Assembly: GCA_016217725.1 (NCBI GenBank)
Contig: JACRHB010000179.1
Span: 1 to 37,181 of the forward strand
From: Nitrospirota bacterium
GTDB taxonomy: Bacteria > Nitrospirota > Thermodesulfovibrionia > UBA6902
Length of the DNA stretch: 37,181 bases
Reading direction: 5' to 3'
A program made the position numbers and the translations under genes. Shown piece by piece: positions 1-37,181 of the stretch (position 1 is its first letter; each line of letters begins with the position of its first letter). A model generated the notes under the pieces. The model saw only the letters and a list, made by a program, of their open reading frames with translations. It ran no database searches and had not been told where the DNA came from.

Positions 1-2
1 TA

Positions 3-119
3 CAGAAACATCTCGATCTGAAAATCACCCTGCCGATGAGAGGCGCGCAACTGTCATTTAACGTTGCAATGGCCTGCGCGATCTTTTGCCATGAGATCGC
101 GAAGCAGAGGGGCAGGTAA
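3..119 (+). CDS. C-terminal end of a SpoU/TrmH-family RNA 2'-O-methyltransferase (partial, 5' end outside the window)
   Basis: Reading from base 3 gives an open frame of 38 codons that ends in TAA at 117-119. The peptide contains ITLPMRGAQLSFNVAMACAI followed by a helix ending in KQRGR. This matches the last conserved motif of SpoU (SPOUT-fold) RNA ribose methyltransferases, a Pro-Met-x-Gly stretch, a Ser/Asn-Val-Ala cofactor loop and a closing helix of the IxxYExxRQR type. Family knowledge says these enzymes methylate rRNA or tRNA ribose using AdoMet bound in a trefoil knot. Only the C-terminus is visible, so the substrate cannot be named (RlmB, TrmH and TrmL types all end this way). The gene converges on the receiver gene that ends at 137. 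Confidence 0.68.
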   Translation, partial: QKHLDLKITLPMRGAQLSFNVAMACAIFCHEIAKQRGR

Positions 120-136
120 TTAAGAGAGCCGCCGGC

Positions 137-607
137 TTACCCCTTCGTCTCGACATAATCCTGAGCCGGCAACTGTACGATCTTGAACCAGTATATCGAC
201 AGCGCCTTCATCACTTCCACCAGGCCTTCGAAAGATACCGGCTTTATGATGTATGAGTTTACTCCGAGATTGTAAGAGCGGAAGATGTCTTCGTCGGCTT
301 TTGACGTTGTCATTACCACGATCGGTATCTGCCTTAAATCAGGATCGGACTTGATCTCTCTCAAGGCCTCGCGGCCGTCTTTCCTGGGCATGTTGAGATC
401 AAGCAGGATGAGGCCGGGCCGTGGAGCGCTGCCTCCGTCCGAGTATTTCCCCCGGTGATAAAGATAGTCCATCAGCTCTTCGCCGTCAACTACAAACCGC
501 AGGTCATTTGCCAGCCGGGCCTCCTGTAAGGCCTCCTTTGCCATAAAGCGATCGTCCTCGTCGTCGTCGGCCATGAGAATAGTTATGGTTTTTTCCACGT
601 CATCCAT
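137..607 (-). CDS. Stand-alone response regulator receiver (Rcp1-like)
   Basis: This 156-residue protein is a single REC domain. It has the acidic cluster ADDDEDD near residues 13-19, the phosphoacceptor Asp70 in LLDLNMP, the Thr/Ser switch in VVMTTS and the conserved Lys in YIIKP. The long insert before the acceptor strand (YLYHRGKYSDGG) is typical of Rcp1-like receivers that work with phytochrome-type kinases. No output domain follows, so it probably passes phosphate or binds a partner protein. Its ATG overlaps the 3' end of the GGDEF-EAL gene by 8 bases, and an AAGGAGG ribosome site sits just upstream inside that gene. It is therefore the last gene of a three-gene operon with the kinase. 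Confidence 0.93.
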   Translation of the reverse strand: MDDVEKTITILMADDDEDDRFMAKEALQEARLANDLRFVVDGEELMDYLYHRGKYSDGGSAPRPGLILLDLNMPRKDGREALREIKSDPDLRQIPIVVMTTSKADEDIFRSYNLGVNSYIIKPVSFEGLVEVMKALSIYWFKIVQLPAQDYVETKG

Positions 608-2375
608 TATTTAACGCCTCCTTTTTCAAAAATTCGAATATCGAAATTCCGCCCCCCTGCTTCTCCGCCTGAAGCAGCTTTGAAATCTCTTCAGGCGGCA
701 AAGGGTGACTGAACAGATAGCCCTGTATTACATCGCATCCCTGTTTGGATAAGAACTCAAGCTGCGCTTCCGTTTCAACGCCCTCTGCGATGATCTTCAA
801 TCTCAGGCTGTGCGCCATTGAGATGATGGCCCGGACAATGGCGGCATCGTCGGGATCGGTGGTGATGTCCCTGACAAATGAACGGTCGATCTTTATGGCA
901 TGTATCGGGAAGCGCTTCAGGTAACTTAGAGACGAATAGCCGGTGCCGAAATCGTCTATCGTGATACGCACCCCCATTTCAGCAAGCTCATGCAGCAAGG
1001 CAAAGGCGGTCTCCGTCTTTTGCATTATCGTGCTTTCGGTGAGCTCAAGTATCAGGTCCTGCGGCCTTAGTCCGGATTCATGCAATATCCCGGACAATAT
1101 CTTTATGAATTCCTTTTGCTGAAACTGCAGGCTCGACATATTTACTGAAACAGGTATTGTTTTAAAACCCTCTTCCTGCCAGGCCTTGTTCTGTTTACAC
1201 GCGGTTTTCAGCACCCACTCGCTGATCGGGATGATGATGCCCGTTTCTTCAGCCAGCGCTATAAACTTCGAGGGCAGAATTATTTTTCCGTCAGACTGCC
1301 GCCAGCGGATCAAGGCCTCCATACCCGTTATTGCGCCGATGTTGGCGTTTATCTGCGGCTGATAGTAAAGGAGCAGCTCGTCCCGCTCCAATGCCTTGCG
1401 CAGCTCGTTCTCCAGGGTAAGCCTTTCAAAGGCGGCGGCGTTCATGTACTGCTTGTAATACTGATAGTTGTTCTTGCCGCGATCCTTTGCGTTGTACATC
1501 GCTGCGTCGGCGTTTTTCAGGAGGCTGTCGACGTCTTCTCCGTCCTCGGGGAAGACAGCGATCCCGATACTGGAAGTAATAAAAATCTCGTAGCCGTCCA
1601 GTTTGAAGGGACTGGAAACGGCGTCTATTATGCGCTGCGCCACTCTTGCCGCGTCCGCGGCTTCGTTGATCACATTCAGCAGGACGGTAAACTCATCCCC
1701 TCCCAGACGCGCAAAAAGGTCCGGAACATTCCTCGTGACCGAATCGCATTTTCTCATTATCGCAGACAGGCGCTCCGCAATATTTTTTAACAGCTTGTCG
1801 CCCATGAAGTGGCCGAAGGTGTCATTGATGCGCTTAAAGTTGTCAATATCGAGAAACAGCACCGCGGACATGTGCCGATGGCGGTCGGCATTGGCAATTG
1901 TCAGCCTGAGCCGGTCCTGGAACAGGATGCGGTTGGGCAGGCTCGTAAGGCTGTCGTAAAAGGCCATGTGATAAATGCGCTCCTCGCTCCGTTTCCGCTC
2001 AATGGCATAACGGATGGAGCGCTCAAGCAGGGGAGCGCTTATCTCTCCTTTGACCAGGTAATCGGCGGCGCCCGCCTTCATCGCCTTCAGGTCCGTTTCA
2101 TGATCTCCCTCGCCGGTCAATAATATGAACGGCGTTCTGCAGCCCCGGCATGAGGCCTTTTGTAAAATATCCAGTCCCGTGTGTGCGCCGAGCCGGTAAT
2201 CGAGAAGATAAACGTCATACATATTCTCACAGATCTTCCCTACGGCCTCCTCATAAGAGGATATCCAGTGAAGCGTATGCTTAAGGTTTTTGGCTTCGGA
2301 TAAAAGATCGCGTGTGACAACATAGTCGTCTTCGTCGTCGTCGATAAGCAATATCTTTATCTCTTTGTTATTCAT
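600..2375 (-). CDS. Response regulator with REC, GGDEF and EAL domains (c-di-GMP turnover)
   Basis: Domains in order are REC (about residues 5-125, acceptor Asp59 in YLLDYRLG), GGDEF (about 140-305, intact GGDEF signature) and EAL (about 320-575, intact EAL in GMEALIRW plus DDFGTGYSSL and EGVET). Both catalytic signatures are kept, so the protein could both make and break cyclic di-GMP. I see no RxxD inhibitory site at the usual place before GGDEF, where the segment is a few residues longer than normal. I chose the ATG at 2375 (MNNKEI). An ATG six codons upstream at 2393 is possible, but the 2375 start gives an 8-base overlap with the kinase stop, the same geometry as at the next junction. 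This suggests translational coupling. The kinase just upstream is the likely phosphodonor. Confidence 0.95.
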   Translation of the reverse strand: MNNKEIKILLIDDDEDDYVVTRDLLSEAKNLKHTLHWISSYEEAVGKICENMYDVYLLDYRLGAHTGLDILQKASCRGCRTPFILLTGEGDHETDLKAMKAGAADYLVKGEISAPLLERSIRYAIERKRSEERIYHMAFYDSLTSLPNRILFQDRLRLTIANADRHRHMSAVLFLDIDNFKRINDTFGHFMGDKLLKNIAERLSAIMRKCDSVTRNVPDLFARLGGDEFTVLLNVINEAADAARVAQRIIDAVSSPFKLDGYEIFITSSIGIAVFPEDGEDVDSLLKNADAAMYNAKDRGKNNYQYYKQYMNAAAFERLTLENELRKALERDELLLYYQPQINANIGAITGMEALIRWRQSDGKIILPSKFIALAEETGIIIPISEWVLKTACKQNKAWQEEGFKTIPVSVNMSSLQFQQKEFIKILSGILHESGLRPQDLILELTESTIMQKTETAFALLHELAEMGVRITIDDFGTGYSSLSYLKRFPIHAIKIDRSFVRDITTDPDDAAIVRAIISMAHSLRLKIIAEGVETEAQLEFLSKQGCDVIQGYLFSHPLPPEEISKLLQAEKQGGGISIFEFLKKEALNNG

Positions 2376-3855
2376 ATGCTGTGTCCGCTGCATACATATC
2401 CGGAGCTGCTTCCTGCGGCCCGGCGGCAGGCAGGGTGAATATGAACCTGGCGCCCTGTCCCGGGGCGCTCTTTGCGGTGATATTACCTCCGTGCCGCATT
2501 ACAATCTTGCGGCAGACGGAAAGGCCTATGCCGGAGCCTTCGAAGTCGTTTCTCCCGTGCAGTCTCTGAAACACGCCGAAAATCCTGTCCAGGTATTTTT
2601 CGTCAAATCCTATGCCGTTGTCTTCAACGGTGATCTCATACAGTCCTTTATCGGATGCGCCGTTTCCATTTCCGTCGGCCGGTCTGCACGATATCTTTAC
2701 GACCGGCGGCTCGTCTTTTTTATTGAACTTCAGCGCATTGCCGATAAGGTTTTGGAACAACTGCCTCATTTGATGCGGGTCCGCGCTTACTACAGGCAGT
2801 TTATCGAGATCAACTATCTGCCCTCCCGTCTCCTGGATGCGCACTTCAAGGTCGGACAATACCTCCTTGACCACCGAGGGGAGATCGACAGGCGCAAAGG
2901 GCTGGGCCTTGGTCGTTACACGCGAATACATCAACAGGCTCTGGATAAGGCTTTGCATGCGAACGGCGGCATTGCGCATTCTATTCAAATAATCGCGGCC
3001 CTGGTCATCCAGCTTGTCCGTGTATTTGGATTGCAGGCGGTTTCCGAAGGCCATGATCTTTCTCAGGGGCTCCTGCAGGTCATGAGAGGCGATATGCGCA
3101 AAGTCCTGCAGCTCGCGGTTGCTCTGCTCCAGTTTTATCAACATGGATTGTAATTCTTCCTCCTGTTTTTTACGCTCGGTTATATCTTTTCCTACGACGA
3201 CCAGATCGTATCCCGTTCCCTCCCGGTCCGTCAGCAGGGAGCCTGAGATCATGACCTGTATCTGCTTTTGAGATTTAGCGACATAAGTTGATGTGAAATT
3301 CTCAAGGCGCTGCCGGTGCGTTGATTCGTAGCGTATTTTTCTGATGTCTCCTTCTCCCGTCTCTTCTCCGAAAAGGAGCCCCGCCGGCTTGCCGATAATT
3401 TCGTCCTTTGAGTACCCGAGCATGTCAAGGGTTGCCGAGTTTGCCGTTTTGATCCTGCCTTCTTCGTCGACGATGACAATGGAGTCGCTTATGGACCGGA
3501 AGACGTTTTCCACATAATCTTTGGAGATAAGAATGGTTGACAGGTTTGAGGTCATTTTATTGAAGGCTTCAACGAGAGTGATTATTTCTTTTTCTTTTAC
3601 CCTGACGTCATTGATCCCGGAGAGATTTCCTCTGGCCACCGCGTTTGAGGCTGCCGCGAGCTTTGCAAGCGGGGCGGTGATATTTGACGCCAGTACCTTA
3701 GCCCCCAGGGCTGCAAAGATGAATATAAAGGCAAGAATGAAAAATGCATAGTCCTTCAATATCACGTAGTGGCCTGATATCGCCGCAGCCAGCGCCGCGA
3801 CTGCCGCCGTGATCAAATGTGACGCAAGGACTTTGCTCTTTACTGATTTAAACAT
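2368..3855 (-). CDS. Membrane sensor histidine kinase (HAMP-PAS-HisKA-HATPase)
   Basis: The 495-residue protein starts with two hydrophobic segments (about 10-30 and 36-55) separated by only a few residues, so there is almost no periplasmic sensor loop. A HAMP domain (about 55-110), a PAS domain (about 115-230) and a phytochrome-type dimerisation domain follow, with phosphoacceptor His in SHDLQEPLRK. The ATPase domain has the N box (NLIGNALKFN), G1 (DNGIGF) and G2 (GSGIGLSV). The signal is therefore probably read in the PAS domain or the membrane. It is the first gene of an operon whose next two genes encode a REC-GGDEF-EAL protein and a receiver, so it probably controls c-di-GMP level. Confidence 0.94.
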   Translation of the reverse strand: MFKSVKSKVLASHLITAAVAALAAAISGHYVILKDYAFFILAFIFIFAALGAKVLASNITAPLAKLAAASNAVARGNLSGINDVRVKEKEIITLVEAFNKMTSNLSTILISKDYVENVFRSISDSIVIVDEEGRIKTANSATLDMLGYSKDEIIGKPAGLLFGEETGEGDIRKIRYESTHRQRLENFTSTYVAKSQKQIQVMISGSLLTDREGTGYDLVVVGKDITERKKQEEELQSMLIKLEQSNRELQDFAHIASHDLQEPLRKIMAFGNRLQSKYTDKLDDQGRDYLNRMRNAAVRMQSLIQSLLMYSRVTTKAQPFAPVDLPSVVKEVLSDLEVRIQETGGQIVDLDKLPVVSADPHQMRQLFQNLIGNALKFNKKDEPPVVKISCRPADGNGNGASDKGLYEITVEDNGIGFDEKYLDRIFGVFQRLHGRNDFEGSGIGLSVCRKIVMRHGGNITAKSAPGQGARFIFTLPAAGPQEAAPDMYAADTAYE

Positions 3856-3892
3856 TTGCCCCCAAATAGATGCCCTCTAAATTTATCTATTC

Positions 3893-3916
3893 AAAAAGGC
3901 CTGTCAGCCCGGGCCT
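3893..3916 (-). terminator. Likely intrinsic terminator after the two-CW/cNMP/rhodanese gene
   Basis: On the minus strand AGGCC and GGCCT form a short GC stem around a ten-base loop and are followed by TTTTT. It lies between the gene ending at 4053 and the kinase start at 3855, so it would separate the two transcription units. The stem is only 5 bp, so it is not certain. Confidence 0.45.
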
Positions 3917-4052
3917 AATATAAATCACGTTTAAGCAGATAAGCTTAATTGCAAATACCAGCCACCTCTTCACTTCTCCTAATGAAGCGTACTTATTACT
4001 ATCGGAAAAAAGAGGAAAAACTTTAGATGACATGGAAGTTTCAACGGCGGTC

Positions 4053-5546
4053 TTAGGGTTTGTCATTTTTCAGGATATTATTTGAGACCATAAGCCCTTC
4101 TTTCTCATAGGGCCACTTAATGATGCCGCCTTCTAAATCTACCACTTCTTCAAAATTATTCTGTTTAAGTATCATCGCCGCAACTTTACTGCGATTAGCC
4201 GAACGGCAATAGATAATATATTTGAATCCGGGGCTTAATTCATGCACCCGAGCGCGAAGCTCAATAAGAGGGATTAAAATTGCGCCGGGGATGCGCACCT
4301 CCTCATATTCCTCGAGATATCGAACGTCGAGCAGACGATAACCGCTTTCCAGCATGCTCATGGCAACCCTTGCATTGACGGAAGTGACCAGGGGCTTTTT
4401 TATCAACTCATGGAAATCATCCTTGTTTAATACAAGAACGCTTCCGTCTTCAAGCATGCATACTCTTTCACTGCGCGTCCTCCCCGAGATCAAGGCTTCT
4501 TCTCCAAAGGCGTCGCCGACACTTAGCTCCACCACTTTCCTTTCTCCTTCGCTCGGGTTTTCTATTTGAAAAACCTCTGCCCTGCCTTCCGTAATTATGT
4601 AATATGCATTGCCGGGCTCGCCTATTGAAATGACATTCTCTCCCTTTTTCAGCTTTCTCAGACGCATTCGTCTGAAAGCGGATTCGATACAGTAATAAGG
4701 CAGACGGCGAAAAATAAGCGAGTTCCTTATAAGGCCGATGCGTTCAAAGATCTCAGTCGTTACGTCCTCAATAGTGTTGAAAGTATCGTCCCAGGAAATA
4801 ATATCATCGAGCGTTTCCCGGTCTGCAATACAGACAATCGAGAAGTCATTTGCCACAAGTGTCGACGTGCCGGGCGCAGAGGACAGCAGCATGGGCCTGA
4901 TCCGCGTATCGGCGGGTCCGATGAGCGACCTGATCGCCCCGCTTTGAATAACCTCCAGGCTTCCTCTAAGCAGATATAAGCAATTATGCCCCTTATCGCT
5001 TCTGGCCTGGAATATCTCTCCTTTGCGCAGCTCGAGGAATCTGACGAGGTTTATGACTTCCATGACGCGATTTTCCGAGAGCTTATTAAACGGGAAATAG
5101 TTCATGCAGAGGTTTGCAATTAAATTATTGATCTTTGTGCTCGTTAATTTTACGGCGTTGATTTGCTGCCGGTCTCTTAAATTTTTCCCTATATAACTAT
5201 CAAATGATGCGATGCTCATCCGCCCGCTGAATTCATCTTTCAACATACCGTAGAATTCACAGCCGCTGCAGTTCTTCTCTTTTTCCGTATATGTTCCCTG
5301 AAGCCTGTTATCACAGAAGGTGCCCGTTACAAAGGCACAAGCCCGGCCCGCGTTCTTGCCCCCGAGAAAACCGTCGGCGGCAGTATAAATTGAAGCGGGG
5401 CATACTCCGTATTCGTGGATATTTTGTCCTCCCGGCTCCCTGCCGCATTTCTTGAATTCCCAGCAGTTCGGTTTTTGCCGCTTTTCCGTTTCCGGCTCGT
5501 CTTTTGAAATGGAGGGTTGTTCAAGCAGCTCGGATTCTTTATTCAT
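4053..5546 (-). CDS. Two-CW zinc-type domain + two cyclic-nucleotide-binding domains + rhodanese fusion protein
   Basis: The 497-residue protein begins with a charged tail, then a Cys-rich two-CW type domain (about 28-108: NCWEFKKCG, GVCPA, GKNAGRACAF, GTFCDN, CSGCEFYG). Two CAP_ED-like domains follow. The first (about 150-250) is degenerate. The second (about 285-395) keeps the FGEEALISGRTRSERV phosphate-binding cassette with its Glu and Arg. A rhodanese domain (about 395-490) ends the protein and keeps an active-site-like loop, YCRSANRS, with its Cys. There is no DNA-binding helix-turn-helix, so this is not a CRP-type regulator. I infer a cytoplasmic sensor that couples nucleotide binding to sulfur or redox chemistry. 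It lies divergent from the RNA methyltransferase gene. Confidence 0.85.
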   Translation of the reverse strand: MNKESELLEQPSISKDEPETEKRQKPNCWEFKKCGREPGGQNIHEYGVCPASIYTAADGFLGGKNAGRACAFVTGTFCDNRLQGTYTEKEKNCSGCEFYGMLKDEFSGRMSIASFDSYIGKNLRDRQQINAVKLTSTKINNLIANLCMNYFPFNKLSENRVMEVINLVRFLELRKGEIFQARSDKGHNCLYLLRGSLEVIQSGAIRSLIGPADTRIRPMLLSSAPGTSTLVANDFSIVCIADRETLDDIISWDDTFNTIEDVTTEIFERIGLIRNSLIFRRLPYYCIESAFRRMRLRKLKKGENVISIGEPGNAYYIITEGRAEVFQIENPSEGERKVVELSVGDAFGEEALISGRTRSERVCMLEDGSVLVLNKDDFHELIKKPLVTSVNARVAMSMLESGYRLLDVRYLEEYEEVRIPGAILIPLIELRARVHELSPGFKYIIYCRSANRSKVAAMILKQNNFEEVVDLEGGIIKWPYEKEGLMVSNNILKNDKP

Positions 5547-5635
5547 TACCTTTTCCGTCCCCTTTATTTCGGATGAATTTTAATCCGACTTTAATACGGT
5601 TGCACTTTTTTTGATCTTTACGGAAAATATCATCT

Positions 5636-6775
5636 ATGTATGAATATCGGAAAGACAAGCGTTACTTCGCTCAGATCGCTGAGGGGATAAAAGAGCTTGG
5701 GGCGCAGGAGCTGTCGGAGCTCGGCGCCCGGGACCCCGGCCTCGAATACGGGGGGATTTATTTTAACGCCGCCAAAGAAGCGCTTTACCGGATCAATTAT
5801 TCCGCAAGACTCGCTTCAAGGATACTTGCGCCTCTTGCGACGTTTAAATGCCGCACTCCCGAGCAATTGTATAAAAAAGCGAAAGAGATAAACTGGGCGG
5901 ATTTTATTTCCGTTAAAAACACTTTCGCGGTTTTCGGCAATGTATCAAACAGCGGGATAACCAATTCGCATTATGCGTCTCTGTGTTTAAAAGACGGGAT
6001 CGTTGATTCCTTCAGGGAAACAACAGGTAAGCGGCCTGATATTGACTCAAGAGACCCGGACCTATGGCTGAGCGTTTACATAAGAAATGATACGGCGGTC
6101 CTAAGCCTCGATACCTCCGGAGGCTCCCTCCACAGGAGGGGCTACAGAAAAGATTCGGTATCCGCTCCGATGCAGGAGACGGTCGCCGCAGCGATCATAC
6201 GATATGCGCAATGGAGCGGCGAGGCCCCGCTCTATGACCCTATGTGCGGCTCCGGCACTTTGCTCTGTGAAGCGCTGATGCATTACTGCCGGATCCCTTC
6301 AGGTTTTTCCCGCGCGCGCTTCGGGTTTGAATTCCTTCCCGACTTCGACAAATTGTTGTGGAAGAAAGTAAAAAAAGAGCAGGACCGGCAAATAAGGGAA
6401 TTGCCCGGGGGACTTATCTCCGGAAGCGACGTTTCGCCTGAGGCTGTTGAGATTGCAAGGACGAATATACGCTGTTTGCCGCATGGAGAAAAAATAAAAC
6501 TTGAAGCGCTCGATTTCAGAGAGAGTGAAGGCCTGCGCAGCGGGGTCATCGTAACAAATCCTCCTTACGGCATCCGCACGGGCGACAGGGGAAAACTTGA
6601 CGGCTTTTATAAAGCTCTCGGAGATTTCCTGAAGCGGAGCTGCAAAGGCTCCACCGCCTATATTTATTTCGGCGAGCGGGATTTCATCAAAAGAGTAGGC
6701 CTGAAACCGGCCTGGAGAAAACCGTTGAAGGCAGGCGGCCTCGATGGAAGACTTGTGAAGTATGAGATGTTTTAG
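5636..6775 (+). CDS. THUMP-domain class I RNA methyltransferase (RlmL/Trm14-like, COG0116 type)
   Basis: The 379-residue protein has an N-terminal THUMP-type RNA-binding region (about 1-155) and a Rossmann methyltransferase domain. The AdoMet loop is DPMCGSGTLLCEA (near 200-212) and the catalytic motif IV is TNPPYG (near 305-310). NPPY is the signature of enzymes that methylate exocyclic amino groups, and in this family the target is N2 of guanosine in rRNA or tRNA. It lacks the second methyltransferase domain of enterobacterial RlmKL. A weak sigma-70-like pair (TTGCAC at 5600, GAAAAT at 5623) lies just before the start. The substrate cannot be decided from sequence alone. Confidence 0.88.
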   Translation: MYEYRKDKRYFAQIAEGIKELGAQELSELGARDPGLEYGGIYFNAAKEALYRINYSARLASRILAPLATFKCRTPEQLYKKAKEINWADFISVKNTFAVFGNVSNSGITNSHYASLCLKDGIVDSFRETTGKRPDIDSRDPDLWLSVYIRNDTAVLSLDTSGGSLHRRGYRKDSVSAPMQETVAAAIIRYAQWSGEAPLYDPMCGSGTLLCEALMHYCRIPSGFSRARFGFEFLPDFDKLLWKKVKKEQDRQIRELPGGLISGSDVSPEAVEIARTNIRCLPHGEKIKLEALDFRESEGLRSGVIVTNPPYGIRTGDRGKLDGFYKALGDFLKRSCKGSTAYIYFGERDFIKRVGLKPAWRKPLKAGGLDGRLVKYEMF

Positions 6776-6928
6776 CAGGCGCTGAAAAACTATTTTTATT
6801 TGTCCGTCATTCCGGCAGTCCTTAAGCCGGAATCTATGGTTCGACAGGCTCACCATGACACCATTGTCACCCTGAGCTTGTCGAAGGGCTGGATTCCCGC
6901 TCATCCCGAAGTGTCGGGAGGGAATGAC
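6773..6928 (+). repeat. Dispersed repeat, long type, copy A (about 127-bp core plus 5' flank)
   Basis: The core at 6802-6928 starts with GTCATTCCGG and ends with GGGAATGAC, so its ends are inverted. Inside are smaller hairpins (CCGG...CCGG and CCCGAAGTGTCGGG). A nearly identical copy on the same strand lies at 33487-33613. The flank TAGCAGG-N2-GCTGAAAAA at 6773-6790 also occurs at 19063-19080 beside another repeat type. Here its TAG is the stop codon of the methyltransferase gene. It has no coding content and resembles a MITE or REP-like element. Confidence 0.8.
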
Positions 6929-6951
6929 GCCTTTTGAATATTTCATGATAG

Positions 6952-7185
6952 TTATAAACAAACAGGGTGCGGGATTTCATGTCCCGCGTGATTTACGGTC
7001 CGAACCTGCACGACTACCGCCGGCAGCTTTGCATTTTCATAGATGTCGATGTATCTCGTCGGCCTCGCATTGACTTCGAGAGTGACTGACGATTTCAGGA
7101 AATCAGGGTCCGCTTTTTTTGCCGCTGCTGAATAAGAAACAAGCGAGACGGCTAAAAACAGAATGAATGTAAAAAATAATTGCAT
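6952..7185 (-). CDS. Small exported protein of unknown function, possibly a remnant
   Basis: The 77-residue product starts with a hydrophobic segment (FFTFILFLAVSLVSYSA) followed by AAAKK, which looks like a Sec signal peptide with cleavage near residue 21. The mature part is about 55 residues and ends with VNHAGHEIPHPVCL. The AGHxxP stretch recalls a motif seen late in some multiheme cytochromes, but no heme motif is present. I do not recognise the family. The start has no clear ribosome binding site, and the gene is flanked by dispersed repeats on both sides, so it may be a decayed piece of a larger gene. Confidence 0.5.
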   Translation of the reverse strand: MQLFFTFILFLAVSLVSYSAAAKKADPDFLKSSVTLEVNARPTRYIDIYENAKLPAVVVQVRTVNHAGHEIPHPVCL

Positions 7186-7214
7186 GTCTTAGACCGATTT
7201 TGGAAACTTTCCGT

Positions 7215-7320
7215 TGTCATTCTGAGCGGAGCGAAGAATCTCGATTCGTTAATAAATCAGGAGATTCTTCGTCGCTTCGCTCCTCAGAATGACAGCGCCT
7301 CCCGTAACTGAAATGTTACA
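7215..7320 (+). repeat. Dispersed palindromic repeat, TGTCATTCTGAG type, copy 1
   Basis: An 80-bp element (7215-7294) runs from TGTCATTCTGAG to CTCAGAATGACA. Its two halves are inverted copies containing GCGAAGAATCTC-like sequence, so the whole can fold into one long hairpin. The next 26 bases, ending in GTAACTGAAATGTTAC, are also shared with the inverted copy at 36735-36841. It lies just upstream of the ribosomal operon promoter and contains no ORF. Confidence 0.85.
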
Positions 7321-7420
7321 GTTTTTTATGCTTTTTCAAACAAATTGTAGTGCCTTTTTATCGACATGTAAATAAATTTTTGATGCGCCGTTTTTTCTTT
7401 TATTTTTTTCTAACCCCCTA

Positions 7421-7449
7421 TTGACAAAAAATTTTGTCCCTGATAAACT
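7421..7449 (+). promoter_or_regulatory. Sigma-70-like promoter of the ribosomal superoperon
   Basis: A perfect TTGACA (7421-7426) is followed after 17 bases by TAAACT (7444-7449), preceded by TG to give an extended -10 (TGaTAAACT). The upstream 60 bases are very rich in A and T runs, as expected for an UP element. Transcription would start near 7456, about 64 bases before rpsL. No other promoter this good is visible in the cluster. Confidence 0.72.
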
Positions 7450-7519
7450 CCTAAGGTTTCCCCATCGATGGAGGAATACTGTTAAAAATTGACTATATTA
7501 CGGTATAAACGGAGGAAAG

Positions 7520-7891
7520 TTGCCGACAGTCGCACAATTGGTAAAAAACAACAGGAAGCTGATGCCCAACAGGACCAAGAGTCCCGCGCTTATGCAGTGT
7601 CCGCAGAGAAGGGGCGTGTGCACGAGAGTCTACACGACAACTCCGAAGAAACCGAATTCCGCATTAAGAAAAGTAGCAAGAGTAAGGTTGACAAACAAGA
7701 TGGAAGTTACCGCTTATATCCCCGGAGTAGGCCACAACCTGCAGGAGCATTCGATTGTCCTGATAAGGGGCGGTAGGGTTAAGGACCTTCCAGGAGTCAG
7801 ATATCACATTGTTCGGGGCGCGCTTGACACCCTCGGCGTTGCAGAGCGCAGACGGGGACGTTCAAAGTACGGCGCCAAGAGACCAAAATAA
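7520..7891 (+). CDS. rpsL: 30S ribosomal protein S12
   Basis: The 123-residue protein has the S12 landmarks [11 protein letters not shown] and [15 protein letters not shown]. Lys at both streptomycin-site positions (PKKPNSA and GGRVKDLPG) is the ordinary sensitive type. S12 sits at the decoding centre and monitors codon pairing. The start is TTG at 7520, chosen because GGAGGA lies three bases upstream and the protein then begins PTVAQL as in all homologues. It is the first gene of the superoperon. rpoBC, which often lies just upstream, is not here. Confidence 0.98.
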
Positions 7892-7904
7892 TAAGGGTAA
7901 TAAT

Positions 7905-8375
7905 ATGCCGAGAAGAAGAGTTGTAACAAACAGAGAGATATTGCCGGATCCTATTTATAACAGTAAGGTCGTGAGCAAGTTTATCAGCGCGATCATGGAA
8001 GACGGCAAGAAGGCCGTTGCGGCAAGGATCTGCTACGGATCATTTGATATAATCAAGTCAAAGACGGGGAATGACCCGTTAAAGGTTTTTAAGACGGCGC
8101 TCGAAAACGTCAAGCCCGTTCTTGAAGTCAAGCCGAGACGCGTCGGCGGCGCTACCTATCAGGTGCCCGTCGAGATCAGGCCGCAGAGGAAAATGGCCCT
8201 GGCGTTCAGGTGGATTATAAATTACTCCAAGGCCCGCGGAGAGCGGACCATGAGAGAGAAATTGGCGGCAGAGCTGATGGATGCGGCAAATAATACCGGG
8301 GCTTCCATAAAGAAAAAGGAAGACACCCACAAGATGGCCGAAGCGAACAAGGCTTTTGCACACTACAGATGGTAA
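7905..8375 (+). CDS. rpsG: 30S ribosomal protein S7
   Basis: The 156-residue product begins [16 protein letters not shown] and ends with FAHYRW, as standard S7 does. It binds the 3' major domain of 16S rRNA and starts assembly of the 30S head. The open frame extends upstream into rpsL, but the ATG at 7905 is the family start and leaves a 13-base gap after rpsL. Its last codons overlap a possible upstream ATG of fusA at 8369. Confidence 0.98.
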
Positions 8376-8392
8376 CCAAAGAGGTAGACACA

Positions 8393-10471
8393 TTGTCGGA
8401 CGTTTCATTACAAAGAACAAGGAATATAGGCATCATGGCACACATCGATGCCGGCAAGACCACGGCTACGGAGCGCATCCTTTATTACACGGGAGTTACG
8501 TATAAAATAGGAGAGGTCCATGAGGGCACCGCCGTCATGGACTGGATGCCCCAGGAGCAGGAAAGGGGCATTACCATCACATCAGCCGCAACCACATGCT
8601 TCTGGAAAGAGCACAGAATAAATATAATCGATACGCCCGGGCACGTTGATTTCACGATAGAGGTCGAGCGCTCATTAAGGGTGCTTGACGGAGCGGTTGC
8701 GCTTTTTGACGCCGTTGCCGGCGTGGAGCCCCAGTCGGAAACGGTCTGGAGGCAGGCTGAAAAATACAAGGTGCCGAGGATGGCCTTCATAAATAAAATG
8801 GACCGTATGGGCGCGGATTTCTTTATGAGCGTAACGTCCATGATCGAAAGACTTGGAGCAACGCCCGTTCCCGTGCAGATACCTTACGGCAAAGAAGACG
8901 CCTTCAGGGGCGTAATCGACCTTGTCGGCATGAAGGCTTACCTGTTTGACGATGAGACCCTCGGCGCAAAGTTCGTTGAGGCGGACATACCGCAGGAGCT
9001 TCTTCCAACCGCCCTTGAATACAGGGAGAAGATGATCGAAATATTGTCTGATTTCGACGACCATATAATGGAAAAATACCTTGCCGGAGAAGAGATAAGC
9101 TCCGAGCTCATAAAGGCCGCATTAAGGAAAGGCACCGTTGAATTAAGGATCACCCCGGTTCTCTGCGGCTCCGCCTTTAAAAATAAAGGCGTGCAGCAGC
9201 TGCTTGACGCAATTGTCGATTATCTCCCGTGTCCGCTTGACGTGCCTCCCGTAAGCGGCATCGAGCCGAACTCAGGCAAGGAAGTAGTAAGAAAAGTTTC
9301 GGACAGCGAGCCTTTTTCAGCGCTTGCATTTAAAATAATGACCGACCCCTTTGTCGGGCAGCTCACATTTTTGCGCGTGTATTCAGGCATGCTGCCTTCG
9401 GGTTCATACATTTACAATTCAACGAAGGACGTCAAGGAGCGCATAGGAAGACTCCTTAAAATGCATGCGAACAAAAGGGAAGATATAAAGGAAGTAAGGG
9501 CGGGGGATATTGTTGCGGCAGTGGGACTGAAAAGCACCCTCACCGGCGATACCCTTTGCGATGAAGAGTATCCGGTAATACTTGAGTCGATGGAATTCCC
9601 TGAGCCGGTCATCTCCGTTGCCATCGAGCCGAAGACAAAGGCCGATCAGGAAAAGCTCTCCATCGCAATGGGCAAACTTGCTCAGGAGGACCCGTCATTC
9701 AAGGTTTCTTATAATGAAGAGACGGGACAGACGATCATCTCCGGTATGGGAGAGCTCCATCTGGAGATAATTGTGGACAGGCTGTTAAGGGAGTTTAAGG
9801 TGGGAGCCAATGTAGGCAAACCGCAGGTCGCTTACAGAGAGACGTTAAGGAACAAGGCGTCTGCCGAAGGTAAATATGTAAGGCAGTCGGGAGGACGTGG
9901 ACAGTACGGTCACGTATATATTGAGCTCGAGCCGTTGGAGCCCGGAAGCAATTTTGAATTTGTAAATAAGATTGTCGGCGGTGCGATCCCGCGAGAATAT
10001 ATCCCTGCAGTGGAAAAAGGCATAAAAGAGGCCCTTGAAAACGGCGTGCTTGCCGGCTATCCCGTTGTCGACGTAAAGGTTACTTTATATGACGGTTCAT
10101 ATCATGAGGTGGATTCATCCGAGATGGCATTTAAGATTGCCGGCTCTATGGCGTTTAAGAACGCCGCAAGCAAGGCAAAACCCGTGCTGCTTGAACCGAT
10201 CATGATTATAGAAGTCGTCACGCCTGATGAATACATGGGAGACGTTATCGGTGATCTGAATTCAAGGAGAGGCAAGATACAGACGATGACCCAGAGGACC
10301 AACGTCAGGGTCATTTCAGCCATGGTCCCCCTTTCTTCCATGTTCGGTTATGCGACGGACATGAGGTCGAGGACGCAGGGTCGCGCAACTTACACAATGC
10401 AGTTTTCTCACTATGATGAGGTTCCCAAAAACATCTCTGAAGATATCATATTGAAGGTAAGGGGAGGGTAA
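8393..10471 (+). CDS. fusA: Elongation factor G
   Basis: This is full-length EF-G, 692 residues from the TTG at 8393, with the G1 motif AHIDAGKTT, switch [10 protein letters not shown] and the NKMD specificity motif, followed by the domain II-V sequence. It drives GTP-dependent translocation on the ribosome. I prefer the TTG start ([13 protein letters not shown]) because AGAGG lies eight bases upstream and the N-terminus then has the family length. The in-frame ATG at 8369 would add eight residues and overlap rpsG by seven bases. The gene is in the usual str position between rpsG and tuf. Confidence 0.97.
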
Positions 10472-10474
10472 AAC

Positions 10475-10568
10475 AGTTAAAAGTTGAAAGCGTAGCGTTG
10501 GGGTTTATCCCCAACGAAAAAGACGTCCCCAATAAATAGGGACGCTACTTAACTCTTAACTCCTAACT
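10475..10568 (+). repeat. Heptad palindromic array with a nested dispersed repeat (fusA-tuf)
   Basis: The left arm 10475-10490 is built from AGTTAAA/AGTTGAA units, and the right arm 10548-10568 from TTAACTC units. Between them (10491-10548) is a 58-bp element with its own hairpin (TTGGGG...CCCCAA), also present in inverted orientation at 27252-27307. So one repeat type sits inside another. The right arm ends close to the GGAGG of tuf. Confidence 0.8.
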
Positions 10569-10584
10569 CGCAACAGGAGGACTT

Positions 10585-11781
10585 ATGGCAAAGGCAAAAT
10601 TTGAGAGAACGAAGCCGCATGTAAACGTAGGGACGATCGGGCACGTAGACCACGGGAAGACGACCTTAACGGCAGCGATAACGAAATATTTGTCGATGAA
10701 AGGGAAGGCGACCTTCAGGGCCTTTGATTCGATAGACAACGCGCCTGAGGAAAAGGCGAGAGGTATAACGATAGCTACTGCGCACGTAGAATATGAGACG
10801 GACAACAGGCACTATGCGCACGTGGACTGTCCGGGTCATGCGGACTACGTAAAGAACATGATAACTGGAGCGGCGCAGATGGACGGGGCGATACTGGTAG
10901 TGTCGGCGGCGGACGGGCCGATGCCGCAGACGAGAGAGCACATACTGCTTGCGAGGCAGGTAGGGGTGCCGTACATAGTGGTGTACATGAACAAAGTAGA
11001 CATGGTGGACGACCCGGAGCTGTTGGACTTAGTAGAGATGGAAGTAAGAGAGCTGTTGTCCAAGTATCAATTTCCCGGAGACGACATACCGATAATAAAA
11101 GGCTCGGCATTAAAGGCGCTTGAAGGCGGCAATGACATGAATGGGGAGGAATACAAGAGCCTTCAGGAATTATTAAATGCGGTAGACAGCTACGTGCCGA
11201 CGCCCGAGAGGGACATAGACAAGCCGTTTCTGATGCCGGTGGAAGACGTATTCAGCATATCCGGAAGGGGTACGGTAGTAACGGGGAGAGTAGAGAGAGG
11301 GATAGTAAAAGTAGGAGAAGAAGTAGAGATAGTGGGATTGGGAGAGACGAAGAAGACGGTGGCGACGGGAGTGGAGATGTTCCGGAAGCTGTTGGACGAA
11401 GGAAGGGCGGGAGACAACATCGGAGTATTGCTGAGGGGTACGGCTAAAGAAGAAGTGGAGAGGGGGATGGTGCTGGCGAAGCCCGGCAGCATAACGCCTC
11501 ACAAGAAGTTCAAGGGAGAGGTATACATACTTACGAAAGAAGAAGGCGGAAGGCACACGCCGTTTTTCAACGGGTACAGGCCGCAGTTTTATTTCAGGAC
11601 GACGGACGTAACGGGGGTGGCGAAGCTGCCTGAGGGAGTGGAGATGGTGATGCCCGGGGACAACGTGACGATGGAAGTGGAGCTGATAACGCCGATAGCG
11701 ATGGAGAAGGAGCTGAGGTTTGCAGTGAGAGAGGGAGGCCGGACGGTAGGGGCCGGGGTGGTGACGCAGGTAGTTGAATAA
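10585..11781 (+). CDS. tuf: Elongation factor Tu
   Basis: The 398-residue EF-Tu has GHVDHGKTT (G1), DCPGHADYV (switch II) and NKVDM (guanine specificity), then two beta-barrel domains. It carries aminoacyl-tRNA to the ribosome. A GGAGG ribosome site precedes the ATG. Codon use is very unlike its neighbours. Val is almost only GTA/GTG (one GTT, no GTC in the gene), Ile is 19 ATA to 2 ATC with no ATT, and Thr is mostly ACG. fusA and the ribosomal genes use mixed third bases. This bias also produces long false ORFs on the opposite strand. The protein itself looks fully functional. Confidence 0.98.
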
Positions 11782-11807
11782 AAAGGACGTGAAGCGTGTC
11801 CGGTTAA

Positions 11808-11835
11808 CGTGTCCGTGAAAGACAAACGGACACGG
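11808..11835 (+). repeat. Hairpin in the tuf-rpsJ spacer
   Basis: GTGTCCGT and ACGGACAC form an 8-bp stem with a nine-base loop in the 85-base spacer after tuf. Further partial copies of GTGTCCG/CGGACAC lie on each side, so it is a degenerate array like the heptad elements but with another unit. Its function is unknown. Confidence 0.5.
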
Positions 11836-11866
11836 ACAACGGTCACGGAGGACGAAACAAAAGACT

Positions 11867-12172
11867 ATGAACGAAAAGATACGGATAAATTTAAGGGCGT
11901 ACGATCACAGGCTGCTGGACCAGTCGGTAAAGGAGATTGTGGAGACGGCGAAAAGGACCGGCGCAAGGATTGCAGGTCCCGTGCCGCTTCCGACCAGAAT
12001 CCACAAAATCACCGTTCTCAGGTCGACACATGTAGACAAAAAATCACGGGAGCAGTTCGAGATCAGGACGCATAAGAGGCTGGTCGATATACTCGATCCG
12101 ACTCCTCAAACAGTTGACGCCCTTATGAAACTGGATCTTGCCGCAGGGGTGGATGTAGAGATAAAGCTATGA
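11867..12172 (+). CDS. rpsJ: 30S ribosomal protein S10
   Basis: The 101-residue protein carries the S10 signature ([16 protein letters not shown], then [24 protein letters not shown] in two conserved blocks). It binds the 30S head and, as NusE, takes part in antitermination with NusB. It opens the S10 section of the superoperon. A GGAGG lies about 17 bases before the ATG, further than usual. Its stop overlaps the rplC start by four bases (ATGA), which implies coupling. Confidence 0.98.
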
Positions 12173-12804
12173 AAGGTATACTTGGTAAAAAACTCGGCAT
12201 GACGCAGGTCTTTACGGAAGATGGACGTATGTTCTCCGTTACGGTTATAGAGGCCGGACCGGCAAAGGTCGTTCAGAAAAAGGAAAAAGACAAAGACGGC
12301 TATGAAGCCCTGCAATTAGGATACGACGAAACAAGAAAAGAGAAGAACGTCACCAAGCCCATGCAAGGACATTTTAAGAAAGCCTCTTCTCCTTCTTACC
12401 GGTTTTTGAGAGAGATAAGAATGGAAGGTTTTAATGCCGGAGACAACGTTACCGTTGATATTTTTTCCAAAGGTGAACAGGTTTCCGTTACAGGCATATC
12501 AAAGGGAAAAGGCTTTCAGGGCGTCATGAAAAGACATCATTACAGCGGAGGTCCGGGTTCACACGGCTCCATGTTCAACAGGGCGCCGGGATCAATCGGC
12601 TCAAGCGCTTACCCTTCGCGCGTTTGGAAGAACAAGGGACTGCCGGGGCATATGGGAGATGAAAGGGTAACGACAAAGAATATCGAAATATTCGACATAA
12701 AAAAGGATCAGAACCTCATGCTTATCAAGGGGGCCGTCCCCGGCTCCAATGGAAGCTATGTAATTATAAAATCGGAAGCGGCCCTTGCCGTTAAGGAAAG
12801 CTGA
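12169..12804 (+). CDS. rplC: 50S ribosomal protein L3
   Basis: The 211-residue protein begins [13 protein letters not shown] and has the central [18 protein letters not shown] loop that reaches toward the peptidyl transferase centre. It is one of two proteins that start 50S assembly. It overlaps rpsJ by four bases and shares one base with the rplD start (TGATG), so these genes are translated in series. Confidence 0.98.
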
Positions 12805-13427
12805 TGCCACAAACGGAGCTTATAAATAAGGAAAACAAACCGGTAGGGACGACGGAGCTGCCCGAAGATATATTCGGCGCAGAAGTCAATAAGGCCCTGC
12901 TCTTTGAAGTCGTACACAACCACCTTGCCAACAAAAGGCAGGGGACTGCCGCTACAAAGACAAAAGGCCTTGTGAGCGGAGGCGGCAAAAAACCATACAA
13001 GCAGAAAGGCACAGGAAGGGCGAGGGCGGGAAGCAACAGGTCGCCGATATGGAGAGGCGGAGGAACGATTTTCGGCCCGCTGCCCAGGGATTACTCCTAT
13101 AACCTGCCCAAAAAAGCCAAATGGCAGGCGCTAAACTCTGCATTAACAGCAAAGTTTGCTGATAAAGAGGTTGTTGTTATAGACGATTTATCCATTGCAG
13201 AGCCCAAGACAAAGCTTTTAAAAACGCTGCTTCAAAAGCTCGGGCTTGACAATGTTCTGATAGTGGTTCCCGAAAGGAACGAGACGCTCGAATTAGCGGC
13301 CCGGAATTTACCGGGAGTCCACGTTTTAAAGGTAAGCGAGCTCAATGTTTATTCCGTGCTTAAGCATAACAAGCTTCTTATATCCAAAGAATCTATTGAA
13401 CGTATGAAAGAGGCGTACTTAGGATGA
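12804..13427 (+). CDS. rplD: 50S ribosomal protein L4
   Basis: The 207-residue protein has the long L4 loop with KPYKQKGTGRARAGSNRSP that lines the exit tunnel, followed by WRGGGTIFGP. In E. coli L4 also represses its own S10 operon by acting on the leader. No such leader can be recognised here, since rpsJ follows tuf directly. The rplW start overlaps its stop by four bases. Confidence 0.98.
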   Translation: MPQTELINKENKPVGTTELPEDIFGAEVNKALLFEVVHNHLANKRQGTAATKTKGLVSGGGKKPYKQKGTGRARAGSNRSPIWRGGGTIFGPLPRDYSYNLPKKAKWQALNSALTAKFADKEVVVIDDLSIAEPKTKLLKTLLQKLGLDNVLIVVPERNETLELAARNLPGVHVLKVSELNVYSVLKHNKLLISKESIERMKEAYLG

Positions 13428-13714
13428 AAAACGTATATGATGTCCTTGTAGGACCTCTTTTAACGGAAAAGGGAACGATACTGAAGGAAAAGGAAAATAA
13501 AGTGTTGTTCAGAGTTGCAAGGAGCGCCAATAAGATTGAGATAAAAAAGGCTGTTGAAGAGATATTCAAGGTCAAAGTCGCCAACGTCGCAACGATGAAC
13601 TGTCTCGGCAAGAACAAACGTATGGGAAAGTATGAAGGCAAAAGGCCCGACTGGAAGAAGGCGATAGTGACTCTGAAACAAGGAGAGAAATTAGACTTTA
13701 TAGAAGGAGTGTAA
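13424..13714 (+). CDS. rplW: 50S ribosomal protein L23
   Basis: The 96-residue protein has the L23 features LVGPLLTEKGT, the basic KNKRMGKYEGKRPDWKKA loop and a C-terminal strand. L23 sits at the exit tunnel and docks trigger factor and SRP. Its stop codon is followed after two bases by the first heptad array of the S10 region. Confidence 0.97.
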   Translation: MKNVYDVLVGPLLTEKGTILKEKENKVLFRVARSANKIEIKKAVEEIFKVKVANVATMNCLGKNKRMGKYEGKRPDWKKAIVTLKQGEKLDFIEGV

Positions 13715-13716
13715 AG

Positions 13717-13765
13717 AAGTTGTTAGTTGTTAGACTAAAAACTAACAACTAACAACTAACAACTT
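13717..13765 (+). repeat. Heptad palindromic array, AGTTGTT type (rplW-rplB)
   Basis: The left arm has two AGTTGTT units, and the right arm three AACAACT units. The 17 bases at 13717-13733 are the exact reverse complement of 13749-13765. The array takes up nearly the whole spacer and leaves rplB without a visible Shine-Dalgarno sequence. Confidence 0.88.
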
Positions 13766-13774
13766 TTTGGTACC

Positions 13775-14593
13775 ATGGGATTAAAAACGTATAAACCGAC
13801 ATCAGCAGGCACACGGTTCAGGAGCGGATTCGATTTTTCCGAGATAACCGAGACAAAGCCGTACAAGCCTCTTTTATTGCCGATAAAAAAGACCGGCGGA
13901 AGGAATAACTCAGGCCGGGTCACGGCATGGCAAAAAGGGGGAGGCCATAAACGGGCCTACAGGATCATTGATTTCAGGCGCGATAAATTAAATATTCCCT
14001 GCACCGTTGAAACAATAGAATACGATCCCAACAGGACTTCACGGATTGCACTGTTGAAATACGTCGACGGCGAGAGAAGGTATATAATTGCGCCGGGGGG
14101 ACTGAAGGTGGGCGACTCGCTCGTTGCGGGGCCGAATGCGGAAATAAAAAACGGCAATGCCCTGCCTTTGAGAAACATACCCCTCGGTACGGTAATTCAC
14201 AACATCGAGCTTTATCCGGGACAGGGAGGGAAGATCGCGAGAAGCGCAGGCTCCTTTGCGCAATTGGTTGCCAAGGATGAGAAGATGTGTCACGTAAAGA
14301 TGGCGTCTTCCGAGCTGAGGCTCGTTCCGTCCGATTGCATAGCCACAATAGGACAGGTGGGAAATGCCGAAAGAGAGAATATATCCGTAGGCAAGGCCGG
14401 CAGGACCAGATGGCTCGGCAAGAGACCTCACGTAAGAGGCGTTGCAATGAATCCTATCGACCATCCTCTCGGCGGGGGCGAGGGAAAGAGCTCAGGCGGC
14501 AGACCGCCCGTATCTCCGTGGGGCCGTCCGGAAGGCAAAAAGACAAGGAAGAACAAGAGGACCGACAAATACATCGTTAAACGTAGAAAGTAA
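13775..14593 (+). CDS. rplB: 50S ribosomal protein L2
   Basis: The 272-residue protein has the L2 signatures ([20 protein letters not shown], then [20 protein letters not shown]). The His in NPIDHP is the conserved residue near the peptidyl transferase centre. It begins [15 protein letters not shown]. The bases before the ATG (CTTTTTGGTACC) contain no Shine-Dalgarno sequence, because the heptad array fills the spacer. Translation may depend on coupling or an unstructured start. Confidence 0.98.
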
Positions 14594-14597
14594 TTTA

Positions 14598-14653
14598 AAG
14601 TTGTTAGTTGTTGGTTTTCAGTTGTCAGTCTAACAACTGACAACTAACAACTT
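14598..14653 (+). repeat. Heptad palindromic array, AGTTGTT type (rplB-rpsS)
   Basis: The left arm AGTTGTTAGTTGTTGG continues into CAGTTGTCAG, and the right arm is CTAACAACTGACAACTAAC. The outer 15 bases pair perfectly. The rpsS ribosome site AGGAGG follows four bases after the right arm. Confidence 0.86.
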
Positions 14654-14667
14654 CTTAGGAGGAAGCG

Positions 14668-14976
14668 TTGCCGAGATCATTAAAAAAAGGCCCGTATATA
14701 GATTCGAAGCTGATGAAAAGGATTCTCTCCATGAATGAGAAGAACGAGAGAAAAGTGCTCAAGACGTGGTCCAGGAGATCCACGATAGCTCCGGAATTTA
14801 TAGGGCATACTCTGGCAGTGCACAACGGTATGAAATTTATCCCCGTATACGTAACGGAGAACATGGTAGGGCACAAACTCGGGGAGTTTTCACCGACAAG
14901 GACTTTCAGGGCGCATTCAGGAGAAAAGAAAGAAGCTGTAAAGCCCGGCGGTAGGCCCGGCGGTAAGAGAGAGTAA
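14668..14976 (+). CDS. rpsS: 30S ribosomal protein S19
   Basis: The 102-residue protein begins [11 protein letters not shown] and holds [13 protein letters not shown] and [20 protein letters not shown]. It binds the 30S head near the A site. The start is TTG at 14668, set by the AGGAGG five bases upstream and by family alignment. The C-terminal tail is rich in Gly, Pro and Arg and is slightly longer than in E. coli. Confidence 0.98.
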
Positions 14977-14982
14977 TTAACT

Positions 14983-15321
14983 ATGGAATCGAAGGCTATA
15001 TTAAGATATGCGAAGGTAACCCCGAGGAAGGTTAAAAGGGTTGCCGACCTGATCAAAGGGAAAAAGGCCGGCGACGCCCTTGTCAGCCTCAAGCTCCTCC
15101 CTCATGCGGGAGCCAAGATTGTTGCAAAGGTCTTGAGGTCTGCAATGGCAAATGCCGAGCAGAAAAAGGTCGCAGACCCGGATTCCATGAAGATAAAGAA
15201 CGCTCTTGTAGATCACGGACCCAGCATGAAGCGGATGAAAACCCGCGCAATGGGTCGTGCGGACATCATCAGAAAGAGAACAAGCCATATAACGTTGTTA
15301 TTAGAGGAAGAAAAAAGTTGA
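14983..15321 (+). CDS. rplV: 50S ribosomal protein L22
   Basis: The 112-residue protein has the L22 core RYAKVTPRKVKRVADLIKG and the beta-hairpin that lines the exit tunnel (GPSMKRMKTRAMGRADII, then RTSHITLLL). The final residues EEEKS and the TGA stop are read in the first unit of the following heptad array, so the array supplies the end of this gene. Confidence 0.97.
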   Translation: MESKAILRYAKVTPRKVKRVADLIKGKKAGDALVSLKLLPHAGAKIVAKVLRSAMANAEQKKVADPDSMKIKNALVDHGPSMKRMKTRAMGRADIIRKRTSHITLLLEEEKS

Positions 15322-15388
15322 AAGTTAAAAGTGAAAAGTTAAGGAAAGCTGCTTTGTAACTTTTAACTCTTAACTTATAACTTTTAAC
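15314..15388 (+). repeat. Heptad palindromic array, AAGTTAA type (rplV-rpsC)
   Basis: Four 7-base units in a row (AAGTTGA, AAGTTAA, AAGTGAA, AAGTTAA) are followed by a short spacer and an inverted series of TTAACTT-like units. The rplV stop lies in the first unit. GGAGG for rpsC follows about ten bases after the array. Confidence 0.88.
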
Positions 15389-15408
15389 TGAATTTACGGA
15401 GGTAGATT

Positions 15409-16089
15409 TTGGGGCAGAAGACGAACCCGATAGGTCAGAGGCTAGGGATAATAAAGACGTGGGATTCAAAGTGGTTTGCAAAAAGGGATTATAAGGAGCT
15501 TCTTCATGAGGACCTTAATATCCAGAAGTTCATAAAGGCAAATCTTTTCCACGCAGGAGTTCCGAAGGTGGAGATTGAAAGGACCGGCCAGAAAGTAAAG
15601 GCAACGATCCACACTGCAAGACCCGGCATAATTATCGGCAAAAAAGGCTCCGAAGTCGAAAAGTTAAAAAAAGAGCTTGAGAAAATGACCGGCAGAGAGT
15701 TAAGCATAGATATTAAAGAAATAAGAAAGCCGGAGCTGGACGCTCAGCTTGTTGCCGAGAACATCGCGCTGCAGCTCGAAAAAAGGGTGGCCTTCAGGAG
15801 GGCGATGAAGAAAGCGGTTGCATCGGCGTTGCGTTTTGGGGCGTTGGGCATCAAGGTTGCCTGTTCCGGGCGGCTTGCAGGCGCGGAGATAGCGAGGGCC
15901 GAGTGGTACAGGGAGGGAAGGGTGCCTCTGCATACCTTCAGATCCGACATAGATTACGGATTGGCGGAATCAAGGACCACTTATGGACGCATCGGGATCA
16001 AGGTCTGGATTTATAAAGGCGATATATTGCAGGAGGCCGTGATACCCCCGTCCCCCGGCTCGGAAGCCGCGGGTAAAGGGGAAAAATAA
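15409..16089 (+). CDS. rpsC: 30S ribosomal protein S3
   Basis: The 226-residue protein begins [13 protein letters not shown], has the KH-type RNA-binding motif [14 protein letters not shown] and ends its core with [11 protein letters not shown]-like sequence (here [11 protein letters not shown]). It lies at the mRNA entry channel. The start is TTG at 15409 with GGAGG seven bases before it. rplP starts two bases after its stop. Confidence 0.98.
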
Positions 16090-16091
16090 TC

Positions 16092-16502
16092 ATGCTGATG
16101 CCCAAGAAAGTAAAATACCGTAAGATGATGAAGGGCCGCATGACCGGGAAGGCATACCGGGGGGCGGACGTGGCTTTTGGAGAATACGGATTGAAAGCCC
16201 TGGAGCCGGGATGGATATCAAACCGCCAGATAGAAGCGGCAAGGGTTGCAATAACAAGGCACGCTAAAAGGGGATGCAAGGTATGGATAAGGATCTTCCC
16301 TGATAAGCCATTGACCAAGAAACCCGCTGAAACAAGAATGGGAAAAGGCAAAGGCGCGCCGGAATCCTGGGTTGCCGTCGTCAAGCCGGGGAAAATACTT
16401 TATGAAATGGCGGGCGTTACCGAAGACATTGCAAAGGAAGCCCTTAGACTGGCTGCTTACAAACTTACCGTTGCAACAAAATTTGTAAAGAGGATGGGTT
16501 GA
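16092..16502 (+). CDS. rplP: 50S ribosomal protein L16
   Basis: The 136-residue protein begins [19 protein letters not shown] and carries [15 protein letters not shown] and the Arg-rich [20 protein letters not shown] loop that contacts A- and P-site tRNA. It follows rpsC by two bases, and rpmC starts one base after its stop, so it is surely in the same transcript. Confidence 0.98.
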
Positions 16503-16503
16503 A

Positions 16504-16704
16504 ATGAGAAAGCCGGGTGAGTTAAGAGCATTGACAGTTGACGAGTTAAGACAGGAAGAAAAGAGTCTGAGGAAAGAGCTTTTTAATCTGGGCTTCCAAA
16601 AAGTGACCGGTGAGATCCAAAACCCCATGCGGATAAGGCAAGTGAGGAAGGAAATAGCGAGGATATTGACGATAATAAACGAAAAGTTAAGAGTTAAGAG
16701 TTAA
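16504..16704 (+). CDS. rpmC: 50S ribosomal protein L29
   Basis: The 66-residue helical hairpin protein has ELRALTVDELRQEEKSLRKE and the conserved LFNLGFQKVTGEIQNPMRIR region. L29 lies next to L23 at the tunnel exit. The last seven residues (KLRVKS plus the preceding Glu) and the TAA stop are encoded in the heptad units that follow, so the C-terminal tail derives from the repeat. Confidence 0.97.
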   Translation: MRKPGELRALTVDELRQEEKSLRKELFNLGFQKVTGEIQNPMRIRQVRKEIARILTIINEKLRVKS

Positions 16705-16771
16705 GATAGCATGATAATAATAAAAATATTATTTTTACACTTTTAACTTTCAACTTTTAACTTTTTAACTG
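16682..16771 (+). repeat. Heptad palindromic array, AGAGTTA type (rpmC-rpsQ)
   Basis: Three AAGAGTTA-like units overlap the end of rpmC. An AT-rich middle (ATAATAATAAAAATATTAT) is followed by an inverted series of TTTTAACTTTC-like units at 16741-16770. The GGAAGG ribosome site of rpsQ follows at once. Confidence 0.85.
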
Positions 16772-16781
16772 GAAGGTATAT

Positions 16782-17063
16782 ATGCCCAAGAAGATTTATA
16801 CAGGTGAAGTCGTAAGCAATAAGATGCAAAAGACGGTCGTGGTGTCCGTAACCAGGCTGGCGCAGCATCCGCTTTATAAAAAGACCATTAAAAAAGTAGT
16901 AAAGTTCAAGGCGCATGATGAAGAAGATAAATGCAAGATCGGCGATCTAGTTAAGATAATTGAGTCAAGGCCTTTAAGTAAAGATAAAAGATGGAAGGTC
17001 GTTGAAGTGGTCGGCAGGCATGAGGCGGAGAAACCGGATATCGTAGAAGAAATCAGCAATTGA
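16782..17063 (+). CDS. rpsQ: 30S ribosomal protein S17
   Basis: The 93-residue OB-fold protein has [27 protein letters not shown] and [18 protein letters not shown], all typical of S17. It binds helix 11 of 16S rRNA and helps early 30S assembly. GGAAGG lies five bases before the ATG. It has a slightly extended acidic C-terminus. Confidence 0.97.
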
Positions 17064-17083
17064 TCTTATAGAAGAGGATAAGG

Positions 17084-17452
17084 ATGATTCAACAGGAAAG
17101 CGTTTTGGAGGTTGCCGATAATTCCGGGGCCAAAAAGGTTAAGTGCATAAGGGTCCTGGGCGGTTTCCACAGGAAGTATGCAAGAATAGGCGACAGGATA
17201 GTCGTGAGCGTAAAGGAAGCGGACCCTAACGGCACGGTAAAAAAGGGCGCTGTTGCAAAGGCCGTGGTTGTAAGGACTAAGAAGGCGTTGAGGAGACCGG
17301 ACGGCTCATATATCAGGTTCGACCAGAACGCGGCCGTGCTGATAAACGCCGAAGGCGACCCCGTCGGCACGAGGATATTCGGTCCCGTTGCAAGAGAGTT
17401 GAGATGGAAGGAATTCATGAAGATCATCTCGCTTGCGCCGGAGGTAATATGA
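17084..17452 (+). CDS. rplN: 50S ribosomal protein L14
   Basis: The 122-residue protein begins [18 protein letters not shown] and ends with the [18 protein letters not shown] region, matching L14 in full length. It lies at the subunit interface and contacts 16S rRNA helix 14. The TGA stop provides the first A of the next heptad array. Conventionally this gene opens the spc section. Confidence 0.98.
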
Positions 17453-17520
17453 GTTGTTAGCTATCAGTTGTTAGTTGTTAGATAAAAAAACTAACAACTA
17501 AAAACTAACAACTAAAAACT
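17452..17520 (+). repeat. Heptad palindromic array, AGTTGTT type (rplN-rplX)
   Basis: The left arm 17452-17481 has AGTTGTTAG units that start in the rplN stop codon. The right arm 17491-17520 is CTAACAACTAAAAACT-like. The arms can pair around a seven-A loop. GGTGGA for rplX follows. Confidence 0.88.
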
Positions 17521-17538
17521 AAAAAAGATTGGTGGAAT

Positions 17539-17856
17539 ATGAGCTTGGGAATTAAGAGAAATGATACGGTGCTGGTAAAAACCGGCGATGAGAAAGGCAA
17601 GAAGGGACGGGTGATCGCCGTTCAGACGGCAAAGAACAAACTTCTGGTCGAAAGCATCAATATCATAAAAAAGCACATGAAGCCTAACAAAAGATATACT
17701 CAGGGCGGGATTATAGAGAAAGAAGCGGCCATTCACAGATCGAACGTTATGCTGGTCTGCCCTAAATGCGACAAACCTACAAGGGTAGGGCAAAACATTC
17801 TCGAGAACGGCAAAAAGATAAGAGTTTGCAAAAAGTGCGGGGAGGTTATCGAATAA
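17539..17856 (+). CDS. rplX: 50S ribosomal protein L24, with Zn-ribbon-like C-terminus
   Basis: The 105-residue protein has an N-terminal KOW motif ([14 protein letters not shown]) and the conserved [18 protein letters not shown] segment. The C-terminus has two CxxC pairs ([12 protein letters not shown] and [10 protein letters not shown]), so it probably binds Zn. L24 is an early 50S assembly protein near the tunnel exit. rplE starts three bases after its stop. Confidence 0.98.
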
Positions 17857-17859
17857 CAA

Positions 17860-18399
17860 ATGGTCAGGCTAAAAGAGAAATATACAAAAGAAGTTATCCC
17901 GCTCTTAATGAAGAATTTTTCATATAAGAACATAATGCAGGTGCCGAAGCTGAAGAGCATCGTCCTGAACGTCGGAATGGGTGAGGCGATACAGGATATA
18001 AAACCGCTTGAGGCCGCAGTCAAAGAGCTGGCGACCATTGCGGGACAGGGGGCCGTTATCGCAAGAGCTAAGAAATCGATTGCCGGTTTTAAACTCCGCG
18101 AAGGGATGCCCGTAGGATGCAGGGTGACTTTAAGGGGAGACCGGATGTATGATTTTTTAGACAAGTTCATCTGTCTTGCGCTGCCCAGGATAAGAGACTT
18201 CAAAGGCATTTCTTCCAGGTCGTTTGACGGCAGGGGCAACTATGCATTCGGCGTTAAGGAGCAGATAATATTCCCTGAGATCAGCTACGATAAGGTTGCA
18301 AGCATGCACGGTATGGATATAATTATCGTCACGTCGGCTAAAACGAATGAGGAAGGCAAGGCGCTCCTTCAGTATTTGGGAATGCCTTTCAGGAACTGA
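17860..18399 (+). CDS. rplE: 50S ribosomal protein L5
   Basis: The 179-residue protein has [20 protein letters not shown] and the conserved [19 protein letters not shown] block, followed by [20 protein letters not shown]. It binds 5S rRNA and forms the intersubunit bridge at the central protuberance. It follows rplX by three bases. Its stop is the first part of the short AAAATTC array. Confidence 0.98.
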
Positions 18400-18425
18400 A
18401 AATTCAAAATTCAAGATTCAGAAAT
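18399..18425 (+). repeat. Short heptad array, AAAATTC type, one arm only (rplE-rpsN)
   Basis: Two and a half direct 7-base units (AAAATTC, AAAATTC, AAGATTC) start right after the rplE stop. No matching inverted arm is present, so this looks like a truncated or young copy of the family. Confidence 0.7.
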
Positions 18426-18436
18426 AAGGAATATCG

Positions 18437-18622
18437 ATGGCAAAGAAGAGTCTGAGAATAAAGGCGAGCAGGCCGCCGAAATTTAAAGTTAGAGAATACC
18501 ACAGATGCCGCCTGTGCGGCAGGCCGAGAGGTTATTTAAAAAAATTTGCGATGTGCAGGATATGTTTCAGAAGCCTTTCGCTGAAGGGCCTGATCCCCGG
18601 CGTTACAAAATCAAGCTGGTAG
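18437..18622 (+). CDS. rpsN: 30S ribosomal protein S14, short Zn-binding type
   Basis: At 61 residues this is the short (type Z) S14 with the four-Cys site CRLC...CRIC. The C-terminus [17 protein letters not shown] is standard. S14 lies in the 30S head beside S3 and S10. It is in its normal spc position between rplE and rpsH. The Zn form agrees with the Cys-containing S4, L24 and L36 of this cluster. Confidence 0.98.
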
Positions 18623-18635
18623 AGGTGCAGAAATC

Positions 18636-19031
18636 ATGATGACCGATCCTATAGCAGACATGCTTACGAGAATAAGAAACGCCAATATGGCAAAACTTGA
18701 AAAGGTCGACGTACCCGCTTCAAGAATAAAGATCGAAATAACAAAGGTACTCAAGGAAAGAGGGTTTATTAAAGGCTTCAAGGTGTTGAGGGATAAAAAA
18801 CAGGGCGTCATCAGGATTTCCCTGAAATACCTTGAAGGGGCCGAAAAGGCCATAACCGGCTTGAAGAGGGTCAGCACCCCCGGCAAAAGGGTTTATACGG
18901 ATAAGAGAAGAATACCAAAAGTCATGGGTGGATTCGGCATATCCGTCGTTTCAACGTCAAAAGGAATTATGACTGACGACGTCTGCAGACGGGAAGGCGT
19001 GGGCGGAGAGATTTTGTGCAACATATGGTAA
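18636..19031 (+). CDS. rpsH: 30S ribosomal protein S8
   Basis: The 131-residue protein has [15 protein letters not shown] at the start and the C-terminal [23 protein letters not shown] with the STSKG signature. It binds helix 21 of 16S rRNA. In E. coli S8 represses spc translation by binding mRNA near rplE. Such a site cannot be judged by eye here. Two ATGs in a row (18636 and 18639) are possible starts. Confidence 0.98.
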
Positions 19032-19062
19032 ATGTGGAGTATGGAGTTTAGACTTGAGAGCT

Positions 19063-19162
19063 TAGCAGGTTGCTGAAAAAATATTTTAAATGTCACCCTG
19101 AGCGGAGCGAAGGGTCTCGACCTATTGAAAGTATGAGATTCTTCGCTACGCTCAGAATGACA
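19063..19162 (+). repeat. Dispersed palindromic repeat with shared flank (rpsH-rplF)
   Basis: The element 19091-19162 starts TGTCACCCTGAGCGGAGCGA and ends CTCAGAATGACA, a diverged member of the TGTCATTCTGAG family. The flank TAGCAGGTTGCTGAAAAA at 19063-19080 matches the flank of the long repeat at 6773. It is the only copy of this family inside the ribosomal gene run, and it makes a 174-base spacer between rpsH and rplF. Confidence 0.8.
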
Positions 19163-19205
19163 AGTTCCAAATTTGTCGATTTACAGTTAAAAAGGAATTT
19201 AAATC

Positions 19206-19748
19206 ATGTCAAGAGTAGGTAAGAGTCCTATAAATGTGCCTAAGGAAGTCAACGTTAAGATCGAGGGCAATCTTGTGTCTGTAAAGGGGCCGAAAGGCGA
19301 ATTGAAATGGAGCTTCCCATCCGAGATGAAGGTTACCATGCAGGACAAAACCATTCACGTTGAAAGACCGGCTGAGACAAAACAATTTAAGGCCCTGCAC
19401 GGCACCGTAAGGAGTATTATTGCAAATATGGTCAAAGGCACAAGCGCCGGATATCAAAAACAGCTCGATATCTCGGGCGTCGGCTACAGGGCGCAGGTGC
19501 AGGGGAAGAAGATCGTTTTTACACTCGGATATTCTCATCCGGTTGAGTTTTACCTGCCTGAAGGCATAAGCGCCGAGGTTGATAAAAAGCAGACGCAGTT
19601 GACCCTTCAGGGCATAGATAAACATCTGCTGGGCCAGGTCGCCGCAAATATTCGCGGTTTAAGACGTCCGGATATTTATAAAGGAAAGGGCATCAGGTAT
19701 TCCGACGAGTTTATCAAGCTTAAAGTCGGAAAAGCAGGGAAGAAATAG
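19206..19748 (+). CDS. rplF: 50S ribosomal protein L6
   Basis: The 180-residue protein begins MSRVGKSPINVPKEV and has two repeated domains, with GYSHPVEFYLPEGI and the conserved C-terminal RRPDIYKGKGIRYSDE. L6 lies near the factor-binding site. The TAG stop gives the first AG of the following AGTTGTT array. Confidence 0.98.
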   Translation: MSRVGKSPINVPKEVNVKIEGNLVSVKGPKGELKWSFPSEMKVTMQDKTIHVERPAETKQFKALHGTVRSIIANMVKGTSAGYQKQLDISGVGYRAQVQGKKIVFTLGYSHPVEFYLPEGISAEVDKKQTQLTLQGIDKHLLGQVAANIRGLRRPDIYKGKGIRYSDEFIKLKVGKAGKK

Positions 19749-19808
19749 TTGTTAGGGGTCAGTTGTTAGTTGTTAGACAAAAAACTAACAACTAAAAACT
19801 AACAACTG
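19747..19808 (+). repeat. Heptad palindromic array, AGTTGTT type (rplF-rplR)
   Basis: The left arm 19747-19776 has AGTTGTTAG units starting in the rplF stop codon. The right arm 19784-19807 is CTAACAACTAAAAACTAAC-like and pairs with it. GCGGAGG for rplR follows. Confidence 0.88.
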
Positions 19809-19825
19809 AGTTAGCGGAGGTAGTT

Positions 19826-20188
19826 TTGTCATCAGATAAAATTGAAGCAAAAGAGAGACGGCACAAAAGGGTAAGAAAGAAGGTTGTAGGCACGCCTGAA
19901 AAGCCGAGGCTTAACGTATTCAGGAGCCTGGATCATATCTATGCCCAGATAATAGACGATTATTCCTCCAAAACGCTGACTGCCGCTTCGAGTATAGACA
20001 AGGAATTGAGAGAGAAGATAAAGACCGGCGGGAATATCGAAACGGCAAAGCTGGTCGGGGGCTTAATCGCAAAAAGGGCCGTGGATAAAGGGATCAAAAA
20101 GGTCGTATTCGACAGAGGCGGCTACCTCTATCATGGGAGAGTCAAAGCCCTTGCCGATGCTGCAAGGGAAGGCGGACTGGAATTTTAA
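19826..20188 (+). CDS. rplR: 50S ribosomal protein L18
   Basis: The 120-residue protein has [19 protein letters not shown] and [14 protein letters not shown], then [20 protein letters not shown], all L18 hallmarks. It binds 5S rRNA together with L5. The start is TTG at 19826 with GGAGG six bases before it. The next array begins directly at its stop. Confidence 0.97.
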
Positions 20189-20271
20189 TTAACAATGAAT
20201 AATGAACAATTAGTAATTAAGGAAAGTTTTTCTTCCACAATTGTTAATTGTTCATTGTTCATTGATCATTA
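20189..20271 (+). repeat. Heptad palindromic array, AACAATG type (rplR-rpsE)
   Basis: The left arm is AACAATG, AATAATG, AACAATT, AGTAATT in 7-base steps. The right arm 20239-20271 is the inverted series (AATTGTT, AATTGTT, CATTGTT, CATTGAT). The unit is unlike the AGTTGTT copies, but period and layout are the same. AGGAGG for rpsE follows two bases after it. Confidence 0.88.
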
Positions 20272-20282
20272 CAGGAGGCAAT

Positions 20283-20804
20283 GTGGGTAGGATAGACCCG
20301 GAAAGTCTTGGACAGTTAAAAGACAAGGTAATATATATCAACAGGGTAGCGAAGGTTGTAAAAGGCGGCAGACGTTTTTCCTTCAGCGCCCTTGTTGTGG
20401 TCGGCGATGAAAACGGCCATATAGGCTTCGGAAAAGGTAAGGCGGCCGAGGTGCCTGAGGCCATCAGAAAAGCCGTTGAGCATGCAAAGAGAGCCCTTAT
20501 TAAAATTTCGGTGGTGGACGGGACCATCCCGCATCAGATCAGCGGCCGGTACGGCGCCGGGAAGGTGGTAATTTTACCCGGGAAACCCGGGACAGGACTT
20601 ATAGCGGGCGGTTCTGTGAGGGCCATAATGGAAGTGGCGGGCATAAGGAATATCGTTGCAAAATCGCTGGGCAGCCGGAATCCTTTCACCACGGTCCGCG
20701 CTACCCTTAACGGACTTTTAAAACTGAAAGATTCCGGGAGCGTTTCAAAAAGAACAGGGAAGGGCGACGAAGAGCAGCAGGGAGCGGCAAATGAAAATGC
20801 TTAA
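20283..20804 (+). CDS. rpsE: 30S ribosomal protein S5
   Basis: From the GTG at 20283 the protein has 173 residues with [20 protein letters not shown] and [20 protein letters not shown], the S5 double-stranded-RNA-like domain, and the C-terminal [20 protein letters not shown]. It lies at the mRNA entry and decoding region. The open frame continues upstream into the repeat, but AGGAGG four bases before the GTG fixes the start. The tail is rich in Glu and Gln. Confidence 0.97.
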
Positions 20805-20979
20805 GGTAACTTTAAAAAGGAGTTTAATCGGCAAGCCCGAAAAATTGAGAAAGGTCGTTCACGCCCTCGGGTTAAGAAAGATCAACCAGAGCGTTCTTCA
20901 TAAAGATAGTCCTTCCATTAGAGGAATGATTCATAAGACTTCTCATTTGATAGATGTGAGAGAGGCTGCGGAGGAATAA
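20791..20979 (+). CDS. rpmD: 50S ribosomal protein L30
   Basis: The 62-residue protein has [27 protein letters not shown]-type L30 sequence in its first half and ends with the normal [14 protein letters not shown]. It overlaps rpsE by 14 bases from the ATG at 20791, which has GGGAG six bases upstream. A second ATG at 20797 would overlap by eight. rplO begins on the base after its stop. Confidence 0.96.
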
Positions 20980-21417
20980 ATGAAATTATCGGATCTTGCG
21001 CCGGCTCCGGGCAGCAGAAAAAATAAGAAGCGGGTAGGCAGGGGCGTCGGCTCCGGACACGGAAAGACTTCCTGCAGGGGCCATAAAGGTCAAAAGGCAA
21101 GGACCGGGGGCGGAACCAAGCCCGGCTTTGAAGGCGGCCAGATGCCTTTGCAGCGCCGGCTTCCCAAACGGGGATTTACCAATATATTCCAAAAAGAATA
21201 TACCATAGTAAACGTCGGGGCGCTCGACAAGCTTTCTGAAACCGTTATCACCCCGGAGGTCCTTATACAGGAAGGGCTGATAAAAAGCGATAAATACGGG
21301 ATCAAGATATTGGGTGAAGGAGAGATAACAAAGCCGGTAACTGTGAAGGCGCATGCGTTCAGCGCTTCCGCAAAGGAAAAAATACTTAAAGCGCAGGGAA
21401 GCACGGAAGAGATTTGA
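20980..21417 (+). CDS. rplO: 50S ribosomal protein L15
   Basis: The 145-residue protein has [20 protein letters not shown], the Gly/Arg-rich N-terminus typical of L15, then [20 protein letters not shown] and the KRGF motif. It ties 23S rRNA domains together late in assembly. It starts directly after rpmD. The TGA stop falls in the first unit of the next array. Confidence 0.98.
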
Positions 21418-21513
21418 GATTTGAAATTTCAAATCTCAAATTTCAAATTATTTAAAAATATAAGTAACTATTCCTTAACTTTTAACTTTCAACTTGTAAC
21501 TTTTAACTTTTCA
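21416..21513 (+). repeat. Composite heptad array (rplO-secY): perfect palindrome plus a lone right arm
   Basis: GAGATTT, GAAATTT, CAAATCT, CAAATTT follow in 7-base steps, and 21416-21437 is a perfect 22-bp palindrome. After an AT-rich gap, 21473-21513 is a series of TTAACTT/TTCAACT units of the right-arm kind with no matching left arm. This suggests two events at one site. No Shine-Dalgarno sequence remains before secY. Confidence 0.82.
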
Positions 21514-21515
21514 AC

Positions 21516-22823
21516 GTGAGCATCGTTAACAGCTTTCAGAACATCTTCAAAATCCAGGAGCTTAAGAGCAGGATTTTATTTACTATGGCCCTCTTATCCG
21601 TTTACAGGATAGGCGCTCACATCCCGACACCAGGAATAAACGGCGAAGAATTAAGCAAATTTCTCATGGAGAGGGGCGGCGCTTTGATGGGCTTTTTCGA
21701 TATGTTCTCCGGCGGCGCGTTGTCAAGGGCGACCATTTTTGCGCTTGGAATAATGCCGTATATAAGCGCATCGATCATACTGCAGCTCCTTACCATCGTC
21801 ATTCCGACTTTGGCCCGGCTTGCAAAGGAGGGAGAGAGCGGCAGGAAAAAGATTATCCAGTATACGCGGTACGGGACCGTGGTGATAAGCCTCATTCAAT
21901 CCCTCGGCATAGCGGTGGGAATTGAAAGCATGAGCCAGGGCGCCTTTGTCCAGAACCCGGGCTGGAGCTTCAGACTTATGACCATGATTACAATGACTTC
22001 AGGCACGGCCTTTATAATGTGGCTTGGAGAGCAGATAACGGAGCGCGGCATCGGCAACGGGATATCCCTGATAATTTTTGCCGGGATAGTCGCGAGGTTC
22101 CCCAATGCCGTTATCAGCAGCATATCGCTGATAAGGGCGGGTGAATTGCACATTATTATAATGCTTCTGGTAGTGGTTATGATGCTTGCCGTTATCGGGA
22201 TCATTGTGTATGTCGAGAGAGGGCAGCGGAAGATCCCGGTGCAGTATGCAAAGCGCGTGGTGGGCCGGAAGGTTTACGGAGGCCAAAGCACGCATTTGCC
22301 TTTCAAGGTAAACAGCTCGGGCGTTATACCGCCGATTTTTGCGTCATCCATTTTGATGTTCCCTGCAACAATCGCGGGTTTTATCTCGATCCCCTGGGTT
22401 CAGGCGGTGTCAAGGCAGCTTGCCCCGGGAACTATAGTATATACGATAATCGACGTCAGTCTGATCTTTTTTTTCTGTTATTTCTATACGTCTATAATTT
22501 ATAACCCAGTGGATATTTCAGATAACCTGAAAAAGCACGGCGGATTCGTCCCGGGCGTGAGACCCGGGCAGAAGACGTCGGATTATATTTTCCATGTCCT
22601 CTCCAGGATCACCTTCGGGGGAGCGGTGTATCTTGCGTCGGTCTGTATTCTGCCGGATATCCTGAGAGGCTATTTCAAGGTGCCGTTTTATTTCGGCGGG
22701 ACCTCGGTTCTCATAGTAGTAGGCGTGGCGCTTGATACGATGTCCCAGATCGAATCTCATCTTGTAACGCGCTCCTATGACGGGTTTTTGAAAAAAGGAA
22801 GACTGAAAGGCAGGAAAGGGTGA
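21516..22823 (+). CDS. secY: Preprotein translocase subunit SecY
   Basis: The 435-residue protein has the ten-helix SecY pattern. It begins with an amphipathic SFQNIFKIQELKSRILFTM and contains GAHIPTPGIN, the plug region SGGALSRATIFALGIMPYIS, and the cytoplasmic loops KRVVGRKVYGGQSTHLPFKV and GGFVPGVRPGQKT. It forms the Sec channel in the inner membrane and is needed for export of the signal-peptide proteins in this window. The start is GTG at 21516. The bases before it (TTTAACTTTTCAAC) contain no Shine-Dalgarno sequence. adk does not follow. Confidence 0.97.
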   Translation: MSIVNSFQNIFKIQELKSRILFTMALLSVYRIGAHIPTPGINGEELSKFLMERGGALMGFFDMFSGGALSRATIFALGIMPYISASIILQLLTIVIPTLARLAKEGESGRKKIIQYTRYGTVVISLIQSLGIAVGIESMSQGAFVQNPGWSFRLMTMITMTSGTAFIMWLGEQITERGIGNGISLIIFAGIVARFPNAVISSISLIRAGELHIIIMLLVVVMMLAVIGIIVYVERGQRKIPVQYAKRVVGRKVYGGQSTHLPFKVNSSGVIPPIFASSILMFPATIAGFISIPWVQAVSRQLAPGTIVYTIIDVSLIFFFCYFYTSIIYNPVDISDNLKKHGGFVPGVRPGQKTSDYIFHVLSRITFGGAVYLASVCILPDILRGYFKVPFYFGGTSVLIVVGVALDTMSQIESHLVTRSYDGFLKKGRLKGRKG

Positions 22824-22831
22824 AGAAAAGC

Positions 22832-22892
22832 AGTTGTTAGTTTTTAGTTGTTAGTGAAAAAACTAACAACTAAAAACTAACAACTAACAACT
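22832..22892 (+). repeat. Heptad palindromic array with a perfect 24-bp stem (secY-map)
   Basis: The left arm 22832-22855 (AGTTGTTAG, TTTTT, AGTTGTTAGT) is the exact reverse complement of 22862-22885. The loop is GAAAAA. One further AACAACT unit follows. This is the most perfect hairpin of the family and fills the spacer where adk would stand in many bacteria. Confidence 0.92.
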
Positions 22893-22899
22893 TTGTTCA

Positions 22900-23649
22900 T
22901 TGATAATAATTAAGTCACAGGACGAGATAAAGCGGATGGCCGAGGCGTGCCGTATCGCAGCGGAGGTGCTGGAAGGGATTAAACGGAACATCGCCCCTGA
23001 AATCACGACAAAAGAGCTGGACGAATTTGCGGAGTCCTTTATAATCTCCAAAGGGGCGAGGCCGGCTTTCAAAGGCTATAAAGGATATCCTGCCAGTCTT
23101 TGCACATCGATAAACGAGCAGGTCGTCCACGGTATTCCCTCTGCTTTGACAAGGTTAAAAGAAGGTGATATCATCAGTTTTGATATCGGGGTTTACTACA
23201 AAGGATTTTATGGCGACGCGGCTGTAACCCTGCCTGTAGGCGAAATAGGCGTTGAGGCTCAAAAATTGATTTCGGCTACCGAGAAGGCGTTACAGCTTGG
23301 AATGGCAAACGCGGTGGAAGGCAACAGGCTTTCCGACATATCGGCGGTTATTCAAGACCACGTGGAGTCGGCAGGCTTTTCGGTGGTCAGGAGTTTTGTG
23401 GGACATGGAATAGGCAGATCGCTTCATGAGGAGCCGCAAGTGCCGAATTTCGGCAAGCGGGGAGAAGGGCCAAGGCTTATGGAAGGAATGACGCTGGCGA
23501 TAGAGCCCATGGTTAATGCCGGCACATGGGAGGTAATGGTTTTGGAGGACGGATGGACCGCCGTGACAAAAGACGGGAGCCTGTCGGCGCATTTTGAGCA
23601 TACGGTAGCCGTTACAAAAAACAGTTGTATAATATTGACTAAACTTTGA
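22900..23649 (+). CDS. map: Type I methionine aminopeptidase
   Basis: The 249-residue protein has all metal ligands of the family: Asp in SFDIGVYYKGFYGDAAVT (two Asp), His in FVGHGIGRSLHEEP, Glu in AIEPMVNAG and Glu in HFEHTVAVT. The substrate His is in VVHGIPS. It removes the initiator Met from new proteins. The start is TTG at 22900 (protein begins with I-I-I-K-S). No Shine-Dalgarno sequence is present because the heptad array ends eight bases before. In many genomes adk lies between secY and map, but not here. Confidence 0.96.
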   Translation: MIIIKSQDEIKRMAEACRIAAEVLEGIKRNIAPEITTKELDEFAESFIISKGARPAFKGYKGYPASLCTSINEQVVHGIPSALTRLKEGDIISFDIGVYYKGFYGDAAVTLPVGEIGVEAQKLISATEKALQLGMANAVEGNRLSDISAVIQDHVESAGFSVVRSFVGHGIGRSLHEEPQVPNFGKRGEGPRLMEGMTLAIEPMVNAGTWEVMVLEDGWTAVTKDGSLSAHFEHTVAVTKNSCIILTKL

Positions 23650-23677
23650 AGAATAATTATAATTATAAGTTCTAAGA

Positions 23678-23896
23678 ATGCCCAAAGAAGAGGCCATAGA
23701 AGTTCAGGGAACAATAAGAGAAAATCTGCCCAACGCGATGTTCAGGGTTGAACTCGAGAACGGACAACAGATATTGGCGTATGTCTCCGGCAAAATGCGT
23801 ATGCATTTTATCAAGATATTGCCGGGTGACAAAGTTACCGTTGAGCTTTCGCCTTATGACCTTACAAAGGGCAGGATAACATACAGATTTAAGTGA
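23678..23896 (+). CDS. infA: Translation initiation factor IF-1
   Basis: The 72-residue OB-fold protein begins [20 protein letters not shown] and has [20 protein letters not shown] and ends [11 protein letters not shown], which is standard IF-1. It blocks the A site during initiation. The bases before the ATG (TAAGTTCTAAGA) contain no strong ribosome site. The stop TGA abuts the next heptad array. Confidence 0.98.
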
Positions 23897-23975
23897 AAAG
23901 TTGAAAGTTAAAAGTGAATAGTGAGAAAAACAAAGTTTTCACTTTTAACTTATAACTCTTAACTCTTAACTTTTT
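23897..23975 (+). repeat. Heptad palindromic array, AAAGTTG/AAAGTGA type (infA-rpmJ)
   Basis: The left arm 23897-23926 reads AAAGTTG, AAAGTTA, AAAGTGA, ATAGTGA. The right arm 23937-23975 reads TTCACTT, TTAACTT, ATAACTC, TTAACTC, TTAACTT. GAGG for rpmJ follows. The layout is the same as at rpmJ-rpsM. Confidence 0.88.
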
Positions 23976-23986
23976 TTGAGGTAGAA

Positions 23987-24100
23987 ATGAAAGTGCGTTC
24001 GTCAGTAAAGCCCATATGCGCAAAATGCAAGATAATAAAAAGACAGGGCGTTGTCAGAATTATATGCAGCAACCCGAAGCATAAGCAGCGGCAAGGATGA
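23987..24100 (+). CDS. rpmJ: 50S ribosomal protein L36, Zn-binding type
   Basis: A 37-codon frame from the ATG at 23987 to the TGA at 24098 encodes [20 protein letters not shown] and continues through [16 protein letters not shown]. Cys11, Cys14, Cys27 and His32 form the Zn site of the C+ form of L36. GAGG stands six bases before the ATG. It lies between two heptad arrays that keep it apart from infA and rpsM. Confidence 0.97.
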
Positions 24101-24104
24101 AAAG

Positions 24105-24174
24105 AAAGTTAAAAGTTGAAAGTGAAGAGTGAACGAAAGGATGTTTTCACTTTTAACTTATAACTTTTAACTTG
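24105..24174 (+). repeat. Heptad palindromic array, AAAGTTA type (rpmJ-rpsM)
   Basis: The left arm AAAGTTA, AAAGTTG, AAAGTGA, AGAGTGA is matched by the right arm TTCACTT, TTAACTT, ATAACTT, TTAACTT. The left arm starts just after the rpmJ stop, and the right arm ends just before AAAGGAG of rpsM. It closely resembles the infA-rpmJ copy and may be its duplicate. Confidence 0.88.
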
Positions 24175-24188
24175 TTAAAGGAGATAAG

Positions 24189-24563
24189 GTGAGAATAGCA
24201 GGAGTTGATTTACCGGCAAAAGAAAGGATTGAAATAAGCCTGACGAGGATATTCGGCATCGGGAGGGCCAATTCCGGCAAGATATTGCAGGAGGCCGGCA
24301 TTGACCTTAACAAAAAGGCAAAAGACCTTACCGACGAGGAAGGCGTAAAGCTCAGGGCTATTATCGATAGAGATTACAAAGTTGAAGGCGACTTGAGACG
24401 CGAGATATCGATGAATATAAAGAGACTTCAGGATATCGGCAGCTATAGAGGGCTTAGGCACAAGGCCAAATTGCCCGTTAGAGGACAGAGGACCAAGACA
24501 AATGCCCGCACACGCAAGGGTCCCAGGAAAGCTGTCGGCAGCATGAAGAAGAAGGGAGTATAA
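24189..24563 (+). CDS. rpsM: 30S ribosomal protein S13
   Basis: The 124-residue protein begins [20 protein letters not shown], has the helix-hairpin-helix [11 protein letters not shown] and the C-terminal [15 protein letters not shown] tail that contacts P-site tRNA. The start is GTG at 24189, three bases after GGAGATAA. It opens the alpha section, and rpsK overlaps its stop by one base (TAATG). Confidence 0.98.
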
Positions 24564-24952
24564 TGGCCCAGAAAAAGAAGAAGAGCGGCAAGAAAGAAAA
24601 AAGAACGGTACACACCGGAGAGGCTTATGTACAGGCAACTTTTAATAATACAATCATTACCATCGCCGATCAAAACGGCAACGTAGTAACATGGTCCTCG
24701 GCAGGAGCGCAGGGCTTTAAAGGCTCGCGAAAAGGAACGCCTTATGCGGCGCAGATAGCGGCGGACGTTGCAGCGAAGAAGGCTATGGGGCTTGGGATGC
24801 GCCAGGTCGACGTTTACGTAAAAGGTCCCGGCGCGGGAAGGGAATCGGCGATCAGGGCGCTTCAGGCGGCAGGGCTTGAAATAAACCTGATCAAGGACGT
24901 TACCCCTGTTCCCCATAACGGTACTAAACCCCCGAAAAGGAGAAGAGTATAG
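24563..24952 (+). CDS. rpsK: 30S ribosomal protein S11
   Basis: The 129-residue protein has [20 protein letters not shown] and the C-terminal [16 protein letters not shown]11 sits on the platform near the Shine-Dalgarno helix. It shares one base each with rpsM and rpsD, so the three are translated in series without a repeat between them. Confidence 0.98.
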
Positions 24953-25578
24953 TGGCACGGTATAGAGACGCTCTATGCAGGTTATGCAGGAGAGAAGGCG
25001 AAAAATTATATTTAAAAGGCGACAGGTGTTATACGGATAAGTGCGGCGTTGAAAAAAGGAAGTATTCCCCGGGCCAGCACGGACAAAGGAAGAAAAAGCC
25101 GTCCGATTACGCCCTGCAATTGAGGGAAAAGCAGAAGGCGAAGGAGATTTACGGAGTGCTGGAAAACCAGTTCAAGAGATATTTCTATCTCTCCGAAAGA
25201 ATGAAAGGCGTCACCGGAAGCAATCTTTTGCAATTACTGGAGCTCAGGCTTGATAACCTTATTTACCGGCTTGGATTTGCCGCCAATCGCAGGCAGGCAA
25301 GACAGCTCGTTTTACATGGACATTTTAATGTGAATGACAAAAGGGTCTCGATCCCCTCTTACCTGGTGCGTACCGGCGACGTTGTAGGAATAAAAGAAGC
25401 GAGCAAAAAGATCAGCACAATAGAGGAAAATATCTCAAAGATAGAACACAGGGGACTGCCTTCATGGATAGAGGTGGATATCGCCAATCTTAAAGGCAAG
25501 GTGCTTCACGCCCCTTCAAGAGAAGAGATCGAGCTGCCTGTCCATGAACAGTTTATAGTGGAATTATATTCAAAATAA
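24952..25578 (+). CDS. rpsD: 30S ribosomal protein S4, Zn-binding type
   Basis: The 208-residue protein begins ARYRDALCRLCRREGEKLYL and has four Cys (CRLC, then CYTDKC), which is the Zn-binding form known from Thermus. The S4 RNA-binding domain RLDNLIYRLGFAANRRQARQ follows. S4 starts 16S rRNA folding, and in E. coli it represses the alpha operon. The start is GTG at 24952, overlapping the TAG stop of rpsK. Confidence 0.98.
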   Translation: MARYRDALCRLCRREGEKLYLKGDRCYTDKCGVEKRKYSPGQHGQRKKKPSDYALQLREKQKAKEIYGVLENQFKRYFYLSERMKGVTGSNLLQLLELRLDNLIYRLGFAANRRQARQLVLHGHFNVNDKRVSIPSYLVRTGDVVGIKEASKKISTIEENISKIEHRGLPSWIEVDIANLKGKVLHAPSREEIELPVHEQFIVELYSK

Positions 25579-25583
25579 AAACA

Positions 25584-25677
25584 AAGTTAGAAGTAAGAAG
25601 TAGGAAGTGAGAAGTAAGGAAAGTTAATGTTTAATGCTGTTTGTTACTTCTCACTTCCCACTTCTTACTTCCGACTT
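25584..25677 (+). repeat. Heptad palindromic array, AAGTAGG type (rpsD-rpoA)
   Basis: Five direct units (AAGTTAG, AAGTAAG, AAGTAGG, AAGTGAG, AAGTAAG) at 25584-25618 face an inverted series at 25644-25677. About 31 of 34 positions can pair, and the differences are mostly A/G in the left arm against fixed bases in the right. AAAGGAGG for rpoA follows five bases later. Confidence 0.9.
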
Positions 25678-25693
25678 TATTAAAGGAGGCTTA

Positions 25694-26770
25694 ATGGATC
25701 TGAGGAAGAAAGGCTTTCAATTACCTGAAAATATCAAATTTGATTCTGAGAGCCTTACAAATACATACGGCAAGCTTTACGCAGAGGCGTTTGAAAGAGG
25801 CTTTGGAACTACCGTTGGAAATGCCTTGAGAAGGGTACTGTTGTCTTCCATCGAGGGCGCTGCTGTAACCTCGATCAGGATTCCGGGCGTTCTTCATGAG
25901 TTTTCTACCCTGCCCGGAGTAAAAGAAGACATAATAGACGTTGTGCTTAATGTTAAACAATTGAGGTTGAAGCTGAATGCCGAAGGGCCGAAGACGGTTT
26001 CAATCAACTTCAAAGGCCCGGGGGAGGTCAAAGGCAAGGACATAGCGACCGGAGGACAGGTTGAAATACTTAACCCCGAGCAGCATATTGCAACCGTAGA
26101 GAAGAACATTAATTTTTCAATGGAGCTCACAGTCGAAAAAGGCAAGGGATATGCTACCGCTGAAATGAACAAAAAGGCCGATCAACCCGTTGATACGCTG
26201 GCGATAGACTCAATCTTCACGCCCATAAAAAAAGTAAATTTCTGGCTGGAGGGGGCCAGGGTTGGACGCTCCACGGATTATGACAAGCTTGTTATGGAGA
26301 TATGGACCGATGGGAGCATCTCCCCCCAGAAGGCCTTGACTCAAGCCGCAGATATCCTCATGGAGCATCTCAATCTCTTTTACTTCGAAGAAGAAGAAAA
26401 AAAAGAGGTAGAAGATGAGCCGGCCCTTGTAGCCGATAATAAAACTGAAACAAATAATCCCGGCACGGAGCTCGAGGATTTTTACTATGACACGCCTGCC
26501 GTAATAAACGAAAGCCTGCTTAAAAGCGTTGAAGAGCTTGAGCTTTCAGTCCGCTCATATAATTGCCTGAAAAACGCAAACATCCGCACCCTCGCCGATC
26601 TCGTGCAGAAGACGGAGCAGGAGATGCTGAGGACAAAAAACTTCGGCCGTAAATCCTTGAATGAGATAAAGGAGCTCATTCTCGCAATGGGACTGCATTT
26701 TAACATGCGGATCGACCCGGAAGAGCTCGAAAAATTAGCAAAGAACAAGAGGACGGAAAATGCGTCATAA
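25694..26770 (+). CDS. rpoA: RNA polymerase alpha subunit
   Basis: The 358-residue protein has the N-terminal dimerisation domain (GRTxxx-like GFGTTVGNALRRVLLSSIEGAA) and the C-terminal domain with LSVRSYNCLKNANIRTLADL and NFGRKSLNEIKE, which carries the Arg that contacts UP elements and activators. The acidic linker (about 235-285) is longer than in E. coli, where the protein has 329 residues. The start is ATG at 25694 after AAAGGAGG. The open frame upstream of it lies in the repeat. rplQ overlaps its end by 11 bases. Confidence 0.98.
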   Translation: MDLRKKGFQLPENIKFDSESLTNTYGKLYAEAFERGFGTTVGNALRRVLLSSIEGAAVTSIRIPGVLHEFSTLPGVKEDIIDVVLNVKQLRLKLNAEGPKTVSINFKGPGEVKGKDIATGGQVEILNPEQHIATVEKNINFSMELTVEKGKGYATAEMNKKADQPVDTLAIDSIFTPIKKVNFWLEGARVGRSTDYDKLVMEIWTDGSISPQKALTQAADILMEHLNLFYFEEEEKKEVEDEPALVADNKTETNNPGTELEDFYYDTPAVINESLLKSVEELELSVRSYNCLKNANIRTLADLVQKTEQEMLRTKNFGRKSLNEIKELILAMGLHFNMRIDPEELEKLAKNKRTENAS

Positions 26771-27185
26771 GGTAGCAGGAAGAGGATTCGGGAGAAACGC
26801 AAATCAGAGAAAGGCCCTTCTGAGAGGCCTCGTCGCGTCATTGTTTGAACACCTGAAGATAGAAACGACGGTTGCAAAGGCAAAGGAAGCAAAGATGATA
26901 GCCGAGCGTATAATCACTCTCGGCAAAAAGGGAGATCTGCATTCGAGAAGGCTGGCGCTTTCTCATATACCGCATCAGAATGCAATAACGAAGCTCTTCA
27001 AAGAGATAGCCCCCAAGATCACAAGGAGCAGCGGTTATCTGCGCGTCGTAAAGACACGCTTCCGCGTCGGCGACAACTCGGACATGGCGGTGCTTGAATT
27101 CGTGGACTATGACCTGCTGAAAGAGGAAAAGAAAGAAGAAAAAAAGGAAAAGAAGAAGGCCAAGGAAGAGAAGGCGGAAAAGTAA
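26760..27185 (+). CDS. rplQ: 50S ribosomal protein L17
   Basis: The 141-residue protein begins MRHKVAGRGFGRNANQRKAL and has LFEHLKIETTVAKAKE, the L17 core. The last 25 residues are an extra tail of Lys and Glu only (EEKKEEKKEKKKAKEEK), probably disordered. It is the last gene of the superoperon and is followed within 35 bases by a terminator. Confidence 0.98.
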   Translation: MRHKVAGRGFGRNANQRKALLRGLVASLFEHLKIETTVAKAKEAKMIAERIITLGKKGDLHSRRLALSHIPHQNAITKLFKEIAPKITRSSGYLRVVKTRFRVGDNSDMAVLEFVDYDLLKEEKKEEKKEKKKAKEEKAEK

Positions 27186-27219
27186 ATCTCTTATTAAGTT
27201 TTTATCAAACGTCATCGAA

Positions 27220-27248
27220 GGCGTCCCGGAGCTCCGGGACGCCTTTTT
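27220..27248 (+). terminator. Strong intrinsic terminator of the ribosomal superoperon
   Basis: A 24-base perfect palindrome (GGCGTCCCGG at 27220, CCGGGACGCC ending at 27243) is followed by a run of five T. It stands 35 bases after rplQ and can end the whole 34-gene transcript. Confidence 0.93.
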
Positions 27249-27251
27249 TAT

Positions 27252-27307
27252 GTAGCGCCCTCATTTATTGGGGGCGATTTTTCGTTGGGGATAAACCCCA
27301 ACGCTGC
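27252..27307 (-). repeat. Dispersed 56-bp repeat, inverted copy of 10491-10548
   Basis: Read on the minus strand it gives GCGTTGGGGTTTATCCCCAA and the following CGAAAAA, as in the fusA-tuf spacer, with a few changes at the end. Both ends carry GTAGCG/CGCTAC-type inverted bases. It lies directly after the terminator. Confidence 0.85.
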
Positions 27308-27351
27308 TTCTTCACTCCATGACCCCGTCACTTTACTCTCTAAACTCCGTA

Positions 27352-27378
27352 GGGGCGGGTTTCAAACCCGTCCCTACA
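27352..27378. repeat. GTAGGGGCGGGTTT palindrome
   Basis: GTAGGGGCGGGTTT and AAACCCGTCCCTAC form a 13-bp inverted repeat with one mismatch. Direct copies of CTCTAAACTC lie on both sides. It is a REP-like element in the spacer before the PilZ gene. Confidence 0.7.
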
Positions 27379-27404
27379 CAACTCTAAACTCATAATTCAA
27401 CCGG

Positions 27405-27431
27405 TTGACAATCATTACATTATGTGATAAT
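27405..27431 (+). promoter_or_regulatory. Possible sigma-70 promoter of the PilZ gene
   Basis: TTGACA (27405-27410) is followed after 15 bases by GATAAT (27426-27431). The spacer is short, but both boxes are good. Transcription would start near 27438. Confidence 0.45.
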
Positions 27432-27503
27432 TAGATTCCATAGAGTATGTCTTTCAACGGAATCCGAAAACGTTGCGGGAAAGAAAAAGAAGCGGCTAAT
27501 CAC

Positions 27504-27815
27504 ATGGCGAGAAGGTCTTCATTGAGAATACCTATCAGTTTAAACGTGAGATGTAAAGCGTATAATAAGGTTTATTCCGGGACCGTGACGAATATTTCGG
27601 AGAACGGCATGTTCGTAAAGATTAAAGAAAAGAACATCCCTGAAGACGCGCATCTGACGATAACTATCCAGTTGAAAGAAGACAGCCTGCACGTTCCCGT
27701 AAAGCTCATCAGGCTGAAAAAAAATGACGGTGAGTGTGAAGGAATAGGGGTTGAGCTTTCGGCACCCCCTCAAAAGTATCTGGACTTTGTAGAAAATCTT
27801 ATGCTTGTTTTGTAA
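27504..27815 (+). CDS. PilZ domain protein (c-di-GMP binding)
   Basis: The 103-residue product is a single PilZ domain. RRSSLR at the start gives the RxxxR element, and NISENG gives the [DN]xSxxG element, the two parts that bind c-di-GMP. It is a likely effector of the GGDEF-EAL protein at 600-2375, although the genes are far apart. I prefer the ATG at 27504 (MARRSSLR), because the proposed promoter leaves only about 9 bases before the other in-frame ATG at 27447, which would add 19 residues. Neither start has a strong ribosome site. Confidence 0.85.
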   Translation: MARRSSLRIPISLNVRCKAYNKVYSGTVTNISENGMFVKIKEKNIPEDAHLTITIQLKEDSLHVPVKLIRLKKNDGECEGIGVELSAPPQKYLDFVENLMLVL

Positions 27816-27816
27816 T

Positions 27817-27896
27817 CTCCTCCTTTACAAGGAGGGGGTGGGGAGGTTTAGTTTTTTTTCAATACCCCTCCAAACCTCCCCTTGTAAAGGGGAGGA
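27817..27896. repeat. CCTCCCCTTGTAAAGGGGAGG-type REP pair
   Basis: CTCCTCCTTTACAAGGAGG and its inverted relative CCTCCCCTTGTAAAGGGG stand head to head around a T-run, and each is itself palindromic. The element begins at the PilZ stop codon and could also end transcription. A related unit lies at 31757. Confidence 0.75.
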
Positions 27897-27916
27897 TGTA
27901 GGAGTAAAAGAATTTT

Positions 27917-28561
27917 TTAATCCCCCTTCTCAAAACCCGTCTCTTTCAGGGCGTCCAGCACGTATAACTGCCTCTCGCCCCTTACGACTTTTTTAACGTG
28001 ACAGGCGTGGCAGTGAAGGTTTGCGCCTTCTCTTAAATGACAGGCTATGCATTTTTTCTCTTGCGGCTTGGTCAGCTCAACTTCAAAGCCGTGGGCGCCG
28101 TGGATCATGTCTTCATGACAATCGGTGCATAAAAACTCATCCCGCACAACGTGAGAAACATGATTGATCCTCACGACTTCCGTTTCTTCTATTAATTTCT
28201 CCGCGGGGTGGCAGTGAATACATGATTTTAACCGCGCGGGATTTCTGCGGGTGGCGAAGATCGTTATGTGAGTGGTTTCTCCTTTTACAAACGATTTGAG
28301 ATAATTCAACCCGTCCACGTGCGCCTTGAGCTCTCCGACAAAGCCCGGCTCGGAATGACAAGTAATGCATTTGATTTCCTTATGGGTGGACTTGCTCCAG
28401 ATCAAGGCGCGGGTCTTCATCTGGTGGCACGTGTAGCCGCAAAATTTATTGGTGCCTACGTATACGAGACTGCCGCCTAACCCCAGCGCCGCAACCGCAA
28501 GTACCGTTATAACCACCGTAAGAAGTTTACTTTTATGTGAGCCTTCATGATCATTGCTCAT
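27917..28561 (-). CDS. NapC/NrfH-like membrane-anchored multiheme cytochrome c (six heme sites)
   Basis: The 214-residue protein has one N-terminal membrane anchor (LLTVVITVLAVAALGLGGSL) and then CGYTCHQM, CITCH, CIHCH, CTDCH, CIACH and CHACH. The first site has three residues between the Cys (CX3CH) and is followed by x-Met, as at the active heme of NrfH-type quinol dehydrogenases. NapC/NirT/NrfH proteins usually carry four hemes, so six is more than usual. Family knowledge suggests that it takes electrons from menaquinol and passes them to a periplasmic partner. The octaheme cytochrome gene just upstream in the same direction is the obvious partner. Confidence 0.88.
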   Translation of the reverse strand: MSNDHEGSHKSKLLTVVITVLAVAALGLGGSLVYVGTNKFCGYTCHQMKTRALIWSKSTHKEIKCITCHSEPGFVGELKAHVDGLNYLKSFVKGETTHITIFATRRNPARLKSCIHCHPAEKLIEETEVVRINHVSHVVRDEFLCTDCHEDMIHGAHGFEVELTKPQEKKCIACHLREGANLHCHACHVKKVVRGERQLYVLDALKETGFEKGD

Positions 28562-28637
28562 CGTTTTCCATCTCCTTTTAAGGACATCCGGTTTAGTGAT
28601 CTTTCCTTAATTAGAGTCTATTTATAAAGGGCCGTTC

Positions 28638-28679
28638 GTCATTCCCGTGAAGACCGGAAGCGGCTTCCACGGGAATGAC
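28638..28679. repeat. GTCATTCCCGTG inverted repeat between the cytochrome genes
   Basis: GTCATTCCCGTG and CACGGGAATGAC form a perfect 12-bp stem, with GAAGC/GCTTC-type pairing inside. It lies in the 153-base gap between the two cytochrome genes and could limit read-through or stabilise the upstream mRNA. Confidence 0.75.
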
Positions 28680-28714
28680 AAGCTAAAAGGTTTTATGAAC
28701 GGACTCTGGTTGCC

Positions 28715-30046
28715 TTACTGTGTCTTATAAGCCTTTTTATCCTTTTTCCCGGACCACCCTTTGCTCTTAATATCATCAAGTATCTTTGCGAGGTCTTCGG
28801 GTTTGTCGTCTTTGTGATAGTGGCAAAGGTTGCAGGAATTGGGCTGATCCTTGCCAAGTTTTATTGTCTCATGCGGCGACATCACCTTGAAAGAATGATT
28901 ATGAATATCTCCGGGTGTGGCGCTCTTTGCAGCAGGCGCCATATGACAGCCTATGCAGTTATTTGTGCTGTGTATGCCGTGAACGCCTGTTTTCTCGACG
29001 TCAATGTGGCAGTTTTTGCAAAGCAGAGATCCCGGCAATTTGGTCTGATACCTGTTTGAAGTGCCCTGCCTGTGCGTATAATGGCAGTCCCAGCACTTCA
29101 CCCCTGTTTGCGCATGAGTGCTTTTTTCCCAGTCTATATACTGCTGGTGATGCTGTCTTGAGGTCCCGCCGTCCGGATTTACGCCGGGTTTTTCTTCAAA
29201 GATAAAGGTCAATAGACCACCCGGTTTGTATCCCACGGGATATTCCGGATTTTGAAAGTCGAATAATTTCCCGGTGCTCTTTCCCCGTGTATGGCACTGA
29301 CCGCAGACCATCGCGGCGCGTCTGGGATCAAAGATTTTGGCCGGGTTTACGATCGTCCTGGCCAATTCTTCCCCTTCGGCTTTAATGTGATTGCTTCCGG
29401 GGCCGTGGCAGGCTTCACATGAAACGCCTTTATCCGCCCATTTCGTATCCTTGAAAGTATCAGTGGCGGTATCGTAAGTGAATTCCGAACCCGTATTGTG
29501 GCAGCCGGTGCAGTTAAACTGGTAAGTCATTGTCTTATCGCTCCAGTATTTTCCGTCGCCGGGCTTATGCTCCTTGAGGCCGTGATAGTCGACCCATCCG
29601 CCGGTCGCGGCATTCCACTGAACAGGCAGCGTGTGAAGACCGCCGTTGGGGAATTCGGTGACGAACCTCTGTTTCCAGACGGAGCCGATCAAATATTTTA
29701 CTTTGTATGTATCCTCTTTATTATCCTTGCCGATTGTGGTGATAAAAAATTCATCGCCCTTTCTCGACATCTTTGTCGTGTAATCGCCGGCGGTGAAGGT
29801 GTTGTTCTTGTCAAAATCAGCCACAACGTTTTCAGGAAGCGCATCCATAAATTTATAGGGATGCATAGTGGACCTCCAGCCCTCGTAAAGTTTTTCATGA
29901 CACTCTTTGCATTTTGCGGAGCCTACATAAGTCGCCGCCTTGCCCGTGCTTACCGTTTTTCTTGCACAACCGTTTATGATTAACATTGATATCAGCAGGA
30001 CCATTATTATGGCTGCCGCGCCCGATAAGACCTTTTTACTGCTCAT
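28715..30046 (-). CDS. Octaheme c-type cytochrome, predicted lipoprotein
   Basis: The 443-residue protein starts with a signal peptide ending in LIINGC, a plausible lipobox, so it may be attached to a membrane by lipid. It has eight CxxCH sites: CKECH, CTGCH, CEACH, CGQCH, CWDCH, CKNCH, CIGCH and CNLCH. The spacing resembles cytochrome c554-like and octaheme reductase-type families, but I cannot assign a substrate. Extra His residues (for example in STMHPYKF, RQHHQQY and HNHSF) could be distal ligands. The NapC-like gene follows in the same direction 153 bases later. Two long palindromes lie upstream. The pair probably moves electrons from the quinone pool to the periplasm or cell surface. 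Confidence 0.88.
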   Translation of the reverse strand: MSSKKVLSGAAAIIMVLLISMLIINGCARKTVSTGKAATYVGSAKCKECHEKLYEGWRSTMHPYKFMDALPENVVADFDKNNTFTAGDYTTKMSRKGDEFFITTIGKDNKEDTYKVKYLIGSVWKQRFVTEFPNGGLHTLPVQWNAATGGWVDYHGLKEHKPGDGKYWSDKTMTYQFNCTGCHNTGSEFTYDTATDTFKDTKWADKGVSCEACHGPGSNHIKAEGEELARTIVNPAKIFDPRRAAMVCGQCHTRGKSTGKLFDFQNPEYPVGYKPGGLLTFIFEEKPGVNPDGGTSRQHHQQYIDWEKSTHAQTGVKCWDCHYTHRQGTSNRYQTKLPGSLLCKNCHIDVEKTGVHGIHSTNNCIGCHMAPAAKSATPGDIHNHSFKVMSPHETIKLGKDQPNSCNLCHYHKDDKPEDLAKILDDIKSKGWSGKKDKKAYKTQ

Positions 30047-30072
30047 AACTCCCTCCTTTTCTTTATAATCCG

Positions 30073-30096
30073 ATATGGAATGATATTATTCCATAT
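30073..30096 (-). promoter_or_regulatory. Operator-like palindrome 1 upstream of the cytochrome operon
   Basis: ATATGGAAT and ATTCCATAT are perfect 9-bp arms with a 6-base spacer. It lies 27 bases before the octaheme start, between the ribosome site and the probable promoter, so a bound repressor could block transcription. An mRNA hairpin is the other possibility. Confidence 0.5.
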
Positions 30097-30125
30097 TTTT
30101 TAACAAGTTATACTTAAATGAAAAA

Positions 30126-30153
30126 ATAGAATATGATTTATATCATATTCTAT
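30126..30153 (-). promoter_or_regulatory. Operator-like palindrome 2 upstream of the cytochrome operon
   Basis: ATAGAATATGA and TCATATTCTAT are perfect 11-bp arms with a 6-base spacer. Its centre is 55 bp from that of palindrome 1, a little over five helix turns. The two share the arm-N6-arm form and GGAAT/GAAT-like cores. They could be sites of the same dimeric regulator. Confidence 0.5.
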
Positions 30154-30159
30154 CAGTTG

Positions 30160-30410
30160 CAAGGACGGCTTCAGGTCTCTTTATATGCACCACCTCCCTC
30201 GCTTTTAATTTTATCGTCCATGTAATGATTAATGCTGCTCAACAAGAATCTAATTGTTGTTCTTAATAAATTACCCTACTCTTTTCGGCGGACTAACTAA
30301 AATACTTTAAGTTACGGCTTGATTGCAAATAAAAAATTCAAGGGGAGGGCGAGGGCGGGGGGTGACACCCTTTTCCCGCAAGGTGAGAAGGCACAAGGAA
30401 GGGAGGCTCA
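30160..30410. other. Intergenic stretch without a recognised gene
   Basis: This part of the 610-base divergent region holds only very short open frames. A GC-rich stretch at 30340-30405 (GGGGAGGGCGAGGGCGGGG, then TGACACCC) could fold, but I recognise no riboswitch. The remaining part up to 30656 contains the sites listed separately. Confidence 0.5.
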
Positions 30411-30411
30411 T

Positions 30412-30451
30412 TGTTACATTAATTTACAGTTAACTGTAACCTCTTGTAACA
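30412..30451 (+). promoter_or_regulatory. Concentric palindrome upstream of the sigma-54 unit 1
   Basis: A perfect 16-bp palindrome, TTACAGTTAACTGTAA (30424-30439), is centred inside outer arms TGTTACA (30412) and TGTAACA (30445-30451). Both share the same dyad centre at 30431/30432. It is about 195 bp upstream of the -12 box, a normal distance for an enhancer of a sigma-54 activator. Confidence 0.5.
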
Positions 30452-30475
30452 TTTTTAGTTTTTACAAATGAGACA

Positions 30476-30493
30476 TGTCACACCAGTGTGACA
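30476..30493 (+). promoter_or_regulatory. Candidate enhancer site for a sigma-54 activator, unit 1
   Basis: TGTCACA-CCAG-TGTGACA is a perfect 7-bp dyad with a 4-base spacer. Its second arm starts 139 bases before the GC of the -12 box. A near copy stands at almost the same distance (138) before the second sigma-54 promoter at 33406. Confidence 0.6.
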
Positions 30494-30612
30494 GCATGCC
30501 CATGTGCAAAATTCCTTATTAAAAATCAAATCAAGCAAATCACTTCCATTCTCAAATCCTAACTCCTTGACTAATAAAGATAACGTAACAACCTGATCTA
30601 TTTTTATTATTC

Positions 30613-30628
30613 TGGCATCTATTTTGCT
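30613..30628 (+). promoter_or_regulatory. Sigma-54 (-24/-12) promoter, unit 1
   Basis: TGGCAT-N5-TTGCT, with exactly ten bases between GG and GC, fits the RpoN consensus TGGCAC-N5-TTGCW with one change. Transcription would start near 30639, 18 bases before the start codon of the Cys-rich protein. RpoN with the PrsK/PrsR two-component pair is known to control PEP-CTERM genes in other bacteria. Confidence 0.78.
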
Positions 30629-30656
30629 CATTATTTCATTAACAGAGAGGAGGAAT

Positions 30657-30887
30657 ATGCTTAACCCAACAATAACTGTTAATAAAAAACATTGCCCGTT
30701 TCTTTACAACCCTTTTGATGATTGTTATTGCGCAAAAATGAACAGTCAGGATATTGAGAGGGCCATCTATTTATGCACCAACAATTTCAAAATGTGCGAT
30801 ATATACAAAAGTAAAAACGGCAACGGTAACGGCAGTGATAAGAACAACCATAAGTATTTGAGACAACCCAAGGCTCCAAAAAAATAA
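30657..30887 (+). CDS. Small Cys-rich cytoplasmic protein of the PEP-CTERM unit
   Basis: The 76-residue product has Cys13, Cys23, Cys25, Cys40 and Cys47 in the pattern HCPFLYNPFDDCYCAKMNSQ, then YLCTNNFKMCDIY, which suggests a metal or Fe-S site, or a redox-active domain. The tail is Lys/Asn/Gly-rich and looks disordered. It has no signal peptide. I do not know its function, though I recall similar short proteins beside PEP-CTERM genes. The ATG at 30657 is fixed by AGAGGAGG five bases before it. An upstream in-frame TTG at 30624 is part of the -12 box and cannot be the start. It is the first gene after the sigma-54 promoter. Confidence 0.75.
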   Translation: MLNPTITVNKKHCPFLYNPFDDCYCAKMNSQDIERAIYLCTNNFKMCDIYKSKNGNGNGSDKNNHKYLRQPKAPKK

Positions 30888-30930
30888 TAACAATCTTCTT
30901 AAACAACAATTTTTAGAAAGAGGGGCTGTA

Positions 30931-31653
30931 ATGAAAAACATCTTTAAAGATTCTCTAAAAACTGAGACAGCAGGACTTACAAAGATACTTGCAGTTGTCA
31001 TTGCTTTTGTTTTATTTGCGGGCCTTCAATCGGTTTATGCTTTGACTACAATGAAATTATCTGACGGTGTTGACACAATAATAATTGTTGACGGCGACGG
31101 CAGTGACAAAAATCCTAATGACGGAGTGATCAGTTTTTTGGGTTCCTTAGGCTCTTTCAACATCAATGCGAGCACAGGATTGACTTTCCCGAGTATCGGA
31201 GCTAAGACACTTCCTCAAATGGTACTGTCTTCCGTCGGTGTAAGCTCCGGAAGCGGAGGCACTCTGACCATAATGTTTACCGAGACCGGCTTTGGTCCCT
31301 TAGCGGCTCCCGGGTTTACAACGTCGGGCGGCGGCACAAATAAGGGCAATATCAGTCTGGAAGCTTATATCGACAATGACAATCAGGAATTCGGCAAGGG
31401 AACTTTGCTCGCCGGCCTCGGACCATTCGATTCTCCCGGCGCCTTCAAGGGAGAAACGACTACCGTGGTTTCCCCATCCGATAATTTTTCTCTGACGACC
31501 ATCGCAACTATAACTCATGGAAGCGGAGAGAAAGTCAGCAGCTTCGGTATGAACGTGAGCGTTATTCCTGAACCTATCAGCTCTATTCTCTTCATCACCG
31601 GCGGAGCGATATTAGGCGGAAGATTTTTTTATAAGAGGATAAATCGGATCTAA
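30931..31653 (+). CDS. PEP-CTERM sorting-signal protein
   Basis: The 240-residue protein has an N-terminal signal peptide (ILAVVIAFVLFAGLQSVYA) and a C-terminal sorting signal: VIPEP, a hydrophobic span (SSILFITGGAILGG) and a basic end (YKRINRI). Such proteins are exported by Sec and then cleaved by exosortase at the cell surface, usually in cells that make exopolysaccharide. The middle is Gly/Ser/Thr-rich with beta-strand character and no known catalytic motif. It lies 43 bases after the Cys-rich gene and is followed by a terminator, so the two form one sigma-54 unit. Confidence 0.9.
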   Translation: MKNIFKDSLKTETAGLTKILAVVIAFVLFAGLQSVYALTTMKLSDGVDTIIIVDGDGSDKNPNDGVISFLGSLGSFNINASTGLTFPSIGAKTLPQMVLSSVGVSSGSGGTLTIMFTETGFGPLAAPGFTTSGGGTNKGNISLEAYIDNDNQEFGKGTLLAGLGPFDSPGAFKGETTTVVSPSDNFSLTTIATITHGSGEKVSSFGMNVSVIPEPISSILFITGGAILGGRFFYKRINRI

Positions 31654-31685
31654 ATAAGTACTTGGTATCTTCTAAGTTTAAAAAG

Positions 31686-31708
31686 GCCCGGTTATCCCGG
31701 GCTTTTTT
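31686..31708 (+). terminator. Intrinsic terminator after the first PEP-CTERM gene
   Basis: GCCCGG and CCGGGC form a 6-bp GC stem with a 5-base loop, followed by six T. Upstream AAAA allows it to work on both strands. It closes the first sigma-54 unit. Confidence 0.88.
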
Positions 31709-31756
31709 ATTAAATTTTCAATACCCCTCAGTCTCTGCTGTGGGGTTTCCTTCTTT

Positions 31757-31792
31757 CCCTCCCCCTTGACGGGGGAGGGTTAGGGTGGGGGT
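31757..31792. repeat. CCCTCCCCCTTGACGGGGGAGGG palindrome
   Basis: CCCTCCCCC and GGGGGAGGG form a 9-bp stem around TTGAC, followed by GGGTGGGGGTG. It is related to the element at 27817. It lies between the convergent PEP-CTERM and UspA genes. Confidence 0.75.
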
Positions 31793-31843
31793 GTGTGTCC
31801 TCTGCGGTGAGAAAAATATTTTAATCATGATAAAGGGTCGGGC

Positions 31844-32701
31844 TTACGGCTTTACAACGAGCACGGGGCATGGGGCATAACCGATGACCTTTTCAGCGAC
31901 GCTTCCCATCAACAATCTTTTTATCCCCGTTCTTCCGTGACTGCCCATTACTATTACATTGGAGTTATACTGCCTTGCGGTATCCGTAATGATTTTGTAC
32001 GTCTCGCCTTCTTTCACAAGAGCTTCCGCTTTTACCCCTTCCGCTTCGGCGTTTCTTTTTACGCCCTCAACAAAGCCCTTTGCTTCTTTTACGAGCTTCT
32101 CGACCGCACCCGGCGCCTCGGTCTGGAATTCATCGGTAACGTCCACTATGGACACAATCCTCAATTGTCCCCCGTAAGACTTCGCGAGGTCTATCGCCTT
32201 TTCCGCTGCAGCCCTGCAATATTTTGAACCGTCGGTAGGAAGGAGTATCTCTTTCCAGCCTATTGCGGAATCATGGGGGACTACGAGGACGTCGCTTTGA
32301 CTGTGGCCTATGACTCTTGCGGTAACGCTCCCGACAAGGGTCTTTTCGAGCCGCTTCATGCCGTGCCGTCCCATGACTATCAAATCGTATCCCCCTTCAT
32401 CGGCGGCATCCACGATGGTCTGAAAAGGCGTGCCTTCTTCAATCTTCGTCCTTATGTAGACGTCTTCTTCATTCGCTATCTCCCGTATCCCGGCTAATAT
32501 CTTTTCACCCTCCTCCTGCAATTTTTTACCGATCTTTTCCCTTGTGCTGAGGACATCGAACTGGTCCTGATAAACGGGAATGGTCGTGAGTACGGTTATC
32601 CAGCTTTTGTCGTCATGGACTATCTTGCACGCCTGCCTGAAGGCGTTTTTGCTCGAATCGGAGCCGTCAACCGCTGCGAGGATCTTTCTGTATCTGCCCA
32701 T
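31844..32701 (-). CDS. Tandem universal stress protein (two UspA domains)
   Basis: The 285-residue protein has two UspA domains. Each keeps the ATP-binding G-2x-G-9x-G(S) motif: GRHGMKRLEKTLVGS in the first (about 1-145) and GSHGRTGIKRLLMGS in the second (about 150-285). It is therefore of the nucleotide-binding type. The ATG at 32701 (MGRYRKILAAVDGSDSSKN) is the family start. The frame is open far upstream, but that part crosses the octamer repeat and the GH57 remnant on the other strand and has no protein-like content. It probably acts in general stress response in the cytoplasm. Confidence 0.93.
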   Translation of the reverse strand: MGRYRKILAAVDGSDSSKNAFRQACKIVHDDKSWITVLTTIPVYQDQFDVLSTREKIGKKLQEEGEKILAGIREIANEEDVYIRTKIEEGTPFQTIVDAADEGGYDLIVMGRHGMKRLEKTLVGSVTARVIGHSQSDVLVVPHDSAIGWKEILLPTDGSKYCRAAAEKAIDLAKSYGGQLRIVSIVDVTDEFQTEAPGAVEKLVKEAKGFVEGVKRNAEAEGVKAEALVKEGETYKIITDTARQYNSNVIVMGSHGRTGIKRLLMGSVAEKVIGYAPCPVLVVKP

Positions 32702-32722
32702 AGGCAATACTTTAGCTCTGAA

Positions 32723-32805
32723 AGTGCAAAAGTGCAATAGCGCAATAGTGCAAAAGTTTTTCAATCCTTCCGTGCTGTTGCACTTTTGCTCTTCTGCACT
32801 TTTGC
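32723..32805. repeat. Octamer palindromic array, GTGCAAAA type
   Basis: GTGCAAAA, GTGCAATA, GCGCAATA, GTGCAAAA follow in exact 8-base steps and are faced by an inverted series (TTGCACTTTTGCTC, then TGCACTTTTGC). The layout is the same as in the 7-base arrays of the ribosomal genes, but with another period and unit. It abuts the UspA start. Confidence 0.82.
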
Positions 32806-32856
32806 CCTTAGCGCCTCTCATTGCAATCATCGAATAATCTGATATGATTTGGATAG

Positions 32857-33258
32857 ATGGGAAAATACGTTTGCATACACGGGCATTTTTACCAGCCATT
32901 GAGGCAATCGAGAAAACTCGTGAAGCTGACCAATTTTGCAGAATACCTTTCAAAGCATCCCCCGACGCATGAAGTGACGGTGTATGAAAATTCATCATGG
33001 AGCTGCATTCACGGTGTAGAGAGGTGGAGGGATAACTGCGGCTGCAATACCGGGCTGCATCAGGGCTGGACGCAGGCGTGGAGAAAACCCTTGAGAGAGG
33101 CGCTTGACGAGCTGAGATTTTCCGCAATCGCCGTATATGAAGAAGCGGCGGAAAAATATCTCAAGGACCCGTGGAAGGCGAGGAATATGACATACGCGAA
33201 ATGGATCGAGGCCTTCCGCAAGCTGGGTTATTATCTCCACGTTAAGATAGCGTTATAA
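32857..33258 (+). pseudogene. Remnant of a GH57/DUF3536-type glycoside hydrolase gene
   Basis: The 133-codon frame starts with MGKYVCIHGHFYQP, the N-terminus of large GH57 (amylopullulanase-like) enzymes with a DUF3536 domain. After about 16 residues it jumps to sequence from the middle of such proteins: EYLSKHPPTHEVTVYENSSW, SCIHGVERWRDNCGCNTG, QGWTQAWRKPLREALDEL and DPWKARN. Full-length relatives have several hundred more residues, including the whole catalytic barrel. So most of the gene is lost by an internal deletion, and the C-terminus is also cut. It may still be transcribed but cannot be a working hydrolase. The reading frame is still open, so a small new protein is not excluded. Confidence 0.72.
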
Positions 33259-33269
33259 AAACTGTAACC

Positions 33270-33287
33270 TGGCACAATACTGTGACA
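33270..33287 (+). promoter_or_regulatory. Candidate enhancer site for a sigma-54 activator, unit 2
   Basis: TGGCACA-ATAC-TGTGACA differs from the unit 1 dyad by one base in the arms. Its second arm starts 138 bases before the GC of the -12 box, compared with 139 in unit 1. AACTGTAACCT, also found at 30432, lies just before it. Confidence 0.58.
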
Positions 33288-33405
33288 CGGCGAACTGTGC
33301 AACGGCACATCTTTTGTCCCTTTATTTTAAGGTATAAATCCGCCCTATTTTTATAACTGCTTGATTCTTAAGAAGATAAAATTCCCCGGTTATGTTTAAC
33401 CTCTT

Positions 33406-33421
33406 TGGCATATTCTTTGCT
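33406..33421 (+). promoter_or_regulatory. Sigma-54 (-24/-12) promoter, unit 2
   Basis: TGGCAT-N5-TTGCT with ten bases between GG and GC, the same bases as in the promoter at 30613. Transcription would start near 33432, leaving a leader of about 250 bases before the lipoprotein gene. Confidence 0.75.
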
Positions 33422-33486
33422 TTTCTTTAATCACCGAATCTAAAAACGAGTTAATCCAGATTATTAAATTTAATTAGAGGTTGTTT

Positions 33487-33613
33487 GTCTGTCATTCCGG
33501 CGGTCTTTAAGCCGGGATCCATGAGTCGGCAGGCTCACCATGACATCATTGTCACCCTGAGCTTGTCGAAGGGCTGGATTCCCGCTCATCCCGAAGTGTC
33601 GGGAGGGAATGAC
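33487..33613 (+). repeat. Dispersed repeat, long type, copy B (inside a leader)
   Basis: This is nearly identical to 6802-6928 and in the same orientation, with about ten base changes, mostly in the first 60 bases. It lies between the sigma-54 promoter at 33406 and the lipoprotein gene, so the leader RNA would contain its hairpins. The rest of the 33259-33683 spacer holds only the regulatory sites listed. Confidence 0.88.
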
Positions 33614-33683
33614 GGTTCAATGGTTGAGCTTATAACCAAACTTTAAATAAAACAATTCCCTCGAAATTTAAAAAGGAGGATAA

Positions 33684-34754
33684 ATGAAAAAGGGGTTTAT
33701 CAATAACAAGAGAGCAAAATATATCGTAATGATGCTTATGGGCTTATGGGCTTTGACGTTATTTGCATGCGGCGGAGGCGGAGGAGGCAGTAGCAGCAGC
33801 AGTGAACCGCAGCCTTCCCAGGAACAGCCGCCTCAACAAGAAAAAGTAACCGTCTCCGGCGTAGCAGCGACAGGCGCTCCGGTTACAGGCAAAGTCTATC
33901 TGAAAGACAGCATCGGCAACGACGTAGACCGCACGGTCGATATAACCCCCGACGGAACCTACACGATTGACGTAACGGGCCTCACTGCGCCGTTTTACCT
34001 TTGCGCGGAACCGACAAGCGGCAAAAAACTTTATTCAATCGCCATGGGCCCCGGAACCGCCAATATTAATCCTCTGACCGATCTGGCGGTTGCAGCCGCA
34101 AAGAAGGTAAAAGATCCGGCAGACGTGTACAACGATCCCGGCAGTCATCCTATAACACAAGATGAAATAAATAAAGTCGTCGCCGATATCCGGACCCTTC
34201 TGGACAATCTGCTCGATAAATACGGCGCCAACGTTAATTTCCTTTTAGATGAATTCCATGCCGATCATACGGGACTCGATAAAGTCTTTGACGATGTAGA
34301 TGTGAATATAAATACGCTTACCGGAAAAGTGACATTTGTGGATGAAGACACAGGCAATACATTAGGAGAAACAAACACAGAATTGGATGAAACGACCGAC
34401 CCTGTAGAGCTTGTGGTTTCAGGAGAGGGAGTTAATAGTTCCGACGTATCACTCAAATTGATTAATGTAAGGTCATCAAAAATAGGGCAGGTTATATATT
34501 ACGAACCAATGGGAAGAGTGGATTTTAGAAGTACTTCAATTACTGAAGTATCAATATCAGGAAATGTTGTAACAATTAAAGGTACAGGAACGGTTAATGA
34601 CATTGAAGAAGGTTATTCGTTTACAGCAGTAATTAATGACAGTAATCCAGATGCAATGAGTGTAGTTATAAGTAAAGATGGCGGGCCTTCTTACACTACT
34701 GCTTCTCAACCTATAACTAACACAACCGGTGGATATACGGTAGAAATTAAATAA
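33684..34754 (+). CDS. Predicted surface lipoprotein with a beta-sandwich N-terminal domain
   Basis: The 356-residue protein has a signal peptide ending in the lipobox LFAC, then a Gly6/Ser5 linker and a Pro/Gln-rich spacer. VSGVAATGAPVTGKVYLKDS begins a domain like those of carboxypeptidase-regulatory-like modules, and NPLTDLAVAAA recalls lipoproteins of metal-reducing bacteria. The last ~100 residues (VTIKGTGTVNDIEEGYSFTA and on) form a second beta-rich domain, encoded by clearly more AT-rich DNA than the first part. I infer an outer-membrane or surface role. AAGGAGG precedes the ATG. It is the first gene after the sigma-54 promoter of unit 2, and a PEP-CTERM gene follows after 40 bases. 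Confidence 0.82.
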   Translation: MKKGFINNKRAKYIVMMLMGLWALTLFACGGGGGGSSSSSEPQPSQEQPPQQEKVTVSGVAATGAPVTGKVYLKDSIGNDVDRTVDITPDGTYTIDVTGLTAPFYLCAEPTSGKKLYSIAMGPGTANINPLTDLAVAAAKKVKDPADVYNDPGSHPITQDEINKVVADIRTLLDNLLDKYGANVNFLLDEFHADHTGLDKVFDDVDVNINTLTGKVTFVDEDTGNTLGETNTELDETTDPVELVVSGEGVNSSDVSLKLINVRSSKIGQVIYYEPMGRVDFRSTSITEVSISGNVVTIKGTGTVNDIEEGYSFTAVINDSNPDAMSVVISKDGGPSYTTASQPITNTTGGYTVEIK

Positions 34755-34794
34755 GCAAAAAAATACTAGATATCAAACTATTAGGAGAACACTT

Positions 34795-35325
34795 ATGAAA
34801 ACAAATAAATATTTAACTCTAATAATAGCGTTTTTGGTTTTGATGCTGTCTGCTACAATAGCATCAGCAACTCCAAGCGCAAGTATTTTATATAATGAGA
34901 CAAGCCCGGGAGAAGGATTGTGGCGTTACGATTATACATTCAATAACACATCTACTAACAATGAATACCTTTATTATGTGCGCTTGGATTTTGGCGGCAA
35001 TTTTGAAATTGCAAATACAACGATTCCAAACGGATGGACAGGCACTTGGGCACTAACAGGCCCTGCTAATTTTATAGAGTCTCATACAAACAATCTTGTT
35101 AATGATATTAGTCCAAACAGTAGTAAGGGCGCATTCAGCTTTACAATTAATTCCAAGATAGGAAGTGTTCCATATACAGCTTATTTCGATGATCATTTAG
35201 GAACAAGGCTCAAAGGCATCGGAATGACGACCGTTGTCCCCGAGCCGTTAAGTTATATCCTTTTTGGCGTCGGCGGGGTAGTGCTGGGGGCAAGACGTTA
35301 TTTGAAAAGGAAAAGAAGCTCTTAG
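34795..35325 (+). CDS. PEP-CTERM sorting-signal protein
   Basis: The 176-residue protein has a signal peptide (LTLIIAFLVLMLSATIASA) and a typical C-terminal signal: VVPEPLSYILFGVGGVVLGA followed by RRYLKRKRSS. The mature part is Asn/Thr-rich with aromatic residues, a likely beta fold, and no catalytic motif. It is expected to be processed by an exosortase encoded elsewhere. Its body is AT-rich like the end of the lipoprotein gene before it, whereas the sorting signal returns to the genome's usual composition. Both are probably transcribed from the sigma-54 promoter at 33406. Confidence 0.9.
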   Translation: MKTNKYLTLIIAFLVLMLSATIASATPSASILYNETSPGEGLWRYDYTFNNTSTNNEYLYYVRLDFGGNFEIANTTIPNGWTGTWALTGPANFIESHTNNLVNDISPNSSKGAFSFTINSKIGSVPYTAYFDDHLGTRLKGIGMTTVVPEPLSYILFGVGGVVLGARRYLKRKRSS

Positions 35326-35384
35326 CTCCCTTCGTTTAAATTTAATAATCTCATTTAATGGCTGCATGTTTGAATGGCATGGGC

Positions 35385-36623
35385 CTACCCGAGTGCCCGC
35401 CAGAGGGCGCTTGTCGGCATAGCCGCGAACCGATCACTGAAAGGCACTGCGGCATCGCCATCGAATAACACGATCCCTCGATAGAATTTCTTTCCAGCTA
35501 AATCAGCGAGGGCCTTCAGTCCGCTGAAGTCCTTTTCGCCGACGCTTGCCGCGGCTTTTACTTCAATGCCTACGATCCTTCCTTGAATATCCTCCAGCAC
35601 AGCGTCAACCTCCTGTCCGGAGGGCGTGCGAAAATAGAACAGGGAACCGCGCGTTTTATTCCATGTCATCTGCTTGCGCAATTCCATAACGACAAAGGTC
35701 TCAAGGAGATGGCCGTAGAACTGACGGTCACCGGGATGCTCCCGGCTCATAACTCCGGAAAGCTGAGCAGCCATGCCGCTGTCTATCAGGTGCAGCTTTG
35801 GCGACTTCACAAGACGCTTGCTCCGGTTTGTGGACCACGCCGGAAGCAGTTGGATGAGAAACGTGGTTTCGAGAAGACTCAGGTAACGCCGCAAGGTGGT
35901 GTGAGCAATCCCTGTAGAGCGGGAAAGCTCGGACATATTGAGAAGTCCGCCTGAACGAGCTGCCATGAGAGACAACAGCCTCGGCATGTCGGTTAGTCCC
36001 ACGATATGGGCGAGATCGCGCACATCGCGCTGGAGAATAGTGGTAATGTATGCCCCAAACCACGCCCGTCGGCGCTCCGGAACGCTCCGGGCTACCGCCT
36101 CGGGATATCCGCCTGTCAGTACACACTTGAGGATGTCGCGGTCCGCCGGTCTGACCTTTATCATCCGGGGCATTTCTGCGGAAAATACTGCGTCAATGAA
36201 CCTCTCCCGTCGTCCGGCTAACTCTCCCTGCGAAAAGGGCCACAATGTCACGATCTCTATCCTGCCGGCCAGCGACTCCGACATCTTCGGCAGCAGCAGG
36301 ACGTTCGCTGAACCGGTCAGAAGGAACCTGCCCGGTTTACGATCACTGTCGACCTGACGTTTGACGGCCGGAAACAGCCCCGGCGCTTTCTGCACCTCGT
36401 CGATGACGGTCATACCATTCTGCCTCCTCAGAAAACCGACCGGATCATCGGTCGCTGCAGCCAGAACCGTAGCATCGTCCAGTGTAAGATAATTGCCTCC
36501 CAACTCCCCGGACAACTCTTCGGCAAGGGTCGTTTTTCCCGTTTGACGCGCCCCGTTGAGCAGTACAACAGGTGTATCCGCCAGGGCCTCACGAATACGG
36601 TCTATAATATTTCTTCGGAACAT
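35385..36623 (-). CDS. ATP-binding protein of the AAA_14/DUF4143 family
   Basis: The 412-residue protein has Walker A GARQTGKTT (about 25-33), Walker B MTVIDEVQ, a sensor-like LLTGSANVLLL, a winged-helix-like middle (LSRSTGIAHTTLRRYLSLLE) and a C-terminal DUF4143 nuclease-like region with FRTPSGQEVDAVLED and VGIEVKAA. This last part resembles the PD-(D/E)XK arrangement (Asp, then Glu-x-Lys). The family is common, patchy and often carried on accessory DNA. Its function is not established. It is monocistronic here, with repeats on its upstream side. Confidence 0.9.
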   Translation of the reverse strand: MFRRNIIDRIREALADTPVVLLNGARQTGKTTLAEELSGELGGNYLTLDDATVLAAATDDPVGFLRRQNGMTVIDEVQKAPGLFPAVKRQVDSDRKPGRFLLTGSANVLLLPKMSESLAGRIEIVTLWPFSQGELAGRRERFIDAVFSAEMPRMIKVRPADRDILKCVLTGGYPEAVARSVPERRRAWFGAYITTILQRDVRDLAHIVGLTDMPRLLSLMAARSGGLLNMSELSRSTGIAHTTLRRYLSLLETTFLIQLLPAWSTNRSKRLVKSPKLHLIDSGMAAQLSGVMSREHPGDRQFYGHLLETFVVMELRKQMTWNKTRGSLFYFRTPSGQEVDAVLEDIQGRIVGIEVKAAASVGEKDFSGLKALADLAGKKFYRGIVLFDGDAAVPFSDRFAAMPTSALWRALG

Positions 36624-36734
36624 GGCCTTATTTTAGCCGGATAATGGCGAAATTGCAAGTAGGAAACCAAGCGCCTCACCCCATTGTCTATTCGGCGAAT
36701 TTTCTCTTCCCGGCGTCAGCGCCATAGTACGATA

Positions 36735-36841
36735 GTAACCCTTCAGTTACGGGATGTCACCTGTCATTCTGAGGAGCGAAGCGACGAAGAATCTCCTGCT
36801 TTATTAACGCGTTGAGATTCTTCGCTTCGCTCAGAATGACA
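36735..36841 (-). repeat. Dispersed palindromic repeat, TGTCATTCTGAG type, copy 2 (inverted)
   Basis: Its reverse complement matches 7215-7320 closely over the 80-bp core (36762-36841) and the adjoining GTAAC...CAGTTACGGGA flank. So the same extended unit occurs near both ends of the window in opposite orientation. Confidence 0.85.
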
Positions 36842-36980
36842 ATGTCAGACACTATTGCCACCCATAACTTTTGCCTTTCACCTTTTGGGTGAATATACAA
36901 TATGTGACTATCTCATTTATGTCATTGTCTTTATCTGTGAAATCTGTGGATATAACTGCCGTTCTTAGGTTTTAAAGATG

Positions 36981-37047
36981 TCATTCCTCCCGAAATATCG
37001 GGATTGGGAATCCTTATTAAAGAAAGATTCCGGACAAGCCGGAATGA
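36981..37047 (-). repeat. Short relative of the long dispersed repeat
   Basis: It starts TCATTCCTCCCGAAATATCG and ends with CCGGAATGA. It matches the two ends of the long repeat (6802-6928, read inverted) but lacks its middle, so it is a deletion derivative. Confidence 0.65.
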
Positions 37048-37181
37048 GTGCGCCTGAGAGTGTGCGAGGACGGAGGGGTGGAAGCCCCCTTCAGGCATAC
37101 GCTCTCCGGCCTGTAACCGAACGTAACTGCGTCACTGCAAGGTGGGGTGGGGAGCAACGGGAGGTGAAGAACCAGTCCGTA
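37048..37181 (+). ncRNA. Possible structured RNA, perhaps the 5' end of a group II intron (cut by the window end)
   Basis: The stretch starts GTGCGCC. GCCTGA (37052) can pair with TCAGGC (37091), or alternatively GAGAGTGTG (37057) with TACGCTCTC (37098-37106), and a GGAGGGG/CCCCCTTC hairpin lies inside. The rest is G-rich with no ORF. GTGCG at the start followed by nested stems is how group II introns begin, but the diagnostic domains V and VI and the reverse transcriptase would lie outside the window. This is a guess from pattern only. Confidence 0.3.

Follow-up and report, generated by a model that had tools for sequence, protein, structure and literature searches.

The window, that is, the whole stretch of 37,181 nucleotides analysed here (contig JACRHB010000179.1 of the Nitrospirota assembly GCA_016217725.1), carries on its forward strand, at 30657–30887, a small gene that is the first of its unit. 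Translation of this ORF, whose ATG is preceded by the ribosome-binding site gagaggagg, confirmed the initial annotation in giving a soluble protein of 76 residues (MLNPTITVNKKHCPFLYNPFDDCYCAKMNSQDIERAIYLCTNNFKMCDIYKSKNGNGNGSDKNNHKYLRQPKAPKK) with Cys13, Cys23, Cys25, Cys40 and Cys47, the segment NPFDDCYC and a Gly-Asn-rich tail. The claim that it has no signal peptide was also upheld, since a hydrophobic N-terminus is absent. Upstream of the gene lies a sigma-54 -24/-12 promoter on the forward strand, TGGCATCTATTTTGCT (30613–30628), found at the same position in orthologues, and 137 bp 5' of its -24 element a perfect palindrome with 8-bp arms, TGTCACACCAGTGTGACA (30476–30493), which is likewise conserved in orthologues and is the predicted site (UAS) for the cognate sigma-54 activator. 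Downstream, 43 nt after the stop codon, begins a forward-strand gene (30931–31653) for an exported protein of the PEP-CTERM type, with 240 residues, a signal peptide and the C-terminal segment VIPEPISSILFITGGAILGGRFFYKRINRI. The small gene was thus correctly described as the first after a sigma-54 promoter and as lying just ahead of a PEP-CTERM gene; it should be noted that this neighbour is a PEP-CTERM protein by eye, its TIGR02595 score of 11.5 bits being below the cut-off of 16. A further perfect palindrome, TTACAGTTAACTGTAA, is present at 30426–30441, about 190 bp 5' of the sigma-54 promoter.

The ORF at 30657–30887 cannot be ascribed to chance, because an orthologue in the same genus (L033, 66% identity) keeps the promoter, the gene and the downstream PEP-CTERM gene, because the dN/dS of about 0.05–0.1 indicates purifying selection (NG86; only pairs with estimable dS), and because the family turns up in 45 of 101 related genomes, in as many as six copies. 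A PEP-CTERM gene occupies the equivalent position downstream of the five-Cys gene in genomes G004 and G007, and the window's own genome (G000) contains a second five-Cys copy, on contig C84.

No profile in Pfam or NCBIfam (E ≤ 10) or in PADLOC (E ≤ 1) matched the protein, and no relative of the family was found among PDB sequences or phage records; the PDB profile matches that did appear were antibody chains with E ≥ 0.08 and were rejected as chance. When 396 genomes were drawn from the whole phylum, the family was found in 49, every one of them from the window's own class. The named records that contain it are MAGs of Thermodesulfovibrionia or Nitrospirae, some of them under the label Deferribacteres or Nitrospira; the outliers are an isolated Geobacter record and one deltaproteobacterial MAG. 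Judged by these searches, in which the genomes compared were mostly MAGs, the five-Cys family is undescribed and almost confined to Thermodesulfovibrionia (Nitrospirota). Among its 97 unique domains, which are distinct sequences and not independent events, the equivalents of Cys13, Cys23, Cys40 and Cys47 are present in 96, 96, 97 and 96, respectively. Pro14, Pro19, Ser30 and Tyr50 are near-fixed as well, and Ile33 is also among the highly conserved residues. Cys25 is found in 88 of the 97 domains and is replaced by Phe, Ile, Val or Ser in the others; this fifth cysteine of most members exceeds the needs of one tetrahedral site.

Four near-invariant cysteines are what a zinc- or Fe-S-binding Cys4 domain would be expected to have, and it is their conservation that points to metal binding. 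The structure prediction proposed earlier as a check on the metal site yielded a model, which was too weak to place such a site: AlphaFold2 gave the domain alone a helix-containing core at modest confidence (pLDDT 68) and the full-length protein a low-confidence structure (pLDDT 54.5). Since the domain model is of this quality, and a fold search of the PDB returned no credible match to it, the metal site is a putative one. The cytoplasmic metal-binding or redox protein of the initial annotation is consistent with its four near-invariant cysteines and with the Cys-rich setting described below, the metal itself being suggested by cysteine conservation only.

The constant partner of the family is a histidine kinase together with a REC-PAS-AAA+-HTH sigma-54 activator (EBP). 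Across 47 genomes, family and EBP were both present in 30 and both absent in 15, with one genome in each of the remaining classes (Fisher p = 3e-10, relatedness not corrected). The EBP is encoded within four genes upstream, on the same strand, in 62 of the 97 unique members, including some from other taxonomic families of the class. The usual order in the window's family is kinase (about 667 residues), EBP (about 567 residues), sigma-54 promoter and five-Cys gene, sometimes followed by a PEP-CTERM gene. Other taxonomic families of the class have kinase, EBP and five-Cys gene with different small genes, and a paralogous set runs on into STAS-like and RpoD-like genes. The window's genome has its EBP orthologue (78% identity) on a separate contig, C151, and in G004 and G007, too, the EBP lies on a different contig; because the EBP of the window's genome is unlinked to the five-Cys gene, the pairing of regulator and UAS there rests on homology. 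In 26 of the 97 copies, some of them at contig ends, neither an EBP nor a PEP-CTERM gene adjoins.

The EBP has a peculiarity of its own, in that its PAS domain contains Cys165 in 58 of 60 sequences and Cys183, Cys187 and Cys208 in all 60. Among nine EBPs examined in the window's genome, this Cys4 PAS pattern occurs in only the two relevant clades. Further Cys clusters, less constant, are found in the PAS domains of the kinase, and on account of these clusters in both proteins a metal or redox signal seems plausible.

Nearly all orthologous promoters of the window's family match the UAS consensus TGTCACA-N4-TGTGACA with zero to two mismatches, and the distance from UAS to -24 element is most often 133–140 bp, lesser groups occurring near 103, 112 and 124 bp. 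In all, a UAS and a -24/-12 element at conserved spacing were found in 45 distinct promoters across the class, 28 of them at 133–140 bp; more distant family members have a variant palindrome with a TGGCA(C/T)-N5-TTG(A/T) element. The clusters at about 103, 112, 124 and 136 bp might suggest helical phasing, the signal being nominal only (p about 0.04 at 11 bp, distinct distances). A -24/-12 promoter with a UAS at conserved distance places the five-Cys gene, as far as sequence can tell, in a sigma-54 EBP regulon, the UAS being the site that the EBP is predicted to bind.

In addition, 47 genomes were searched with the pattern CACA-N4-TGTGNCA-N(104-134)-TGGCAY-N5-TTGC, using the reversed pattern as a control. 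There were 20 matches, against none in the control; 17 lie 5' of five-Cys genes and three before lipoprotein/PEP-CTERM-type or exported-protein operons. One of these three is in the window itself (33273–33420), 2.8 kb downstream, and consists of a second UAS with one mismatch, TGGCACAATACTGTGACA (33270–33287), and, 136 bp after it, a second forward-strand sigma-54 promoter, TGGCATATTCTTTGC (33406–33420). The first gene behind it encodes a lipoprotein of 356 residues (33684–34754, forward strand) and the second a PEP-CTERM protein of 176 residues (34795–35325, forward strand), which passes the TIGR02595 cut-off of 16 with 17.6 bits and scores 20.0 bits against the PF07589 cut-off of 20.7, and was over the PF07589 cut-off in the genome search. 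A counterpart operon of lipoprotein and PEP-CTERM genes in G022 (L233) is the second match, and the third precedes an exported protein of G020 that is cut by a contig end (L232). Only four palindromes with at most one mismatch exist in the window's genome, namely those of the two five-Cys genes, that of the lipoprotein/PEP-CTERM operon and one on contig C132. On this sequence evidence the five-Cys protein is the most consistent predicted target of a sigma-54 switch newly recognised in Nitrospirota.

Since the same switch precedes both, the five-Cys gene and the PEP-CTERM surface-protein genes form one regulated programme, and the PEP-CTERM link rests on common control as much as on adjacency. 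Adjacency is in fact uncommon. A PEP-CTERM gene is immediately downstream of, or fused to, 15 of the 97 unique members (PEP-CTERM genes being 25 of the 1116 genes in the same neighbourhood stretches), in automatic counts that used simple longest-ORF gene calling and a regular expression for PEP-CTERM. Read literally, the neighbourhood check suggested with the initial annotation therefore goes against it, 15 of 97 members being beside or fused to a PEP-CTERM gene and 62 of 97 behind an EBP. The co-occurrence with exosortase, proposed as a second check, proved to be a weak association in the 47 genomes (22 both/9/6/10 neither, p = 0.03, relatedness not corrected), and was also seen in 101 genomes (32/13/17/39, p = 6e-5, relatedness again not corrected); it did not hold in the window's own genome. 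Neither PF09721 nor TIGR04178 found an exosortase over cut-off in G000, G001, G008, G022, G043 or G045, several of which nonetheless contain PEP-CTERM-type genes. Assembly loss may account for the absence in G000, which is 92.9% complete; a match over cut-off with the two models is, however, also missing from G008, at 99% completeness, and from G022, a single contig at 95%. The PEP-CTERM link is thus real but secondary, given the few adjacent or fused members and the undetected exosortase of the window's genome: as regards membership in the PEP-CTERM/exosortase system, adjacency speaks against it and shared transcriptional control for it.

These features can be combined in a mechanism. The PAS-rich histidine kinase would signal to the REC-PAS(Cys4)-AAA+-HTH activator, which would bind the palindrome TGTCACA-N4-TGTGACA and open the -24/-12 promoter. 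The five-Cys gene would be the main and ancestral target of this switch, which in the window's family would also have been placed before PEP-CTERM and lipoprotein genes. The five-Cys protein would most likely fold round one zinc or Fe-S site formed by Cys13, Cys23, Cys40 and Cys47, and would act as a cytoplasmic feedback or adaptor element, either tuning the Cys-containing kinase or activator or reporting that the programme has been switched on; the PEP-CTERM proteins would be products under the same control. The family, its cysteine conservation, its co-occurrence with the EBP, the promoter, the UAS, the regulon and the fusion described below are all read directly from sequence comparison, and we regard the regulatory anatomy of the switch as highly probable. 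The biochemical role of the protein as a feedback or adaptor element is put forward tentatively and is open to considerable doubt. Taken as a whole, the reading as a cytoplasmic Cys4 component, with a feedback or adaptor role, of a two-component sigma-54 switch that is particular to Thermodesulfovibrionia has in our estimation a little under an even chance of being right. The earlier suggestion that the protein may regulate the PEP-CTERM programme, or sense the state that turns it on, is consistent with the Cys-rich sigma-54 system, with the enhancer that the gene has in common with PEP-CTERM operons and with the fusion.

In G038, G043 and G045 the Cys domain forms the N-terminus of a PEP-CTERM protein, ahead of the signal peptide (L076:1325-2521, L085:1513-2463 and L086:6875-7972), and Cys25 is replaced by Phe. 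Between two genomes, dN/dS of the fusion is about 0.03 in the Cys domain as compared with 0.23 in the remainder. An internal translation start was considered and rejected, as no in-frame ATG with a Shine-Dalgarno sequence precedes the signal peptide and L076 has no ATG there at all. After cleavage, a cytoplasmic domain would remain on the signal peptide, an unusual arrangement. In G022 (L119) a PEP-CTERM protein of the same kind has a gene of its own, which overlaps the five-Cys gene, and such an overlap also occurs in L079. A possible explanation of these loci is that the Cys domain assists export, binding the precursor or the membrane side of PEP-CTERM proteins as a chaperone or targeting factor, with the standalone copies acting in trans. 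The three fusions placed directly before the signal peptide, the two overlapping gene pairs and the promoter control common to five-Cys and PEP-CTERM genes would all agree with such a function. However, all three fusions come from one taxonomic family, so that they probably go back to one event, about 82 of the 97 members have no adjoining PEP-CTERM gene, distant members reside in operons with kinase, EBP, STAS and sigma-factor genes, and an exosortase is undetected in several carriers, including the window's genome. Outside the single fusion lineage the claim of assistance in export is unsupported, and we consider the export-helper reading as a whole unlikely.

Equally improbable, in our view, is a stand-alone metal or redox buffer (zinc storage or an Fe-S carrier) made under stress, with the PEP-CTERM genes merely co-induced. 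Such a function would fit the high Cys density, the Gly-Asn tail, the several paralogues per genome and the metal or redox signal suggested by the Cys clusters of kinase and EBP, but the conserved Pro14, Pro19, Ser30, Ile33 and Tyr50 and the helix-containing core point to a specific binding surface, and neither the strict pairing with one EBP nor the fusion to a PEP-CTERM protein would be expected of a buffer. That the gene is a cis-acting leader whose translation is coupled to that of the downstream PEP-CTERM gene, as its shortness and the 43-nt or overlapping spacing in some genomes might suggest, is very hard to believe in view of the strong purifying selection on the protein, its conservation where no PEP-CTERM gene follows and the Cys pattern conserved across the class.

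The preferred reading, a Cys4 component of a sigma-54 switch, recalls the PrsK/PrsR/PrsT regulation of PEP-CTERM genes in Proteobacteria, the only group for which Haft 2006 reported sigma-54/PrsKR control, regulators and motifs outside Proteobacteria being left to be found (PMC1569441); in Aquincola, pepA is under RpoN1 (PMC9850573). Both systems have a histidine kinase, an NtrC-like EBP, a -24/-12 promoter for sigma-54 that is preceded by a motif, and PEP-CTERM targets. In contrast to PrsR, the EBP described here carries an extra Cys4 PAS domain; its UAS is unlike the TTTACA-containing motif that Haft 2006 (PMC1569441) reported from Proteobacteria only, and the gene it chiefly targets encodes a small Cys protein. 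An assignment of the EBP as PrsR was rejected, the EBP of L034 scoring 368.9 bits against the TIGR02915 cut-off of 502.6; a true PrsR exists separately in 22 of the 47 related genomes and is not found in the window's genome. No earlier description of PEP-CTERM control in Nitrospirota was found in the open literature searched. The present data provide a concrete Nitrospirota candidate for such control, with an activator clade, a likely operator, a promoter and a short regulon, as well as a compact family with four near-invariant cysteines, tied to one activator, that is directly testable. The retention of PEP-CTERM-type genes in genomes without a detectable exosortase leads one to ask how their products are processed. 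As a bolder and rather improbable extension, this could be a second, non-Prs sigma-54 pathway for PEP-CTERM proteins, operating also without a recognisable exosortase, in which kinase, activator and small effector would each use a Cys cluster to relay or sense the metal or redox state; in one lineage the effector would have become the N-terminal part of the exported protein, so that a Cys4 remnant would stay behind on the cytoplasmic side of the membrane at each export event.

Some further observations concern the surroundings of the switch. A conserved operon in L074, L082, L122, L125 and similar loci consists of kinase, Cys4-PAS EBP, small Cys proteins, a STAS-like protein, a "LAEAIILQSIEDLW" protein and an RpoD-like sigma factor. 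A second small Cys-rich domain, also undescribed, with the motif CPxL...C...PYVPS...YC...CPxY, was noticed in L087:4670-5239, L178:1278-1832 and L074:6448-6750. It resembles the five-Cys family in its size, its CP start, its final YC...C pair and its presence in the same kinase-EBP operons, but differs in spacing and motif, and in two of the loci, L087 and L178, it is joined to a receiver domain; homology between the two is unsupported (1.2% probability in a profile comparison). Finally, the site on contig C132 of the window's genome (G000:C132:13342-13359) is a UAS with one mismatch which, together with a CGGCACTATTATTGCT element (GG-N10-GC), lies 5' of a glycosyltransferase gene; through this gene the switch may also act on exopolysaccharide.
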